Shown: piece after piece, positions 1-64,000 of the stretch
Numbering within the stretch: the first letter of the stretch is position 1
Layout of the letters: each line of letters begins with the position of its first letter
Assembly: GCF_000021985.1 (NCBI RefSeq)
Contig: NC_011901.1
Coordinates: forward strand, 620,001-684,000
Direction of reading: 5' to 3'
From: Thioalkalivibrio sulfidiphilus HL-EbGr7
GTDB taxonomy: Bacteria > Pseudomonadota > Gammaproteobacteria > Ectothiorhodospirales > Ectothiorhodospiraceae
DNA: 64,000 nt
Program-made: the position numbers and the translations under genes
Notes under the pieces: generated by a model
Database searches by the model: none
Seen by the model: only the letters and a program-made list of their open reading frames with translations
Told to the model about the DNA's origin: nothing

Positions 1-26
1 GAGAAAATGATCTTTCCCACTCTGAA

Positions 27-893
27 TCAAGCCGCTGTCTCAACCGCGCAGCTCAGGCGCTCGAAGTCCCGGGCCAGGCTGCCGATGCGGCTGATGAGCC
101 GTTCCCGCTGGCGCTCCGATGAAAGCCGGTAGAGATCCACCAGCAGGGCCAGGGTCTGTTCCCGGTTGAAGTCCATGCGCGTGCGGTATTCCTCCGACCA
201 GCCCCGTTCCGGGTAGACCAGGAGGGTCTCCAGCCGTGCCTCCAGGGCGAGCGGGTCGTGGCGCAGGCCCTCGATGGCCTCGCGCAGATCAGCCTGCCAG
301 CGGGCGCGGTTCTCAAGCCAGGGCTCCCCGAAGGGTGCCAGGCCCACACTCCAGGCCTCCAGGCGCGCCTGCTGGGCGGTGTTCAGGCGCCCCAGCCAGC
401 GGCGCAGGCGGCGTTCGATGCGCTCGGCCCGCTCCTGCTGCAGCACCTCGGCGGGCTTGTCCACGAACTCCTTGCGGTTGTCCGCCAGGCGGTCTTCCAG
501 GTTCTCGAACAGCTCCTCGATCTGCACGTCCGAGAAGGTGACCAGCAGGGCGGCGGCGTCCGGCGGCAGACGGCTGCCCAGGCTTCTCAGGAAGATCTCG
601 GCCACCTCCAGGTGCGCGGACAGGCGTTGTGCGCTCACCTCGCCGGCGCGCAGGTCGGCCTCGACGCTGCGCAGCCACTGGGCATAGCGGGGCAGTTCGC
701 TGCTGCAATGCCAGTCCAGGCGCACAGCCAGGCGCTCGTCCAGCATGGCCCGCTGGGCGTCGTCGAGTGTCACGTAGTTGCGCAGATACCAGGGGGCCAG
801 CCAGTCCAGCTGGTTGTAGACGAAACGCACCGTGCAGCCGGACAGGCCCAGCAGCAGGACGGCGAGCACCAGCAGTCGCAGGATGCGGTTCAT
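27..893 (-). CDS. DUF6279-type lipoprotein
   Basis: A 288-residue protein with a lipoprotein signal peptide: a hydrophobic stretch over residues 5-17 ends in the lipobox L-S-G-C with Cys20, so it should be anchored in the envelope by a lipidated cysteine. The mature part is almost entirely alpha-helical, rich in Arg, Leu and Glu, with the N-terminal pattern VRFVYNQLDWLAPWYLRNYV that is typical of the uncharacterised DUF6279 lipoproteins of gammaproteobacteria. No catalytic motif is visible. It is transcribed divergently from the cytochrome b / PepSY operon. The function of the family is unknown; the family call is by pattern recognition. Confidence 0.8.
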   Translation of the reverse strand: MNRILRLLVLAVLLLGLSGCTVRFVYNQLDWLAPWYLRNYVTLDDAQRAMLDERLAVRLDWHCSSELPRYAQWLRSVEADLRAGEVSAQRLSAHLEVAEIFLRSLGSRLPPDAAALLVTFSDVQIEELFENLEDRLADNRKEFVDKPAEVLQQERAERIERRLRRWLGRLNTAQQARLEAWSVGLAPFGEPWLENRARWQADLREAIEGLRHDPLALEARLETLLVYPERGWSEEYRTRMDFNREQTLALLVDLYRLSSERQRERLISRIGSLARDFERLSCAVETAA

Positions 894-940
894 GGGTCTT
901 GAGAGTCTCTCTACCTGAGGGAAGTTCTACACCGATCCCC

Positions 941-957
941 TTTCAGTTTCATTTCAG
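941..957 (+). promoter_or_regulatory. Direct repeat TTTCAG-N5-TTTCAG, candidate response-regulator operator
   Basis: Two identical TTTCAG hexamers lie 11 bp apart (start to start) in the 115-bp gap between the divergent lipoprotein gene and the cytochrome b operon. Tandem half-sites with one helical turn spacing are the usual binding pattern of OmpR/PhoB-type regulators, and one is encoded at the end of this operon. Autoregulation is inferred, not shown. Confidence 0.4.
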
Positions 958-1008
958 CTTGGCCGTGCACACTGCGTCCATGTTCGACATCACGGGAGCG
1001 CCACGGTC

Positions 1009-1620
1009 ATGAACAAGCACACTGAAATCCGCGTCTGGGACCCCTTCGTGCGCGTCTTCCACTGGGGCCTGGCGGCTGCCTTCTTCATCGCCTACCTCTC
1101 CGGCGATGCCTGGCTGGACCTGCACACCCTGGCCGGCTACACCGCGCTCGGCCTGATCCTGGCACGTCTCCCCTGGGGTGTCATCGGCACCCGCCACGCC
1201 CGCTTCAGCGATTTCGTGCGCCCGCCGCGGGTGGCCCTGGCCTACGTCCGGGACCTGTTCCTGGGCCGGGCGAAGCGCCACCTGGGCCACAACCCCGCCG
1301 GCGGACTGATGATCCTCGCCCTGCTGGTGACCCTTCCCCTGGTTGCCCTCTCCGGCATGGCCCTGCTGAGCGCCGAGGAGGGGGCCGGGCCGCTGGCCGG
1401 GCTCATGGCCGGCAGCCCCCACTGGCTGGCCGAGGGGATCGAGGGCCTGCACGAATTCCTGGCCAACCTGGTGCTGCTCATGGTTGGCGTACACGTCCTC
1501 GGTGTGCTGGTGGAAAGCCTGCTGCACCGGGAAAACCTCATCCGCGCCATGTTCACCGGGGCCAAGCCGGCGCGGGATGACGATGAGCAAGACCGGCCTG
1601 GCCCCTTGCATCTAAACTGA
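1009..1620 (+). CDS. Cytochrome b561 family membrane protein
   Basis: A 203-residue integral membrane cytochrome b of the b561 / Ni,Fe-hydrogenase b-subunit family. Four hydrophobic segments are visible. Histidines in or near them (FHW near residue 18, LHTLAGY near 39, VGVHVLG near 160) are the likely b-heme ligands. Proteins of this family move electrons between the quinone pool and a periplasmic or membrane partner. The gene opens an operon-like run (cytochrome b, PepSY protein, response regulator, sensor kinase) with short gaps, an arrangement common in proteobacteria and thought to link an envelope redox step with a QseBC-like two-component system. The partner and electron donor cannot be told from sequence. 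Confidence 0.85.
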   Translation: MNKHTEIRVWDPFVRVFHWGLAAAFFIAYLSGDAWLDLHTLAGYTALGLILARLPWGVIGTRHARFSDFVRPPRVALAYVRDLFLGRAKRHLGHNPAGGLMILALLVTLPLVALSGMALLSAEEGAGPLAGLMAGSPHWLAEGIEGLHEFLANLVLLMVGVHVLGVLVESLLHRENLIRAMFTGAKPARDDDEQDRPGPLHLN

Positions 1621-1642
1621 AACCCTGTGAGGAGATAGACCC

Positions 1643-1954
1643 ATGAAAGCCAAGACCCTGATCGTCACCACCCTGGTTGCCGCCCTGCTGGGCAGCGGTG
1701 CCGCGCTTGCCAGCGATCGCATGCGCTACAACGAGGTCCTGCAACTGCGCGAGAGCGGCCAGATCATGGCCATGGAGGAGATCATGACCCGTGCCCGTCA
1801 GGAGCAGCCCGGTCACCTGATCGAGGCGGAACTGGAGCGCGAGGACGGCCGCTATACCTACGAGCTCAAGATCCTGGACGCCGAAGGACGTGTCCATGAG
1901 CTTGAGATGGATGCGGCCACCGGTCGCGTGCTCAAGCGCAAGATCAAGGACTGA
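1643..1954 (+). CDS. Small periplasmic PepSY-domain protein
   Basis: A 103-residue secreted protein. A signal peptide covers about residues 1-24 (cleavage near ALA-S), followed by one PepSY domain in which the acidic strand-forming part and the closing motif D-A-A-T-G-R-V are clear. The ATG is preceded by a good ribosome site (GAGGAG). Single PepSY proteins next to cytochrome b561 and two-component genes are common; proposed roles are modulation of peptidases or sensing at the membrane, but none is established. The gene sits 22 bp after the cytochrome b gene and 5 bp before the response regulator, so the three are probably cotranscribed. Confidence 0.85.
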
Positions 1955-1959
1955 CACCG

Positions 1960-2622
1960 GTGCGGGTGCTCATCGTCGAGGATGACGCCGAACTGGGGCC
2001 GCGCCTGCGGCAACGGCTGGCCAGGGAGGGCCTCGCCGTGGATCTCGCCGCCAACGGCATCGATGGACGGCACCTGGGCGAGACCGAACCCTACGACCTG
2101 GTCATCCTCGACCTGGGCCTGCCGGATCTTTCCGGCCTGGACATTCTCACCGCCTGGCGCAGGGCCGGGCTCTCCATGCCCGTGCTGATCCTCACCGCCC
2201 GGGACGGCTGGCGGGAACGGGTGGAAGGGCTGCGCGCGGGCGCAGACGATTACCTGGGAAAACCCTTTCACACCGAGGAACTGCTGGCCCGGGTCCAGGC
2301 CCTGCTGCGCCGGGGCGCGCCGGTGCGCGACACGGTCTTGCATGTGGGCCCCTGGCGGCTGGACGAGCAGCGCCAGTGCCTGCTGAATGAGTCGGGCGAG
2401 GAGACGGCGCTCACGGCCACCGAATACCGCCTGCTGCGCTATTTCCTGCGCCATCCCGGCGAAGTGCTCTCCAAGACCCAGCTCTCCGAACACCTCTACG
2501 AATACGAAAGCGAACGGGACAGCAACGTGCTCGAGGTCTACGTGCGCCGCCTGCGCGACAAGCTGGGCCGGGATCTCATCGAGACCCGCCGGGGCCAGGG
2601 CTACGTGCTGAGGAAGACCTGA
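1960..2622 (+). CDS. OmpR/PhoB-family response regulator
   Basis: A 220-residue response regulator. The N-terminal receiver domain shows the acidic pair (VEDDAE), the phospho-acceptor aspartate in [15 protein letters not shown] near residue 51, and the conserved lysine in LGKPFHTEE. The C-terminal part (about 125-220) is a winged-helix DNA-binding domain with the usual [14 protein letters not shown] recognition helix. Overall it is of QseB/PmrA type. The start is a GTG placed so that the first residues read MRVLIVEDD, as expected for the family. Its kinase gene follows after a single base. The TTTCAG repeat upstream of the operon is a candidate binding site. Confidence 0.93.
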
Positions 2623-2623
2623 C

Positions 2624-3937
2624 ATGCGTTCCCTCAAGGTCCGCATCACCCTGCTGGTGGGCATCAGCCTGCTGCTGCTCCTGGCCGCCCAGGCCGTGGG
2701 CCTGCGCATCATCCCCGGCGCCCTGGTGCAGGACTACGTGGTCACGCGCCTGGAACACGACGCCGACACCCTCTACGGCCGGCTGGTGGACGGCACCGAG
2801 CCGGTGGAGCTGTTTTCGCGCACCGTAGGACTCATCTACGAAACGCCCCTATCGGGGCACTACTTTCGCATCATGACCGGCGACACGGTGCTGCGCTCAC
2901 GCTCCCTGTGGGATACGGATCTGACGCTCGAACCCGTGCCGCCCGGCGAACAGCGCATCAGCCGCGCGCCGGGGCCTGCCGGGCAGAGCCTGCTGATCTA
3001 CAGTCGCGGCTACCGGGTGCAAGGCGAGCCGGTCACCATCGCGGTGGCCGAGGACCTGAGCGCCATGGAAAGCACCGTGGCGCGGCTCGAGCGAAGCCTG
3101 CTCACGGTCATGCTGCTGGGCGTCGGCCTGGTGCTGTTGATCCAGTACCTGATCGTGCAACGCGCCCTGCGCCCGGTGGATGCGGCGGTGCAGGCCTGCC
3201 GCAGACTGGAGGCCGGCGGGGCCGCGCCCATGCAGGTGCAGGCGCCGCGGGAGATCGAGCCCCTGGTGGAGGCGGTCAACCGGCTCATCCGTCATCACGG
3301 CCTGCGCCTGGAGCGCACCCGCCGCGCCCTGGGCAACGTGAGTCATGCCCTGAAGACCCCGCTGGCGGTGATGAGCCAGATCACCGATGAGCTGGCCGAG
3401 CGGGGAGACCGGGCTGCGGCCGATGCCCTGCGTGCGCAGCTGCAGGCCATTCGCAACACCGTGGAGCGGGAACTGCATCGCGCGCGCCTGGCCGGCCGGG
3501 ATCACCCCGGTGCGGGCTTCGACGCCCGCGCCGAGCTGGAGCCCCTGGTCGATGCCCTGCGGCGTCTCTACGGGGAGCGGGTGAGCATTGCCCTGGACAT
3601 CGAGGGCGAGCCGGCCGCCGTGGACAGCGAGGACATGCTGGAGCTGTTCGGCAACCTGCTGGACAACGCCTGCAAGTGGGCCCGCTCACGGGTGCGCGTG
3701 CGCGTGCGCCAGGGGGTGGGCGTCGAGGCGGAGATCGAGGACGACGGTCCCGGCGTGGAAGAGGACAAGCTGGCGCGACTGGGGCAGCCCGGGATGCGCC
3801 TGGACGAGTCCACCCCCGGCCACGGGCTGGGTCTGTCCATCGTCCACGACGTGGTGAGTCAGTACGGCGGCGAGATCCGCTACGGGCGATCCACGGAGCT
3901 GCACGGTTTGCGGGTGCAGGTGCGCATCCCGGGATAG
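2624..3937 (+). CDS. Two-component sensor histidine kinase (QseC/PhoQ-like)
   Basis: A 437-residue membrane sensor kinase paired with the preceding regulator. An N-terminal membrane helix (about 8-28), a periplasmic sensor region of about 130 residues and a second helix (about 160-182) are followed by a HAMP linker. The H-box VSHALKTPLAVM carries the phosphorylated histidine (His241). The ATPase domain has the N-box (NLLDNACKWA), the G1 box (EDDGPGV) and the G2 box (GHGLGLSIV). All catalytic motifs are present, so it should be active. The signal is unknown; the adjacent PepSY and cytochrome b genes suggest an envelope or redox cue. Confidence 0.93.
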   Translation: MRSLKVRITLLVGISLLLLLAAQAVGLRIIPGALVQDYVVTRLEHDADTLYGRLVDGTEPVELFSRTVGLIYETPLSGHYFRIMTGDTVLRSRSLWDTDLTLEPVPPGEQRISRAPGPAGQSLLIYSRGYRVQGEPVTIAVAEDLSAMESTVARLERSLLTVMLLGVGLVLLIQYLIVQRALRPVDAAVQACRRLEAGGAAPMQVQAPREIEPLVEAVNRLIRHHGLRLERTRRALGNVSHALKTPLAVMSQITDELAERGDRAAADALRAQLQAIRNTVERELHRARLAGRDHPGAGFDARAELEPLVDALRRLYGERVSIALDIEGEPAAVDSEDMLELFGNLLDNACKWARSRVRVRVRQGVGVEAEIEDDGPGVEEDKLARLGQPGMRLDESTPGHGLGLSIVHDVVSQYGGEIRYGRSTELHGLRVQVRIPG

Positions 3938-3987
3938 AATGGCCGGGATAGAATGGAACGTCCGATCCCCGAGGGAGTGCGTCCACC

Positions 3988-4326
3988 ATGACCTGCCTGA
4001 GCCGAAGCCTGAGTGCCCTGGGCACGCCCGCGTTCGAGTCCGTGCTCAAGGAAGAGATCGCCGCCCTGGGCGCGGCGGGCCTGCCCCTGCAGGCGGGGCT
4101 GCGCACCGGCAGCGTGGCCCTGGATGATCGCCTCGAGGTCACGATCCTCGGCGTGGATGAGGGTGCGGACACGCTGCGTGTGCGCGCCGGCCTGTTCTAC
4201 ACCAGCATCATCGCCGGTTGCGCCTGTGCCGATGATCCCACCCCCGTCAACGAGAACGCCGAGTACTGCGAGGTGCGCGTGGATATCGACCGCCAGAGCG
4301 GCGAGGGTCGCGTCTCACTCGCCTGA
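3988..4326 (+). CDS. Conserved hypothetical protein, 112 aa
   Basis: A short soluble protein with no signal peptide or membrane segment. The sequence alternates hydrophobic and charged residues in a way that suggests a small alpha/beta fold, and it contains a CACADDPTP segment with two cysteines that could bind a metal or form a disulfide. The start has a plausible ribosome site (GAGGGAG). I do not recognise a family. It follows the sensor kinase by about 50 bp in the same direction and could be the last gene of that operon. Confidence 0.6.
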   Translation: MTCLSRSLSALGTPAFESVLKEEIAALGAAGLPLQAGLRTGSVALDDRLEVTILGVDEGADTLRVRAGLFYTSIIAGCACADDPTPVNENAEYCEVRVDIDRQSGEGRVSLA

Positions 4327-4382
4327 ACAGCCAGCGGCCACCCCTGGTCCCTTCCCGACCGTGGGGCCGCGCCCCGCCGGGG

Positions 4383-4733
4383 TCAGTACTCCGTGTACTT
4401 CTTCGAACTTCCCCGCACCTTCTCAGCGGGATATTTCCGCTCATTGAGCGCGATCTTGTCCTCCACCGCCTGCAGGAGATCCACGCCCAGGCGGTCGGAA
4501 AGGCGGATCAGGTAGATGAGGATGTCCGCCATCTCCAGACGGACCTCCTCCCGTTTCTCGGCCGGCAGCTGGTAGCTCTGTTCCTCGGTGAGCCACTGAA
4601 AGTGTTCGATCAGCTCACCCGCTTCAGCGATCAGTGCCATGGACATGTTCTTGGGGGAGTGGAACTGTTCCCAGTCGCGGTCGATGGCGAACTGGCGAAG
4701 GCGCAGCTTCAGGTCTTCGAATGTGTCTGGCAT
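4383..4733 (-). CDS. MazG-like nucleotide pyrophosphohydrolase
   Basis: A 116-residue all-alpha NTP pyrophosphohydrolase of the MazG / RS21-C6 (dCTPase-like) superfamily. The Mg-binding signature is visible as EAGELIEHFQW followed by EEVRLEMADILIYLIRLSD, the E-x2-E ... E-x2-D pattern of the family. Such enzymes hydrolyse non-canonical or excess (d)NTPs to the monophosphate and pyrophosphate and act as house-cleaning enzymes. The ATG at 4733 (MPDTFEDLK) fits the family length; the open frame continues 29 codons upstream but without family-like sequence. It lies 37 bp after the HicB-like gene in the same direction. Confidence 0.85.
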   Translation of the reverse strand: MPDTFEDLKLRLRQFAIDRDWEQFHSPKNMSMALIAEAGELIEHFQWLTEEQSYQLPAEKREEVRLEMADILIYLIRLSDRLGVDLLQAVEDKIALNERKYPAEKVRGSSKKYTEY

Positions 4734-4770
4734 ACAGTGTCCTGTTGAGTGGATGGATCCCGGGCCAAGC

Positions 4771-4980
4771 TTACGAGCATCTGGGCCGGTTTGCAGCCCG
4801 GCGCCGAGCGCTGCAATCATGGCCGCGCTCCCTGAGCCACTGCAGATGGCCGTCGATCAGCGTCTCCATGGCCTCGGCCACGCCTTCGGGGGTGGAGCCG
4901 GTGGCAACGCAGCCGTCCACGTCGGGACAGTAGGCCGAATAGCCCAGGGTGGTTTCCTCGATCACGATGGTGTAGTTCAT
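4771..4980 (-). CDS. HicB-like (UPF0150) small protein without HicA
   Basis: A 69-residue protein with the HicB/UPF0150 fold pattern: YTIVIEETTLGYSAYCPDVDGCVATGSTPEGVAEAM, in which the SAYCPDVDGC stretch is diagnostic. In HicAB systems HicB is the antitoxin to the RNase HicA, but no HicA-type gene is next to it, so this is an orphan. It lacks the C-terminal DNA-binding extension of many HicB proteins. The ATG at 4980 has a strong ribosome site (GGAGG 8 bp upstream); the longer upstream frame is not supported. Confidence 0.8.
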   Translation of the reverse strand: MNYTIVIEETTLGYSAYCPDVDGCVATGSTPEGVAEAMETLIDGHLQWLRERGHDCSARRRAANRPRCS

Positions 4981-5030
4981 GTCTGCATTCCTCCGTACTT
5001 GAATCGTCTGCTCGAATCGCCGGGGCGCCG

Positions 5031-5708
5031 TCATCGCGCCGCCACCACGTTGTCCAGCCGCGCCAGGTCGTTGACCACGCGCCACCGGCCGCCGCCGTCC
5101 TCCACCCGTGCCTGCCACTGGGCCAGGCGCTGCTGATAGGCGCGCGGGTCGTTGTTGTCGCCGCGCTGGCGTTTCACGTTCACCGCCACCACCTGCACGT
5201 CCGCCAGGCTGACCGGCATGTCCCGGCGCAGCCAGGGCGGCAGGTCCTCGTGCAGGTCGGAGAGGATGAACAGGTAGCTCTTGCCGGCGTTGATCTCGTT
5301 CAGGTGATCCGCCGCCAGCAGCACGCCGCCGGTGATGTCGCTGTGATGGCTGGGCACCCGAAAGCGCTCCATGAAGGCGTCCAGCAGGGCGCGCACCTCG
5401 CGCTTCTGATGGTTGGTCACGCTCGGCCGGTGGTCGAAGGTGGTGCGCGCGATCATGTTGCGTTCGCTGAAGCTGCTGTTGTCGATGAACGCGATGGCGA
5501 TGGAGTCGCCGCTGTTCAGGTTGCCCAGCAGGTAGTGGGTCAGGGTGCGCGCCTTGTCCAGTTCCCCGGCGTAGTCGCTGGAGATGTCGATCAGCACGAA
5601 GGCAGCGCGGCTGTTGTTGGGCGGCTCGCCGCAGCCCGCCAGCAGCGCACCCAGTACCAGGACCGTGACCAGTCCCATGGGCATTCGGGTCAGGTGCTTG
5701 AAGTGCAT
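5031..5708 (-). CDS. VWA-like lipoprotein
   Basis: A 225-residue exported lipoprotein (hydrophobic signal ending in L-L-A-G-C, Cys26). The mature protein looks like a von Willebrand factor A domain: the first strand ends in FVLIDISSDYAG (a D-x-S-x-like metal site), followed by ITGGVLLAADHL in the position of the second metal-site loop and LFILSDLHED in the position of the third. VWA domains mediate metal-dependent protein contacts. It lies 3 bp downstream of the large membrane protein gene, with which it is surely cotranscribed, and both are divergent from an unusual two-component pair. The role is unknown. Confidence 0.75.
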   Translation of the reverse strand: MHFKHLTRMPMGLVTVLVLGALLAGCGEPPNNSRAAFVLIDISSDYAGELDKARTLTHYLLGNLNSGDSIAIAFIDNSSFSERNMIARTTFDHRPSVTNHQKREVRALLDAFMERFRVPSHHSDITGGVLLAADHLNEINAGKSYLFILSDLHEDLPPWLRRDMPVSLADVQVVAVNVKRQRGDNNDPRAYQQRLAQWQARVEDGGGRWRVVNDLARLDNVVAAR

Positions 5709-5711
5709 GGC

Positions 5712-7238
5712 TCAGACCTCCCTGGCAGAGAAAGCGATGTCATCGTCGATGTCCGGCTCCGTCGCCTTGCGGCGCCGGTTGCTGCGGGCGCCCTTGCCGG
5801 CGGGTGCGCGGCTCTCGGTGACCTCTTCATCGGGCGCGTCGGAAACCGCACTCGCGCGGTACTCGCGCACCAGGCGCTCGATGCCCAGGGGCAGCATGAT
5901 GAGCAGATCGTAGAGGCTCACCAGCACCTTGCTCAGGTGGTTGGCCACGCCGCCCGTCACCCGCAGGCCCAGCCGCAGTGCCCGCAGTGCGCCCAGGGCG
6001 AGCAGGCCCAGCACCGTGCGCAGGGAATGCACGAAGGCCTCCAGCGGGATGGCCACGAAGGCCAGTGCGAAGGGCAGCACGAAGCCCAGCACCGTCTGGC
6101 CGATGGAGGGGATCCAGCGGAACTGGGCCTCGGCCACCGCGGCGCCCGCCAGGGACTGGTTCAGGGCCTCGCGGTCCAGGGCCAGCAGGTCGCGCATGTA
6201 GGCGAGCGAGGCCTCGATGCTGGCGAAGATCACCAGGATGGTGAACGCGGCGATGGCCATGCGCCGGCGCATGCGGTCGTCCAGGCTGCCGATCATGGGG
6301 AACAGCCGGGTGATCTGCAGGGCCTCCAGCAGGAACAGGCCCATGGTGATCTCCACCAGGATGATCACCAGCGCCGCCACGTCCGAGGTGCGCACGGAGC
6401 CGATGTAGCTGGAGCCGCCCACCATCTCGGACATGGGCAGGGCGATCAGGTGGAAGTTGATGATGCCGCCGAAGGCCGCGATCACCAGCACCACCGAGGC
6501 GATCAGGAACTGGGTCAGCGACGAGGCGGTGAGCGCATGCACGGCCCGGTCCTCCGCCTTGCGCATGGCCTCATAGCGCTCCATCTGGCTGTCGATGCTG
6601 CGGGCGCGTTCCTCCAGTCCGGTGATGCTGCGGTGCACCTTCTCCAGGGTCTGGTTGAGGCCGCGCCAGTGGGGCTGCATGCCGTTGAGGATCCTGTGTC
6701 GCTCTTTGGCGCTCTTCTGGTAGGTAGCCAGGGTCTGGCGGTGGGAGTCCTCCACCGCGTCGCGGATGTTGTCCAGGATCTTCGCCACCGCCGGCTCGCT
6801 CGGGCTGGGCAGCGTGGAGAGTGTCTCCAGCATCTGGGACCAGGCCGGTGGCAGGGGCGCGTCGCCGGTGGAGTCGCGGTAGTCCGCCTCCAGCTTCTGC
6901 AGCGTGTCCGCCAGCTTGCGGTGCAGGGCGGGATACTGGCTCAGGTCGCGCTCGATGATGGCGTTGACGCGGCTGAACTCCCGTTCGATGGCCTTCTCGC
7001 TGGCCTCGCGGCCCATGGCGAGAAGTACGTCACGGTTTCGCACCATGACCCGCTGCTCCAGCTGACGGATACTGTGGGCAGCCAGACGCAGGCTGCCGTA
7101 TATCGCGCGCCCGGTGCCGCGCAGCAGTTGATGGGCGTGGGGACGGCCCAGGTAAAGTACGATGATGCCGATCACCAGCCAGATCGCCAGCGACAGGGCC
7201 GGCGAGGCAGACCAGATGTTGAGAATGTCAGCGGACAT
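5712..7238 (-). CDS. Large polytopic membrane protein with coiled-coil domain
   Basis: A 508-residue protein with one N-terminal membrane helix (SLAIWLVIGIIVLYL), a long helical, charged cytoplasmic or periplasmic region (about 60-235), and then a cluster of about five further membrane segments (for example FLIASVVLVIAAFGGI and VAALVIILVEITMGLFLL), ending in a basic tail. The ATG at 7238 has a ribosome site (AGGGAGA); the 44 codons upstream are not plausible. I do not recognise the family. Coupling with a VWA lipoprotein gene and divergence from a response regulator gene suggest an envelope signalling or transport complex, which is inference only. Confidence 0.7.
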   Translation of the reverse strand: MSADILNIWSASPALSLAIWLVIGIIVLYLGRPHAHQLLRGTGRAIYGSLRLAAHSIRQLEQRVMVRNRDVLLAMGREASEKAIEREFSRVNAIIERDLSQYPALHRKLADTLQKLEADYRDSTGDAPLPPAWSQMLETLSTLPSPSEPAVAKILDNIRDAVEDSHRQTLATYQKSAKERHRILNGMQPHWRGLNQTLEKVHRSITGLEERARSIDSQMERYEAMRKAEDRAVHALTASSLTQFLIASVVLVIAAFGGIINFHLIALPMSEMVGGSSYIGSVRTSDVAALVIILVEITMGLFLLEALQITRLFPMIGSLDDRMRRRMAIAAFTILVIFASIEASLAYMRDLLALDREALNQSLAGAAVAEAQFRWIPSIGQTVLGFVLPFALAFVAIPLEAFVHSLRTVLGLLALGALRALRLGLRVTGGVANHLSKVLVSLYDLLIMLPLGIERLVREYRASAVSDAPDEEVTESRAPAGKGARSNRRRKATEPDIDDDIAFSAREV

Positions 7239-7360
7239 GATGTCGTTCTCCCTGTAATCGTGTTGTTCCGGTCTTGCGGGTGCGATCTGGCACCCTGCCG
7301 TGTCGATACAGAGCTTCGCTGCCGCTGGTGAAAAATCTGTGAGTGGAAACAGGACGACCC

Positions 7361-8170
7361 ATGGCCACAATCTTCTGGGTGGAAGACCAGTCCCACTGGA
7401 TCGAAAAATTCAGGCCCGTGCTGGAGGCCACCGCCTTCGACGGGGCGCCGACCACGGTGCAGGTTTTCAAGTTCGCCGAGGCCGCCTGCCAGCACATCCG
7501 CCTGGCGGACGCCGGGCAGCCCCCCGATCTCGCACTGCTCGATGCCAACATGAACGGCAACGACGCCGCCGGGTTCTCCGTGTCACGGGCCTTGCAGGGC
7601 AAGTGGCCCGGCCTGCCCATCCTGTATCTCTCCGAACACAGCGGCACCGGCATCGAGCAGGAGGCCTTCGAGGCCGCCGGCGCCCGGGATTTCATCGCCA
7701 AGCACCAGCAGAACATCGAGTCCGTGCTGTGCTGGCGCATCAAGGCCGTGCTGCGCAGTCACAGCATGGCGCGCGCGGACGGGCAGCCGTCGGGCGATGT
7801 GCTCAGAAGCGGAGACCTGAGCCTGGACACCGCCACCTGGGAGGTCTACTGGCGGGGCACCAAGCTCATGAACCCCGCCAACGCCAAGCGCCCCCTGGCC
7901 CCCACGCCGCGCAAGATCCTGCGCTACCTGGTGGAGGCCTCGCCCCGGCCGCTGACCACCTGGCAGATCGCCGAGAAGCTGGACGCCGATCCGGAACGCT
8001 TCTCCTACGCCAATTACCGTCAGCACATCCGCACCCTGCGCCTGTCCTTCGATCAGGCCATGGGCGGCGAGGGGCGGTTCGCGGATCTGTGCAAGGCGGG
8101 CGAGGGCATCGTCACCTTCGGCGACGAAGGCGCGTACTGCTGGAAACCCCCGAGCGGGAAACAGCCATGA
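7361..8170 (+). CDS. Atypical response regulator, receiver plus winged helix
   Basis: A 269-residue regulator. The N-terminal half is a receiver domain: the acidic pair in FWVEDQSHW, phospho-acceptor Asp in DLALLDANMNGND, Ser in LYLSEHSG in place of the usual Thr/Ser, and Lys in FIAKHQQ. The C-terminal half (about 150-260) resembles a transcriptional regulatory winged helix, with RKILRYLVEA and NYRQHIRTLRLSFD. Insertions make it longer than a normal OmpR regulator (about 230). The ATG at 7361 is preceded by AGGA. The kinase gene follows after 10 bp, and the VWA/membrane protein operon is divergent, 122 bp away, making it the likely target. Confidence 0.8.
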   Translation: MATIFWVEDQSHWIEKFRPVLEATAFDGAPTTVQVFKFAEAACQHIRLADAGQPPDLALLDANMNGNDAAGFSVSRALQGKWPGLPILYLSEHSGTGIEQEAFEAAGARDFIAKHQQNIESVLCWRIKAVLRSHSMARADGQPSGDVLRSGDLSLDTATWEVYWRGTKLMNPANAKRPLAPTPRKILRYLVEASPRPLTTWQIAEKLDADPERFSYANYRQHIRTLRLSFDQAMGGEGRFADLCKAGEGIVTFGDEGAYCWKPPSGKQP

Positions 8171-8180
8171 AGGAAGGCCG

Positions 8181-9794
8181 ATGAGCGATCAAAAGACGGA
8201 CACGATGGAATCCGCGCCCCGGGGGCGGGTGCAGCTGGTTACCTATCCCTGGCTGAGCGTGCTGGGCGGCCTGCTGCTCATCAGCTACCTGCTGCTCATG
8301 ACGGAGCCCGCGCTGGCGGGTCTCTACCCGCTGCCCGCCCAGTGGCATGGCGTGGAGGTGAAATACGCGGCGCTCGGTCTTTTCCTGGTGCTGCTGATGT
8401 TCGATCTGCGTCGCTATCACCGCCAGCACCAGCGCCAGAAGACGGATGTGAAGGCCCTGCGGGAACAGGTCAACGCCCTGTGGCAGGACAAGAAGCAGCT
8501 GCAGCTCAAGGCGCACACCTACTCCGGCCATGCGGACAAGCTCAAGCTGTTCATCAGCGACAAGCTGCTGGAGTACATCGAGTACGACGAGAAGTTCCTG
8601 CACTTCAAGAGCATCGCCGCCGAGGTGCGCCACAACGGCGTGATCAGCTTCGACAAGGTGCAGACCGCCCTGCAGCGGGCGCTCGCGGAATCAGGCCCTG
8701 AGCAGTCCGGGGATTACCGCGCCGCCCTGGACGCCATGCGCTACCTCTGGGACCTGCTGGATCTGTCCACCGCCGACAACCTCGCCCTGCACATCGGCAA
8801 CCTGCTGTGCGAATGCGAGGAACACTACTGCCAGCGACTGCTCAACAGTGACGGCCCCGCGCCGCTGCCCTACGAGCCCGCCTACCCGCCCCGGCAGGCC
8901 GCCTGGCGTGCCCTGGCACTGGTCAGCCCCGAGGCGCTGCCGCCGCTGATCGAGGGTGAGGATTACCGCATCGAGGAAGGCCGCTGGTACGTGCACCTTG
9001 CCCCGGTCAGCGTCTTGCTGGGCAAGGAGAACCACCTGGTCCTGCTGCTGGAAAACCTGCTCAAGAACGCCCAGTTCTTCTCCGGCAAGCGCGGTTACAG
9101 GTCCCCCTTCGCGCCCATCGCCCTCACGCTCGTGGAAGAGCAGGGCCAGGCCGTGCTGCGCATCTACAACCGCGGCCCGCACATCAGCGACGAGGACCGC
9201 CCCAACCTGTTCCAGCTGGGCTTCACCACCCGCCGCACCCGCGAGCATCACGGCCGGGGTCTCGGGCTCTATTTCGTCAACGAGATCGTCAAGGGTTACG
9301 AGGGCCGCATCGGGGTGCGCAACGTCCACACCCCCGAGACCCGCTACGCGGTGCGGGTGGAACTGGACGACGGCGAGATCATCACCGACCTCATCGAGGT
9401 GGAGGTCGTGGACGGACAGCCCCGGTGCCGCACGGCCGATGGTGAGTTCAGTGACGCCCGTGACTGGACCTTCCGCGCACCGGTGCTGAGCGTGGAGGTC
9501 ACGCCCACCGGCAGCCGAGACACCCGCCGGATCGCGGATTTCGCTGCCAGGGGCAAACAGGTCCGCTTCGATCCCGGCCACCCCGAGCGCCCCGCCTGGC
9601 AGCTGGACTACCAGCCCAAACGCAATGCCCATCAGCTGGTCTTTCAGCCCCTGGATGTGAGCGGCGTGGAATTCGAGATCCGCCTGCCCACGGCGCAACT
9701 GCGCCTGGACGGCAGTGAATTGGGTCGGGATGAGGATATCGATGCGGAAGTGGAACGCCTGGATGAGCGTTTCCGGGTGCCGGGGGAGGCGTGA
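8181..9794 (+). CDS. Atypical membrane histidine kinase with C-terminal extension
   Basis: A 537-residue kinase. Two membrane helices lie near residues 25-45 and 62-78 with a very short external loop, so there is almost no periplasmic sensor. A coiled-coil linker follows. The dimerisation region is unusual, with EVRHNGVISF as the best candidate H-box. The ATPase domain is clear: LLENLLKNAQFF (N-box), YNRGPHISDED (G1) and HHGRGLGLYFVNEI (G2). About 150 residues continue past the ATPase domain with a beta-rich, unassigned sequence. It pairs with the preceding regulator. The extra C-terminal domain is not one I can name. Confidence 0.8.
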   Translation: MSDQKTDTMESAPRGRVQLVTYPWLSVLGGLLLISYLLLMTEPALAGLYPLPAQWHGVEVKYAALGLFLVLLMFDLRRYHRQHQRQKTDVKALREQVNALWQDKKQLQLKAHTYSGHADKLKLFISDKLLEYIEYDEKFLHFKSIAAEVRHNGVISFDKVQTALQRALAESGPEQSGDYRAALDAMRYLWDLLDLSTADNLALHIGNLLCECEEHYCQRLLNSDGPAPLPYEPAYPPRQAAWRALALVSPEALPPLIEGEDYRIEEGRWYVHLAPVSVLLGKENHLVLLLENLLKNAQFFSGKRGYRSPFAPIALTLVEEQGQAVLRIYNRGPHISDEDRPNLFQLGFTTRRTREHHGRGLGLYFVNEIVKGYEGRIGVRNVHTPETRYAVRVELDDGEIITDLIEVEVVDGQPRCRTADGEFSDARDWTFRAPVLSVEVTPTGSRDTRRIADFAARGKQVRFDPGHPERPAWQLDYQPKRNAHQLVFQPLDVSGVEFEIRLPTAQLRLDGSELGRDEDIDAEVERLDERFRVPGEA

Positions 9795-9874
9795 TGCCTG
9801 ACTCGGCCGATGACACAAACAAAAACACTGTTCTCTCGCGGAGACGCGGGGGCGCGGAGAAAGGTCAAAGGCGA

Positions 9875-9965
9875 TTTCTCGCAAAGACGCAAAGACGCGA
9901 AGACGCGAAGAAAAGCATTTCTTGTTAAAAAGACTTCTTGGCGTCTTCGCGTCTTCGCGAGAGAT
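9875..9965. repeat. Intergenic hairpin, AGACGCGAAG words
   Basis: The gap between the kinase gene (+) and the DUF2914 gene (-) holds an imperfect inverted repeat whose arms are made of the repeated word AAGACGC / GCGTCTTCGC. Arms read TCTCGCAAAGACGC... and ...GCGTCTTCGCGAGA around a short AT-rich loop. It lies between convergent genes and could act as a bidirectional terminator. It belongs to a broader set of word-repeat hairpins in this window. Confidence 0.7.
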
Positions 9966-10002
9966 CAGGTTTTTTCATGCGTCCCAGATCATTTCGGGAC
10001 GA

Positions 10003-10476
10003 CTAAGAACCCGAGCCCGAGCGCATGAAATGGGTTTCGGGGACGGTGATCGTCTCGGAATCCCCGGCGGCTGGCGCCGGGCCATCGCCGAAGGACAGTT
10101 CTTCGCTGGCCAGCACATTGCCGTCTTGCGTCACCACGTAGACCCGCCAGGTGCCCGTTTGCTCAGGCGCCATCTGCTTGCTGGACCAGACCCGCCAGCG
10201 GGGGCCGCCCACGTCGAAGCCGACCACGGCCACCGGTTCACCGGCATATTCCCAGCGGTGCACCACGTGTTGGCCCTGCAGGTCGCGCAGTTCGGTGAAG
10301 AAATACACCGTCTCCGTGTCCGCGGAAACGCTTGAGACGGCATCCACCGGCTCGCGATCCACCACGCCGGTGGTGAACTGCGCGCGCGCCACATCGGCGG
10401 CGGAAACGCCCTGCAAGCCGAAGGCGGTCATCATCAGGGCGGTGAATAACGCTGTGTTGAGCCATTTTCTGTACAT
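10003..10476 (-). CDS. Secreted DUF2914-domain protein
   Basis: A 157-residue protein with a Sec signal peptide (about 1-26, ending VSA-A). The mature part matches the DUF2914 pattern: RAQFTTGVVDREPVD near the start, TVYFFTELRDLQGQHVVHRWEY in the middle and PRWRVWSSKQM plus TWRVYVVTQDG towards the end. The domain is a beta-sandwich of unknown function found in exported bacterial proteins. There is a GGAGAT ribosome site just upstream of the ATG. No operon partner: the type I restriction genes start about 200 bp away on its 5' side. Confidence 0.8.
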   Translation of the reverse strand: MYRKWLNTALFTALMMTAFGLQGVSAADVARAQFTTGVVDREPVDAVSSVSADTETVYFFTELRDLQGQHVVHRWEYAGEPVAVVGFDVGGPRWRVWSSKQMAPEQTGTWRVYVVTQDGNVLASEELSFGDGPAPAAGDSETITVPETHFMRSGSGS

Positions 10477-10677
10477 GCTGATCTCCTTATTCGTGTTGTC
10501 TGTCGGTCGAGACTGTGTGACCGACGTTGTTGCCCGGATCTTTGTGTTGGGAGCGGGGCCCTTCCCTCACAAGGCTGATGCCAGTCAATGACTGGGTATA
10601 ACACACATAACAGAAAAAGGGGTGCTACTCCCCCATTTCCAACGCTTGAGAGGGTGGTGGGTGTCCCTTGCCCTTAC

Positions 10678-13600
10678 TCAGGGCTGGCGCAGCGAGTGCA
10701 GGATGAAGTCGAGCACCACCCCGACGGAGCGCTGCAGTTGCGCCGGATCCCTGAGCAGCTGCCCCGCCATGCCCTGGTGGGTCGTCAGGCTGTCCATGAC
10801 GGCATCGCGTACCGCCGCCGGGAAATCACCGTGCATGACCTGGTCACGGGTATTGTTTTTCAGCTGGGCCAGCACCGGCTTGTTCTCCATCACCTTGTCC
10901 GAGAGGGTACGCAGGTAGTTGAGCCGATCGGCGTCGCTCAGACCCTCGCCCGCGAACAGCTCGTTGAGCCGGGCGATGATCTCGGCCAGCGCTTCCTTTT
11001 CCGGGTCGTGCGCTTGGCCGCCGCCCGGGCCTTCGCCGCGGATGCGGTAGTCCCCCTCGCCATCGCGCAGGTTGATCTGGTGCTCGCCCTGCTTTTTCAG
11101 GCGGTAGTGGGTCAACTCGATGCCGGAGAGGTCCAGCGGCTGGTCGAGTTCGGCCTGCCGCAGCAAGGGGCGCAGGTGGCGGGCGTAGACAGCGAGCTTT
11201 TCGAGATCACGGTCGTCCAGGGCGACGATCTGGGAGATGAACTCGTAGAAGCGCACGAAGCTGCCGAGGTCCTTGCGGAACAGGTCGAGCACGCTCTTTT
11301 CCTCGCCGGCGCTCTGGACGGCGCGGCGGGCGTTGGCGGCGCCGACCTCATCGCCGCTCATGTCGGCCTGGCGTTCCTGGCGCTGGGCGTCCTGCAGGGC
11401 CTGGATGGCGGATTTGTAGCGTTCCCTGTAGCGGTCCACCGCCGGGCGCACATGGTAGTTGAGCTTGTCCTGGGTCTTCTTGGGGTCGAAGAAGGCGTCG
11501 GCGAAGGCTTCCACCTCCTCCCAGCGGAAGATCCGCTCACTCTCCAGCTTTTCCTGCAGGTCGTAGATCAGGTTGGGGTCGGAGACGTCTTCCAGCTCGG
11601 CGGTGCGGTAGTAGGGCTTGAAGGCGGCCAGCACGTCCTCGGGCTTGTTGACGAAATCCAGGACGAAGGGGTCTTCCTTGCCCGGGTAGGTGCGGTTGAG
11701 GCGTGAGAGGGTCTGCACGCAGTCCACGCCCGAGAGCTTCTTGTCCACGTACATGGCGCAGAGCTTGGGCTGGTCGAAGCCGGTCTGGAACTTGTTGGCG
11801 ACGATCATCACCTGGTATTCGTCGGTGTCGAACGCATCGCGCAGGTCGCGGCCCTTGAGGCCGGGGTTCATGTTGCGCTCGTTGAAGGCCCCTCCATCGA
11901 CCGAGGCCCCGCTCTCCTTGTCCTCCACGTCGCCCGAGAAGGCCACCAGGGCGTGCACGTCGGTGTAGCCGTGCTCGGTCACGTACTTATCCAGGGCGAG
12001 CTTGTAGCGCACGGCAGCCTTTCGCGAGTCGGTCACCACCATGGCCTTGGCCTGGCGGCTGAGCTGGGCGGCCACGTGCTGGCGGAAGTGTTCGACGATC
12101 ACTTGCACCTTCTGCTCGATGTTGTAGGGGTGCAGCTTCACCCACTGGTAGAGCCGGGTGGCGGCCTTGCCCTTGTCCACCGCCTCCTCAGCAGCCTGCT
12201 TCTGCTCCAGGCGGAAGGCCATGCTGTAGGTGGTGTAGCGCTTGAGCACGTCGAGGATGAAGCCCTCCTCGATGGCCTGCTGCATGGTGTAGACGTGAAA
12301 GGCTTCAGGCAGGTTGTCCGGCCCCGGCTCCTGGTTGGGATCGGGCGGACGGCCGAAGAGCTGCAGGGTCTTGGCCTTGGGCGTGGCGGTGAAGGCGAAG
12401 TAGCTGATGTTGTGCGCCTGGCTGCGCGCGGCCAGGGTGGCGTCCAGCACGTCCTCGGCGCTGATCTCGGCATCCTCTTCCAACTCGTCGGCCATCAGCA
12501 CCTGGCGCAGCTTGCGGGCGGTGGCGCCGGTCTGGGAGGAATGGGCCTCGTCGGCGATCACGGCGAAGCGGCGTTCCTTGAGGCTGGTCTGCTGCTGGAT
12601 CGCCTCCAGCACAAAGGGGAATGTCTGGAGGGTGACGATGATGATGCGGGTGTTCCCCATCAAGGCCTCGGCCAGCTGGGCGGACTTGCTGCCCTCGCCC
12701 TCATCGCGGCTGATGCGGCACACCACCCCCTCGGCGTGCTCGAACTGGTAGATGGTCTCCTGCAGCTGGTCGTCCAGCACCGTGCGGTCGGTGATGACGA
12801 TGACCGAGTCGAACACGCGCTGATCCTGATCGTCGTGCAGCGAGGCCAAGCGGTGGGCGGTCCAGGCGATGGAATTGGACTTGCCGGAACCCGCGCTGTG
12901 CTGGATCAGGTACTTGTGGCCCGGCCCCTCGGCGCGGGCGGTGGTCACCAGCTGGTTGACCGCATCCCACTGATGGAAGCGCGGGAAGATCAGGTTCTCC
13001 TTGGTGTAGCGCTTGCCGAAGCCGTCCTCCTTTTCCTCCTTTTGCAGGTGGATGAAGCGGCCCAGGATGTCCAGCCAGGCATCGCGCGCAAAGACCTGCC
13101 TCCAGAGATAATCCGTAGCGTAGCCGTCCGGATTGGGCGGGTTGCCGGCCCCGCCCTCAAAGCCCTTGTTAAAGGGCAGGAAGAAGGTCTTCATGCCATC
13201 GAGCCTGGTGGCCATCCACACCTCTTCCTGGCTGACGGCGAAGTGCACCAGGGCGCGCTTGCCGAAGGCCAGCAGCGGCTCGGGCTTGCGGGTCTTGGGG
13301 TCTTTGGGCGGGCGGTCCTTCTTGTACTGCCACTTGGCATTGTCGATGGCCTGCTTGAACTCGGACTTCAGCTCCAGGGTCGCCACCGGCACGCCGTTGA
13401 CGAACAGGACCAGGTCCAGGCGCGGGTTGTAGCCTTCGCGGGCGTGGGGCGAGTAGGAGACCTCCTGCACCACCCGCAGGCGGTTGGCCTCATAGCGGGC
13501 CAGGGTCTCGGGGTTCAGGCCGTGGTCGGGCTTGAAGGTGCACAGACGAATCTTCGCGCCACGGTCCTTGAAGCCGTGGCGCAGCACGTGCAGGGCGCCA

Positions 13601-13836
13601 TGCTTGTCCATTTGCTCGGCCGCGCGTTGCAGCAGCTTGTCCTCCACCTTATCGCCGTAGAACTTGGTGAGCTTTTCTAGCGCCTCGGGCTGGGTGTTGC
13701 GCACGTAGCCGACCAGGTCCTCCGGGTAGAGGGCCAGCACCCGGTCATAGTGCTCCGACTTCCCTTCCAGCCAGCCCTGCCCCACCAGATCGGTGACGAT
13801 GGCCTGCTGAAACACATTCTCCCTGGCCTTATCCAT
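10678..13836 (-). CDS. hsdR: Type I restriction enzyme R subunit
   Basis: A 1052-residue restriction subunit. The N-terminal nuclease part shows the PD-(D/E)xK-type core with VATLELKSEFKQ near residue 175. The translocase part has Walker A (HSAGSGKSN, about 315), the DEAH box (IADEAHSSQTG, about 430) and later helicase motifs (TGFDQPKLCAMYVDKKLSG, QTLSRLNRTYPGK). The C-terminal helical region that contacts the methylase is complete. Together with HsdM and HsdS it should cleave unmodified DNA after ATP-driven translocation. It is the last gene of the hsdM-cassette-hsdS-hsdR run, 9 bp after hsdS. Confidence 0.95.
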   Translation of the reverse strand: MDKARENVFQQAIVTDLVGQGWLEGKSEHYDRVLALYPEDLVGYVRNTQPEALEKLTKFYGDKVEDKLLQRAAEQMDKHGALHVLRHGFKDRGAKIRLCTFKPDHGLNPETLARYEANRLRVVQEVSYSPHAREGYNPRLDLVLFVNGVPVATLELKSEFKQAIDNAKWQYKKDRPPKDPKTRKPEPLLAFGKRALVHFAVSQEEVWMATRLDGMKTFFLPFNKGFEGGAGNPPNPDGYATDYLWRQVFARDAWLDILGRFIHLQKEEKEDGFGKRYTKENLIFPRFHQWDAVNQLVTTARAEGPGHKYLIQHSAGSGKSNSIAWTAHRLASLHDDQDQRVFDSVIVITDRTVLDDQLQETIYQFEHAEGVVCRISRDEGEGSKSAQLAEALMGNTRIIIVTLQTFPFVLEAIQQQTSLKERRFAVIADEAHSSQTGATARKLRQVLMADELEEDAEISAEDVLDATLAARSQAHNISYFAFTATPKAKTLQLFGRPPDPNQEPGPDNLPEAFHVYTMQQAIEEGFILDVLKRYTTYSMAFRLEQKQAAEEAVDKGKAATRLYQWVKLHPYNIEQKVQVIVEHFRQHVAAQLSRQAKAMVVTDSRKAAVRYKLALDKYVTEHGYTDVHALVAFSGDVEDKESGASVDGGAFNERNMNPGLKGRDLRDAFDTDEYQVMIVANKFQTGFDQPKLCAMYVDKKLSGVDCVQTLSRLNRTYPGKEDPFVLDFVNKPEDVLAAFKPYYRTAELEDVSDPNLIYDLQEKLESERIFRWEEVEAFADAFFDPKKTQDKLNYHVRPAVDRYRERYKSAIQALQDAQRQERQADMSGDEVGAANARRAVQSAGEEKSVLDLFRKDLGSFVRFYEFISQIVALDDRDLEKLAVYARHLRPLLRQAELDQPLDLSGIELTHYRLKKQGEHQINLRDGEGDYRIRGEGPGGGQAHDPEKEALAEIIARLNELFAGEGLSDADRLNYLRTLSDKVMENKPVLAQLKNNTRDQVMHGDFPAAVRDAVMDSLTTHQGMAGQLLRDPAQLQRSVGVVLDFILHSLRQP

Positions 13837-13845
13837 GACTCCCCT

Positions 13846-15222
13846 TTAGGCGCTGGCGGCTTCTGCCGCTTCTTGTGGTTCGGTGTTCGGTTTTTGCCAG
13901 CCACGGACGTCGATCTTTCCGGTGACGGCAGCTGATATAAGCGCGGTTCGGTGCTCCCTAAGTAACTCAATTGCGCGCGTTGCCTTTTCCGTAAGAAGCC
14001 GGTACTTCTCCAATTGCCCATTTAGAAACTGAAGAATCTCCATCATTTCCGAGGGCGGCGGCATCGGCACCATAGTATTCCCCAAATACTCCTGCTCTAT
14101 GCTTTCTACGGTCGCACCTTGCTTTCGCCATTCAAGCAGCAGGTTATCCTCATGCCCTTCAACGAAATATGAGAAAAACTCAGAACGGGTTTCATCCCTA
14201 AAATCTATTGCCTTCATGTCCTGGTTAAGTGTGACCTCAACAAGATTCACGGCAACCGGAATAGTTCTTTGAAGAATTCCTGACCGGACGACAACCAGAA
14301 CCTGTCCAGGCCCAATCAGGCTAGTTGAACTCGCTGCAATAGCCTCAACCGTGATCTTGTCCTGCGAATCGGCAACATATCGAGACTTCATGTCCTTTGG
14401 GGAAACCCACGGAATATCACCACCCCAATATTCGGGTGAATCTTTGGATGGTGTGCCACCACCCTTGAAGATGGCTGTGTACTTCAATTTCTCAAGCCTC
14501 CAATGCGCCGGCACTTCACCTAGCCACTCCACACCGGAGTCCTTCATCGGCGCGTCGGGGTTTAGGCCCTTGGTGACGGCATGGGAGATCACCGCCTGCC
14601 GCTTTTCCTTGAGCAGCTCGATCAGCCGCTGCTGCTTGGCGATCAGCCGGTCGATCTTGGCGGTTTCGTGGTCGAGGAAGGCGGCGATACCTGCCTGCTC
14701 GCCGGCTGGGGGGAATAAAAATGGCGTCCCCTGGACCTTCTCTGCTGTGTAGTGAGGAATCGTAGACTTGTTGCAGATTATGTCGATATAGCCAGCACTC
14801 TTGATGAAGCTCATCCAGTAGTAGAGATAGCGGCTACTGTGTTCGCCCTTCGGGCGCGCCCTATTAATCGCATTCTGAAAATAGCATTCTGGCAATTCGC
14901 CCTGCCAAACAGCGGAACGGCCGACATCCCCGCCCTCGCTAATCACTACGTCGCCAACCATCAGCCTCAACGCCTTACGCTCGGCAGGCGAGAACCACAT
15001 TTCTTTTACGGTGCTGAGGTCGACACCACCCCAGTTCACATTTGCAGCTCGGAGATACGGCAACAATCTGTCTGCCGGTGTCTTAGCGTCACTTTGCAGC
15101 ATCTTGCCAAGCACAACGTCATGGGCATTTTTGATCTGCCCCGTCATCCAGTGCACAGGTATCGGCGGTAGCAGGTCATGCCGTGTTTCACGATACTCTG
15201 GGTAGGCTTGGTACTTCCCCAT
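13846..15222 (-). CDS. hsdS: Type I restriction enzyme specificity subunit
   Basis: A 458-residue HsdS with two target-recognition domains, each followed by a conserved helical spacer: FPPAGEQAGIAAFLDHETAKIDRLIAKQQ in the middle and the matching MPPPSEMMEILQFLNGQLEKYRLL near the C-terminus. The two TRDs decide the bipartite recognition sequence, which cannot be read from the protein. The GC of the TRD-coding parts is clearly lower than that of the flanks, as usual for exchanged recognition domains. Its ATG overlaps the stop codon of the hsdM 3' remnant (TGATG), the native coupling of hsdM and hsdS. Confidence 0.93.
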   Translation of the reverse strand: MGKYQAYPEYRETRHDLLPPIPVHWMTGQIKNAHDVVLGKMLQSDAKTPADRLLPYLRAANVNWGGVDLSTVKEMWFSPAERKALRLMVGDVVISEGGDVGRSAVWQGELPECYFQNAINRARPKGEHSSRYLYYWMSFIKSAGYIDIICNKSTIPHYTAEKVQGTPFLFPPAGEQAGIAAFLDHETAKIDRLIAKQQRLIELLKEKRQAVISHAVTKGLNPDAPMKDSGVEWLGEVPAHWRLEKLKYTAIFKGGGTPSKDSPEYWGGDIPWVSPKDMKSRYVADSQDKITVEAIAASSTSLIGPGQVLVVVRSGILQRTIPVAVNLVEVTLNQDMKAIDFRDETRSEFFSYFVEGHEDNLLLEWRKQGATVESIEQEYLGNTMVPMPPPSEMMEILQFLNGQLEKYRLLTEKATRAIELLREHRTALISAAVTGKIDVRGWQKPNTEPQEAAEAASA

Positions 15223-15464
15223 CAGGCATGCACCTCAGCCAGCAACCCCATGATCTCCCGGCTGACCTGATCCAGGTCCGCGTCGATCTCCTCCAGCGGA
15301 CGCGGCGGCACATACTGGTAGAAGTGGCGGTTGAAGGGAATCTCGTAGCCGACGATGCCCACCTGACCATCCTGCGCGTCCTTCCTGGACGCGTCGAGCC
15401 AGGCTTCGGACATGCAGTGCGTCACCGCGCGGGTATCAACTCTATGGGGATATTCAGTTCGCAT
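15222..15464 (-). pseudogene. Duplicated 3' end of hsdM
   Basis: An 80-codon open frame whose last 67 or so codons repeat the C-terminus of the full HsdM encoded at 17846-19813: [20 protein letters not shown] and the ending [14 protein letters not shown] are shared. At the DNA level 15224-15426 and 17848-18050 align over 203 bp without a gap and are roughly 85-90% identical by eye. The catalytic part is absent. The copy keeps the stop/start overlap with hsdS, so it looks like the original hsdM end, left in place when a cassette inserted upstream. Whether it is translated is unknown. Confidence 0.85.
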
Positions 15465-16368
15465 CGTAGCTCGCCTGTATCAGTGCCCTGGCTTTTTCCA
15501 GGTCGGCGGGACTGGCAAGGGTCACTTCCAGGTCGCCGGTGCCGAAGTGGCCGATGTTGCGCACGTCGCGCGAGAATCCCTCTTCCAGCTCGATGTCGTC
15601 GGGATTAACCTTCAGATATATCTGCACTGTTCCCTTGCTGGGCTTCACCTCGACACAGGCGAAGTTCTTGATGCGCTTGAAGGCGACATAGAAGCGCAGG
15701 GTCTTTTCCTGCACGTCGTCGCCCAGCGCGAGCAGGTGGGCGCGCAGCGCTTCAAACAGGTCCAGCAGCGGGCCCTGCAGGCCGGCCAGGGTGTCGGAGA
15801 TGGTCTTGTAGGAATTCACGCTGGCGGCCGTGCCCTGTGGCTTGGTGTCCGCCGCCGGCTTGGCACTGACGGCATTCATGAGTTCAAGCAGCAGCAGATC
15901 GTCGCCGAAGCGCTTGTAGCGGATGAGCTCGATGTTGCGGTTCATCTGCTGCACGGCGTGTTCGTCGTACTTGCTGAATCCGCCGGCGATGCACAGCAGC
16001 CGCGGCGCCGACCAGTCGATCTGATCCGCCTGCTGTGTGCCGAGCTGTTTTTGCACCAGCAACTGGAACTCGGCGCGGTGGTCCATCAGCCAGTCCAGGT
16101 AGAACAGCCCCTGGTTGATGACGTTTTCGTTGGTGGCGCGCTTATACTCGATGATGACCGGGCAGCCGTTCTCGTCCATGCCCAGGGTGTCGATGCGCCC
16201 GCCGTGCCTGGGCCCGGTGCTGTATTCGCTGGCGAGGAAGGTGACGCCGAGTAGGGCGTCCAGGTTCTGTTCCATGAGGGCCTGGAGGGACTTCTCCAGC
16301 GCGACGGCGCTGCCGGGGATTTCCTGGGCCGTTTGCCCCTGGGTGCGGAAGAGCTTGATGTCGGTCAT
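15454..16368 (-). CDS. NucS/DUF5655-like endonuclease-fold protein
   Basis: A 304-residue soluble protein. The N-terminal half has a PD-(D/E)xK-like nuclease core: [22 protein letters not shown] near residues 57-78, in which D, E and K line up as catalytic residues, followed by [16 protein letters not shown]. The C-terminal half (about 195-300) fits the DUF5655 domain ([35 protein letters not shown]). Proteins with this layout occur near restriction and other defence genes; substrate unknown. It is the third gene of the cassette within the hsd operon and overlaps the doc gene by 4 bp. Confidence 0.75.
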
Positions 16369-16826
16369 GGAAGTTGATCACCTCCATCTGAAACGGCTTC
16401 GAAGATCTTCAACTTGAGCTCTTCTGGGTATTCATCATTCTCGATCAGTGAAAGCACAATCTCACCCAACAGCTCTTTGCCGATCTGGTTTTTAGCAAGC
16501 CAGACCGCGACGTTTTCCATTTCCAGCACAAACTGTTTCACGCAGAAGTCGAAGCCGTTCAGCTCAAGGAAATAGGCGCCGAGGGCAATACTGGAGCGTT
16601 TGTTGCCATCGTTAAAGGCATGGAACTTGTTAATCGCAAAGACAAGATGGGTCAGTTTTTCCTCGAACGTTGGGTAATACACATCGTTCTGTATGTGATC
16701 GAGTGCGCTTTCGAGATAACCGATTTCCAGAATGCCAGGCCGACCGCCGCTGTTCTCGATAATCCAGTCATGGACGTCTATCGCGTGCTGAATGTCGAAA
16801 TAGAAGATCTCCAAATCATCCGCCAT
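16365..16826 (-). CDS. doc: Doc family (Fic-fold) toxin
   Basis: A 153-residue death-on-curing protein. The Fic-fold active site is HAFNDGNKRSS (about residues 68-78), with Lys in the Doc-type NKR in place of the Gly of AMP-transferring Fic enzymes. Doc of phage P1 phosphorylates EF-Tu and stops translation. The N-terminal pattern HAIDVHDWIIENSGGRPGILEIGYLESAL is typical. It overlaps the downstream nuclease-like gene by 4 bp and is 1 bp from the upstream DNA-binding protein gene, which is the best candidate for its antitoxin because no Phd-type gene is present. Confidence 0.85.
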   Translation of the reverse strand: MADDLEIFYFDIQHAIDVHDWIIENSGGRPGILEIGYLESALDHIQNDVYYPTFEEKLTHLVFAINKFHAFNDGNKRSSIALGAYFLELNGFDFCVKQFVLEMENVAVWLAKNQIGKELLGEIVLSLIENDEYPEELKLKIFEAVSDGGDQLP

Positions 16827-16827
16827 A

Positions 16828-17844
16828 TCAGCGGTCCTTCAGGCGTTTGAATACCGCTAGCGTCTCCGGGTCTGAGAGGCGTTCTTCGAGGGTTTTACTG
16901 GTTTCGCCGAGGAACTTCTCGAAATCGCTTTCCGGCACCGACTGGACGTACGACTCCAACTTGTGATGCAGTGCATCCCGGAAGCAAAGGTCGCGGCTTG
17001 CCATCTTGACTCGGGCGCTTTCAAGCACCGGCCTCAGGTACGGGCTGTTTTCAGCGCCGGCAATAATGTCGTCCAGTTCGCTCGGCAATAGTTTCCTGCC
17101 GAGTTTCGTGGCCTGCGCCTCCAGCTCGTGGGCAATGCCACTTTCAAAGCTCGCAATCGCCTGAAGCACCTCTGCATACATGGTGTCGCGTGGGTTTTCC
17201 GTATTCACCAACTTCAAGATCCTTCGGTACTCCTCCGCGTTCTCGTTGAAAACTGCTTGATAGACCTTGTTGGTGTATACGGCATATTTGTGGTTGCCCA
17301 TATGCAGGTGATTTTTCAGGGCATCCGTGAAGGCCCGGCGATAGCTGAACTCCTGGTAGGCGGCTGGCAGGTAGTCCTTGTCACGCTGATTGATATAGCG
17401 GGTATGTCCTCCGGCCTTTTCAGCCATCACATCAATAACCACGTCAAGAATGCGGCTTCTAATGGCGCGGGCACGCTCGCTTTCGGTCACCAACATGGCG
17501 ATGTTGAGGAGCGCCCTGAATGAGAAGACGCCAAGCACCGAGGTTTTGGTACCGACATCTGTGTCGGCACCATATGCTAACTTGAAGTTTTTTAAGGCCT
17601 TTCCCTTGAGGACACGATAGCCGTTCTTCTCCAGCTCCTCGCCATTACTGGAGAGGTACCGCTCCACCGTCCGCTCATCAATGCCCATCAGATCAACGAC
17701 TTGCATCTTGGTGAAGACGAATTCCCCCTCGAACTCCGTCCCCGAAACCCTCAGCTCCAGATTTTCTCTAACTTTTTCAATCGCATAGCGATTGTTGAGG
17801 ATATTCTGGCGATCCGTTTGAGATGTGGTGAGATTTCTAGCCAT
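16828..17844 (-). CDS. Bro-N/RhuM-like DNA-binding protein, likely Doc partner
   Basis: A 338-residue protein. The N-terminal region has a helix-turn-helix-like stretch (MQVVDLMGIDERTVERYLSS) followed by a segment resembling the Bro-N / RhuM / KilA-N families (GVFSFRALLNIAMLVTESE and RAIRSRILDVVIDVM). The C-terminal half is helical. Such proteins often sit directly upstream of doc-like toxins and inside type I restriction operons. Start at 17844 is 1 bp beyond the hsdM stop, so translation is probably coupled to hsdM. The antitoxin or regulator role is inferred from position. Confidence 0.65.
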   Translation of the reverse strand: MARNLTTSQTDRQNILNNRYAIEKVRENLELRVSGTEFEGEFVFTKMQVVDLMGIDERTVERYLSSNGEELEKNGYRVLKGKALKNFKLAYGADTDVGTKTSVLGVFSFRALLNIAMLVTESERARAIRSRILDVVIDVMAEKAGGHTRYINQRDKDYLPAAYQEFSYRRAFTDALKNHLHMGNHKYAVYTNKVYQAVFNENAEEYRRILKLVNTENPRDTMYAEVLQAIASFESGIAHELEAQATKLGRKLLPSELDDIIAGAENSPYLRPVLESARVKMASRDLCFRDALHHKLESYVQSVPESDFEKFLGETSKTLEERLSDPETLAVFKRLKDR

Positions 17845-17845
17845 T

Positions 17846-19813
<1,968 letters not shown>

Positions 19814-19853
19814 GGCTGATCGATCTCTATCTACGTGGAAGCAATGTGGGTCG

Positions 19854-19988
19854 TCACAGGGGGGCTGGGATGGCCACGCCCCGGGCGGCGTGGATGCCGG
19901 CCCGGTCGGCGTCCTGCGCGGACCAGCCAGCGGCGGTGAGCAGCCGGTCGATCTCCCTGCGCGCTTGTTGTTCCGGTTGTGGTGTCAT
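19854..19988 (-). pseudogene. hsdR N-terminal fragment (copy 1)
   Basis: A 44-codon remnant reading [17 protein letters not shown] and ending in GVAIPAPL. It matches the first 40 residues of the longer hsdR fragment at 37256-37678 with only a few changes. The DNA match continues on the 3' side (in plus coordinates) into the end of a fic gene, so this is part of a duplicated junction. It is too short to be functional. Confidence 0.8.
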
Positions 19989-20077
19989 TATCTGTCCGGC
20001 GCCCTGATTTCCCTTCGGTGAGAAAGGTATCACAGATCGGCGGGATGGCCGGAGGGGTGGGCAGGCGACAGATGCTC

Positions 20078-20145
20078 AAACGGCGTAGGGCGAGAAGTGG
20101 TTGTCCTCCTGGGTCAGCAGGCGCAGAAACTTCGGGTGGAGGAAG
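20078..20145 (-). pseudogene. fic 3' end fragment (copy 1)
   Basis: About 68 bp match the 3' end of the intact fic gene at 37874-38989, coding its last residues (FLRLLTQEDNHF and a variant of SPYAV). The upstream 95% of the gene is missing. Together with the hsdR fragment at 19854-19988 it forms copy 1 of a direct repeat whose second copy is at 37558-37943. Confidence 0.8.
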
Positions 20146-20194
20146 TCAGCCTGTTGCTCAGGTCCGACCCCCATGATCCTTCTGGTGAGTGTTT

Positions 20195-22204
20195 TTAGGG
20201 TTTGTCTTGCTGGGCCTGTTGCCTGGCTGGCGGCAGCAGGAACTCCCTGGGCCGTTCACCGATGCGCCTCAGGTAGGCCTTGATCAGCCGGTCAAGGGCG
20301 CCGATGCGCGTGCCCCGGGCCCGCAACGCGATGTACAGGGCCAGGGAGAAACTCACCCACAGGTTCACGGCGCCGATGAGCAAGACAAACACGAAATAGG
20401 GCAGCAATGCCAGTAGGGCGTCCAGTCGGGTGGCGGCCACGTAGCCCAGGTTGGCAGAGCCGAAGGCCACGTGCTGAATGTCCAGGGGCAGGGACAGCAG
20501 GTAGCCCAGATAGCCGGTGGTGCCGAGCAGCACGCCGAAGAAGAAGTTGCCCGCCAGGGCGCCGTAGTTGTGGCCGATGTAGTCGGCGAAGCGTGCCCGG
20601 GTCCGCTCCGGCAGGATGCGGCCGAGCAGAGGATGGGCGTGCAGGCGGCCGGGCAGGTTCAGGTAGGCGCTGCGGTTGTCGAAGAAGCCCGAGATCAGTC
20701 CCGCCACGAACAGCCACACGCCGGCAATGGCGGCGTGGAACAGGGCGAGCCCCGAGATGGGCGAGAGTTTGTCCAGCTGGTAGCCGGCCTTTTCGGGGCT
20801 CAGCACCGGCAGGCCCAGCAGCTGCGCGTACAGCCAGCCCACCAGGATGGCCATGGGTAGGGCCACGCCCACATTGCCCAGCACCGCCGCGAACTGGGAG
20901 CGTCCCACCTGGATGAGCAGGTCCGCCAGTTTGCCGGGGCTGGCGGTGCCCTTTTCCGTTTCCTCGATGGCGGCGGCCAGGCGCGCGGCGGTCATGGCCG
21001 GCTGCTTGGTGGCCACGGTGAAGTGCAGGATGTGGATGAGCACGAAGCCGAGTCCGTAGTTGAGACTCACCCACAGGGTGTTCCACCCCGCCGACAGTCC
21101 CAGGGCCTCGATGTGGATCTTGATGAGTGCCATGAAGGCGATGATCAGGCCCGCGCCCGCGCCGCTTTTCAGCATCCCCAGGTATTCGGCGCGGTCGGTG
21201 GTGATGTAGTGCTCGCCGGTCTCGCTGGCCTGCTGGGTGACGCTGCGCGACAGCAGCTTGATGTTCTCCTGCCACAGGGCGCGCAGGCTGTTGCGTCGCG
21301 CGTTACGGATCACCAGTTCGCGGAACAGGCCGGCAGCGGCCCGGCGCCGCGCGGTGGTGTCGGAGGGGTCGAGGACGTCCAGCAGGGTGGTGATGCGTGT
21401 CAGGGTCTGGTTCAGGCGTTCGAGCAGATGGGTGAGCGAGATGCTGCTGCCCCGGGTCACGGCGCGCTTGTGGAAGGTGGCGAGCTGCTCACGGCACTGC
21501 TCGATGAGCACGTGCACGTGCTTGTCGTCGTCAAACGCCTCGATGTCCCCGGACAGCCATGCCCGGTAGGCCTCCACGTAGCCGGCAAGCTCCCGCTGCA
21601 GGGCGACGAAGGCGGAGTGGCGCTTGGCGATGGACGGGTCCAGGCGCAGGAACTCGGGCTCCAGTTCCTCGGCGGCCACCCACACGGCCAGCATTTCCAG
21701 GGCGTAGAGCACTTCCTCCCGCGCCCGCCGGGTGATGCGTCCGGATTCACTGGACAGGCAGCCCAGGCCTTCCAGCAGGCGCCACCAGGCATCGTTGGGC
21801 AGCGCCGCCACCCACTGGGCGTCCTTGGGATCGTGGAACACGTGGGCCAGCACGTCCTTGAGATTGCTGTGATCGAGAGGACGGGGATTGAGACGCTCGT
21901 AGAGGCGTTCGGCGAACTCGCGCAGGAAACCACGGCGGGAGAACAGGCCGATCTCGGTGTACAGGGTGAGGTGCCGCGCGGTCTCCAGTTCACTGGCCAT
22001 GCGTTCGCGCAGGCGTTCACGCAGCGCCGGGTGATCGTCCAGGGCGATGCCCAGCTGTTCGATGCGGTTCACCACCGCGGCGACGCCGCGGGACACGTCC
22101 TCGGGGCGCAGCCAGTCCATGATCAGGCGCAGGGTGTCGGCGAGGTCCAGGTCCTGGTGTGATTCAAGCCGGCTCAGCAGGGCTTCGGCGCTGGTTTCGC
22201 TCAT
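20195..22204 (-). CDS. Gcr-type 'site-specific recombinase' membrane protein
   Basis: A 669-residue protein of the family annotated as site-specific recombinase Gcr (Pfam SpecificRecomb). The N-terminal 330 residues are soluble and helical; the C-terminal half has at least six hydrophobic segments (for example GAGLIIAFMALIKIHI, YGLGFVLIHILHFT, LALFHAAIAGVWLFVAGLISG and YFVFVLLIGAVNLWVSF). No integrase or serine-recombinase catalytic motif is visible, so the family name is doubtful and a membrane function is more likely. The ATG at 22204 (MSETSAEALL) is preferred; the longer frame begins with a low-quality Arg/Pro-rich stretch. Confidence 0.8.
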   Translation of the reverse strand: MSETSAEALLSRLESHQDLDLADTLRLIMDWLRPEDVSRGVAAVVNRIEQLGIALDDHPALRERLRERMASELETARHLTLYTEIGLFSRRGFLREFAERLYERLNPRPLDHSNLKDVLAHVFHDPKDAQWVAALPNDAWWRLLEGLGCLSSESGRITRRAREEVLYALEMLAVWVAAEELEPEFLRLDPSIAKRHSAFVALQRELAGYVEAYRAWLSGDIEAFDDDKHVHVLIEQCREQLATFHKRAVTRGSSISLTHLLERLNQTLTRITTLLDVLDPSDTTARRRAAAGLFRELVIRNARRNSLRALWQENIKLLSRSVTQQASETGEHYITTDRAEYLGMLKSGAGAGLIIAFMALIKIHIEALGLSAGWNTLWVSLNYGLGFVLIHILHFTVATKQPAMTAARLAAAIEETEKGTASPGKLADLLIQVGRSQFAAVLGNVGVALPMAILVGWLYAQLLGLPVLSPEKAGYQLDKLSPISGLALFHAAIAGVWLFVAGLISGFFDNRSAYLNLPGRLHAHPLLGRILPERTRARFADYIGHNYGALAGNFFFGVLLGTTGYLGYLLSLPLDIQHVAFGSANLGYVAATRLDALLALLPYFVFVLLIGAVNLWVSFSLALYIALRARGTRIGALDRLIKAYLRRIGERPREFLLPPARQQAQQDKP

Positions 22205-22312
22205 GGTGTCGGGGTGTGTGGGTGCGGCGACAGGATAGCGCGGTCGCGAGGGGGTGTCTCGCCGCTTCGGCGCGGGCCTGTCATCCCGGCCAGGGTATTT
22301 GCGCACCAGGGT

Positions 22313-24097
22313 TCAGGCAGAGGCCCTGTCCTGCTTTGCCGTGTGTGACGGCTGGCCGGCCTTCTCCGCCAGCCAGCGCTCGGCGGTGCGCACCGCGCTT
22401 TCCAGGTTGCTGGAATACATCAGCTCGCCCCGGGTCTTGCGGATGCCGGCCCGGCGCAGCTTGGTGATCATGCGTGGCTGCAGGTCGACGAAGATCAGGC
22501 CGATGCCACGGCGTCGCATGTGGCCGAGCATGGTCTCCACGGCCACCAGGGCGGTGGCGTCCATGCTGGTGACGTCGTGCATGTCGACGATGATCACCTG
22601 GATGCTGCTGTCCACCAGGTGCAGGGTGTCCACCGCCTTTTCCGCCGCGCCGAAGAACAGTGGTCCGTTCATGTCGAACAGGGCCACCTGGGGCGGCAGA
22701 TCCTCGCGCAGCCGGGCCTCGGCAGGGGTGATGCGCCGGGCGTTGGTGATCTGCGCCATGCGCCGGATGAACAGGGCGGCGGCCAGCCCGATGCCCACAC
22801 CCACGGCGATCACCATGTCGAAGATCACCGTCAGCAGGAAGCAGGTGAGCAGCACCGCGACATCGCCGCCGGGGGCCGAGCGCAGGGTGTGCACGAAGTG
22901 GCGCACCTCGCTCATGTTCCAGGCCACCACGAACAGCAGCGCGGCCAGCGCCGCCATGGGCACCAGGCCCAGCAGGCCGGCGAGGCTGACCACCGCCAGC
23001 AGCACGGCCAGGGCGTGGAACACGGCGGACAGGGGCGAGACCGCGCCGCTGCGGATGTTGGTGGCGGTGCGGGCAATGGCGGCGGTGGCGGTGATGCCGC
23101 CGAACAGCGGCGTGATCAGGTTGCCGATGCCCTGGCCCACCAGTTCGCTGTTGGGGTCGTGGCGGGTGTTGGTCATGCCGTCGGCCACGCTGGCGCACAG
23201 GAGCGACTCGATGGCACCCAGGATGGCGATGGCGATAGCCGGGCCGATGAGCTGGCGGATCAGCCCCAGGTTCACCTGCAGGGGTTCGCCGTTGGGTCCG
23301 GGCAGGTTCCAGGGCAGCATGAAGCTCGGCGGGACGGGCGGGATGCCCTGGCCGGAGCGCTCGCCGATGGTCCAGGTGAAGCTGGAGGCGATGGTGCGGA
23401 TCGAGGCCTCGTCCAGGTAGAGGTTCACCACCCAGCCCACGGCCGCGGCGAGCGCCAGGGCCACCAGCGGCGCGGGGATGCCGATCTTGAGCCGCGGCCA
23501 GAGCAGCAGCACCGCCAGGGTGAAGGCGCCGATGGCCACTTCCTGCAGGCGGATTGTGTCGAGGGCCTCGGCGATGTGCCAGACGTTCTCCACGTAGTGC
23601 TCGCCCATGCTCGGCATGGTGAGCCCCAGGAAGCCCGGGATCTGCAGCGTGGCGATCACCACCGCGATGCCCGCCGTGAAACCAACGATCACCGGGTAGG
23701 GCACATAGCGGATCAGTTGCCCCATGCGCATGAAGCCCAGGGCGATCAGGATCATGCCCGCCATGAGTGTGGCGATGAGCAGACCGCCCACGCCGTGCTG
23801 CTGCACGATGGGGAACAGGATCACCACGAAGGCCGCCGTGGGACCGGAGATGTTGAAGCGCGAACCGCCGGCGATGGCGATCACCGCGCCGGCGATGATG
23901 GCGGTGTAGAGGCCGTGCTGGGGCGGCACGCCCGTGGCGATGGCCAGGGCCATCGCCAGGGGGATGGCGACGATGCCGACCGTGAGTCCGGCGAGCAGGT
24001 CGCGTCGAAGCTGGGAGAGTCCGTAACCCGCGCGCCAGGCGTTGCGCAGGCCCGCGCCGAAGGCGGGGAATTGAAATGGTTGTTGTTTGGATGTCAC
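22313..24097 (-). CDS. SulP family anion transporter with STAS domain
   Basis: A 594-residue transporter of the SLC26/SulP family. About 12-14 membrane segments fill residues 30-430, with the SulP signature in the first half (GLTVGIVAIPLAMALAIATG, FNISGPTAAFVV) and the VGQGIGNLITPLFGG segment in the second. A cytoplasmic STAS domain follows (about 445-575), with VIIVDMHDVTSMDATAL as its core loop. SulP proteins carry sulfate, bicarbonate or dicarboxylates; the overall look is closest to DauA (YchM), but the substrate cannot be fixed from sequence. No operon partner is apparent. Confidence 0.92.
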   Translation of the reverse strand: MTSKQQPFQFPAFGAGLRNAWRAGYGLSQLRRDLLAGLTVGIVAIPLAMALAIATGVPPQHGLYTAIIAGAVIAIAGGSRFNISGPTAAFVVILFPIVQQHGVGGLLIATLMAGMILIALGFMRMGQLIRYVPYPVIVGFTAGIAVVIATLQIPGFLGLTMPSMGEHYVENVWHIAEALDTIRLQEVAIGAFTLAVLLLWPRLKIGIPAPLVALALAAAVGWVVNLYLDEASIRTIASSFTWTIGERSGQGIPPVPPSFMLPWNLPGPNGEPLQVNLGLIRQLIGPAIAIAILGAIESLLCASVADGMTNTRHDPNSELVGQGIGNLITPLFGGITATAAIARTATNIRSGAVSPLSAVFHALAVLLAVVSLAGLLGLVPMAALAALLFVVAWNMSEVRHFVHTLRSAPGGDVAVLLTCFLLTVIFDMVIAVGVGIGLAAALFIRRMAQITNARRITPAEARLREDLPPQVALFDMNGPLFFGAAEKAVDTLHLVDSSIQVIIVDMHDVTSMDATALVAVETMLGHMRRRGIGLIFVDLQPRMITKLRRAGIRKTRGELMYSSNLESAVRTAERWLAEKAGQPSHTAKQDRASA

Positions 24098-24254
24098 CGC
24101 CGCGGGTCACTCCTGAGATGGTCCGATCGACGACCGGGCGCGATGGCAAGAAAGTATATCAGGACATTCTGAAACGTGAATCTGTTCAGCGCCGTTTTCT
24201 GGCGGGATCCGCCGGCATGCCGTGGCATATACGGGGTGAGTCCGGAGTCGGCCG

Positions 24255-24734
24255 TCACCGGCCGGGACCGAGCAGTCCCAACTCCCCGCTGGAGTCGAAC
24301 TGCACCGGCAGGCCCCAGCCGGTCACGGCGATCCGGCCGTGCAGGCGGTAGGTCATGCGTTCCAGCCGGGAGTCCCCCAGGTCCCGGAACTGCCGCGCCA
24401 GGGACCAGAGGCTGGAGGAGACCTCCACCTCGGTGAGCGCCTCGCCAAAGCCCGGCACCTCAAGCGGCCGGTTGGAGACGCCCTCGGCGAAGCGTTCATC
24501 GTTGATGTCCACCCGGAAATCCAGCCCGCGGATATTGAGGGCGAAGTCGTTGGGGTTCTGGATGCGCAGGGTGAGCCGGTAGCGCTGCTCGAACAGCTCC
24601 ACCTGCTGCATCTGCAGCCCCACCAGATGTATGCGCGGCGGCTCGGCGCCGGGGCGCATGGCGGCGCAGCCGGAGAGCAACAGCACGATCAGCAGCATGG
24701 ACAGGGCGCGCAGGGACAGGGATCTGGGCAGCAT
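24255..24734 (-). CDS. LEA type 2 family lipoprotein
   Basis: A 159-residue lipoprotein with a signal ending in LLLSGC (Cys23). The mature part has the water-stress/LEA-2 pattern: PRIHLVGLQMQQVELFEQRY, LTLRIQNPNDFALNIRGLDF, a beta-sandwich fold, and the typical NPND motif. Periplasmic LEA-2 lipoproteins are common in proteobacteria; the role is not settled. It is preceded by a short gap and GGAGG-like ribosome site. Confidence 0.85.
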   Translation of the reverse strand: MLPRSLSLRALSMLLIVLLLSGCAAMRPGAEPPRIHLVGLQMQQVELFEQRYRLTLRIQNPNDFALNIRGLDFRVDINDERFAEGVSNRPLEVPGFGEALTEVEVSSSLWSLARQFRDLGDSRLERMTYRLHGRIAVTGWGLPVQFDSSGELGLLGPGR

Positions 24735-24932
24735 GGGTGTGGCCTCCTTACGGATGGAGTGTAGGTCAGGCGGGAGGGGGCGGCGGGTTGAGAGTCTGGA
24801 GTGGTGATTTGACCTGGATGGTCTGGGCTATATGGCTTCATATCAGACCGAAATGGGAAGAAGATTCCCCGCTGTGTTTGTGAACTGCCTGGGTCCGACC
24901 CCGGCATTGCGGCACAGATCAATGCCGGTCAA

Positions 24933-25301
24933 TCAATCCTCGCCATAGGCGAGGTTCAGGGTCTCGGCCACCGACCGCAGACGCTTGTCCCGTGTCCACA
25001 GTTGCGTCGAGCCGCCCAAGGTCACCGCGGCCAGCAGGTGCGCATCCACGTAACCGATGCCCAGGCCCTTCAGCGCGTTGCGTTCGATGAAAAACAGCAC
25101 CTCCTCATCGCTGGCAACGACCGCTTGCGGTAGGTCCTTGAGCAGCCGCAGTACCTCGCTGCGGTTACGCAGGTTGCCGCAGGCCAGCTCACCGACCACG
25201 AAAGGGTGCATCAGCACCTGACTGCGGTTCAGCAACTCCGCGAGCACCGCATCACCGGTGCGCAGGTGATCGACCCAGACCGAGGTATCAACCAGGATCA
25301 T
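24933..25301 (-). CDS. vapC: VapC-type PIN-domain toxin
   Basis: A 122-residue PIN-domain ribonuclease. The acidic active site is complete: MILVDTSVWVDHL (first Asp), VVGELACGNL (Glu), GIGYVDAHLLAA (Asp) and LWTRDKRL (last Asp). VapC toxins cut tRNA or rRNA when released from the antitoxin. The ATG overlaps the stop of the antitoxin gene by 4 bp (ATGA), the usual coupled arrangement. Confidence 0.93.
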   Translation of the reverse strand: MILVDTSVWVDHLRTGDAVLAELLNRSQVLMHPFVVGELACGNLRNRSEVLRLLKDLPQAVVASDEEVLFFIERNALKGLGIGYVDAHLLAAVTLGGSTQLWTRDKRLRSVAETLNLAYGED

Positions 25302-25495
25302 GCCGGATCGGACTGTCGGCGGGGCACGGTCTCCAACTGCGGTTCACTGCCGCCCAGCCGTGCCAGCCGCCGGGCGCTCTCGCGCTCGATCAAGGCGCGC
25401 AGCCCCTCCCGCACCAGGGCGGCTTTTTCGGTCATTCCGGTGATGCGTTGGGCTTCGGCCAGTAACTGGTCATCGATGTTCAGGGTTGTACGCAT
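25298..25495 (-). CDS. vapB: VapB-type antitoxin
   Basis: A 65-residue ribbon-helix-helix antitoxin of the VapB/Rv0623 type: MRTTLNIDDQLLAEAQRITG forms the DNA-binding strand and first helix, TEKAALVREGLRALIERE the second helix, and the C-terminal tail would wrap the toxin. The ATG at 25495 fits the family; the 15 upstream codons do not. A dyad (GCATCAA / TTGATGC) directly upstream is the likely operator for autorepression. Confidence 0.9.
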   Translation of the reverse strand: MRTTLNIDDQLLAEAQRITGMTEKAALVREGLRALIERESARRLARLGGSEPQLETVPRRQSDPA

Positions 25496-25521
25496 GGGGA
25501 GCGCCTCGTTAGGTTTCGGAT

Positions 25522-25547
25522 GCATCAAATAATACATCACTTGATGC
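25522..25547. promoter_or_regulatory. Dyad operator candidate of vapBC
   Basis: GCATCAA and TTGATGC are perfect 7-bp arms 12 bp apart, 27 bp upstream of the vapB ATG, with an AT-rich spacer. Ribbon-helix-helix antitoxins bind such dyads. Function is inferred from position. Confidence 0.5.
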
Positions 25548-25910
25548 TTTTAATCGTGCTGCGCGGGATGTGGGAAGGGGGGAGAAGGGGTCCAAGGGAG
25601 AATGGGGCGTTTAAGGCGATCCTGTCGGCTGTGAGGCGTGAATGGTCTGTATGGCCAATTGGTTACGGAGGTCAGACGCCGGCATGGGCATCCCCCCTGT
25701 GTACACAATTGACCGATGTTCACGTTCCGTGAACAAGGGCACCTGGTGGACAAGTGCCTGACGGCTACCGGACGTCGTGAAGCCGAAGGCGTCTGAAGAT
25801 GACGGGTTCCCCTCCGTTCCCAGGTGCTTGGAACTGCAATTTGAGCCGTTGGTTATCGTGGTCCGCCCCGGGTGTCATCCCGGGTGTCATGATCATGGGG
25901 CAGCGATTTC
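25548..25910. other. Gene-free 363-bp stretch
   Basis: No convincing gene. A perfect dyad GTTCACG-TTC-CGTGAAC lies at 25718-25734 and a TGTGTACACA palindrome at 25699-25708. The word GGGTGTCAT occurs twice near 25870-25890. Short open frames here have no family-like sequence. Confidence 0.4.
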
Positions 25911-27492
25911 TCACCCTGCCGTGTTCGACGACAGACGCAAGGCGCCGCGGATTCGGTCGCGGTGGTCCGGGTCGAGCCCCGCCTCGTCGGCATACTCCGA
26001 CCAGCGTGCCACCACGCGCTGGATCTCGTCGAGTATCGCCTCACCACGACCACGCTTTAGGCCGGCCACCTCCGCACAGGCGACGAAGTCCGCCGACACG
26101 AAACCGTCGCGCTTGCCGTTGAGGCTCATCTGGTGGGTGGAGGTCCAGCGCCCGCCAGGCTGGTAGCTGTAGGTCACGTCAAAGGCCGGCGAGAGGGACC
26201 AGCGCCCGGCCCGGTCCATCAGAAAGGCGATGTTCTTCACGTGGTCGTCCTGATTGCGGGCCACGATGTTGAACACCATGCGGCGAAACTGCTGCTCCAC
26301 GTCGCGCATGGGCAGGCGCAATCTGCGGATGACCTGGAAGGCCTGCTCATAGCTGTAGGCGCCGGCCATGTTGTAATCGAAATGCGCCAGTGCACCAAGG
26401 GACTGCATGTGCAGCTTCTCGCCGCCGTCCAGTCGGTCGAAGCGTCTGGTCATGAAATGCCGGCGGCCGTTCTCCTCCAGCAGGCGACATTCGTTCATGG
26501 TGATGCCGGCATCGCGCGCCATGAGGAAGTAGGCGTACTCGATCACGCCGTAGCCCTTGGGGTCTTCAAGCTCCTTGTCCTTGTTGCCGCTCACGCCGTC
26601 GAACTTGAGCAGCCAGTAGCCGAACCCCTCGCCCGCGTCCACCTGCCCGGAGCGTACCTCGTTGGTTTCCGGGTTCCAGGCGATCACGGCCTTGGCGCGC
26701 GCACCGCCCGCGGAGGTGCCCACCTGCAGGATCTGCTGCAGGGCGTCGCCGTTGTGCATCTCGTCACCGAAACGGGTGGCCAGTTCGCCGCGGTGGGTGA
26801 GGATGTCCGAGGCCAGCGCCACCAGTTGATCCACCTGGATCTTCTGCGCCGCCCGCGCCTTCGGGCCTGTCACCGGCTCGAACTCCAGCGCACCCATGCC
26901 GCGCCTGCCGGTGTAGCAGAGACGCTCCACGGAATTGAAGGAATCGGGGGTCCTGCCCTGGGTGGCCAGCCAGGCGTCGATCAGGGCGTTGCCGAACTTG
27001 TCTGGCAATGAATCCGCCAGCAGGCCGGGCAGACCGTGGAAGGTCTCCCGCGCCAGAGCGGGGAAGCGGTAAACGCCGGGGGCTAGTGTCGTGTCCCGTA
27101 AATATCTTGCCATTCAGAGCCCCGCAAAAGCGCCAAGGCAAGGCGCACACCGCAGGCAATGGCAGGCCCTTGGCAAGGTGTGCAACGCGGCATTGGCGCT
27201 TTTGCGGGGCTCCCTTCGGGCGCGGCTGTGCGGGCGTGTGGCGGTGTTACGCTTGCTTGAAATGGGGGTGGCCATTCCTGCGCAAGCGTGCCTTGCCACA
27301 CGCCCGCACAGCCACGCTGAATGGCAAGATATTTACGGGACACGACACTAGCGGCATGGTCAACGGAGCGATCTCGATGCCGCTTCGGGCAAAGGCCGGG
27401 TCATACTCGAAGCTGGCGACGTCGTCGCCGTCTTCCAGCGCGACGGCGCCGATGGTGCTGCCCCAGAGTTTCACTTCAGCCACCGACGTCAC
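25911..27492 (-). pseudogene. hipA: HipA-type kinase toxin split by a MITE
   Basis: The 5' part (27492 to 27348, GTG start overlapping the hipB stop) reads VAEVKLWGSTIGAVAL...IAPLTMPL, and the 3' part (27086 to 25911) reads APGVYRFPALARETF onward to the end. Taking out the 261-bp element with one CTAG joins them in frame as MPL-APGVYRF. The 3' part contains the whole kinase core: Gly-rich SAGGARAK, catalytic NQDDHVKN and the metal site LSPAFDVTYS. As it stands, the element supplies an ATG that reads MARYLRDTTLAPGV in frame, so a HipA lacking about 47 N-terminal residues could be made. Confidence 0.9.
27087..27347. mobile_element. 261-bp MITE with CTAG target duplication
   Basis: The ends are 31-bp perfect inverted repeats (27087-27117 and 27317-27347; they begin TGTCGTGTCCCGTAAATA) flanked on both sides by CTAG (27083-27086, 27348-27351). 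There is no transposase gene. Inside are two strong stems: 27117-27136 with 27193-27212, and a 19-bp perfect one, 27224-27242 with 27295-27313. The 4-bp duplication fits the YTAR rule of the IS5 group. It interrupts hipA, whose frame is restored by precise removal. Confidence 0.92.
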
Positions 27493-27860
27493 GATTCATC
27501 ACCCCATGTCCATGCCTTGCCCCCGGTGCGTGCCTTGGGGCCGGAGGGCGCACGGCGGCCGGATGCGCGCTGGCGGCTGCGGCCCGTGGTCTGTTCCTTG
27601 AGCCGTTCCATGGGCGTTGGGCCCGGCTCCGGCATGAGCTGATCCAGGGCGCTCATCAGGCCCAGCACCCGGAACAGCCGCACCAGGGTCACCAGCTGCA
27701 CGGAATGCCCCGCCTCCGCCCGCTCCACCGTGCGCTTGCCCACCCCGGCCTCGACCGCCAGTTGCGCCTGGGTCAGCCCGCGCCCGATGCGCAGCCTGGC
27801 GAGCCGTTCGCCCAGCTCTGCGAGCACCGCGTCGTCTGTGAACTTTTCGTCGAGTTTCAT
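27489..27860 (-). CDS. hipB: HipB-type antitoxin / regulator
   Basis: A 123-residue protein with a Cro/C1-type helix-turn-helix: RLARLRIGRGLTQAQLAVEA followed by GVGKRTVERAEAGHSVQLVTLVRLFRVLG. The C-terminal 40 residues are basic and low-complexity. In HipBA systems this protein represses the operon and neutralises the kinase HipA. The stop overlaps the hipA GTG start. ATG at 27860 was chosen; a GTG three codons earlier is possible. The AT-rich dyad GCCTATAT / ATATCGCC at 27885-27908 is a weak operator candidate. Confidence 0.85.
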   Translation of the reverse strand: MKLDEKFTDDAVLAELGERLARLRIGRGLTQAQLAVEAGVGKRTVERAEAGHSVQLVTLVRLFRVLGLMSALDQLMPEPGPTPMERLKEQTTGRSRQRASGRRAPSGPKARTGGKAWTWGDES

Positions 27861-28005
27861 GATCGCCACTTATGACGAGATAATGCCTATATGATCCATT
27901 ATATCGCCACAAATTGCGAATTATTTTTAGTAGGGACTTCTGGGAGGTTTGGTTCTTTGCCGTGAGAGCTGGCTCCCCTCCGTGTGTGCGTCCCGGGCGC
28001 TAAAG

Positions 28006-28728
28006 ATGATGGATGTCCACTTTCTGCCGATCGAGATGGGCGACGGCATGGCGTTGTTTTGCTCCGGCCTCGCCGGCCACTTCTTCAATCGGCCCGGTAC
28101 CCATTGGCCGGAGTCCGACGTCACCATACTGGAAATGGGCATCCTGGCGCGGGAAGGCTATGAAGATCAGCTCACCGTGGCCTACATCTCCATGATGAGC
28201 CACATCAACGATCTCGTGGAGCGCCATCAGCACGATGCTAGGCCCACATTGGTGGTGACCGACGAAGGTCACATCATCACGACCAATCCGTTACTGGCCC
28301 GCTACGTGGTCAAAATCACGAAGATGTGGCGCAAGCTCGGCGCCTGGTTCTGGATCGCCACCCAGAACCTCGAGGACTTCCCCGACGCCAGCCGTAAGAT
28401 GCTCAACATGATGGAGTGGTGGCTGTGCCTGGTCATGCCCAAGGAAGAAGTCGAGCAGATAGCATGTTTCAAAGAACTGACCGACGTGCAGCGCAGCCTG
28501 CTGCTGTCGGCCCGCAAAGAGCCCGGTAAGTATGTTGAAGGCGTGGTGCTTTCCGATAACCTCGAAGCCCTGTTCCGCAATGTGCCACCGCCATTGTCAC
28601 TCGCGCTCGCCATAACCGAGAAGCACGAGAAGGCAGAGCGCGCGGCCATCATGCGCGAGCGGAACTGCAGCGAGATCGAGGCGGTTTATGCCATTGCCGA
28701 GAATATTTCAAACTGTAACCGTGCTTAA
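28006..28728 (+). pseudogene. C-terminal fragment of a TraC-type conjugation ATPase
   Basis: About 240 residues match the C-terminal part of the ICE-type conjugative transfer ATPase (TraC/VirB4-like): the Walker B region is TLVVTDEGHIITTNPLLARY, followed by KMWRKLGAWFWIATQNLEDF and SRKMLNMMEWWLCLVMPKEEVEQ. The Walker A half (several hundred residues) is missing and no other transfer gene is near, so this is a relic of an integrative conjugative element. Its left end lies only about 150 bp from hipB, the right end about 70 bp from glyA. Confidence 0.8.
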
Positions 28729-28794
28729 TTACATGGTTCCAACTAATGAGAAAATGGACCTCACGGCAAGCCCGCAATCGGGTCGGCGTCAAAC

Positions 28795-30042
28795 TCAGCG
28801 ATAGACTGGAAACGCCTGTGTCAGCGTCGCGACGTGTTCGCGAACCTGGACAATGCGCCCGGGCTCCTGAGGTGAGTCAAGAACATCGGCGATTAGGTGC
28901 CCGACCTGACGCGCTTCGTCCTCGCGGAAACCGCGCGTGGTCATGGCGGGAGAACCGAGGCGAATGCCCGAGGTAACGAACGGCTTCTCGGGGTCGTTGG
29001 GGATGGCGTTTTTATTGACCGTGATGTGGGCCTCGCCGAGGACACGCTCGGCTTCCTTGCCGGTGATCTGCTTGGCGCGCAGGTCAACGAGCATCACATG
29101 GCTTTCGGTGCGGCCGGAGACGATGCGCAGGCCACGCGCGATCAAGGTGTCCGCCAGCACCGCTGCGTTCTTTATGACTTGTTGCTGGTAGGCCCGGAAC
29201 TCGGGTGTCATGGCTTCATTGAATGCGACCGCCTTGGCGGCAATCACGTGCATCAGCGGACCGCCCTGGATGCCGGGGAATATAGCCGAGTTGATCGCCT
29301 TCTCGTATTCGGCCTTCATCAGGATCACACCACCGCGCGGGCCGCGCAGGCTTTTGTGTGTAGTGGTGGTGACGAAGTCGGCATGAGGCACAGGGTTAGG
29401 GTAAACCCTGGCGGCGATCAGGCCTGCATAGTGCGCCATGTCCACCATGAAATACGCGCCCACTTCCTTCGCCACGCGCGCGATGCGCTCGAAGTCGATG
29501 CACAGCGCGAAGGCCGAGGCACCGGCGATGATGAGTTTCGGTTTGCTCGCGCGAGTCTTGCGCTCCAGGGCTTCGTAATCGATGTCTTCTTCGGCGTTCA
29601 GGCCGTAGCTCACCACATTGAACCATTTGCCGCTCATGTTCAGCGCCATGCCATGGGTGAGGTGACCGCCTTCGGCCAGGTTCATGCCCATAATGGTGTC
29701 GCCCGGTTGCAATATGGCGAAGAATACGCCTTGGTTGGCCTGGGAGCCGGAGTTCGGTTGCACGTTTGCGGCTTCGGCGCCAAACAGCGCCTTCACTCGG
29801 TCGATGGCCAGTTGTTCCACCACATCCACATGTTCGCAGCCGCCGTAATAGCGCTTGCCGGGATAACCTTCGGCGTATTTATTGGTGAGCTGGGATCCCT
29901 GCGCCGCCATGACGGCCGGTGAGGTGTAGTTTTCCGATGCGATCAGTTCAATATGCTCTTCCTGACGCCGGTTTTCGTTTTGAATGGCGTTGAATATTTC
30001 AGGGTCAATGCGATCCAGTCGGTATTGTTCGCGGTCAAACAT
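28795..30042 (-). CDS. glyA: Serine hydroxymethyltransferase
   Basis: A 415-residue PLP enzyme that converts serine and tetrahydrofolate to glycine and 5,10-methylene-THF. The PLP lysine is in [14 protein letters not shown] (about residue 229), and the substrate-binding patterns [18 protein letters not shown] and [14 protein letters not shown] are intact; the length is normal. It follows metE in the same direction with a 62-bp gap holding a hairpin. Methylene-THF feeds the folate pool used by MetE, so the pairing makes metabolic sense. Its GC is lower than that of the flanking core genes. A second glyA may exist elsewhere in the genome. Confidence 0.97.
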
Positions 30043-30060
30043 AGTGAATCCTCAACCGAA

Positions 30061-30081
30061 ATCCCGGCAAAAAGCCGGGAT
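30061..30081 (-). terminator. Hairpin between metE and glyA
   Basis: ATCCCGGC-AAAAA-GCCGGGAT is a perfect 8-bp stem downstream of metE and upstream of glyA on the minus strand. The following T-tract is short, so it may attenuate rather than fully stop transcription into glyA. Confidence 0.55.
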
Positions 30082-30104
30082 GAAATAATTAATACAAAAA
30101 GCCG

Positions 30105-32402
30105 TTACGCCGCGTTTGCACGTAAGGCATTTGCCGCCGACACCATGTTTTGCAACGCCGGAATCACCTCACTCCATTGACGTGTCTTCAGGCCGCAGTC
30201 CGGGTTGACCCACAGGCGCTCCGCCGGAATACGTTCCGCCGCTTTGGTTATTAGATCCACTGCCTGCTCCACCGAGGGAATATTGGGCGAGTGAACATCG
30301 TAAACGCCGGGACCGATTTCATTCGGGTATTCAAATTTCTCGAACACATCCAGCAACTCCATGTCGGAACGCGAGGTCTCGATGGTGATGACGTCGGCAT
30401 CCATTGCGGCAATCGCCTCGATGATGTCATTGAACTCCGAGTAACACATGTGGGTGTGGATCTGGGTTTCATCACTGACACCGTTGGCCGTGATGCGGAA
30501 CGACTCCACAGCCCAGTTCAAATACTCCTTCCATTGCGACTTGCGCAACGGTAGGCCTTCACGCAGCGCCGCTTCGTCAATCTGAATCACGTGTACACCG
30601 GCGGCTTCCAGGTCCAGAACTTCCTTGCGCACGGCCAAGGCTAGTTGCAAGCAGGACTCACTGCGCGGCTGATCGTCGCGCACGAAGGACCAGTTGAGGA
30701 TGGTGACCGGGCCGGTGAGCATGCCCTTCATCGGCTTGTCGGTGAGCGATTGCGCGTACTTGATCCACCCCACGGTCATCGCCTTCGGGCGGCTGATGTC
30801 GCCGAACAGGATAGGCGGTTTGACGCAGCGTGAACCGTACGACTGCACCCAGCCGAACTGGCTGAACACATAACCGTCCAGTTGCTCGCCGAAGTATTCC
30901 ACCATGTCGTTGCGCTCGGCTTCACCATGCACCAGCACGTCCAGACCGAGTTTTTCCTGTTCTCGCACGGCGTGTTCGATTTCGGCTTTCATTTTTGCCG
31001 TGTATTCATCGACAGAAATTTTCTGCTTCTTGTAGGCCAGGCGCGCTTGACGGATATCCGGCGTCTGTGGGAAGGAGCCGATAGTGGTGGTCGGATACAC
31101 CGGCAGATTCAGGTGCACACGTTGTTTGGCGGCGCGCGCGGCATAATGGCTCTGACGCTTGCCCATTTCGGGGGTGATATTTCTTACGGCGGCTTTTACC
31201 GCCGGATTGTGAACACGCCCGGAGTTCTTGCGACTGTCGATGGCGGTCTGGTTGGTGGCCAGTTCGTCGGCAACGGTTGCGCGGCCCTGGTTGATGGCTT
31301 TGCCCAGCACAGCGAGTTCCGCTAGTTTCTGTTTGGCAAAGGCCAGCCAGCTACGGATATCGGCATCCAGTGTTTCTTCGCTGTCCAGATCCACCGGCAC
31401 ATGCAGCAGTGAGCAAGACGGCGCAATCCACAAGCGCTCACCGAGTTTCTCGGCAATGGGCTCAAGCCAGTCGAGCGTGGCATTCAGGTCGGTTTTCCAG
31501 ATATTGCGGCCGTCAATCGCACCGATGGACAGCACTTTATGGCCCGGCAGCCAGTCCACGACCTTGCTGATCTCGTCACGGCCACGCACCGCATCCACAT
31601 GCAGACCCGCCACCGGCAGATTGCAGGCCAGTTGCAGGTTGTCCTGCAAGGTGCCGAAGTAGGTGGCCAGTAATAATTTTAACCTTGCTCTTTTCAATGA
31701 GTGATAACTCTGTTCGAAGGCGTGCTGCCAGTCGGCATCGAGTTCGGTCACGAGGATGGGTTCATCGACCTGCACCCACTCCACGCCCTGTGCGGCCAGC
31801 GTTTCGAGCAGTTCAGCGTAGACCGGCAGCAGGCGCTCAAGCAGGGCCAGCTTTTCTGAGTCGTCCTTGGCCTTGCCGAGCGCCAGATAAGTCACCGGGC
31901 CGATGATCACCGGCTTGGCCTTGACGGAATGTGCTTTCGCTTCGGCCAGTTGCTCCAGCAGGCGCGAGGCATCCAGCTTGAACTTAGTGGCGGCGGTGAA
32001 TTCGGGGACGATGTAGTGATAGTTGGTATCGAACCACTTGGTCATCTCGCCGGCCGCCACACCATCGCACGCGCCACCGCAATGCGCCTCGGCGGACTCG
32101 GCAGAGCGGCCGCGGGCGACGCGGAAGTAGTTGTCCAGCATGTCGCCATGAAAGCTGCTAACGCGCTCGGGCAAGTTGCCCAGGGTGAAACTCATGTCCA
32201 GCATCTGATCGTAAAACGAAAAGTCGCCGACCGGCGCGAGATCCAGCGCCGACTGGTCCCGCCAATGGCGCTGACGAAGCTCGGTGCCGAGTGCCTTGAG
32301 TTCTTCGAGGGATGACTGTCCTTTCCAGTAGGATTCGAGGGCGAACTTCAGTTCGCGCCTGACGCCGATGCGCGGGAAGCCGAGATTATGCGTGCGTGCC
32401 AT
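30105..32402 (-). CDS. metE: Cobalamin-independent methionine synthase
   Basis: A 765-residue MetE (5-methyltetrahydropteroyltriglutamate-homocysteine methyltransferase). The first residues TLGFPRIG-type pattern ([18 protein letters not shown]) and the C-terminal zinc site are intact: [10 protein letters not shown] gives His and Cys, [14 protein letters not shown] the region with the Glu ligand and homocysteine contacts, [11 protein letters not shown] the last Cys. It makes methionine without B12. It is divergent from metR with a MetR box in between. Its GC is distinctly below the core average here, as for glyA and metR, suggesting a separate origin for the block. Confidence 0.97.
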
Positions 32403-32486
32403 GTATCTGCCTTCATGTTATTAAATGATGGCGCCATCCTACGTTGTTCAGTCCATGAAAAAAAATGGTATTATTTCATTTATCTA

Positions 32487-32499
32487 TGAATTCTATTCA
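32487..32499. promoter_or_regulatory. MetR box
   Basis: TGAA-TTCTA-TTCA matches the MetR consensus TGAA-N5-TTCA exactly and lies in the 114-bp gap between the divergent metE and metR genes. In enterobacteria MetR with homocysteine activates metE from such a site. Confidence 0.75.
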
Positions 32500-32516
32500 C
32501 ACATGGTAATGCCGGC

Positions 32517-33437
32517 ATGGCCATCCTGGAACGTATCCATCTCGAAATCATCCGCGCCGTCGAACAACACGGCTCGTTGACCGCGGCGGCGGACAAACTG
32601 CATCTTACCCAGTCCGCCCTCAGTCACACCGTGCGCAAGCTGGAGGAACAGCTCGGCACCGCTATCTGGTACCGCGAGGGCCGCAGTCTGCGCCCCACCC
32701 AGGCCGGCGAATATCTGCTGAGCGTGGCCAAGCGGCTGCTGCCGCAGCTCGCGCACGCCGAGGAACGATTGCGCCAGTTCGCCCAGGGTGAACGCGGCAC
32801 GCTGCGCATCGGCATGGAATGCCACCCCTGTTACCAATGGTTGCTTAAAATCGTGGCGCCCTATCTCACCGCCTGGCCGGCGGTGGATGTGGACGTAATC
32901 CAAAAATTCCAGTTTGGCGGCATCGGCGCGTTATTCGGCTACGAGATCGATATGCTGGTGACGCCCGACCCGCTCTATAAGCCCGGCCTCACCTTCGAGC
33001 CGGTGTTCGATTACGAGCAGGTGCTGGTAGTCGGCCCACAACACCCGCTGCACAACGCCAGGCATGTGCAACCGCGGCAATTGGCCGACGAGACGCTGAT
33101 CACCTATCCGGTGGAGACCGACCGGCTCGATATCTACACCCAGTTCCTCACGCCGGCCGGCATCAGCCCGAAGCGCCACAAGCCCATCGAGACCACCGAC
33201 ATCATGCTGCAGATGGTCGCCAGCGGGCGGGGAGTCGCCGCATTGCCACGCTGGCTGGTGGAGGAAAACACCGCCAAGTTTGATGTCACGCCGGTGAGAC
33301 TGGGGAGAAAGGGAGTGGCCAAGCAGATCTTTCTGGGATTCCGTGATGTCGATGCCGACATCGACTATCTGCGTGCTTTTGTCGACCTGGCGCGGGCTCG
33401 ACCTCACCCTCTGCGGCAATCGGATGATCACCCTTGA
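32517..33437 (+). CDS. metR: LysR-family regulator of methionine biosynthesis
   Basis: A 306-residue LysR regulator. The N-terminal winged helix reads MAILERIHLEIIRAVEQHGS ... LTAAADKLHLTQSALSHTVRKLEEQLG, and the rest is the two-lobed effector domain (RIGMECHPCYQWLLKIV at its start is a MetR hallmark). Homocysteine is the known effector. The gene is divergent from metE and shares a MetR box with it. The 3' neighbour was a B12-riboswitch-controlled gene now lost at an IS. Confidence 0.93.
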   Translation: MAILERIHLEIIRAVEQHGSLTAAADKLHLTQSALSHTVRKLEEQLGTAIWYREGRSLRPTQAGEYLLSVAKRLLPQLAHAEERLRQFAQGERGTLRIGMECHPCYQWLLKIVAPYLTAWPAVDVDVIQKFQFGGIGALFGYEIDMLVTPDPLYKPGLTFEPVFDYEQVLVVGPQHPLHNARHVQPRQLADETLITYPVETDRLDIYTQFLTPAGISPKRHKPIETTDIMLQMVASGRGVAALPRWLVEENTAKFDVTPVRLGRKGVAKQIFLGFRDVDADIDYLRAFVDLARARPHPLRQSDDHP

Positions 33438-33474
33438 CGTGCACTAGGGATTGGCCTATCTCGGGCTCCTGATC

Positions 33475-33687
33475 CGGTTCAACCACAATATCTTGTGGTT
33501 GTGACAACAGGGAACCCGGTGTGAATCCGGGACTGTCGCGCAGCGGTATCGGGGAACGAGGGTCACATGCAGGCACTATCCGTCAGGATGGGAAGCCGTG
33601 ATCCAAGGTGAAGCGTCCAGATTTTCCAGTGGATGCTTCGTGCCCCCAAGTCCGAATACCTGCCGGAAGGGCATCTGTTTGATGCCC
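33475..33687 (+). promoter_or_regulatory. Cobalamin riboswitch with no gene behind it
   Basis: The conserved core of the B12 element is visible in order: GGGAACCCGGTGTGAATCC (33510-33528), GGGACTGTCGCGCAGCGGTA (33529-33549 region), a variable arm with GGGAAGCCGTGATCC, and the 3' hallmark CCGAATACCTGCC (33652-33664). It is followed by GGGCATC-tgttt-GATGCCC (33669-33687), a hairpin that could be the expression platform. On the plus strand the next thing is the left end of the IS5 element, whose transposase runs the other way. The regulated gene (btuB or another B12 gene is usual) is missing. Confidence 0.88.
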
Positions 33688-33708
33688 ACAGCCCGGGCCT
33701 CGCGTTAA

Positions 33709-34881
33709 GGAACGTCTGATTAAGTGATCTCGGGTAGCTGGCCGGGGCACATCAAGGATGACATGTCGTTTCCTTAGTCAGTTTGGGACCGGATTTGCCG
33801 TTTTTTGATCGATCCCGGCCGATTCACGGCCCAATCCACGGTCACCGGGCGCACCTATCCTGCTGTACGCAACAACTGGCGCCTCGCCAGATACAGATTC
33901 GACAGCGCAAACAGGGTCGTCAGCTGGGCCGTGTTCTTGGCCAAACCCCGGTAGCGCACCTTGGTATATCCAAACTGGCGCTTGATCACCCGAAACGGAT
34001 GTTCCACCCGTGCTCGAAGCTGGGACAGGCGATGATTGATCTCGCGCTTCCACTCAGGCAGTTCCCGGCCCCTCTGGCGCTTGAACGGGAAACACCACAG
34101 CGGGCCGCTGGCCGGATCACTCGCCGCCAGGTTGCGCTCCCGGGTCGTGTAGCCCTTGTCCCCATGTACTTCCTGCTCATCACCGTGCAGCAGGGTATCG
34201 GTGAGCTTCACGTCCGGCACCTTTGCCGCCGTGCCCACCACCGTGTGCACCAGGCCATGAGCAGTATCCACACCCACATGGGCCTTCATGCCGAGGTACC
34301 ACTGGTTGCCCTTCTTCGTCGAACTCATCTCCGGATCACGCTTGCCCTCAGCGTTCTTCGTGGAGGTCGGCGCAGCAATCAGGGTGGCATCGACCATCGT
34401 GCCCTTGCGCAGGATCAGGCCACGCTCGCCCAAAAGACCGTTGATCTCATCGAGCAGCGCACCTGCCAGGCCATGGCGTTCGAGCAGGTGACGGAACTTA
34501 CAAATGGTACTCTCGTCAGGGATGGCCTCCACCGTGGCATCCAGGCCCGCGAACTCACGCAGCAGCGGGATATCGTGCAACGCCTCTTCCATGGCCGGGT
34601 CGGAATAAGCAAACCACTGCTGCATGAAGTGGGTGCGCAGCATGATCTCAAGCCCGATCGGGTGGCGCCCATTGCCGGGCTTGGGGTAGTAGGGCTCGAT
34701 CAAGGCCACCAGCCGGGACCAGGGCACTACCTGGTTCATCTCGGCCAGAAACTGTGCTTTGCGGGTCTTCTTGGGATGCTTCACAAAGCCCGAATCATTC
34801 AAGCCCAACTGTTTCATGGTGCGACCTGTTGCTCCGAGAGGATGGTTCAGTGATTATCCCATGCGGCGGGACTTAATCAGA
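33709..34881. mobile_element. IS5-family insertion sequence with unequal ends
   Basis: The left end reads GGAACGTCTGATTAAGT after TTAA (33705-33708), a YTAR-type IS5 target. The right end keeps only ACTTAATCAGA (34871-34881), matching the inner 11 bp of the left end; the outer six bases and the second TTAA are absent and the sequence passes straight into truncated dndD. So the element is complete or nearly so but its right flank is a rearranged junction. Confidence 0.85.
33855..34817 (-). CDS. IS5-family transposase
   Basis: A 320-residue DDE transposase of the IS5 group, apparently intact. The N-terminus has the IS5-type FLAEMNQVVPWSRLVALIEP pattern, with HPIGLEIMLRTHFMQQWFAY after it. Catalytic residues are in GTMVDATLIAAP (first Asp), EVHGDKGYTTRERN (second Asp) and RARVEHPFRVIKRQFGYTK (Glu). 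Length is normal for the group (about 326). It could in principle mobilise elements with similar ends, but the two MITEs in this window have different terminal repeats. Confidence 0.93.
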   Translation of the reverse strand: MKQLGLNDSGFVKHPKKTRKAQFLAEMNQVVPWSRLVALIEPYYPKPGNGRHPIGLEIMLRTHFMQQWFAYSDPAMEEALHDIPLLREFAGLDATVEAIPDESTICKFRHLLERHGLAGALLDEINGLLGERGLILRKGTMVDATLIAAPTSTKNAEGKRDPEMSSTKKGNQWYLGMKAHVGVDTAHGLVHTVVGTAAKVPDVKLTDTLLHGDEQEVHGDKGYTTRERNLAASDPASGPLWCFPFKRQRGRELPEWKREINHRLSQLRARVEHPFRVIKRQFGYTKVRYRGLAKNTAQLTTLFALSNLYLARRQLLRTAG

Positions 34882-35357
34882 GAAGAACGGCACAAGCTCC
34901 CGAGGCAGAAATTCGTCAAGTCGTGCCTCAGCGACCTCGCCGGCCAACGGCTGTCCGTCGACTTCTACTTCCAAGATTTCACTATCCGGCGAAAATATGT
35001 GGCCGTTGATCGTCCAGTTTCGACGAGCGACTAGCTCAACGCGGTTCGGAGGCCCAACCTCTATAGAGACCGAGCAAGCGGTTGCTCCGTCCGCTTTAGC
35101 CTCCCGATTCAAGATCCCGGACCACTTGTCCCCATCTCCTAACACATAGGCGCTTCTGGACATGGACCTTCGTTGCGTCTTGTCTTCTGTACCCAAAAAA
35201 AGAAGCTTTACCGCATTAAGGAGACTCGTTTTTCCAAACCCATTGCGCCCCATGACGAGGGTCAGACGACCATCGCCATTTTTTTGGGTGCTAACTCGAA
35301 TGTCTGCTCCCCCCGATACGAGAACAAATTATTGAGCGTGATCCTGTGAAAAATCAT
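34873..35357 (-). pseudogene. dndD: dndD fragment, frameshifted and cut by an IS
   Basis: The 5' end of an SMC-like ATPase gene of the DNA phosphorothioation system. From ATG 35357 the frame reads MIFHRITLNNLFSYRGEQTF and then shifts at a run of seven A (35279-35285); with eight A it would continue NGDGRLTLVMGRNGFGKTSL, the Walker A. The sequence goes on to LPRELVPFF, just before the family's FFDGE motif, and ends at the IS5 end, which supplies the stop (TAA). About three quarters of the protein is missing. The start overlaps the preceding small gene (ATGA). Confidence 0.85.
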
Positions 35358-35554
35358 ACGGCGTTTTCCTCATTTGATTGAGCAACGCTAATCAATTCGG
35401 ACAACTTCCGGCGCAACTCCGGACGAGCACCCCACCGATCAAGATTCGTAAACTCTACTTCGAGTGCCAATACCTTTCCTACAATGTCAGGATTCAATCC
35501 ACGCTCCGCAGCGATATCCTCTAGCATTGTTTGTTCGTTCTCATTTAGTGGCAT
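35354..35554 (-). CDS. Small dnd-associated protein, 66 aa
   Basis: A 66-residue, acidic, helical protein (MPLNENEQTMLEDIAAERGL...) encoded between dndC and dndD, overlapping the stop of dndC by 10 bp and the start of dndD by 4 bp. Small proteins in this position are known in some DNA phosphorothioation loci and are annotated as DNA-modification-system-associated small proteins; the function is not known. It is not DndE by sequence. Confidence in coding comes from tight overlap on both sides. Confidence 0.7.
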   Translation of the reverse strand: MPLNENEQTMLEDIAAERGLNPDIVGKVLALEVEFTNLDRWGARPELRRKLSELISVAQSNEENAV

Positions 35555-36681
35555 AGGCCCCCCCCCCGTTTGATGGTTCGTCCGAATTTTGCAGACAGCT
35601 TGATAGCCGTGTCATTGAGATCGAACTCGCTGGACCAAACAGATTGAATGTAATCGATCTCATCATCGCTGATTAAGCGAATACCCACTTTTCCTTCTAT
35701 GTGCAGAAGATGCTCGAGTATTTCCTGTCGCGCGACGGGCGTGAAAGGCCCCGGACCTTCGGATCCATCTCTTCTTCTGTTCATGCGTACATGTGGCTGT
35801 TCGCGGAACTCCTTCAACCAGCTTCGAAAATCAGCAAGTGGTTTCATCCATGCATCGCCGGTCTGGATGAAGCCTTCCATGCTCTTATCTAACTTGACAA
35901 CGGTACAGGTCCAACATCCGAATCGACCTCCTCCGCATGACGGCGTATTCAAGTCCATTACCACAGGGCACTCACCACCAATGGCTTGTCGATACAAGCT
36001 AATGATTTGGTCATGTGGATACTTCCATGCTGGTGGGTTATGTGTGTAGAGGAAATCCCAGACCTCATCATCAGTCCAAGTGGCGATCGGCGCGAGTACG
36101 AAGGCATTGGGTATTTCGTGGTGGGCGTTTAGGTTTCTGAAATTCTTTACTCGGGATTCCATTCCCTTCTTACGGATCGTACTTTCAGCAGTACGCGAGC
36201 CCAAGAGCAGGATAACGCTCCCATGCTTCGCCGTTATCTTATCGATGGCTCTTCTGCTGGGCTTGATCTTCATCGTTGTAGTGCACCAGCGAAACCATCT
36301 CGTCGGCGGAGGGTAGCCACGACCGATCAACTTGCTCCAGAAGGTCTCAGGTACAGCTGGCCGCACCATCTCGCATATAAGCGGCAAGTTCCGTCGCTCG
36401 GCATCTTTTTGTACCGCGGTGAGAACGTCGCGTACGTAATTGACGATATTCGGCGCCTCGACCTGCGTGTCGGAAGAGATCACGTAGACGGGCTTTATCG
36501 CGTGTTTGCCTAACTCGACGAGAACGTCGTAAACCAGGTGCAAAACGAGCGTTGAGTCTTTGCCGCCTGAATACGCCACAATCCACGGACGCCCATCTGC
36601 GAGATATGCCTCTTTGAGGGCAGTTTTCGTCTCGGCAACTAGATCAGCCCCATTGGTTGCTGTCGCAAAAACCTCAGCCAT
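35545..36681 (-). CDS. dndC: DNA phosphorothioation protein DndC
   Basis: A 378-residue PAPS-reductase-like ATP pyrophosphatase. The PP-loop SGGKDST is in WIVAYSGGKDSTLVLHLVYD (about residues 35-54). Cysteines in GGGRFGCWTCTVVKLDKSM could hold the iron-sulfur cluster of DndC. DndC activates DNA during sulfur incorporation with DndA/IscS, DndD and DndE. It is somewhat shorter than many DndC proteins. No dndB or dndE is present and dndD is truncated, so phosphorothioation from this locus alone is unlikely. GC is lower than that of the core genes. Confidence 0.88.
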   Translation of the reverse strand: MAEVFATATNGADLVAETKTALKEAYLADGRPWIVAYSGGKDSTLVLHLVYDVLVELGKHAIKPVYVISSDTQVEAPNIVNYVRDVLTAVQKDAERRNLPLICEMVRPAVPETFWSKLIGRGYPPPTRWFRWCTTTMKIKPSRRAIDKITAKHGSVILLLGSRTAESTIRKKGMESRVKNFRNLNAHHEIPNAFVLAPIATWTDDEVWDFLYTHNPPAWKYPHDQIISLYRQAIGGECPVVMDLNTPSCGGGRFGCWTCTVVKLDKSMEGFIQTGDAWMKPLADFRSWLKEFREQPHVRMNRRRDGSEGPGPFTPVARQEILEHLLHIEGKVGIRLISDDEIDYIQSVWSSEFDLNDTAIKLSAKFGRTIKRGGGLCH

Positions 36682-37112
36682 GTATATTCACCGCTCATTC
36701 AAATCAGAGAAGGACCAAGAAGATGTCGCAGTGGCAACTGCCTTGCGTTGCCTCGGGAGTATGCATAAACGTTATGCCGCACTCCGCAGATCAACCTCGT
36801 TTCTAATTTATTGTCATTTGAGGCTTAGTGAGTGTCGCATATGTTGCGTCCGTTGGCAGTCAAACCTCACCACCCTGATCCCAACGGGGCGGTGAGGTTT
36901 GACTTGGACAAGTCATTGTTACAACTGGAAATTGCCTTGATTCGGCGCAAAATCTCCGCTGATATGGCCAGTTTCACCCATTAGATCGGTCCTGTAAGCC
37001 GCAGAGAGGCTAGGCGCAAGTCATCGATGCTCAGAGGTGTCATTTGGGCCCTGAACTTAGTCATTATGGCCGAAATCGAGCGATGTTTAGACGTCATTTC
37101 CTTTTATATCAG
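36682..37112. other. Gene-free stretch upstream of dndC with inverted and direct repeats
   Basis: No gene is supported. It contains a perfect 12-bp inverted repeat, TCAAACCTCACC (36860-36871) with GGTGAGGTTTGA (36891-36902), and copy 1 of a diverged 110-bp repeat (36906-37015) that begins GGACAAGTCATTGTTA and ends near TGTAAGCCGCAGAG; copy 2 is at 39211-39321. Base composition is lower in GC than the core. Confidence 0.5.
36906..37015 (+). repeat. Diverged direct repeat, copy 1
   Basis: Shares GGACAAGTCATTGTTA, ATTCGG-rich middle, TTTCACCC and CTGTAAGCCGC with copy 2 at 39211-39321, same orientation; about 70% identical by eye. The two copies bracket the hsdR fragment and fic gene. Confidence 0.65.
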
Positions 37113-37262
37113 TCACTTGTTGAAGTCAGACCCCGCGATCCGCCCAGCTGGAGATACGCCGCCCAGGCCGCGAGCCTGCATGTTGGCCAGTATGCGATCG
37201 TCGTACTCGTTGCGCAGAACGTCCCGAATGAAATGGTCCTTGTTAGCGGTATAGATCAGCAT
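37113..37262 (-). CDS. Short open frame, possible gene fragment (49 aa)
   Basis: ATG at 37262 opens a frame reading MLIYTANKDHFIRDVLRNEY and ending GRIAGSDFNK, which has a natural amino-acid composition, unlike shadow frames here. It begins inside the end of the hsdR fragment in another frame. I do not recognise it; it may be a piece of another accessory gene joined at the hsdR break. Confidence 0.3.
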   Translation of the reverse strand: MLIYTANKDHFIRDVLRNEYDDRILANMQARGLGGVSPAGRIAGSDFNK

Positions 37263-37678
37263 GGAATCAGTGCCTGCGGCGCGAGGAGAAATCGCGAGGT
37301 GAGGGAGGCTTCAGATGTCTCAGGGTAGTCAGGGCCGTTGGTGAAGCGGGTCTCCACGCCGGTGGACTGGTAGGCGAAGGGCAGGGGGTTATCCCAGCGG
37401 GGGAGATCGGCTGGCAAGCCCTGGGTGTAGCGCTCGGCCTGCACCTCGACGCCGCTCAGGGTGGCGCCCGCCTTCTTGGCCTCGATCACCCCGGCGGCCT
37501 GGCCGTCCACATAGAGCAGGTAGTCGGCGAAGCCGTGGCCGGGCAGGGGGAATTCGCGGATGGCCACGCCCCGGGCGGCGTGGATGCTGGCCCGGTCGGC
37601 GTCCTGCACGGACCAGCCGGCAGCGGTAAGCAGCCGGTCGATCTCCCTGCGCGCTTGTTGTTCGGGTTGTGGTGACAT
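37256..37678 (-). pseudogene. hsdR N-terminal fragment (copy 2)
   Basis: 140 codons of a type I R subunit of a different kind from the intact one: [20 protein letters not shown], then the nuclease core HGFADYLLYVDGQAAGVIEAKK (D...E-x-K), then QAERYTQGLPADLPRW and STGVETRFTNG. Homology stops at that point and the frame closes soon after; the helicase part is absent. The 5' region is repeated at 19854-19988. Confidence 0.88.
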
Positions 37679-37753
37679 GCCGTGTCTTGGCGCTCTGGTC
37701 TTCCCCTGGATGAGAAAAATATCACAAAACGGCGGGTTGGCCGGAAAAGCGGA

Positions 37754-37830
37754 CCGCCAAGGGCGCGAAGGAATCCCGGTGGAAAACCCTTGCGCCCTTC
37801 GCGCATGCCTTTGCCTACCTTCGCGGTGGA
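37754..37830. repeat. Hairpin element inserted between fic and hsdR fragment
   Basis: Arms CCGCCAAGGGCGCGAAGG and, complementary, CTTGCGCCCTTCGCGC plus CCTTCGCGGTGG. The same junction at 19988-20078 lacks this stretch of about 105 bp (37746-37853), so it is an insertion in one of two copies of the site. Confidence 0.75.
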
Positions 37831-37873
37831 CTTTTCGGTTGTTCAGCACCTCGGATGGACAGGCGGCAGATGC

Positions 37874-38989
37874 TCAAACGGCGTAGGGGGAGAAGTGGTT
37901 GTCCTCCTGGGTCAGCAGGCGCAGAAACTTCGGGTGGAGGAAGAGCTTCTCACGCCCCACCCTGATCTCTTCAAGGACGCCGATCTCACACAGGGACTTG
38001 AGGTACTTGGAGGCCGTTTCCCGGTGCCCGATGCCGGTATCCACCAGGTTGCCGATGCGGCAGTAGGGCTGGATGAAGATCTGCTCCACCAACTCGCGGC
38101 TGTAGATCGCCGGGTCCCGGTGCCGAACGTAACGGGTGGTGTGCTCAAACAGGGCGTTCGCCGCGCGTATCTTTGCCGATGTCCATTCTGCGGTCTCGCT
38201 TACGGCCGTCAACATGAACTCGACCCAGGGTTGCCACCGGGCATCCCGCGTGACCGCAAGCAGTAGCCGGTAGTAGTCCGACTTGTGCTGAATGATGTAT
38301 CGGGAAAGGTGGAGGACGGGGAGGTCCAGCAGTCCCTGGTCCACCAGGTAGAGGATGTTGAGGACGCGTCCCGTGCGACCATTTCCGTCGATGAACGGGT
38401 GAATGGCTTCGAACTGGTAGTGCCCCACGGCCATACGCACCAGGGGGTCCAGGTCCGTGGCGCTGTGCAGAAACCGCTCCCAGTTGGCCAGCTTGTCCCT
38501 CAGCACGGTTTCGCCTTCCGGGGGCGTGTAGATCACCTCACCCGTGGCCGGATTGGCCAGTCTGGTGCCCGGGACGCGTCGGATATCCAGGTCGAGGTTC
38601 TTGATGATCCGGCAGACTTCGACGGCAATGGTGGTGTTCAGAGGCCGCGTCCGTAGTGCCTCGAAGCCATGATTCAGGGCAGTCCGGTATCGCAGGGCCT
38701 CCCGTGTGGCGGGATCCGCCTGGTGGTTGCCGCCGTCCGCGAAACGGAACAGGCGGTCGCTGGTCGTGACGATGTTCTCGATCTCCGAACTCGCCTGGGC
38801 CTCCAGCAGGGGGATCGTGTTGATGAGCACCGCCTGATTGGGAAGGATGGCTCCAAGCTCCTTGAGTTCGGCGAGTCTTGCCCGTGCCTCGATGCAAAGC
38901 TTGAGGACGGCTTTGGTCTCCAACTCCTGGCCCGGGGGGAGTTCTGGGAGGGCGTTGTAGGGCTTCCTCGGGTCGAACGAATTGGTCAT
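37874..38989 (-). CDS. fic: Fic-domain AMP-transferase-type protein
   Basis: A 371-residue class II Fic protein. The inhibitory helix motif SSEIEN (S-x3-E-N) is at about residue 65; the active site HPFIDGNGRTGR is at about 200, with all residues for AMP transfer present. An N-terminal Fic-N type region and a C-terminal winged-helix part (IGHRETASKYLKSLCEIGVLEEI) complete the protein, the usual layout of the large Fic/DUF4172 group. The inhibitory Glu suggests it is normally silent. The upstream region holds repeated TGTCGA half-sites. Its 3' end is duplicated at 20078-20145. Confidence 0.93.
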   Translation of the reverse strand: MTNSFDPRKPYNALPELPPGQELETKAVLKLCIEARARLAELKELGAILPNQAVLINTIPLLEAQASSEIENIVTTSDRLFRFADGGNHQADPATREALRYRTALNHGFEALRTRPLNTTIAVEVCRIIKNLDLDIRRVPGTRLANPATGEVIYTPPEGETVLRDKLANWERFLHSATDLDPLVRMAVGHYQFEAIHPFIDGNGRTGRVLNILYLVDQGLLDLPVLHLSRYIIQHKSDYYRLLLAVTRDARWQPWVEFMLTAVSETAEWTSAKIRAANALFEHTTRYVRHRDPAIYSRELVEQIFIQPYCRIGNLVDTGIGHRETASKYLKSLCEIGVLEEIRVGREKLFLHPKFLRLLTQEDNHFSPYAV

Positions 38990-39009
38990 GTCGAGATTTC
39001 CTTATTTTT

Positions 39010-39091
39010 TCGACATGTTGTGCTGACGTGTCGATGGGGGCGACCCGTCGAGCTAATATGTCGAAAATAATCAATATTCTCGACATATTAG
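39010..39091. promoter_or_regulatory. Cluster of TGTCGA / TCGACA half-sites upstream of fic
   Basis: Within about 80 bp upstream of the fic ATG lie TCGACATG (39010), ACGTGTCGA (39026-39034), CCGTCGAGC and the perfect dyad CTAATATGTCGA (39053-39064) / TCGACATATTAG (39080-39091). The density of one half-site in the promoter region points to an operator for a dimeric regulator, possibly Fic's own C-terminal winged-helix part. Confidence 0.5.
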
Positions 39092-39210
39092 CCTGATTTA
39101 GGTGGTTGTCCAGCGTGTTTCATGGAGGTGAACTGCTAATTTTTGCCCGATTGGCAGTTCATTTGGCATCGGGGCCGACAGGTGCCGCGTGGCTGCGTGG
39201 GGTCGGACCC

Positions 39211-39321
39211 GGACAAGTCATTGTTATATCTAAAAAGTAGCCCTCAATTCGGGGCTAAATTCCCCTTATCCGGCCCATTTCACCCCTTGAATCGGTGCTG
39301 TAAGCCGCGGAGCGGCTGGCC
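39211..39321 (+). repeat. Diverged direct repeat, copy 2
   Basis: Second copy of the 36906-37015 repeat (GGACAAGTCATTGTTA ... CTGTAAGCCGCGGAG). The rest of the gap between fic and the permease gene (39092-39395) has no gene. Confidence 0.65.
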
Positions 39322-39336
39322 TCCCGGCCTCGCGTG

Positions 39337-39380
39337 CATAGGGCGGCCCATGGCCGCCGGCGGGCGCGGCCCGCCCTATG
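39337..39380. repeat. CATAGGGCGG hairpin
   Basis: CATAGGGCGGCCC with the complementary GGCCCGCCCTATG around a GC-rich loop, just downstream of the permease gene stop. The same word recurs at 40684-40734, 40753-40775 and 41537-41559. Confidence 0.75.
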
Positions 39381-39395
39381 GGCGACGGGAGGTGT

Positions 39396-40631
39396 TCACC
39401 ACAGCCAGATCGCCACCAGCAATTGGTAGAGCAGAAAACCGCCGCTCAGCAGGCCGCCGCACCAGGGTACCCAGCGGGGGAGGTCCAGGCCGCTGGCGCG
39501 CGGGCCGTAGATGCGCTTGACGCGCAACAGGGCGAAGTTGACGAGGGTGAACAGCGACAGGGTGATGACGCTGGTGAGCATGGCGAGCGACAGCAGGGGC
39601 AGGGCCAGGGCGAAGGCGAGGATCAGGCCGGCCACCACGAGCACTGCGCGGGTGGGTGTGCGGCGGCGCGGTGAGAGGTAGTAGAGGCTCGGGTGGAGCC
39701 AGCCCTGGCGGCTCATGCCGAAGAGCACGCGGCTGCCCTTGATGATCTGGATCAGCGCGCCGTTGAGGATGGAGGCAACGCCGATGAGGCCGAGCACCAC
39801 CGCCGGGTGGCCGGTCTGCTCCGTGTAGATGCGCGCCAGGGGCGCGTCGCTCTCGGCGAGTTCGGCGCCGGGCAGGCTCAGCACGGCGGCCACCGCCACG
39901 GCCAGGTAGAAGCCGGTGGTCACCAGCAGGGCGATGACCATGGCGCGGGGCAGGGTACGTTCCGGCGTGCGGGTCTCTTCGGCCAGGTTCACGATGTCCT
40001 CGAAGCCGATGTAGGCGTAGAAGGCGACGAAGGCGCCCAGCAGGATGCCCACCCAGATGCCGCCATGTAGACCGGGCAGCATCTCCGGCCAGCGCTCCGA
40101 CAGGGTGGCCAGGTTGGGGGAGGCGGCCCAGATGACCAGCACCAGGCCCACCATGCTGGCCAGGGTCATCAGCCCCGCAATGGTGACCGACTCGTTCACG
40201 CCCCAGGCGGCGATCAGGGCGAGGACCACCACCAGGGCGATGGTGGTGATGATTTCGGGCAGGGGGAAGAACACCTGCAGGTAGCCGAGCACGCCGTGGA
40301 CCAGGGTCGCGCACGAGACCACGCCGATGGCGATGATGGTGAGCCCGACCACCTGGGACAGGCGGTGACTGCCGAATGCCTCGTGCACGTATACCGCTTC
40401 ACCGGCGCAGCGGGGAAAGCGCGACGCCAGCTCCGCGTAGGAGAGCGCGGAGAACACGGCCAGGCCGGCGGCCACCAGGAAGGCGAAGGGGGTGTACATG
40501 CCCGCGTAGCCGGCGACCTTGCCGATCAGCACGTAGATGCCGGCGCCCAGGATGGTGCCGATGCCATAGAAGGCAACCAGCGTCAGGTTGAGGCTGCGCT
40601 TGAGGGCATCAGGGGGTGTGGGGACGTGCAT
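39396..40631 (-). CDS. APC family amino acid permease
   Basis: A 411-residue secondary transporter with about 12 membrane segments. The APC signature is in the first helix (LVAFYGIGTILGAGIYVLIG), with SALSYAELASRFPRCAGEAVYV following and AFYAYIGFEDIVNLAEETRTP in the sixth-helix region. It should exchange or import amino acids or related cations with protons. Start ATG 40631 (MHVPTPPDALKR) fits the family; the 30 upstream codons do not. The gap to the next gene is filled by palindromic repeats. Confidence 0.92.
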   Translation of the reverse strand: MHVPTPPDALKRSLNLTLVAFYGIGTILGAGIYVLIGKVAGYAGMYTPFAFLVAAGLAVFSALSYAELASRFPRCAGEAVYVHEAFGSHRLSQVVGLTIIAIGVVSCATLVHGVLGYLQVFFPLPEIITTIALVVVLALIAAWGVNESVTIAGLMTLASMVGLVLVIWAASPNLATLSERWPEMLPGLHGGIWVGILLGAFVAFYAYIGFEDIVNLAEETRTPERTLPRAMVIALLVTTGFYLAVAVAAVLSLPGAELAESDAPLARIYTEQTGHPAVVLGLIGVASILNGALIQIIKGSRVLFGMSRQGWLHPSLYYLSPRRRTPTRAVLVVAGLILAFALALPLLSLAMLTSVITLSLFTLVNFALLRVKRIYGPRASGLDLPRWVPWCGGLLSGGFLLYQLLVAIWLW

Positions 40632-40683
40632 GGCGGGATTGTAGTCCCAGGGTGGGGCCTGCCAAGAGGTGGCGGTCTCAATG

Positions 40684-40775
40684 CATAGGGCGGGCCATGC
40701 CCGCCGTAAGTCGGCGGCCATGGGCCGCCCTATGGGGTGTTCGATGCGATGTGGCGGCCATGGGCCGCCCTATGG
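40684..40775. repeat. Two CATAGGGCGG / CCGCCCTATG palindromes
   Basis: 40684-40734 is an inverted repeat of CATAGGGCGG, and 40753-40775 reads GGCGGCCATGGGCCGCC plus CTATGG. The second copy overlaps the end of the next gene and supplies its TAG stop codon (40770-40772). Confidence 0.75.
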
Positions 40776-41444
40776 TTTGTGGCGGGCGCGGCGCCGGTAG
40801 AGCAACTGCATCACCAGGGCGATGAGCACGATGGCGAGCACCACGGCGTAGGGGGCGAAGCGGCTGATGGTTTCCGCCCAGGCACTGAGTTCATTGAGCA
40901 GCAGCGCCCAGATGCCGATGGCGACGTAGGTGGATAGCAGCACCACGGTGACGTTCACCCAGGGGCGCAGGCCGATGAGGAAGCCGATGATCGCCCCCAC
41001 CACCGGGCCGGTCATCCAGAAGGGCATGAACACGAACAGGAACAGTCCGGCGATGCCGTATCGGCGCACGGCCCCGCTGCGGGTGCTCGCGGCCTGGTGC
41101 ATGCGCGCGAAGAAGGGCTTCAGGGCGCGCAGCCTGACCAGCTGCCACCAGCTGAGCGCGAACAGGGGATAGACGACGAGCACATGGATGCTTTCCACCA
41201 GCATGTTGAGCGGCACCACCTGGGCATGGCCAAGGCCGCTCGCGTAGCCGAAGCTCATGCCCGCCGCCCGGCCGATGACCAGGTTCAGCCCGGTCATGAC
41301 GGCATAGACATAGGCGTTGTCGAGGGACAGGGTCCAGGCGGTCAGCAGCGCGGCCAGCAGCGCCAGGGACAACGCCGCACCCAGGTACAGGAGGCGGCCT
41401 TCGGTGCTGGCCAGCAGGCGCAGGTGCAGTCCTTGTCTCGTCAT
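40770..41444 (-). CDS. Small multi-drug export family membrane protein
   Basis: A 224-residue membrane protein with about five or six hydrophobic segments. The pattern RYGIAGLFLFVFMPFWMTGP followed by VGAIIGFLIGLRPWVN is the hallmark of the putative small multi-drug export (PF06695) family. The family name reflects an old claim; the function is poorly supported. ATG 41444 overlaps nothing and the gene ends inside a palindromic repeat. Confidence 0.7.
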   Translation of the reverse strand: MTRQGLHLRLLASTEGRLLYLGAALSLALLAALLTAWTLSLDNAYVYAVMTGLNLVIGRAAGMSFGYASGLGHAQVVPLNMLVESIHVLVVYPLFALSWWQLVRLRALKPFFARMHQAASTRSGAVRRYGIAGLFLFVFMPFWMTGPVVGAIIGFLIGLRPWVNVTVVLLSTYVAIGIWALLLNELSAWAETISRFAPYAVVLAIVLIALVMQLLYRRRARHKP

Positions 41445-41536
41445 TGGTTTGATAGGTTCTCCACGAAGAACACGGTTGGCTCGTAGAGTGATGCGTCCTT
41501 GCGTCGTGCTTTGGCTTTGTGTGCGCCCGGTGGGGC

Positions 41537-41559
41537 GGCGGCCATGGGCCGCCCTATGG
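41537..41559. repeat. GGCGGCCATGGGCCGCC palindrome
   Basis: A further copy of the palindrome, followed by CTATGG, in the 183-bp gap between the membrane protein gene and rep. No gene is in this gap. Confidence 0.75.
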
Positions 41560-41627
41560 TTTGGTTCTTCCGCTCAGTGAGTTTTTCGTTCCTTTGCGCC
41601 TTCGCGTCGTTGCGTCGCGGTTCGCCC

Positions 41628-43643
41628 TCAGGAAAGCAGACTCTTCAGGTTGCTCAGGTGCGCCTTGCCGGTGATGCGCGCCTCTTCCGGGTCGGGGGGC
41701 TTGGCGTCGGGCCAGTCCAGGTGCTCCCGGGGCAGTTCCTCGATGAAGCGGGAGGGTTCGCAGTCCACCTCCTCGCCGAAGCGGGTGCGCTTGCGGGCGT
41801 AGGTGAGGGTGAGGCTGAGCTTGGCGCGGGTGATGCCCACGTAGGCCAGGCGCCGCTCCTCTTCCAGGCCGTCCTCCTCCAGGCTGACCCGGTGGGGCAG
41901 CAGTTCCTCTTCCATGCCCACCAGGAACACGTGGGGGAACTCCAGGCCCTTGGCGGCGTGCAGGGTCATCAGGTGCACGCCGTCGGAGTCGTCCTCGCCG
42001 CCGGCGCGGTCGAGGATGTCCATGAGGGTCATGTGGCGCACGATCTCGCCGATGTCCTTGCCGCCCTCGGCGCCTTCCTTGGACAGGCGTGCCATCCAGT
42101 CCAGCACCTCGTTGACGTTGTCCATGCGCCGGGTGGCGGCCTTGGGGTCGCGGGCCTGGTCCAGCAGCCAGTCGTCGTAGTTGAGTTCGCCGATCAGGGC
42201 ACGGGCGACCTTGGCCGGGTCGCCTTCCTCGGCCTTGCGGCCGAATTCCAGCAGCCAGTCGGCGAAGCCCTGCAGGCGCTGCACGGCCCGGGCGGGCAGG
42301 CGCTCGGTGAGCCCCATCTCGAAGCAGGCGGTGAGCAGGCTCACGCTGCGCTCGGTGGCGTACTCGCCGAGCTTCTCCAGGGTCGAGGGTCCGATCTCCC
42401 GGCGCGGTACGTTGACGATGCGCAGAAAAGCCGTGTCGTCATCGGGGTTGGCCAGCAGGCGCAGGTAGGCCATCACGTCCTTGACCTCGGAACGCTCGAA
42501 GAAGGACTGGCCGCCGCTCACCTTGTAGGGGATGGCATGCTCGCGCAGCAGCTTTTCAAATACCCGGGACTGGTGGTTGCCCCGGTACAGGATGGCGTAG
42601 TCCCGGTACTCGGTGCGGTGTTTGAACTTGTGTTTCATGATCTCGGCCACCACCCGGGCGGCCTCCTGCTCGCCGTCGTTGCAGGGCAGGATGCGGATGG
42701 GCTCGCCCTCGCCGAGCGCGCTCCACAGGCGCTTCTCGAACACGTGGGGGTTGTTGCCGATCAACTGGTTGGCGGTCTGCAGGATGCGGTTGGTGGAGCG
42801 GTAGTTCTGCTCCAGCTTGATGACCTTCAGGCGCGGGAAGTCCTGCTGCAGGGCGGCCAGGTTTTCGGGCCGGGCGCCGCGCCAGGCGTAGATGGACTGG
42901 TCGTCGTCGCCCACGGCGGTGAGCCCCCCGTCCACGCCCACCAGCAGGCGCACCAGGCGGTACTGGCAGGTGTTGGTGTCCTGGTACTCGTCCACCAGCA
43001 GGTGGCGGGTGCGGTTCTGCCAGCGCTCGCGCACCTCGGCGTTTTCCTCCAGCAGGCGCACCGGCTGGACGATCAGGTCGTCGAAGTCCACGGCGTTGTA
43101 GGCCTTCAGCGCGCGCACGTAGGCGGCGTAGAGCCGGGCCTGGGCGGCCTCCTTCTCGTCGGCGGCCCGGGAGAGGGCCTGCTCGGGGGTGATCAGGTCG
43201 TTCTTCCAGCGGCTGATCTGGTGGCGGGCCGGTTCCGGGTCGATGGGATCGTCGCCCCGGAAGGTGAGTTCCTTCAGCAGCGACAGGCTGTCGGCGGCGT
43301 CGAAGATGGAGAAGCCGGCCTTGTAGCCCAGGCCCTTCAGCTCCCGGCGGATGAAGTTCAGCCCCAGGGTGTGGAAGGTGGAGACCGTGAGCCCCTTGGA
43401 TTCGTCCCGCTCCAGGAGCCTGGATGCCCGGGCCTTCATCTCCTTGGCCGCCTTGTTGGTGAAGGTGATGGCGGCGATGCGTTTCGGGTCCATGCCCCGG
43501 TCGCGGATCAGGTGGGCGATCTTGTGGGTGATCACGCCGGTCTTGCCGGAGCCGGCACCGGCCAGCACCAGCAGGGGGCCGTCCACGTGTTCCACGGCGG
43601 CGCGCTGCTGGGGGTTCAACGGAGGGGGGGTACGGGTACTCAT
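41628..43643 (-). CDS. rep: ATP-dependent DNA helicase Rep
   Basis: A 671-residue superfamily 1A 3'-5' helicase. All motifs are present: Walker A LVLAGAGSGKT (about 30), motif Ia AITFTNKAAKEM, Walker B LLVDEYQDTN, motif III GDDDQSIYAWRGA, motif IV LEQNYRST, motif V VHLMTLHAAKGLEF, motif VI YVGITRAK. Rep clears proteins ahead of replication forks and restarts them. The ATG at 43643 gives the usual length; the open frame continues far upstream without homology. The upstream region carries a word-repeat arm. Confidence 0.95.
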   Translation of the reverse strand: MSTRTPPPLNPQQRAAVEHVDGPLLVLAGAGSGKTGVITHKIAHLIRDRGMDPKRIAAITFTNKAAKEMKARASRLLERDESKGLTVSTFHTLGLNFIRRELKGLGYKAGFSIFDAADSLSLLKELTFRGDDPIDPEPARHQISRWKNDLITPEQALSRAADEKEAAQARLYAAYVRALKAYNAVDFDDLIVQPVRLLEENAEVRERWQNRTRHLLVDEYQDTNTCQYRLVRLLVGVDGGLTAVGDDDQSIYAWRGARPENLAALQQDFPRLKVIKLEQNYRSTNRILQTANQLIGNNPHVFEKRLWSALGEGEPIRILPCNDGEQEAARVVAEIMKHKFKHRTEYRDYAILYRGNHQSRVFEKLLREHAIPYKVSGGQSFFERSEVKDVMAYLRLLANPDDDTAFLRIVNVPRREIGPSTLEKLGEYATERSVSLLTACFEMGLTERLPARAVQRLQGFADWLLEFGRKAEEGDPAKVARALIGELNYDDWLLDQARDPKAATRRMDNVNEVLDWMARLSKEGAEGGKDIGEIVRHMTLMDILDRAGGEDDSDGVHLMTLHAAKGLEFPHVFLVGMEEELLPHRVSLEEDGLEEERRLAYVGITRAKLSLTLTYARKRTRFGEEVDCEPSRFIEELPREHLDWPDAKPPDPEEARITGKAHLSNLKSLLS

Positions 43644-43662
43644 GGGCGGGGCGATTGTACAG

Positions 43663-43709
43663 GAAGTGCGAAGTGGGAATTGGGAAGGGCGAAGTGAGAA
43701 GGGCGAGCA
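43663..43709. repeat. Left arm of word-repeat inverted pair (GAAGTGGGAATTGGGAAG)
   Basis: Repeats of GAAGTG and GGGAA lie directly upstream of rep. The complementary arm is at 44335-44410; the two arms enclose the RHH/RelE toxin-antitoxin genes. The same words form hairpins at 51123, 52937 and 55422. Confidence 0.7.
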
Positions 43710-43841
43710 GGGATGTAACCCATTGAATACATCACAATGGCAATGCCCGTATCCAGCGTCGGCTGTCAACTGACCTTGCTTCACAGGCGGGCTAAGATTA
43801 CAGTGAATCCCATTGCATCCCATCGACATTCGGGGCTGGCC

Positions 43842-44063
43842 ATGGCTCAGATCACCACACGATTCCCTGACGAACTCCTGGCGTCTCTGGACGAGGCGGC
43901 GAAGACCTTGCATCGCAGTCGAACGGACCTGGTCCGTCAGGCGGTGGAGCGCTATCTGGAGGATTTCGAGGACCTGCACGTGGCCGTCGAACGGCTGCAG
44001 GACCCGAGCGACCCGATGCTGGACTGGGAAGACGTGCGGCGTGGGCTTCTCGATCAGGATTAA
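43842..44063 (+). CDS. Ribbon-helix-helix antitoxin
   Basis: A 73-residue antitoxin: AQITTRFPDELLASLDEAAK forms the strand and first helix and LHRSRTDLVRQAVERYLEDF the second helix of a ribbon-helix-helix DNA-binding domain; the acidic C-terminus (DPSDPMLDWEDVRRGL) would bind the toxin. ATG 43842 fits the family. The toxin gene overlaps its 3' end by 23 bp. Confidence 0.9.
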   Translation: MAQITTRFPDELLASLDEAAKTLHRSRTDLVRQAVERYLEDFEDLHVAVERLQDPSDPMLDWEDVRRGLLDQD

Positions 44064-44298
44064 GCAAAGCGCTGCCAAGGCCCTGGCGGGGATCGACAAG
44101 AAAGACCGCCTGCGCCTGGTCAGCGCCATCGATGAGTTGGCGGAGAATCCCTACCGCGGCAGCGCCCTCAAGGGGGACCTGACGGGGCTGCGCCGGATCC
44201 GCGTGGGCAACTACCGGGTGGTCTACGAAATCCGGGAAGGGGAGCTGATCGTGCTGGTGGTGCGCATCGCCCATCGACGCGAGGTCTACAGGCGTTGA
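44041..44298 (+). CDS. RelE/ParE-type toxin
   Basis: An 85-residue RelE-superfamily toxin: IRIKQSAAKALAGIDKKDRL at the N-terminus, NPYRGSALKGDLTGLRRIRV in the middle and NYRVVYEIREGELIVLVVRI followed by AHRREVYRR at the end. The C-terminal Arg/Tyr cluster resembles RelE-like mRNA interferases. The start is GTG 44041, inside the antitoxin gene in another frame, as is common in these pairs. Confidence 0.9.
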   Translation: MGFSIRIKQSAAKALAGIDKKDRLRLVSAIDELAENPYRGSALKGDLTGLRRIRVGNYRVVYEIREGELIVLVVRIAHRREVYRR

Positions 44299-44334
44299 GG
44301 TGTGATATGGGTATTGGCGTCAGCAACGGGCTTG

Positions 44335-44410
44335 CTTCGCACTTCCCAATTCACATTTCCGACTTTGTCTCCCCCTTCCCACTTCCCCATTCACCCTTCA
44401 CACTTCAAAG
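44335..44410. repeat. Right arm of word-repeat inverted pair
   Basis: CTTCGCACTTCCCAATTC and related words, complementary to the arm at 43663-43709. It ends 1 bp before the GTG start of the thioredoxin-like gene. Confidence 0.7.
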
Positions 44411-44411
44411 C

Positions 44412-44747
44412 GTGCAAACGCTCGATCAATTCAATTTCCACCACGTCCTCGCCGAGACCCCGGGCACGGCCCTGGTCATCTTTACCGGTCCGGACTGCGG
44501 GGCTTGCCGGCGGGTGAAGGCGCTGCTCTCGGAGATGGTGGCGGCGGGCGAGTCCTGGCGCCTGTTCGAGGTGGATGCGGCCCGGGACGGGGGGCTGGCC
44601 CGGGAGTTCGAGGTGTTCCACCTGCCGAGCCTCTTCCTGTTCCGGGACGGTCACTACCACGCCCCCCTGCACGCCGAGCCCCTGCCGGAACGCATCCGTG
44701 CGGCGGTGGCCACAACCCTGGCCCGGCCGGCCCAGGAGGCCCCGTGA
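44412..44747 (+). CDS. Thioredoxin-like protein
   Basis: A 111-residue protein of the thioredoxin fold: ALVIFTGPDCGACRRVKALL holds the redox motif C-G-A-C, followed by LFEVDAARDGGLAREFEVFHLPSLFLF with the cis-proline of the fold (HLPS). No signal peptide, so it is cytoplasmic. GTG 44412 was chosen as start because the upstream codons lie in the repeat arm. Its stop overlaps the ampD GTG start (GTGA), so the two are coupled. Confidence 0.85.
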   Translation: MQTLDQFNFHHVLAETPGTALVIFTGPDCGACRRVKALLSEMVAAGESWRLFEVDAARDGGLAREFEVFHLPSLFLFRDGHYHAPLHAEPLPERIRAAVATTLARPAQEAP

Positions 44748-45313
44748 AGGTGGACCTGCAGAGCGGCTGGCTCCAGGGGGTGGTCCGGGTGCCTTCCCCC
44801 AATCACGACGAACGCCCGGAAGGTGCCCGGCCGGAGCTGGTGGTGGTCCATGCCATCAGCCTGCCGCCGGGGGAGTTCGGCGGGCCGGGGATCGATCACC
44901 TGTTCACCAACACCCTGGACCCGGAGGCCCATCCCTATTTCCGGGAGATCGCCGGTCTCGAGGTCTCGGCCCACGTGCTGATCCGCCGGGACGGGCAGGT
45001 GGTTCAGTACGTGCCCTTTGACCGCCGCGCCTGGCATGCGGGGGCCTCCAGCTGGCAGGGGCGGACCCGCTGCAACGACTTCTCCATCGGCATCGAGCTG
45101 GAGGGCTGTGACGATCTGCCCTTCGAGCCGGAGCAATACCAGCGCCTCACCGAGGTGATCCTGGCCCTGCGCGAGGCCTATCCCGGCATCGCCCCGGACG
45201 CCATCGCCGGCCATGCCGACATCGCCCCCGGCCGCAAGACCGACCCCGGTCCCCACTTTGAGTGGCCGACGCTCTGGGCCGGACTGGGGATAGAGAAATC
45301 GGGCCTGGCCTAG
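44744..45313 (+). CDS. ampD: 1,6-anhydro-N-acetylmuramyl-L-alanine amidase AmpD
   Basis: A 189-residue zinc amidase that trims recycled anhydro-muropeptides. Zinc and catalytic residues are in ELVVVHAISLPPGEFGG (His), SIGIELEGCDDLPF (Glu) and AGHADIAPGRKTDPGPHF (His, Lys, Asp). The length matches AmpD. Loss of AmpD derepresses AmpC lactamase in organisms that have AmpR. An ampE-like gene lies 6 kb downstream, not adjacent as in enterobacteria. Confidence 0.95.
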   Translation: MKVDLQSGWLQGVVRVPSPNHDERPEGARPELVVVHAISLPPGEFGGPGIDHLFTNTLDPEAHPYFREIAGLEVSAHVLIRRDGQVVQYVPFDRRAWHAGASSWQGRTRCNDFSIGIELEGCDDLPFEPEQYQRLTEVILALREAYPGIAPDAIAGHADIAPGRKTDPGPHFEWPTLWAGLGIEKSGLA

Positions 45314-45322
45314 AGGTGATCG

Positions 45323-45387
45323 GAATTCAAGATTCAAAATTCAAGATTCAAAGGGATCACCTCCGCTTTGAATCTTGAATCTTGAAT
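45323..45387. repeat. Hairpin of ATTCAA / TTGAAT words
   Basis: Arms are AATTCAAGATTCAAAATTC and its complement ending CTTGAATCTTGAATTC, separated by about 12 bases, immediately downstream of ampD and upstream of the cco promoter. It can serve as a terminator and belongs to the same type as 61726-61823. Confidence 0.75.
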
Positions 45388-45396
45388 TCGCTCTTA

Positions 45397-45410
45397 TTGA
45401 TCTGCATCAA
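45397..45410. promoter_or_regulatory. FNR/ANR box of the cco operon
   Basis: TTGAT-CTGC-ATCAA is an exact match to the FNR/ANR consensus TTGAT-N4-ATCAA, about 95 bp upstream of the ccoN ATG. It predicts induction of the high-affinity oxidase at low oxygen. Confidence 0.88.
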
Positions 45411-45503
45411 GTTTCGAACATCAAGACTGGCTAATAGTGCTCCCTGAAAACATCCGGTGCGCATGCCCACGTGTGCGCGCGATTTTCAACAGGGGGGCGC
45501 TCC

Positions 45504-46922
45504 ATGGAGCAAGCACAGACGTACAACTACAAGGTGGTCAGGCAGTTCGCCATCATGACCATCGTCTGGGGCATCGTCGGCATGGCGGTGGGGGTATGGA
45601 TCGCGGCGCAGCTGGTCTGGCCGCAACTGAACCTGGAGATCGAGTACCTGACCTTCGGTCGACTCCGGCCCCTGCACACCAACGCGGTGATCTTCGCCTT
45701 CGGCGGTTCGGCGCTGTTCGCCACGTCCTATTACATCGTCCAGCGCACCTGCCAGACCCGGCTGTTCAGTGACGGGCTGGCGGCGTTCACCTTCTGGGGC
45801 TGGCAGGCGATCATCGTGCTGGCGGCCATCACCCTGCCCCTGGGCAAGACCATGGGCAAGGAGTACGCGGAGCTGGAATGGCCCATCGCCATCCTGGTGG
45901 CCGTGGTCTGGGTGGCCTACGCCATCGTGTTCTTCGGCACCATCATGAAGCGCCGGGTGCAGCACATCTACGTGGCCAACTGGTTCTTCGGCGCGTACAT
46001 CCTGACCATCGCCGTGCTGCACATCGTCAACAACATGTCCATGCCGGTGACGATGTTCAAGTCCTACTCCATGTACCCGGGCGCAATGGACGCCATGGTG
46101 CAGTGGTGGTACGGGCACAACGCGGTGGGCTTTTTCCTCACCGCCGCGTTCCTGGGCATGATGTACTACTTCGTGCCCAAGCAGGCGGGCCGGCCGATCT
46201 ACTCCTACCGTCTCTCGGTGGTGCACTTCTGGGCGCTGATCTCTCTGTACATGTGGGCGGGTCCGCATCACCTGCACTACACCGCGCTGCCCGACTGGGT
46301 GCAGTCGCTCGGCATGGTGTTCTCGCTGATGCTGCTGGCCCCCTCCTGGGGCGGCATGATCAACGGCATCATGACGCTCTCCGGTGCCTGGCATAAGCTG
46401 CGCACCGATCCCATCCTGCGCTTCCTCATCGTGTCCCTGTCCTTCTACGGCATGTCCACGTTCGAGGGGCCGATGATGTCCATCAAGACGGTCAACGCGC
46501 TGTCCCACTACACCGACTGGACCATCGGGCACGTGCACGGCGGCGCGCTCGGCTGGGTGGCCATGATCTCCATCGGTGCCCTGTACGCGCTCATCCCGGT
46601 GCTGTTCGGCCGCGAGCGCATGTACTCGGTGAAGCTCATCGAGTGGCACTTCTGGCTGTCCACCATCGGCGTGGTGCTCTACATCGTGTCCATGTGGATC
46701 GCGGGCGTGATGCAGGGCCTCATGTGGCGGGCGGTCAACGACGACGGCACGCTCACCTACAGCTTCGTGGAGACGCTGGTACCCATGTATCCGTACTACA
46801 CCGTGCGTTTCCTGGGCGGCCTGCTGTTCCTGCTGGGCATGTTCATCATGGCCTGGAATGTCTGGAAGACCGTGGCCGGTGCCAAGCCCGCCGTGCACGC
46901 GGTGCCCCAGGCGGCGCACTGA
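45504..46922 (+). CDS. ccoN: cbb3-type cytochrome c oxidase subunit I
   Basis: The 472-residue catalytic subunit with about 12 membrane helices. Heme and copper ligands are in [20 protein letters not shown] (low-spin heme His), [18 protein letters not shown] (CuB His), [14 protein letters not shown] (CuB His pair) and [15 protein letters not shown] (high-spin and low-spin heme His). It reduces oxygen to water and pumps protons. The ATG at 45504 follows a purine-rich AGGGGGGCG site. First gene of the ccoNOQP operon, behind an FNR box. Confidence 0.97.
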
Positions 46923-46940
46923 TCAGGGGAGACTGGAACC

Positions 46941-47549
46941 ATGAGTCATGAAATCGTCGAGAAAAACATCGGCCTGATGGCCATCGGCATCCTGCTGGTG
47001 ATCAGCATCGCGGGCCTGGTGCAGATCGTGCCCCTGTTCTTCCTCAAGAGCACCACGGAGCCGGTGGAAGGGCTGCGCCCCTATACGGCCCTGCAGCTGG
47101 AGGGCCGGGACATCTACGTGCGCGAGGGCTGCTACACCTGCCACTCCCAGATGATCCGCCCGTTCCGGGCAGAGACCGAACGCTACGGCCACTTCTCCGT
47201 GGCCGGCGAGTTCGTCTGGGACCGCCCCTTCCAGTGGGGCTCCAAGCGCACCGGTCCGGATCTGGCCCGTGTGGGCGGACGTTACAGCGATGACTGGCAC
47301 CGGGTTCACCTGATCAATCCGCGCCTGGTGGTGCCCGAGTCCAACATGCCCGCCTATCCGTTCCTGGAGCGGCGCGAGATCAACGCCGACATCACGCCGC
47401 GCAAGCTGCGTGCCATGCAGCGCCTGGGCGTGCCCTACACCGACGAGCAGATCGCCTCGGCGTCTGACGAGGTGCGCGGTAAGACCGAGATGGATGCGCT
47501 GATCGCCTACCTCCAGGTGCTCGGCACCGCCATCCCGCACCGCAGGTGA
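46941..47549 (+). CDS. ccoO: cbb3-type cytochrome c oxidase subunit II
   Basis: A 202-residue membrane-anchored mono-heme cytochrome c. One N-terminal helix ([20 protein letters not shown]), then the heme site [15 protein letters not shown], with Met ligand candidates in the C-terminal part ([10 protein letters not shown]). It passes electrons from CcoP to CcoN. The gene follows ccoN after 18 bp with a GGGGAGA ribosome site. Confidence 0.97.
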
Positions 47550-47553
47550 TGCC

Positions 47554-47736
47554 ATGAGTATGGGATTGATGCAGGGCCTGCTCACACTGCTGCTCATGGT
47601 GCTGTTCATCGGCATCGTGGTCTGGGCCTACAGCGGTCGGCAGAAGAAACGATTCGACGAGGCCTCCATGCTGCCCTTCGCGGAAGACGAGGGCACCCAG
47701 GGCAAGCGTCGCACAGGGGAGAAGAACCATGACTGA
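47554..47736 (+). CDS. ccoQ: cbb3-type oxidase small subunit CcoQ
   Basis: A 60-residue protein with one membrane helix (LLTLLLMVLFIGIVVWAYSG) followed by a basic, then acidic tail (RRQKKRFDEASMLPFAEDE-like), the CcoQ/FixQ pattern. It stabilises the oxidase complex. It lies between ccoO and ccoP and overlaps the ccoP start by 8 bp. Confidence 0.9.
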   Translation: MSMGLMQGLLTLLLMVLFIGIVVWAYSGRQKKRFDEASMLPFAEDEGTQGKRRTGEKNHD

Positions 47737-48643
47737 ACATGACATGACCACGTTCTGGCACTGGTGGGTGATCGTGCTCACGGTGGCCAACATCGTCGGC
47801 ATCTTCTGGCTGATCCGCTGGACCAGCAAGCGGCGCGCCGGCGAGGTGGCCGAGGGCCAGGAGACCGGACACGTCTGGGACGGCAACCTGTCCGAGTACA
47901 ACAACCCGCTGCCCCGCTGGTGGCTGTGGATGTTCTACCTGACCATCGTGTTCTCGGTGATCTACCTGGCGCTCTATCCGGGCCTGGGCCGCTTCGCCGG
48001 TTTCCTGGGCTGGTCCTCCGTAGGCCAGTACCAGCAGGAGGCGAGCCGTTTCGAGGAGCGTTTCGGCCCCATCTTCGCCGCCTACGCGGACCGTGATCTG
48101 CCCGCCCTGGCCCGGGATGAGGACGCGCTGCGCACCGGTCAGCGGCTGTTCCTCAACTACTGCTCCACCTGCCATGGCTCCGATGCCCGCGGCGCGCCGG
48201 GCTTCCCCAACCTTACCGACGGGCAGTGGCAGTGGGGCAGTTCGCCCGCCGACATCCACCAGACCATCATGGCGGGACGCCAAGGCGTGATGCCCGCCAT
48301 GGGTGATGCCCTGGGCGCGGACGGGGTGGAACAGGTGACCCACTACGTGCTGAGCCTGGCCGGGCGCAGTGATGCCAATACCGATCTGGCGGAACTGGGC
48401 GCGCCCCGCTTCGCGGTCATGTGCGCGGTGTGTCACGGTGCCGAGGGCACCGGCAACACCGCCCTGGGCGCACCGGATCTGACCAACAACATCTGGCTCT
48501 ACGGCGGCTCCGCCGGTGCCATCGCCCGCACCATCCGCGAGGGACGCCACGGGGTGATGCCCGCCTTCGGCGACTTCCTCGGCGAGGACCGGGTGCACGT
48601 GCTGGCGGCCTACGTCTACAGCCTCTCCCATCAAGGGCAATAG
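47729..48643 (+). CDS. ccoP: cbb3-type cytochrome c oxidase subunit III, di-heme
   Basis: A 304-residue di-heme cytochrome c. Two N-terminal helices (WWVIVLTVANIVGIFWLI and WWLWMFYLTIVFSVIYLAL) are followed by two heme domains with sites CSTCHG (about 148) and CAVCHG (about 233), each with a Met ligand further on (GVMPAM, GVMPAF). It accepts electrons from soluble cytochrome c. Confidence 0.97.
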   Translation: MTEHDMTTFWHWWVIVLTVANIVGIFWLIRWTSKRRAGEVAEGQETGHVWDGNLSEYNNPLPRWWLWMFYLTIVFSVIYLALYPGLGRFAGFLGWSSVGQYQQEASRFEERFGPIFAAYADRDLPALARDEDALRTGQRLFLNYCSTCHGSDARGAPGFPNLTDGQWQWGSSPADIHQTIMAGRQGVMPAMGDALGADGVEQVTHYVLSLAGRSDANTDLAELGAPRFAVMCAVCHGAEGTGNTALGAPDLTNNIWLYGGSAGAIARTIREGRHGVMPAFGDFLGEDRVHVLAAYVYSLSHQGQ

Positions 48644-48664
48644 GTCTGGGGTGTTCGAGCGGCC

Positions 48665-48925
48665 ATGAGCGATATGCAGGATCCCGTTGAAGTCTCGCTG
48701 GCACAGCGGGTGATCGCCGTCCTCTGGCCCTCCTTTTTGACCGCGGGTCTCGCCACGGTGCTGCTGTTCACCTGGATCGATCCCGCCGAGCTTGCGCTGT
48801 ACGTGCCGGGCGCTGAGGGCGTCACGCGCATGGGCGCCTACTCGGCGGGCTTTTTCAGTCTCTGGGCGATCACTGCCGTTTCCAGTGCCCTGACCATTTA
48901 TTTCGGCCGCCCCGCCGGCCGTTGA
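48665..48925 (+). CDS. Small membrane protein of the cco cluster, 86 aa
   Basis: A protein with two hydrophobic segments (VIAVLWPSFLTAGLATVLLF and AGFFSLWAITAVSSALTIYF) separated by a polar stretch. It sits between ccoP and ccoG in the same direction with short gaps; small two-helix proteins are common in this position in related bacteria but have no assigned role. It does not look like CcoS. Confidence 0.75.
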   Translation: MSDMQDPVEVSLAQRVIAVLWPSFLTAGLATVLLFTWIDPAELALYVPGAEGVTRMGAYSAGFFSLWAITAVSSALTIYFGRPAGR

Positions 48926-48997
48926 ACCTCAACCCATGACCGGCCCCGGTGAGACTGTCGGGGCCGGCAAAGGTCCACCAGCCCGAATGCCGCGTCC

Positions 48998-50395
48998 ATG
49001 AGCAAAGCCGTCACACCCCCGGAAGGCAACGAACAGGAGTTCTACGCCAAGCGCGCCAAGGTCTACCCGCGCGAGGTGCACGGCCTGTTCGCGCGCCTGC
49101 GCACGGCGGGCGTGCTCGGCCTGCTGGGTATCTTCTACGGTGCACCCTGGCTCACCTGGGGTGACCGCCAGGCCATCTGGTTCGATCTGCCGGGACGCAA
49201 GTTCCACGTGATCGGCTGGACCTTCTGGCCCCAGGACTTCTTCCTGCTGGCCCTGCTGCTGATCATCGCGGCCCTGTCCCTGTTCTTCTTCACCACCCTG
49301 GCCGGGCGGCTGTGGTGCGGTTACGCCTGCCCCCAGACGGTGTGGACCGAGGCCTTCCTGTGGATCGAGCGGCGCATCGAGGGTGACCGCTCGGCACAGA
49401 TGAAGCTGGACAAGGCTCCCTGGGGTGGCCGCAAGCTCGTCATCAAGGGCACCAAGCACACCATCTGGCTGGTGTTTGCCCTGTTCACGGGCCTGACCTT
49501 CGTGGGCTACTTCACGCCCATCGCCGAACTCATGCCGCGCTTCTTCACTTTCCAGACCGGCGGCTGGGAGACCTTCTGGATCCTGTTCTACGGCTTTGCC
49601 ACCTGGGGCAACGCGGGCTTCATGCGCGAGCAGGTGTGCATCTACATGTGTCCCTACGCCCGCTTCCAGAGCGCCATGTTCGACCGGGACACCCTGATCA
49701 TCTCCTACGACGAAAACCGCGGCGAGCCGCGCGGTTCCCGCAAGCGCGGCGTGGATCCCAAGCAGAAGGGCCTGGGCGACTGCATCGATTGCACCCTGTG
49801 CGTGCAGGTCTGCCCCACGGGCATCGACATCCGCGACGGCCTGCAATACCAGTGCATCGGCTGCGCGGCCTGCGTGGACGTCTGCGACCAGGTGATGGAC
49901 AAGATGGGCTACCCCAGGGGCCTGGTGCGCTACACCACCGAGAACGCCATGGAGGGCAAGGTCACCAAGGTGCTGCGTCCCCGGGTGGTGCTCTACGCGC
50001 TGCTGTTGCTGGTGCTCATGGCCGGGCTTTTGTACGGCATCATGAGCCGCAACCCGGTGGGCATCGACGTGATCCGCGACCGCAATGTGCTGTTCCGTGA
50101 ACTGGCCGATGGCCGGGTGGAGAACGTCTACACCCTCAAGCTGCTCAACAAGTCCGACAGCCTGCGCGAGTACCACGTGGAGATCCGTGGCCTGGAAGGC
50201 GCCGAGTTGGTGATCGATCGGGTGATGCCCGTCCCCGTACCGGCCGGCGGCGTGGTGGAACTGCCCGCCCGGGTGCGCCTGGACCCGGTGGTGCTCGACG
50301 CCCCCACCGCCGAGCTGGTCTTCATCGCCCGGGTGGAGGGCGAACCGGATGCCGGCAACGAACGGGCCGGACGCTTCGTCGGGCGGATGCGGTGA
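48998..50395 (+). CDS. ccoG: cbb3 oxidase accessory ferredoxin-type protein CcoG
   Basis: A 465-residue membrane iron-sulfur protein (RdxA/FixG family). Several membrane helices lie in the first 250 residues, with WCGYACPQTVWTEAF and YMCPYARFQSAMFDRDT; two 4Fe-4S sites follow, CIDCTLCVQVCPTG and CIGCAACVDVCDQ. The C-terminal part is an Ig-like periplasmic domain. CcoG acts as a copper(II) reductase in copper delivery to the oxidase. Confidence 0.96.
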   Translation: MSKAVTPPEGNEQEFYAKRAKVYPREVHGLFARLRTAGVLGLLGIFYGAPWLTWGDRQAIWFDLPGRKFHVIGWTFWPQDFFLLALLLIIAALSLFFFTTLAGRLWCGYACPQTVWTEAFLWIERRIEGDRSAQMKLDKAPWGGRKLVIKGTKHTIWLVFALFTGLTFVGYFTPIAELMPRFFTFQTGGWETFWILFYGFATWGNAGFMREQVCIYMCPYARFQSAMFDRDTLIISYDENRGEPRGSRKRGVDPKQKGLGDCIDCTLCVQVCPTGIDIRDGLQYQCIGCAACVDVCDQVMDKMGYPRGLVRYTTENAMEGKVTKVLRPRVVLYALLLLVLMAGLLYGIMSRNPVGIDVIRDRNVLFRELADGRVENVYTLKLLNKSDSLREYHVEIRGLEGAELVIDRVMPVPVPAGGVVELPARVRLDPVVLDAPTAELVFIARVEGEPDAGNERAGRFVGRMR

Positions 50396-50404
50396 AGTCG
50401 TTGG

Positions 50405-50577
50405 GTCCGCGAATGAACGCGAATGGACGCAAATGGAACTTCAGAAGCCGGACCGCGAAGGGCGCAAAGGACTTTCTTTTATCAGAAGATCCCTCGCGCC
50501 CTTCGCGCATACCTTTGCGCCCTTTGCGTTCCGGCTTTTTGAATCTCATTCGCGTTGATTAGCGTTCATTTGCGGAC
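50405..50577. repeat. Long hairpin with nested word-repeat arms
   Basis: Arms of about 65 bp: the left contains GTCCGCGAATGAACGCGAAT and GACCGCGAAGGGCGCAAAGG, the right their near complements. The gap between ccoG and the FixH-like gene (225 bp) is almost entirely this structure. Confidence 0.8.
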
Positions 50578-50620
50578 ACCCTGAGTTCTTCATGAAATCA
50601 ATGACAGAGTGGTACAGACC

Positions 50621-51121
50621 ATGCGCTACGTGAGAGAAGACAACGGCCCCTGGTACCGCCAGCCCTGGCCCTGGCTGCTGATGATCCCGCCGGTGACGGC
50701 GGTGTTCGTGGGCATGATCCTGCTGCGCGCCGCGACCTATGAACCCGACGGGCTGGTGGTGGCGGACTACTACCGGGAAGGCCGGGCCATCAACGAGGTG
50801 CTGGAGCGTGAACGCTTCGCCGCCCAGCTGGGCCTGGGCGGCGAGCTGGTGCGCGAAGGTGAGCGATTCGTGCTGCGCATGGAAGGCACCCCCCTGCCGC
50901 CGGCGCCGCTGACCCTGCGCCTGCTGCATCCCACCCGGGCCAACAAGGACGCGGAGATCCGTCTCACCCACGACGCCCACAACGGTGCCTGGGTGGGCAA
51001 CCTGGCCACCCTACCCACTGCCCGCTGGCACGTGCACCTGGAGCCCGAGGACCGCAGCTGGCGTCTGCGCGGGCGCCTGGAGCCGGATGCCAGCCGCGTG
51101 ACGGTGAGCGCGGGGGGATAA
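50621..51121 (+). CDS. FixH family protein
   Basis: A 166-residue protein with one N-terminal membrane helix (WPWLLMIPPVTAVFVGMILL) and a periplasmic beta-rich domain, with VADYYREGRAINEVLERERF after the helix, the FixH-family pattern. FixH-type proteins help assemble cbb3 oxidase and copper centres. ATG 50621 was chosen (MRYVREDNGPWYRQPWP); a GTG four codons earlier is less likely. It is separated from ccoG by a long hairpin. Confidence 0.88.
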   Translation: MRYVREDNGPWYRQPWPWLLMIPPVTAVFVGMILLRAATYEPDGLVVADYYREGRAINEVLERERFAAQLGLGGELVREGERFVLRMEGTPLPPAPLTLRLLHPTRANKDAEIRLTHDAHNGAWVGNLATLPTARWHVHLEPEDRSWRLRGRLEPDASRVTVSAGG

Positions 51122-51122
51122 A

Positions 51123-51239
51123 TGGAAGTGCGAAGTGGGAATTGGGAAGTAGGAAGTAGGAAGTAGGAAGCAGGAAGGTAATAGGGGGCGGTGGTGTGGC
51201 TGATTACTTCCCACTTCCCAATTCCCCCTTCGCACTTCA
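51123..51239. repeat. Hairpin of GAAGTGCGAAG / GGGAATTGGGAAG words
   Basis: Left arm GAAGTGCGAAGTGGGAATTG and right arm whose complement reads GAAGTGCGAAGGGGGAATTG match at about 30 of 32 positions. In the left arm the word GGAAGTA is tandemly repeated. Between the FixH-like gene and ampE. Confidence 0.85.
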
Positions 51240-51315
51240 ATACCGCCCCTCGGGGTTGCGCCGGCCGGTGGCGTGCCCGAAACTCTGGGCTTAGGCCACG
51301 AACCCCGGACCGCCC

Positions 51316-52206
51316 ATGTCACTGATCACCATCCTCATCGCCCTGTTCCTGGAGCGCTTTGCCGGCACCCTGGACGACCTGCGCCAGTTCCGCTGGCTGG
51401 ACGGTTATGCCAACTGGATCCGTGAGCGCATGGAGTCCCTGGGCATCTCGGACGGCACGGCGGTGTTCGTGGCGACCCTGCTGCCGCCGGTGCTGCTGCT
51501 GGCCATCGTGGCCCTGCTGGTGCACGGCGCGGTGCTGGGCCTGCTGGACATCGTGTTGGGGGTGATCATCCTGCTGCTGTGCCTGGGTCCGAAGGATCTC
51601 AACGACCAGGTGGAGGCCTATGTGGAGGCCGGCGCCATGAAGGACGAGGAGCGCCAGAAACGCCACGCCAGGGACTTGCTGGGTCAGCAGGAGGTCCCGG
51701 AGGACCTGCGTGAACGCACCCTGTCGGTGGTCCAGGCCATGTTCTCCGAGGCCAACAGCCGCCTGTTCGCCGTGTTGTTCTGGTTCGCCATATTGGGTCC
51801 TCTAGGCGCGTTCATCTACCGGCTGGGCAGTCTGCTCAAGTCACCCGGCGAAGAGCGTCCCGAAGGGGTGATGGCCGCCGCCGCCCGCCTGCAGGCGCTC
51901 ATGGACTGGATCCCGGCCCGCCTGTTCGCCCTGGGTTACGCCCTGGTGGGCAGCTTCGACACGGCCTTTGCCGTGCTGACGCGGTTCCTGCCCGGCAGCT
52001 GGGCAAACATGGCCGAGGAGAATACGAGCCTGCTGCGGGAGGCCGGTTCCGGGTCCCTGCACCTGGATCACGTGCGTGGCGAACACTGGGAAGACCCCAA
52101 CGAGATCAATGCCCTGGTGGAGCGGGCCAACCACCTGATCATGCGTACCCTGGTGGTGTTCCTGGCCGTGCTGGCCCTGATGACCCTGGCGGGATGGGCA
52201 GGATAG
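51316..52206 (+). CDS. ampE: AmpE/CobD-like inner membrane protein
   Basis: A 296-residue membrane protein of the AmpE (CobD/CbiB-related) family: SLITILIALFLERFAGTLDD at the start, LPPVLLLAIVALLVHGAVLG as a membrane helix, EANSRLFAVLFWFAILGPLGAFIYRLG in the middle and a C-terminal helix. AmpE accompanies AmpD in the regulation of lactamase in enterobacteria; its biochemical role is unsettled. It is not adjacent to ampD here. Confidence 0.9.
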   Translation: MSLITILIALFLERFAGTLDDLRQFRWLDGYANWIRERMESLGISDGTAVFVATLLPPVLLLAIVALLVHGAVLGLLDIVLGVIILLLCLGPKDLNDQVEAYVEAGAMKDEERQKRHARDLLGQQEVPEDLRERTLSVVQAMFSEANSRLFAVLFWFAILGPLGAFIYRLGSLLKSPGEERPEGVMAAAARLQALMDWIPARLFALGYALVGSFDTAFAVLTRFLPGSWANMAEENTSLLREAGSGSLHLDHVRGEHWEDPNEINALVERANHLIMRTLVVFLAVLALMTLAGWAG

Positions 52207-52207
52207 G

Positions 52208-52345
52208 GGCAGTGGCCAGTCTCAAGTGGCTAGTGGCAAGGACGGCCAGAACCGATCTTTCCCCCTCTCCCTCAGGGAGAGGGTTGGGGTGGTTTCCCTT
52301 GCCACTTGAGACTAGCCACTAGCCACTGACTTCTCGCCACTGCCT
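52208..52345. repeat. Hairpin of AGTGGC / GCCACT words
   Basis: Left GGCAGTGGCCAGTCTCAAGT and TGGCTAGTGGCAAGG; right CCTTGCCACTTGAGACTAGC with further GCCACTAGCCACT. The loop contains a second palindrome, CCCTCTCCCTCAGGGAGAGGG. Fills the ampE-phosphatase gap. Confidence 0.8.
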
Positions 52346-52347
52346 TT

Positions 52348-52929
52348 ATGTTGATCGACCTGCTGCGTCATGGTGAGCCCGAGGGTGGTCAGCGCTACCG
52401 GGGGTGCGGCATCGATGATCCCCTGAGCGAGACCGGCTGGGCGCAGATGCGCGCGGCGGTGCAGGCGAACGCTGCATCCTGGGATCACATCATCACCTCT
52501 CCCATGCGCCGTTGCCGTGAATTCGCCGAGGCCCTGTCCCGTGAGCGGGGTATTGCGCTCTCGGTGGAGCCTGGGCTTCGCGAGGTGGGGTTCGGCAGCT
52601 GGGAGGGGCGCAGCCCCGAGGTCATCAAGGCCGAGTCCCTGGACGAGTATCTGGCCTTCTACAACGACCCGGTGGGTGCGCGGCCCGCGGGCGCCGAACC
52701 CCTGGACGCATTTGCCCGGCGCGTGAGGCTTGCACTCGCCGCGGCGACCGAGCGCCACGCCCGCGGGCACCTGCTGGTGGTGGCCCATTCCGGCGTGATC
52801 CGCGCCGCCATTACCCTGGCCATGGATGTCTCCCCCGCGGCCCTCTACCGACTGCGCATGCCCTATGCGGCGCTCACCCGCCTGCGGGTGGACGAGCGGG
52901 GGATGTCGGTGGAGTTTGTGAATCGGTGA
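52348..52929 (+). CDS. Histidine phosphatase family protein
   Basis: A 193-residue phosphatase of the phosphoglycerate-mutase-like family: LIDLLRHGEP holds the catalytic RHG, ITSPMRRCREFAEAL the second conserved Arg, VGFGSWEGRSPEVI the region with the acid residue, and VVAHSGVIRA the second His. The layout resembles alpha-ribazole phosphatase (CobC), but substrate cannot be told. It begins 2 bp after the hairpin. Confidence 0.88.
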   Translation: MLIDLLRHGEPEGGQRYRGCGIDDPLSETGWAQMRAAVQANAASWDHIITSPMRRCREFAEALSRERGIALSVEPGLREVGFGSWEGRSPEVIKAESLDEYLAFYNDPVGARPAGAEPLDAFARRVRLALAAATERHARGHLLVVAHSGVIRAAITLAMDVSPAALYRLRMPYAALTRLRVDERGMSVEFVNR

Positions 52930-52936
52930 ACAAAAG

Positions 52937-53009
52937 TTCGAAGTGTGAACTGGGAAGTGCGAAGTCAATTGAGGGTTCTTCACACTTCCCAATTCACACC
53001 TCGTACTTC
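52937..53009. repeat. Hairpin of GAAGTGTGAA / TTCACACTTC words
   Basis: Left arm TTCGAAGTGTGAACTGGGAA, right arm containing CTTCACACTTCCCAATTCAC. Located between the phosphatase gene and a truncated UbiA-type gene, right at the point where that gene breaks off. Confidence 0.8.
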
Positions 53010-53749
53010 ATCCCACCCAGTGCCGCTTGCCGGTGGCGGCATCGGCGCGCCGGTCGGGGAACTGGTTGATGAACAGCAGGTTGGCGACCAGCAGCCCCGA
53101 GGACAGGCCCAGGAGCAGGGCCCGAAGATCGAATCCGCTTCCGGCGACCATGACCAAGCCGCAGGGAACCAGCGCAAACCCCAGCGCCACGTCGGGCTCG
53201 CCCAGGCCGCGGCTGTTGAGCTTGAGCGGCGGGGCGGAGTAGCCCCAGCCGATCAGTGCTCCGACGAGTCCCAGGATCAACAGGTGCGGATCCGTGATCA
53301 GGGCGAGACCGATGCCTAGGAGCCTGTCGGACTTAGGCTGCGCCTACTGCGCCGGTGGGAGAGCGGTCCATTTTTCCGATCCTTTTCGTCAAATAGCGAC
53401 GGCTATTCTCCTCAAACGATCGAAAAAAAGGCCTCGCTCTCCCACTCGGCTCGCTACGGGCACCTAAGTCCGACAGGCTCCTAGCGCTGCACAGAACGTG
53501 AGCAGGGTGATGCCCAGGGTGCGTGTGCCCGACGGACTGATCCAGCCGTCCTGGATCATCCGGCTGCCGCCGGTGTAGGGCGGTATGCGATCACCGTTGA
53601 TGGCATCGGTGCCGATCAGGAGCGTCGTGGTGAGCGTCAATGAGTCCCCGATGGGAGGCCCATGCGATACCCAGCATGTCGGGCAGCAAAGAGACCAGCA
53701 GGAATGGCGCGCGGATCACGCGTAGCCATGAGTTCGTAGAACTTCCCAT
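53008..53749 (-). pseudogene. UbiA/MenA-type prenyltransferase, broken
   Basis: Reading from ATG 53749 gives WLRVIRAPFLLVSLLPDMLG, the start of a membrane prenyltransferase. A frame change and a loss of sequence near 53630 remove the first Asp-rich motif (the NDYFD region); the other frame then reads DAINGDRIPPYTGGSRMIQD. A MITE at 53320-53480 interrupts it, and the rest reads LLILGLVGALIGWGYSAPPL through LLFINQFPDRRADAATGK to a stop at 53008, well short of the family's usual end. Removal of the MITE joins LTFCAALG to IGLALITDPH in frame. Three independent lesions make it a pseudogene. Confidence 0.88.
53320..53480. mobile_element. 161-bp MITE with CTAG target duplication
   Basis: Ends are 18-bp perfect inverted repeats, GAGCCTGTCGGACTTAGG (53320-53337) and its complement (53463-53480), with further imperfect pairing inwards and a small central stem (AATAGC / GCTATT). 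Flanked by CTAG on both sides (53316-53319, 53481-53484). No gene inside. The terminal repeats differ from those of the element in hipA, but target and duplication are the same. Confidence 0.9.
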
Positions 53750-53828
53750 GGTGGCAGTGTCCGCCATGGGTCGTTAAAAGACCATCCACCGGCCCGGGCC
53801 ACAGCCTGATACGGTGTACGGGTGTAGG

Positions 53829-54251
53829 TCAGCGGATGCGATAGGCCGCGTGGCAGGTGACGCAGCTCTGGGTCACCGCGCGCAGGGCGCGGAAGGCGTT
53901 GAGCTGATCCCCTTCCTCGGCCGTGCGTGCGAACTGGCTGGCGGCCCGGTGCATGTGGGTGCCCATCTCGCGCATGGGGGCGGGCATCACCTGGGCCATG
54001 TGGCTGGCGCCATGGCTGTCCAGGGAACTCATGCCCAGGCGGAACTCGGCCACCCTGGCGGCGGTATTGAAGTCTTCCATGTTGAGGGCCGCCAGGATCT
54101 CGTCGATGGCCTCCAGGTGATCGCGCATGTTGGCGAGCATGTGTGCCTGCATCATGGGCGGCATCTGCACCATTTCACGGCTGTCCGCGTGTGTCAGGGC
54201 AGGGATGGCAAGGCTGAGGCTCAACAGGGCACTGGTCAGGATCGCTTTCAT
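53829..54251 (-). CDS. Periplasmic cytochrome c'-like protein
   Basis: A 140-residue secreted heme protein. Signal peptide about 1-22 (THA-D). The rest is an alpha-helical bundle with a C-terminal heme site, QSCVTCHAAYRIR, the position typical of cytochrome c' and cytochrome c556. Such proteins bind NO or act as electron carriers. The promoter region carries a long perfect dyad with a Crp/Fnr core and the gene follows a Crp/Fnr regulator. Confidence 0.85.
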   Translation of the reverse strand: MKAILTSALLSLSLAIPALTHADSREMVQMPPMMQAHMLANMRDHLEAIDEILAALNMEDFNTAARVAEFRLGMSSLDSHGASHMAQVMPAPMREMGTHMHRAASQFARTAEEGDQLNAFRALRAVTQSCVTCHAAYRIR

Positions 54252-54943
54252 GGGGTCCTCGAATGATGGGCTGGCTCCAGTCCTGATCGTAGGCGTCCCG
54301 AGCCCCGGTGCCTATGATCCAGATCATAGGCACCGGGCGCATTCAGCTGACCGTGAGCCGCAGGCGATTGCCGCTGCGGGTCAGTTCGCCCCCGCTCTTC
54401 CATGCGCGCCAGGGTCCGGTACAGGGTTTCCCGGGTGAGCCCCAGCAGGTCCGCCCACTGGGTCAGGGTGAAATTCAGTTCCAGCTCGCCCGCTGGTGAA
54501 CCCTCGGTGAGCAGATAGTGGCGGATGCGTGATTCGGCGCCGCGCAACTGCAGGCGCTCCACCGCGGTGCGCTGCTGACGCAGCCGGGCGCCGAGACCGG
54601 CCACCCAGTCCAGGGCGAATTGCGGGTCGTTCACCAGGTGCTCGCGCAACAGTTCACGGGGCAGCGCCAGGCCCCTGGACGGGCGTACACACAGGGCCGT
54701 GCAGTGATAATGCGCTGCGCCGAAGCTGGCCTCGGCAAAAAAGCCCTCATCCCGGACGCGGTGCAGGATCACCGTCTCGCCGCCGGGGCCGTGCCGCAGC
54801 AGATGCACCTCGCCCTGCAGCAGGTAGTACACGGCCCGGGCCGGATCGCCGTGGCGGAACACGGCATCGCCCTTGGCGTAGTCCCGCGCGCTGCAACGCG
54901 CGCGCAGCTGTTCGAGGATCTGGGGGTAAGATGTGGCATCCAT
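54248..54943 (-). CDS. Crp/Fnr family regulator, end frameshifted at a G run
   Basis: A cyclic-nucleotide-binding-fold regulator: GDAVFRHGDPARAVYYLLQGEV in the sensor part and TQWADLLGLTRETLYRTLARME as the helix-turn-helix. No N-terminal Cys cluster, so it is not an Fe-S FNR; a Dnr/Nnr-like role is possible. Past MEERG the frame runs 40 residues of low-quality sequence; deleting one G from the five-G run (54389-54393) gives ELTRSGNRLRLTVS and a stop at 54343, the normal end. Either a real frameshift or a sequence error. Divergent from the YjbQ gene. Confidence 0.85.
   Translation of the reverse strand: MDATSYPQILEQLRARCSARDYAKGDAVFRHGDPARAVYYLLQGEVHLLRHGPGGETVILHRVRDEGFFAEASFGAAHYHCTALCVRPSRGLALPRELLREHLVNDPQFALDWVAGLGARLRQQRTAVERLQLRGAESRIRHYLLTEGSPAGELELNFTLTQWADLLGLTRETLYRTLARMEERGRTDPQRQSPAAHGQLNAPGAYDLDHRHRGSGRLRSGLEPAHHSRTP
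54305..54338. promoter_or_regulatory. 16-bp perfect dyad with Crp/Fnr core
   Basis: CCCGGTGCCTATGATC-CA-GATCATAGG... forms arms of 16 bp around 2 bp; the core TGAT-CCAG-ATCA is the Crp/Fnr pattern. It lies between the regulator's corrected stop and the cytochrome gene, about 55-85 bp upstream of the latter's ATG. Confidence 0.7.
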
Positions 54944-54987
54944 CGGCGTCGTCACACAACGGAGAATATCGGGAGGATTGTCGCACC

Positions 54988-55416
54988 ATGTCCCTGATGC
55001 AGACCACGCACAGGCTGGAGATCGAGACCCGGGGTCCCGGGCTTTACATGTTCACCGACCCGGTGCGCCGCTGGGTGGCGGATGCGGGGATCCGCACCGG
55101 GCTGCTGACCCTGCTCATTCAGCACACATCGGCGAGTCTGGTGATCCAGGAGAACGCGGACCCGGACGTGCGGGGAGATCTGCAGAGGTTTTTCAGCCGC
55201 CTGGTGCCGGAGAACGACCCCATCTACCGCCACACCCTGGAAGGCCCCGACGACATGCCCGCCCACGTGCGCAGTGCGCTCACCCAGACCCAGCTTTCCA
55301 TTCCGGTGATGGACGGTCGTCCGGCCCTCGGCACCTGGCAGGGGTTGTACGTGTTCGAGCATCGCCGGGCGCCCCAGGTGCGGCGGGTGGTGGCGCACCT
55401 CATAGGAGAAGGATGA
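54988..55416 (+). CDS. YjbQ family protein
   Basis: A 142-residue protein of the YjbQ/UPF0047 family: LLTLLIQHTSASLVIQENAD holds the conserved His-Thr-Ser-Ala and Glu, DPDVRGDLQRFF the Asp, and GTWQGLYVFEHRRAPQVRRV the C-terminal signature. Some members show thiamine-phosphate-synthase activity in complementation; the physiological role is unclear. ATG 54988 has a GGGAGGA ribosome site. Confidence 0.92.
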   Translation: MSLMQTTHRLEIETRGPGLYMFTDPVRRWVADAGIRTGLLTLLIQHTSASLVIQENADPDVRGDLQRFFSRLVPENDPIYRHTLEGPDDMPAHVRSALTQTQLSIPVMDGRPALGTWQGLYVFEHRRAPQVRRVVAHLIGEG

Positions 55417-55421
55417 AAATC

Positions 55422-55556
55422 AAGTGAGAAGTGTGAATTGGGAAGTACGAAATGAAGACCTGGCGCATGATCCAGGGCCTTGGACTCGCCCGACCGCCCA
55501 TGGCTGTTTCGCTGCTCAATTCCCACTTCCCACTTCCCACTTCCCACTTCACACCT
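55422..55556. repeat. Hairpin of GAAGTGTGAATTGGGAAG / CTTCCCACTTC words
   Basis: Left arm GAGAAGTGTGAATTGGGAAG, right arm CAATTCCCACTTCCCACTTC with the CCCACTT word repeated four times. It lies between the convergent YjbQ gene and the next gene, whose last codons overlap the right arm. Confidence 0.8.
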
Positions 55557-55869
55557 TCGGTACGGCCTTCACCGAGTAATACAGATCCTCGTCGATCACC
55601 TTGAACAGCCGGTCGATGTTGGGGTGCTTGCCGGGGTGGTCGTGGGCATCCTGCACGTGTTCGGCGAACAGGCCCAGGGCGTCGCGGGCGGCGTTGGGGG
55701 TGAGCCCGCCGTGGTCCACGGAGACCTTGTAGTAGACCGCCAGAGAGCCCTGGCTGCCGGGCTTGTTCTCGATGCTGGCCTCGGGCTCGTAGCCGTCGCC
55801 GTAGAGCTCCAGGCGGGCGATGTGGTCGATGGAGGGGAGCTGTTTGAGGTTGTCCTGGAAGCTGGCCAT
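55549..55869 (-). CDS. Conserved hypothetical protein, 106 aa
   Basis: A soluble protein without signal or membrane segment. The sequence (SIDHIARLELYGDGYEPEAS, KPGSQGSLAVYYKVSVDHGG) is well formed and alternates strands and helices, supporting a real gene, but I do not recognise the family. It ends within a word-repeat hairpin. Confidence 0.7.
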   Translation of the reverse strand: MASFQDNLKQLPSIDHIARLELYGDGYEPEASIENKPGSQGSLAVYYKVSVDHGGLTPNAARDALGLFAEHVQDAHDHPGKHPNIDRLFKVIDEDLYYSVKAVPKV

Positions 55870-56054
55870 GGGGCACTCCGAAAGTGGCTGGGGATGATCC
55901 CGGTCAATGAAATGTCATTTTTCCGGTGTCTGGCGGGGCGAACTGTTAGGATGGGCGTCATTTGTGCATCGCAAAAACCCTTGCTCGGGACGCTTGACCC
56001 GTTCGCCTGGGTCCGTTCAGACAGGGAATGTCTCAAACCTGACAGTATATCCCT

Positions 56055-59000
56055 GTGAACCGTCCTTTCGCTTCCCTGCTGCACATTCGCGTCCTGCCCT
56101 GGCTGGGTCTGCTCCTGCTGGGCCTCGCCGGCTCACCGGCCATGGCCGAGGACGGCGCGACCCTGCGCCTGGGGGTGCTGGAGTTTCGCGGTGAGGCAGA
56201 CGCCTGGTCACGCTGGTCGGCCACGGCCCGCTATCTGGACGAGGCGCTGCCGGATCACCGGGTGGAACTGCAGCCCCTGGATTTCAACCGGCTGGAGCAG
56301 GTGGTGGCCCGGGGTGACGTGGACCTGGTGCTGGCCAACCCGGGGTTCTATGCCCTGCTGGAAACCGCCCACGGCGCACGCCCCCTGGCCTCCCTGGACA
56401 CCGGGCTGCGCTCCGGCCAGGGCTGCTGCCGTTTCGGCGCGGTGGTGTTCACCCGGGCGGACCGGGACGATCTGCGGCATCTGCAGGACCTGCAACGCCA
56501 GCGCATCGCAGCGGTGCACGAGCACTCCTTCGGTGGTTACCAGATGCTGCTGCGCGAACTCCACGACCTGGGCATCTCGCAGCACCGTACCCTGGCGCGC
56601 ATGGACTTCCTGGGCGATCACGACGCGGTGGTGCAGGCGGTGCTGAGCGGCCGTTACGACGCGGGCGTGGTGCGCACCGGCATCCTGGAGGCCATGGCCG
56701 AGGAACGACGGGTGCGCCTGGATGCCTTCCGGGTGGTGGGGGCGCGGGGTGCCGCTGAGGGTCTGTCACAGCGCCTGAGCACCCGCCTGTATCCGGAGTG
56801 GCCCCTGGCGGCCTTGCCCCATGTGTCCGTGTCCCTGGCCAACCAGGTCGCGGTGGCGTTGCTGCCCATGCCGGCGGAACATCCCGCCGCGCGGGCCGCC
56901 GGCATCCAGGGCTGGACCGCGCCGCTCAATTATCAGTCGGTGCATGAACTGCTCTACGCCCTGCGCCTGCCGCCCTACGACGCGCCCCGCCAGTTCAGCC
57001 TGTCCGAACTCTGGGTCCAGTACCAGTGGCAGATTTCCGCGGGGTTTCTCCTGCTGTTCGGGCTTGCCCTGGCCCTGTTCCGGGGCCAGCGCCTCAACCG
57101 CCGGCTGGCGGAGGCCGGGCGCCTGTTGCAGTCCCGGGTGGAGATGCGCACCGAACACCTCAACGTGGCCAATCGCAGCCTGCAGCGGGAGGTGGAACAG
57201 CGCCGCCAGGCGGAGGCCGAGGTGCTGGCCCAGTCCCGGCGCCAGGCCCAGGTGCTGGAGGCCGTGGACGAGGCCATCTTCGGCCTGGATGCGGATTGCC
57301 GGGTGGAGTTCGCCAACCCGGCCGCCGAGGCACTGGCCGGGTGCAGCATCGGCCAGATGCGCGGTCAGCGCCTGTCCGGGGTGCTGCAGATCCGCGACGA
57401 TCAGGGACGCTCGGCCTGGGAGCCCGACGGGGATTGCCTGGCCGAGGATCCGATGCCGGTGAGCATCCGCCGCGCCTTTGATCAGACCCTCTACCACAGG
57501 GATGGCCGTGTGTTGGTGGTGGATTACGCCTTCCGCCCCATTCTGGAAGGCGGGCAGGTGCGCGGCGGCGTGTTCAGCTGTCGGGACATCACCGGGCGCA
57601 AGCGTATCGAGGAGAGCCTGCGCCTGCATGCCCAGGTGTTCGATACCGCCACCGAGGGGGTGATGATCGCCGATGCCCGCGGACGCATCCTGAGCGTGAA
57701 CCGGGCCTTCGAACAGGTCACCGGCTACAGCGCCGAGGAGGTGGTGGGCCGCAATCCCAGCATCCTGTCCTCCGGACGTCAGGACAAGGCCTTCTACCGG
57801 CGCATGTGGGACACGATCAAGGGCGAGGGCATCTGGTCCGGCGAGATCTGGAACCGGCGCAAGGACGGCGAGATCTATCCCGAGTGGCTGACCATCAGCA
57901 GCATCGCCGGTCCGAACGGCGAGGCCAGCCATTTCGTCGCGGTGTTCTCGGACATCACGGCGCAGAAGCGCTCGGAGCAGGAGATCGATTTCCTCGCCAA
58001 CCATGACCCGCTCACCGGCCTGGCCAACCGCAACCTGTTCGAGGACCGGCTCGCCCACGCCATCAGCATGGCCGGGCGCAACGGCCAGCACGTGGGCCTG
58101 CTGCTGGTGGACCTGGACCGCTTCCGGCTGATCAACGACGGCATGGGCCATGGCCCGGGGGATGCCCTGCTGCGCGAGACCGGCCGCCGCCTCGGGCACT
58201 GCGTGCGTGATTCGGACACCGTGGCCCGTCTGGGCGGTGACGAGTTCGGCATCATCCTGGAGGGCCTGGCGGATGCCGCGGATGCGGGCATGCAGGCGGA
58301 GCGCATTCTCGAGGCCATGCGCGCGCCGTTGCGCCTGGGTGGCCAGGAACTGTTCTGCACGGTGAGCATCGGTATCGCCGTGTTCCCCGCCGACGGCACG
58401 GACGCGGCCACCCTGCTGCGCCATGCCGACACTGCCATGGCCCTGGCCAAGCGGGAGGGTCGCAACAACTTCCAGTTCTACACCCATGCCCTCACCGAGG
58501 CGGTGTTCTCCCGCCTGAACATCGAGACCGGTCTGCGCCACGCTCTCGAACGGGACGAACTGCGCCTGCACTACCAGCCGATCCTGGATGCCGCCAGCGG
58601 TCGCATCGCCGCTATGGAGTCGCTGATGCGCTGGCAGCATCCCGAGCGCGGCCTGGTGTCCCCCGGGGTGTTCATCCCGGTGGCGGAGCAGAGCGACCTG
58701 ATCCTTGCCCTGGGGCGCTGGGCCCTGGTGAGCGCCTGTGCCCAGGTGCGGGCCTGGTCCGATGCGGGGCTCGAACCGGTGCCGGTGTCGGTGAACATCC
58801 CGGCGTGTCATTTTCGTCAGCCGGGCTTCGTGGAGGAGGTGCTGGGGGTGGTGCGCGAGACGGGGGTTCAGCCGCAGTCCCTGATCATCGAGCTGACCGA
58901 GAGTGCCCTGATGGAGCCCGTCAGCCTGGCGGAGGAACGCATCAGACGCCTGCGCGACACAGGTGTGGTGGTGGCCATCGACGATTTCGGCACGGGCTAC

Positions 59001-59303
59001 TCGTCACTGGGCTACCTGCAGCGCTTCCACGTGAACTACCTGAAGGTGGACCGCTCCTTCGTCAGCGGCCTGCCCGGCGACGAGAATGCCCGGGCCATCA
59101 CCGAGGCGGTGATCGGCGTGAGCCACAGCCTGGGCCTGCAGGTGGTGGCCGAGGGCGTGGAGACCCAGGCCCAGCTGGACCACCTGCGCGCCACCGGTTG
59201 TGACAAGGTGCAGGGCTACCTCACCGGCCGGCCGGTGACCGCCGAGGTGGCCGCCACCCTGTTGCCGGGGGCGGGCGAGAAGGTCATCAGTCTCCCAGGC
59301 TGA
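56055..59303 (+). CDS. Phosphonate-binding-like / PAS / GGDEF / EAL receptor
   Basis: A 1082-residue cyclic-di-GMP receptor. GTG start, signal peptide to about 29, then a PhnD-type periplasmic binding domain (LRLGVLEFRGEADAWSRWSA, VDLVLANPGFYALLETAHGA) to about 290, a membrane helix near 328-345, a coiled coil, two PAS domains (from about 394 and 520), GGDEF (ARLGGDEFGI, about 725) and EAL (ESLMRWQHPERG, ELTESALMEP, IDDFGTGYSSLGYL, AEGVET). All residues for both c-di-GMP synthesis and breakdown are present. A bound anion is the likely signal. Confidence 0.92.
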   Translation: MNRPFASLLHIRVLPWLGLLLLGLAGSPAMAEDGATLRLGVLEFRGEADAWSRWSATARYLDEALPDHRVELQPLDFNRLEQVVARGDVDLVLANPGFYALLETAHGARPLASLDTGLRSGQGCCRFGAVVFTRADRDDLRHLQDLQRQRIAAVHEHSFGGYQMLLRELHDLGISQHRTLARMDFLGDHDAVVQAVLSGRYDAGVVRTGILEAMAEERRVRLDAFRVVGARGAAEGLSQRLSTRLYPEWPLAALPHVSVSLANQVAVALLPMPAEHPAARAAGIQGWTAPLNYQSVHELLYALRLPPYDAPRQFSLSELWVQYQWQISAGFLLLFGLALALFRGQRLNRRLAEAGRLLQSRVEMRTEHLNVANRSLQREVEQRRQAEAEVLAQSRRQAQVLEAVDEAIFGLDADCRVEFANPAAEALAGCSIGQMRGQRLSGVLQIRDDQGRSAWEPDGDCLAEDPMPVSIRRAFDQTLYHRDGRVLVVDYAFRPILEGGQVRGGVFSCRDITGRKRIEESLRLHAQVFDTATEGVMIADARGRILSVNRAFEQVTGYSAEEVVGRNPSILSSGRQDKAFYRRMWDTIKGEGIWSGEIWNRRKDGEIYPEWLTISSIAGPNGEASHFVAVFSDITAQKRSEQEIDFLANHDPLTGLANRNLFEDRLAHAISMAGRNGQHVGLLLVDLDRFRLINDGMGHGPGDALLRETGRRLGHCVRDSDTVARLGGDEFGIILEGLADAADAGMQAERILEAMRAPLRLGGQELFCTVSIGIAVFPADGTDAATLLRHADTAMALAKREGRNNFQFYTHALTEAVFSRLNIETGLRHALERDELRLHYQPILDAASGRIAAMESLMRWQHPERGLVSPGVFIPVAEQSDLILALGRWALVSACAQVRAWSDAGLEPVPVSVNIPACHFRQPGFVEEVLGVVRETGVQPQSLIIELTESALMEPVSLAEERIRRLRDTGVVVAIDDFGTGYSSLGYLQRFHVNYLKVDRSFVSGLPGDENARAITEAVIGVSHSLGLQVVAEGVETQAQLDHLRATGCDKVQGYLTGRPVTAEVAATLLPGAGEKVISLPG

Positions 59304-59847
59304 CGATCCCGCCGAGCACCTGGCGCATCTCGTCCAGGGTCGGATACGCGGCCTCCCATTCCTCAGCCATGCCGCCGTGGCAGGTCAGGCCGCGCACGTC
59401 CGGCTGTCGCTCGGCGTGCAGCCGGTAGTGCACCAGCCGGCTCATGGGCGGCGGGCCGCCAGCGTCTTCGCCGGCCATCACCAGCCCCACGGCGGCTACC
59501 TGCACCGGGGCGGCGGGGCCGCGCACCACTTCCACGTAACCCTGGCGGGTGCCGGTGACCAGGAACCGCTCCGCCTCGATGCGCCCGCTGCCGTCGCTGA
59601 CGGTGGAGACCTCGAAGTTGCAGTGGGGGTAGTAGATGTTCACCGCGCTCTTGGGGATGACCCGGCCGTCCTGCATGAACACCCGGGCATGGCCCGAGGG
59701 GATGGACAGGTCCTGGTTCAGGGTAATCGTGGTGCCCACCGGGATGCGGGCATGGGCCGACTGCCAGCCGTCCAGGCTGGCGCAGGCGCCCAGGCCCAGG
59801 GCGGCGGCGGCAAGGAGCAGGGGAGCGGCAAGATTCAGGGGTTTCAT
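59287..59847 (-). CDS. Hypothetical lipoprotein, 186 aa
   Basis: A secreted protein with lipobox L-G-A-C (Cys22). The mature part has TTITLNQDLSIPSGHARVFM and VIPKSAVNIYYPHCNFEVST, with one Cys-His containing stretch (LTCHGGMAEEW) near the C-terminus. No family is recognised. Convergent with the GGDEF/EAL gene, overlapping its 3' end by 17 bp. Confidence 0.75.
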   Translation of the reverse strand: MKPLNLAAPLLLAAAALGLGACASLDGWQSAHARIPVGTTITLNQDLSIPSGHARVFMQDGRVIPKSAVNIYYPHCNFEVSTVSDGSGRIEAERFLVTGTRQGYVEVVRGPAAPVQVAAVGLVMAGEDAGGPPPMSRLVHYRLHAERQPDVRGLTCHGGMAEEWEAAYPTLDEMRQVLGGIVSLGD

Positions 59848-60043
59848 GGCGTTGAGATTCTCCTGGAGGCAGGCGCGGCGGGATCGAGTGTCCGCCCGGA
59901 TTCCGGCTTCCGCCGGTCGATAAAGACATAGACCCCGGCGCGCTGTGCGGGTTCTGTAGCGGCCGCGGGATGCCGGCCTGATCCGCCCATGATAATCTTC
60001 GCCCTCTTTTGCACGCCATCCGACCCGTCAGGAACCCGTATTC

Positions 60044-60811
60044 ATGAGCCCGTTTCTCCAGACCGCCATCGAGGCCGCACAGGCTGCCCAGAAGGTCATC
60101 CAGCGCTACTACCGCCAGGAGATCCCGGTGGAACTCAAGGCAGACCAGAGCCCGGTGACCATCGCCGACGTGGAGACGGAGAAGACCATCAAGGGCATCA
60201 TCACCGGGGCCTTCCCGGCCCACGGTTTCTTCGGCGAGGAGACCGGGCACAGTACCGGCAGCGCCCCCTATACCTGGCTGATCGATCCCATCGACGGCAC
60301 CAAGAGCTTCGTGCGGCACTACCCGTTCTTCTCCACCCAGATCGCCCTGATGCACACGCGGGAACTGGTCATGGGGGTCTCCAGCGCGCCGGAGTTCGAG
60401 GAGATCGCCTACGCGGAGAAGGGTCTCGGCGCCTACCTGGACGACAAGCCCATCCGGGTCAGCCAGGTGGAGGATTTCGCTGCTGCCACCCTGTCACTGG
60501 GCAACATCAAGACCCTGGCTGGCAGTGATCGCTGGGAGGCCCTCGGTAGCCTGGTGCGCCAGGTGAACCGCACCCGCGGCTACGGGGATTTCTACCACTA
60601 CCACCTGCTGGCCTCGGGTCGCATCGACCTGGTGGTGGAGTCCGACGTGAACATCCTGGACATCGCCGCCCTGGCGGTGATCGTGCGCGAGGCCGGCGGC
60701 GTGTTCACCGATCTGGACGGCCGCGAACTGACCCTCGAGACCACCAGCGTGCTCGCCGCCGCCACCCCGGCGCTGCATGCCAGGGCGCTGGATCTGCTGA
60801 AAGGTTCGTGA
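60044..60811 (+). CDS. Inositol monophosphatase family phosphatase (HisN-like)
   Basis: A 255-residue Mg-dependent phosphatase. Metal sites: FFGEETGHS (Glu), WLIDPIDGTKSFVRHYP (Asp-x-x-Asp-Gly-Thr) and SDVNILDIAALAVIVREAGG (Asp). The pattern LKADQSPVTIADVETEKTI fits the group containing histidinol-phosphatase HisN and CysQ; which substrate is used cannot be settled from sequence. Single gene unit between two divergent or convergent neighbours. Confidence 0.88.
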   Translation: MSPFLQTAIEAAQAAQKVIQRYYRQEIPVELKADQSPVTIADVETEKTIKGIITGAFPAHGFFGEETGHSTGSAPYTWLIDPIDGTKSFVRHYPFFSTQIALMHTRELVMGVSSAPEFEEIAYAEKGLGAYLDDKPIRVSQVEDFAAATLSLGNIKTLAGSDRWEALGSLVRQVNRTRGYGDFYHYHLLASGRIDLVVESDVNILDIAALAVIVREAGGVFTDLDGRELTLETTSVLAAATPALHARALDLLKGS

Positions 60812-60822
60812 AATCTGAACCT

Positions 60823-60993
60823 CTGCCGCACAGACTGCGGAGGCGCGGAGAAAAAAGAACAGTTTTGACAGGATTAACATGATTAACAGGATTAAAGACT
60901 CAATCAGTAATGATTGGATTTCAGTTCTTGAATCTTGTTAATCATGTTAATCCTGTCGTTTTTCCAGCTTTTCTCTGCGCCTCTGCGGCAAAG
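60823..60993. repeat. Long hairpin of GGATTAACATGATTAAC words
   Basis: Outer arms TGCCGC...GCGGAGGCGCGGAG and its complement, inner arms GACAGGATTAACATGATTAA and TTAATCATGTTAATCCTGTC. It lies between the convergent phosphatase gene and bpt. Confidence 0.85.
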
Positions 60994-60996
60994 CCC

Positions 60997-61713
60997 TTAA
61001 ATCCCGGCCAACTCAACCCAGACCCCGTCCCGCAGCCCCTGCGCCGGCCGAAAGGACGCCTTGTAGGCCATCTTCTCGCTGCCGGCGATCCAGTAGCCCA
61101 GGTACACGTAGGGCAGGCCCAGGCGTTGGGCCTCGTGGATCAGCCACAGCACCGCCAGGGTGCCGGGGCTGCGGACGGCATCCTCGGGGTCGAAGAAGGT
61201 GTAGACCGCCGACAGGCCGTCCGGCAGCCGGTCCACCACCGCCACGCACACCAGCCGCTGGCCGGCCCGGAATTCCACCAGGTCCGTGTCCGACCAGTCC
61301 GAGTCGATGAAGCGCCAGTAGTCCGTGGGGCTGGGGTCATCCATGCCGCCGCCCGGGTGGCGGGTGTCCACGTAGCGCCGGTAGAGCTCGAAGTGCTCCT
61401 CCCGGGGCGAGGCCTTGATCACGTGCACCGAGAGATCCCTGTTGCGCCGCCAGACCCGCCGCTGGTTGCGGTTGGGTTGGAAGCCATCCACGGGCACGCG
61501 CAGGGGTATGCAGGCCCGGCAATCGGGACATTGATGGCGGTAGACATGCCGGCCGCTGCGGCGAAAGCCATGGCGGGCCAGCCGCCCGTAGAGGGCCACG
61601 TCCATGTCCGCCCGGGGGTCGGCGAACACGCTGACCATCTTGCGGCCGGGCAGATAGGGGCAGGGGTCCGGGGGCGTGGCGTAAAAGTGCAGGGTGGATG
61701 CCTGGGGGCGCAT
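60997..61713 (-). CDS. bpt: Aspartate/glutamate leucyltransferase (arginyltransferase family)
   Basis: A 238-residue N-end-rule transferase: STLHFYATPPDPCPYLPGRK at the N-terminus, HVYRHQCPDCRACIPLRVPV with the conserved Cys pair, RVWRRNRDLSVHVI, and GLPYVYLGYWIAGSEKMAYK near the end. It adds Leu (Bpt) or Arg to N-terminal Asp/Glu of proteins to mark them for ClpS/ClpAP. ATG 61713 is preferred; a TTG six codons upstream lies in the ATTCAAA repeat. Confidence 0.93.
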   Translation of the reverse strand: MRPQASTLHFYATPPDPCPYLPGRKMVSVFADPRADMDVALYGRLARHGFRRSGRHVYRHQCPDCRACIPLRVPVDGFQPNRNQRRVWRRNRDLSVHVIKASPREEHFELYRRYVDTRHPGGGMDDPSPTDYWRFIDSDWSDTDLVEFRAGQRLVCVAVVDRLPDGLSAVYTFFDPEDAVRSPGTLAVLWLIHEAQRLGLPYVYLGYWIAGSEKMAYKASFRPAQGLRDGVWVELAGI

Positions 61714-61725
61714 CCGGTAAGGATA

Positions 61726-61823
61726 ATTCAAAATTCAAAATTCAAAATTCAAAATTCAAAATTCAAAATTCAAAGGGAAATGCCTTTGCCGCTCTCCCTT
61801 TGAATTTTGAATCTTGAATGTTG
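61726..61823. repeat. Hairpin with seven tandem ATTCAAA heptamers
   Basis: 61726-61774 is seven exact copies of ATTCAAA; the complementary arm (TTTGAATTTTGAATCTTGAA) is at 61799-61818. Lies directly upstream of bpt and downstream of the small membrane protein gene. Confidence 0.88.
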
Positions 61824-61833
61824 AATCGCGCCC

Positions 61834-61944
61834 TTACGGCGCGTAACGCACGAAGTGGTAGACCAGGTAGCCGCCCACGCCGCACAGCAGGGCCAGGGTG
61901 ATGATGCTGAGCAGGGCCACGGGGCTTGCGAGTACGAGTTCCAT
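61834..61944 (-). CDS. DUF3149-type single-helix membrane peptide, 36 aa
   Basis: A short open frame reading MELVLASPVALLSIITLALL, then CGVGGYLVYHFVRYAP and a stop. One membrane helix with a short tail matches the DUF3149 pattern of tiny proteobacterial membrane proteins. The ATG at 61944 has a strong ribosome site (AGGAGA, 6 bp upstream), which supports translation. Function unknown. It runs in the same direction as bpt, across the ATTCAAA hairpin. Confidence 0.75.
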   Translation of the reverse strand: MELVLASPVALLSIITLALLCGVGGYLVYHFVRYAP

Positions 61945-62141
61945 GGTGGGTCTCCTCGGGTTGTCGTTGAAGGCTCGAATGGCCTCAGACTACCGTCGGC
62001 CAGAGACCCCGATACTGACCGATGTCAAGTTCGCTGCAGGTCCCGGGTGGGCTGGCTTTTCCGGGGGTATTGGCAGGGCTGGACCGCCGGTCATGGTAAA
62101 ATCGCCGGCTTTGAGAAATTCAACCCGGTGGTTTTCATCCC

Positions 62142-64000
62142 ATGACTGACGATCGCACACGCCTGCTCGAGACCCATATCAAGGAGCGCATCCTGATCCT
62201 GGACGGCGCCATGGGGACCATGATCCAGGGCTACGGGCTCGGCGAGGCCGACTACCGGGGCGAGCGCTTCGCCGACTGGCAGATCGACCTCAAGGGCAAC
62301 AACGACCTGCTGGCGCTCACCCGCCCGGAGATCATCGCCGAGATCCACGGCCAGTACCTGGAGGCCGGCGCGGACATCCTGGAGACCAACACCTTCAACG
62401 CCACCACCATCGCCATGGCCGACTACGCCATGGAGGAACTGGTGCCCGAGATCAACCGGGAGGCGGCGCGCCTGGCCCGGCGGGTGGCCGATGAATGGAC
62501 CGCGAAGACCCCGGACAGGCCCCGCTTCGTGGCCGGGGTGCTGGGCCCCACCAACCGCACCGCCAGCATCTCCCCGGACGTGAACGACCCGGGTTTCCGC
62601 AATGTGGACTTCGATCAGCTGGTGGCCGCCTACCGGCAGGCCGCCGAGGCGCTCATCGAAGGCGGCGCCGACCTGCTGCTCATCGAGACGGTGTTCGACA
62701 CCCTCAATGCCAAGGCGGCGGTGTTCGCCGTGGAGAGCCTGTTCGACGAGACCGGCCGGCGCCTGCCGGTGATGATCTCCGGCACCATCACCGACGCCTC
62801 CGGGCGCACCCTCTCGGGCCAGACGGCCGAGGCCTTCTGGAACAGCCTGCGCCATGCGCGGCCCTTCTCCTTCGGCCTGAACTGCGCCCTGGGCCCCAGG
62901 GAACTGCGTGCCCACGTGGAGGAGATCTCCCGCATCGCCAACACCCATGTCTCCGCCCATCCCAATGCGGGCCTGCCCAACGAGTTCGGTGGCTACGACC
63001 TGAGCCCTGCGGACATGGCGGTGCACATCCGCGAGTGGGCCGAGAGCGGCTTTCTCAACATCGTCGGCGGCTGCTGCGGCACCACACCGGCCCACATCCG
63101 TGCCATCGCCGAGGCGGTGGCGGATCTCCCGCCGCGCAGCATCCCCAAACGGGAACCGGCCTGCCGCCTGTCGGGGCTCGAGCCCTGCAACATCACCGAG
63201 GACTCCCTGTTCGTCAACGTGGGCGAGCGCACCAACGTCACCGGCAGCGCGCGCTTCAAGCGCCTGATCAAGGACGGCGACTATGAGACCGCCCTGGAGG
63301 TGGCCGCCAGCCAGGTGGAGAACGGCGCCCAGATCATCGACGTGAACATGGACGAGGGTATGCTGGATTCGAAGGCCGCCATGGTGCGCTTCCTGAACCT
63401 CATGGCCGCCGAGCCGGACATCTCCCGGGTGCCGGTGATGATCGACTCCTCCAAGTGGGAGGTGATCGAGGCGGGTCTGAAGTGCATCCAGGGCAAGGGC
63501 GTGGTGAACTCCATCTCGCTGAAGGAAGGCGAGGCCACCTTCATCGAGCACGCCAAGCTGGTGCGCCGCTACGGCGCCGCGGTGATCGTCATGGCCTTCG
63601 ACGAGCAGGGCCAGGCGGACACCCAGGCGCGCAAGGTGGAGATCTGCGAGCGCGCCTACCGCATCCTCACCGAGCAGGTGTGCTTCCCGGCGGAAGACAT
63701 CATCTTCGACCCCAACATCTTCGCCATCGCCACGGGTATCGAGGAACACAACAATTACGGTGTGGACTTCATCGAGGCCACCCGCGAGATCAAGAAGCGT
63801 CTGCCCCATGCCCTGGTCTCCGGGGGCGTGTCCAACGTGTCCTTCTCCTTCCGCGGCAACGAGCCGGTGCGCGAGGCCATCCACGCGGTGTTCCTGTACC
63901 ACGCCATCCACGCGGGTATGGACATGGGCATCGTCAACGCCGGGCAGCTGGCGGTCTACGACGAGATCGACAGGGAACTGCGCGAACTGGTGGAGGACGT
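62142..64000 (+). CDS. metH: Cobalamin-dependent methionine synthase, 5' part
   Basis: The first 619 codons of MetH; the gene runs off the window. The homocysteine domain is complete: [19 protein letters not shown] at the start, zinc ligands in [15 protein letters not shown] and [14 protein letters not shown]. The methyltetrahydrofolate domain begins near 345 ([20 protein letters not shown]) and continues to the end with [10 protein letters not shown] and [19 protein letters not shown]. The B12 and reactivation domains lie beyond the window. No riboswitch is visible upstream. Confidence 0.96.

Follow-up and report, generated by a model that had tools for sequence, protein, structure and literature searches.

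The window analysed here is a 64,000-nucleotide stretch of the Thioalkalivibrio sulfidiphilus HL-EbGr7 genome, in which a 269-bp element without a gene (27083-27351) splits hipA. An earlier reading made from the letters alone (the sequence-only reading) had described an element with inverted ends, flanked by CTAG and lying inside hipA. This description was borne out: the terminal inverted repeats are perfect over 35 bp, CTAG included, CTAG stands at both ends, and hipA domains were found on either side. The features of the locus are as follows, with scores for R1, a covariance model built from 12 hairpins.

27083-27351, no strand: whole element (MITE), from CTAG to CTAG, 269 bp
27083-27086, no strand: left CTAG, a target duplication or target remnant; a single four-base unit in relatives
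27348-27351, no strand: right CTAG; a single four-base unit in relatives
27083-27117, plus strand: left terminal inverted repeat with an IS630-like end (inverted-repeat search; end comparison)
27317-27351, minus strand: right terminal inverted repeat, equal to the left one in reverse complement (inverted-repeat search)
27115-27211, plus strand: hairpin A, motif-forward on the plus strand (R1, 92.9 bits; in the R1 building set)
27212-27220, no strand: linker CCCTTCGGG separating hairpins A and B (sequence)
27221-27319, minus strand: hairpin B, motif-forward on the minus strand, homologous and inverted to A (R1, 93.0 bits; in the R1 building set)
27352-27492, minus strand: 5' part of the interrupted hipA (Pfam Couple_hipA, positions 2-41 of 99)
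25911-27082, minus strand: rest of hipA (Couple_hipA, positions 49-98 of 99, and HipA_C), its frame running on to an ATG at 27113 in the element end
27489-27869, minus strand: upstream HTH gene, hipB-like (open reading frame list; HTH match)

The outer arms, at 27082-27117 and 27317-27352, pair without a mismatch along 36 nt, made up of CTAG, 31 bp and one flanking G/C. Two internal inverted repeats of 23 nt each (96%) lie at 27117-27139/27190-27212 and 27220-27242/27295-27317, and one internal stem (locus L001) forms 19 of 19 Watson-Crick pairs, in agreement with the earlier claim of a gene-free element with two strong internal stems, one of them of 19 perfect pairs. The whole element folds at -199 and -201 kcal/mol on its two strands (z = -16 and -18), which none of 200 shuffles equalled. 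Frames wholly inside the element, taken from the open reading frame list, reach at most 86 aa on either strand; these were treated as chance, with no further test. An outward-facing ATG in the element end is in frame with the remaining hipA (a 400-aa frame from 27113), and a shortened HipA might still be made from it, its ribosome-binding site being untested. Near hipBA, two small adjoining minus-strand frames of 122 and 80 aa (24933-25540) look, by eye only, like a PIN-type toxin and antitoxin pair.

Further copies, for which the sequence-only reading had proposed a search, are present in the same genome. There are six full-length copies of the window subfamily, at 91-100% identity and with the window copy counted; a second subfamily, distinguished by its outer ends, has eight copies, two of them with an extra arm. 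Also in this genome are a deletion form of 153 bp, solo ends at 539438, 2870860 and 3214167, and an end-plus-end palindrome of about 40 bp with no hairpins left (L044 1501-1540; own genome from 1142258). Element matches were present in five of five genomes of the genus, the genome of the window included.

Comparison of insertion sites among these genomes revealed places without the element. In relatives G004 and G001 (95% identity), hipA is uninterrupted, with open frames of 440 and 438 aa, and carries one four-base unit, not CTAG, where the window has CTAG, the element and CTAG. A second copy lies between proC-like and yggT-like genes; G003 lacks it and retains one four-base unit, with a diverged left flank, and in G001, G002 and G004 the element is also absent, at a place too diverged to read. 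The third copy sits where a rimM-like gene ends, ahead of trmD. It is present in G000 and G003; the three other genomes lack it, and the flanks of their empty places are too diverged to read. The gene names at this third site were assigned from reading the sequence. Judged by eye, the rimM-like gene seems to end in this copy (L177, about 1142-1235) at a stop codon contributed by the CTAG of the element.

Two empty sites were readable, as CTCG and CAAC; CTAG itself was never seen empty. Their length fits a 4-bp (CTAG) duplication and a TA duplication within a four-base target alike, and because both sites fit both lengths and neither is CTAG, the choice between 4 bp and 2 bp cannot be made. Of the CTAG duplication claimed earlier, CTAG at both ends and a single unit in relatives are supported. 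The reading would have been refuted had relatives carried the same DNA as part of an intact hipA, or had other copies and empty sites been missing; as far as tested, neither is the case, with intact hipA genes lacking the element in relatives, and with both other copies and empty sites in existence. The stretch 27083-27351 is a MITE, as had been claimed: it is short, has terminal inverted repeats and no transposase gene, is dispersed in copies, leaves empty sites in relatives, and has IS630-like ends shared with an autonomous element on plasmids of other bacteria.

Some rearranged forms were also seen. In L097, the inner part of hairpin A is reversed relative to the aligned copies, as if inverted between its arms. 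L165 and L224, taken as long elements with about 1.25 kb between the hairpins, were rejected as such, each being really two copies around a gene. These pairs are laid out like composite transposons, L224 270-1780 around a pentapeptide-repeat-like gene and L165 830-2459 around a membrane-protein-like gene, the gene kinds being read from translations.

The ends of the elements were compared with plasmid sequences. The window-type end matched only two records, at E = 0.3, both of them Cupriavidus plasmids with an IS630 gene and the same protein accession. The Cupriavidus element that was read (L305) agrees at 22 of 24 bases at one end and 18 of 24 at the other, has CTAG at both, and encodes a protein that matches DDE_3; the match, at E = 0.3 alone, carries weight because it falls at the CTAG ends of an IS630 element. 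The subfamily-2 end matched 38 records, with E from 0.002 to 0.3 among the 20 matches listed, 10 of which fall on genes annotated as IS630 transposase. For IS630 elements of Streptomyces, Pseudonocardia and Cupriavidus necator, the best end agrees with it at 23, 23 and 21 of the outer 24 bases, and the second end at 19, at none with 17 or more, and at 19 of 24; all three proteins match DDE_3. Ends of the type TTAACCCGGCAAC resemble those of an IS630 element with TTAACCCGGCGAC in another gammaproteobacterium (L307). ISY100, an IS630 element, inserts at TA according to the accessible portion of its description (PMC2170065).

An autonomous partner was not caught. A full-length insertion sequence with matching ends, for which the sequence-only reading had proposed a search, was found neither in the same genome nor in the genus, only on plasmids of other bacteria. 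DDE_3 was absent from all five genomes of the genus, in a transposase search that covered DDE_3 only and not IS5 or other families. The end pattern CTAGTGTCNTG occurs at 32 places in the same genome, against four for a reversed control; of seven unpaired places that were read, one was the end-plus-end palindrome and six had no second end within their 3-kb loci. The CTAGTACTC-type end had no plasmid match, and the 22 Pseudomonas records that the Stutzerimonas-type end matched, over 20-24 bases, had no annotated transposase under the matches listed. Whole elements matched no plasmid or phage, or only one partial sequence in Azotobacter, itself an R1 match.

Wider sampling gave a similarly partial link to IS630. 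Paired ends were present in 14 of 30 gammaproteobacterial DDE_3 loci, one of which (L307) has MITE-like ends, and in G067 and G242, the two genomes in which both were compared, the ends of the DDE_3 loci differ from those of the MITEs. Across 369 genomes, 35 contained both the core and DDE_3, 79 the core only, 59 DDE_3 only and 196 neither, an association that is not significant (p = 0.15). The terminal repeats of 47 elements (49 listed, two left out as too close to an end) fell into 10 clusters, with 17 of the 47 left ends starting exactly with CTAG, and only two of the 10 clusters could be tied to IS630. As judged by these alignments, the ends of the window element are IS630-like, and its actual transposase partner was not caught.

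Between the ends lie two core hairpins that are homologous and mutually inverted. Each reads, in order, CAG, a stem of about 21 bp, CAAGGC(GC), a 7-bp second stem, GCAGG, the cap AATGG..CCTT, CAAG, the second stem, (GC)AACGC and the first stem. Using R1 at E <= 0.001, the hairpin was detected in 114 of 369 gammaproteobacterial genomes and in 91 of 272 genera; up to 11 candidates were scored per genome with rough E-values, and copy numbers are lower bounds. A pattern of 20 fixed bases from the inner hairpin matched at least 119 stretches in one-per-species genomes, whose titles are mostly of gammaproteobacterial groups, with Burkholderiales and Rhodocyclales among them. Cultured genera with the pattern include Stutzerimonas, Pseudomonas, Microbulbifer, Gilvimarinus, Salinicola and Comamonas. 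R1 matched a record titled Zetaproteobacteria and failed to match one titled Bifidobacterium breve, and no viral contig contained the pattern. A script outlined 55 two-hairpin elements, 47 of them of 261-284 bp.

None of 11 IS630 loci contained an R1 hairpin at E <= 0.01. The core therefore does not resemble an IS630 remnant, and looks rather like a separate module between IS630-like ends. At the gathering score, Rfam had no match over the window element or the elements of 17 loci, where only sub-threshold microRNAs appeared; off the elements, two of the loci gave one SRP RNA and one sub-threshold group II intron. An optional third arm, of about 71 nt or more and with small hairpins bearing GGGA-type loops, was seen just before the AACGCC of one hairpin. 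It occupies the identical spot in unlike subfamilies (L018, the same place as L261, and L064, L068, L072, L077, L140 and L248), and is either a repeat nested at a fixed target or a domain that can be dispensed with. Its GNRA-like loops were dropped as evidence for RNA, as the arm may be a nested repeat.

The hairpins covary extensively. Across 121 distinct hairpins, 93.4% of the pair cells hold standard pairs and 34 of 37 pairs have changed on both sides, with a covariation score of 0.827; shuffled alignments scored 0.188, and slid partners no more than 0.118. Since the alignment had been fitted to the model, its counts lean towards the structure. A MAFFT alignment of 12 hairpins gave 26 covarying pairs of 37 and a score of 0.719 versus 0.203. 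Stems change by compensation, and loop motifs stay. Covariation alone could be explained by the two arms copying each other as DNA. RNA tolerates G.U pairs and not A.C, and in cruciform DNA both strands are alike, making G.T and A.C equally common. Comparing G.T with A.C on a given strand is discriminating because a DNA cruciform is symmetric and an RNA is not.

On the motif-forward strand of the model alignment, the ratio of G.T to A.C was 155:25 in stem 1, 67:31 in stem 2 (30 of the 31 being C.A) and 69:5 in the cap. The bias was also seen in the hairpins of 51 whole elements, at 131:25, with 43 elements leaning towards G.T against four, and four ties, whereas the terminal repeats of the same elements gave 44:41. 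The covariance model had served to find these elements; position set their orientation, the scoring was symmetric, and the counts are of elements, not of independent events. The 51 remained from 62, after exclusion beforehand of L202 and L225 as repeat places and of L138 as a further copy of the L066 subfamily, and after removal of L154, L182, L205, L235 and L253, which lie outside 245-300 bp, and of L140, L216 and L258, which failed pairing. The 24 of the 51 that came from an exact-pattern scan gave 65:13.

Without any covariance model, 82 hairpins gave 119:26, and 20 clusters leaned 15 to three with two ties (p = 0.0075). These 82 were what remained of 121 pattern matches when 27 cut by contig ends and 12 without a stem were set aside; the count includes 90 other mismatches, partly from 22-nt 5' arms read out of register. 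Coarser clustering shrinks the stem 1 bias, from 116:23 in 83 clusters to 53:14 in 23 and 22:11 in seven. Close copies show no bias, at 12:14, or 10:14 within the genus when four elements from other genera of the family are removed, so the evidence for RNA rests on deep comparison. The lack of bias in close copies is evidence against a strand bias of mutation and is consistent with decay once an element has inserted. With moderate confidence, and in the absence of transcript data, we infer that the hairpins are kept for a folded single strand, which would most simply be RNA; a strand-specific single-stranded DNA is not excluded. The earlier suggestion that the element may make a structured RNA has accordingly gained real but indirect support, from covariation and the strong excess of G.T over A.C.

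We consider it probable that an IS630-family transposase acts in trans to move this MITE, whose conserved core of two inverted hairpins is RNA-like; both the transposition and the transcription are inferred. In this proposal, a transposase of the IS630 (Tc1/mariner) family would bind the terminal repeats of about 31 bp, excise the element and insert it at the TA within CTAG. Between the ends, the element would carry the conserved core of two homologous inverted hairpins and not a shrunken transposase gene. The two hairpins are forward on opposite strands, so that transcription into the element, from whichever flank, yields a forward hairpin before the other one. The inverted pair may thus constitute an RNA cargo independent of insertion orientation, which would account for the retention of two copies in inverted orientation. 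The predicted RNA hairpin comprises a stem, a CAA/GC internal loop beside GGCG/CGCC, a 3' AAC bulge, a GCAGG/CAAG loop and an AAUGG/CCUU cap. In the least certain step, the co-transcribed hairpin would be bound or cut by a host factor, which may soften the effect of insertions in operons such as hipBA, rimM-trmD and proC-yggT. The broader proposal, that a structured RNA is the class-wide cargo of these MITEs, present in two inverted copies and carried between some ten unlike end types of which two are matched to IS630, is offered tentatively, as somewhat short of an even chance.

The element could instead be an ordinary IS630-derived MITE whose palindromes persist by inverted-repeat self-copying, through template switching in cruciforms, with no RNA role. 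Private changes common to both ends of a copy (for example in L005, L015 and L101) are what such copying would leave, and the symmetric wobble of close copies (12:14) and terminal repeats (44:41), together with the few one-sided changes in the 12-hairpin alignment, speak for it as well. However, self-copying treats the strands alike and by itself does not produce a ratio of 131:25 in hairpins when the accompanying terminal repeats stand at 44:41, and it leaves the conserved unpaired motifs unexplained; we regard this account as unlikely, though not negligible.

Two other families of enzymes were weighed. A true 4-bp CTAG/YTAA duplication would make the element an IS5-type MITE like MITEPsy1 of Pseudomonas syringae, which, in the part of its description that was available, targets CTAG or YTAA with a 4-nt duplication (PMC3189936). 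The length of the empty sites would allow this, but the printed MITEPsy1 ends, as far as that source could be consulted, are unlike those of the window element, which match elements with DDE_3 transposases, and we give the possibility little weight. Least credible, in our estimate, is a REPIN-like element, in which a Y1 (RAYT) transposase would recognise the hairpins as single-stranded DNA. It would account for the two inverted hairpins and, since strand-specific single-stranded DNA gives a strand bias too, for the excess of G.T; Y1_Tnp matches occur in five of five genus genomes, and the core AAGGCG..ACGCCGC presumably resembles the REP of E. coli, a likeness that is untested. Yet the hairpins are preceded by CAG and not by a GTAG (or CGTC) tag; of the 30 Y1 places listed, 20 loci were searched and only one has an R1 match, a weak one of 27 bits; and the terminal repeats, together with the one four-base unit left at empty sites, speak for a DDE enzyme.

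The reading that we prefer, an IS630-mobilised MITE with an RNA-like core, bears on how such elements are regarded. The usual view of bacterial MITEs is of shrunken insertion sequences whose middle has no meaning, whereas here the motifs of the middle are common to the whole class, the ends differ, and the hairpins carry the G.U signature of a selected RNA. If this is true, about one-third of the sampled gammaproteobacterial genomes (114 of 369) contain an RNA cargo that is mobile, orientation-proof and so far overlooked, and its RNA role in the operons entered is directly testable.

Among known systems, IS630/Tc1-mariner elements (for example ISY100, and the Cupriavidus plasmid elements of L303 and L305) share CTAG ends with these MITEs and agree at up to 22 of 24 and 23 of 24 end bases; the MITE differs in having no transposase gene, and the 11 IS630 loci in having no R1 hairpin. 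Correia/NEMIS elements of Neisseria and RUP elements of Streptococcus are likewise short and gene-free with terminal repeats, and RUP is linked to IS630. RNase III cleaves transcripts that contain Correia elements, according to the portion of the report at hand (PMC10969869). No two-hairpin core with exchanged stems is described for either in the source text available, and sequences were not compared. MITEPsy1 is similar in its CTAG/YTAA target, short length and lack of a gene, and differs in being 100 nt long, with other 18-nt ends, and in being ascribed to IS5 (ISPsy2); the accessible text describes no two-hairpin core (PMC3189936). MITEs also occur in Thiomargarita, as stated in the available excerpt of PMC4853749, with which no sequence comparison was made. 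For the two-hairpin MITE family itself, no description was found in the open-licence literature searched. REPIN/REP elements with RAYT likewise consist of two inverted hairpins, and GTAG-5 REPs are reported for Thioalkalivibrio sp. HL-EbGR7 in the section of PMC3733652 that was available; the window element differs from them by its CTAG terminal repeats and the absence of a GTAG tag. We file a MITE with IS630-like ends as known in kind, and its RNA-like core as new.
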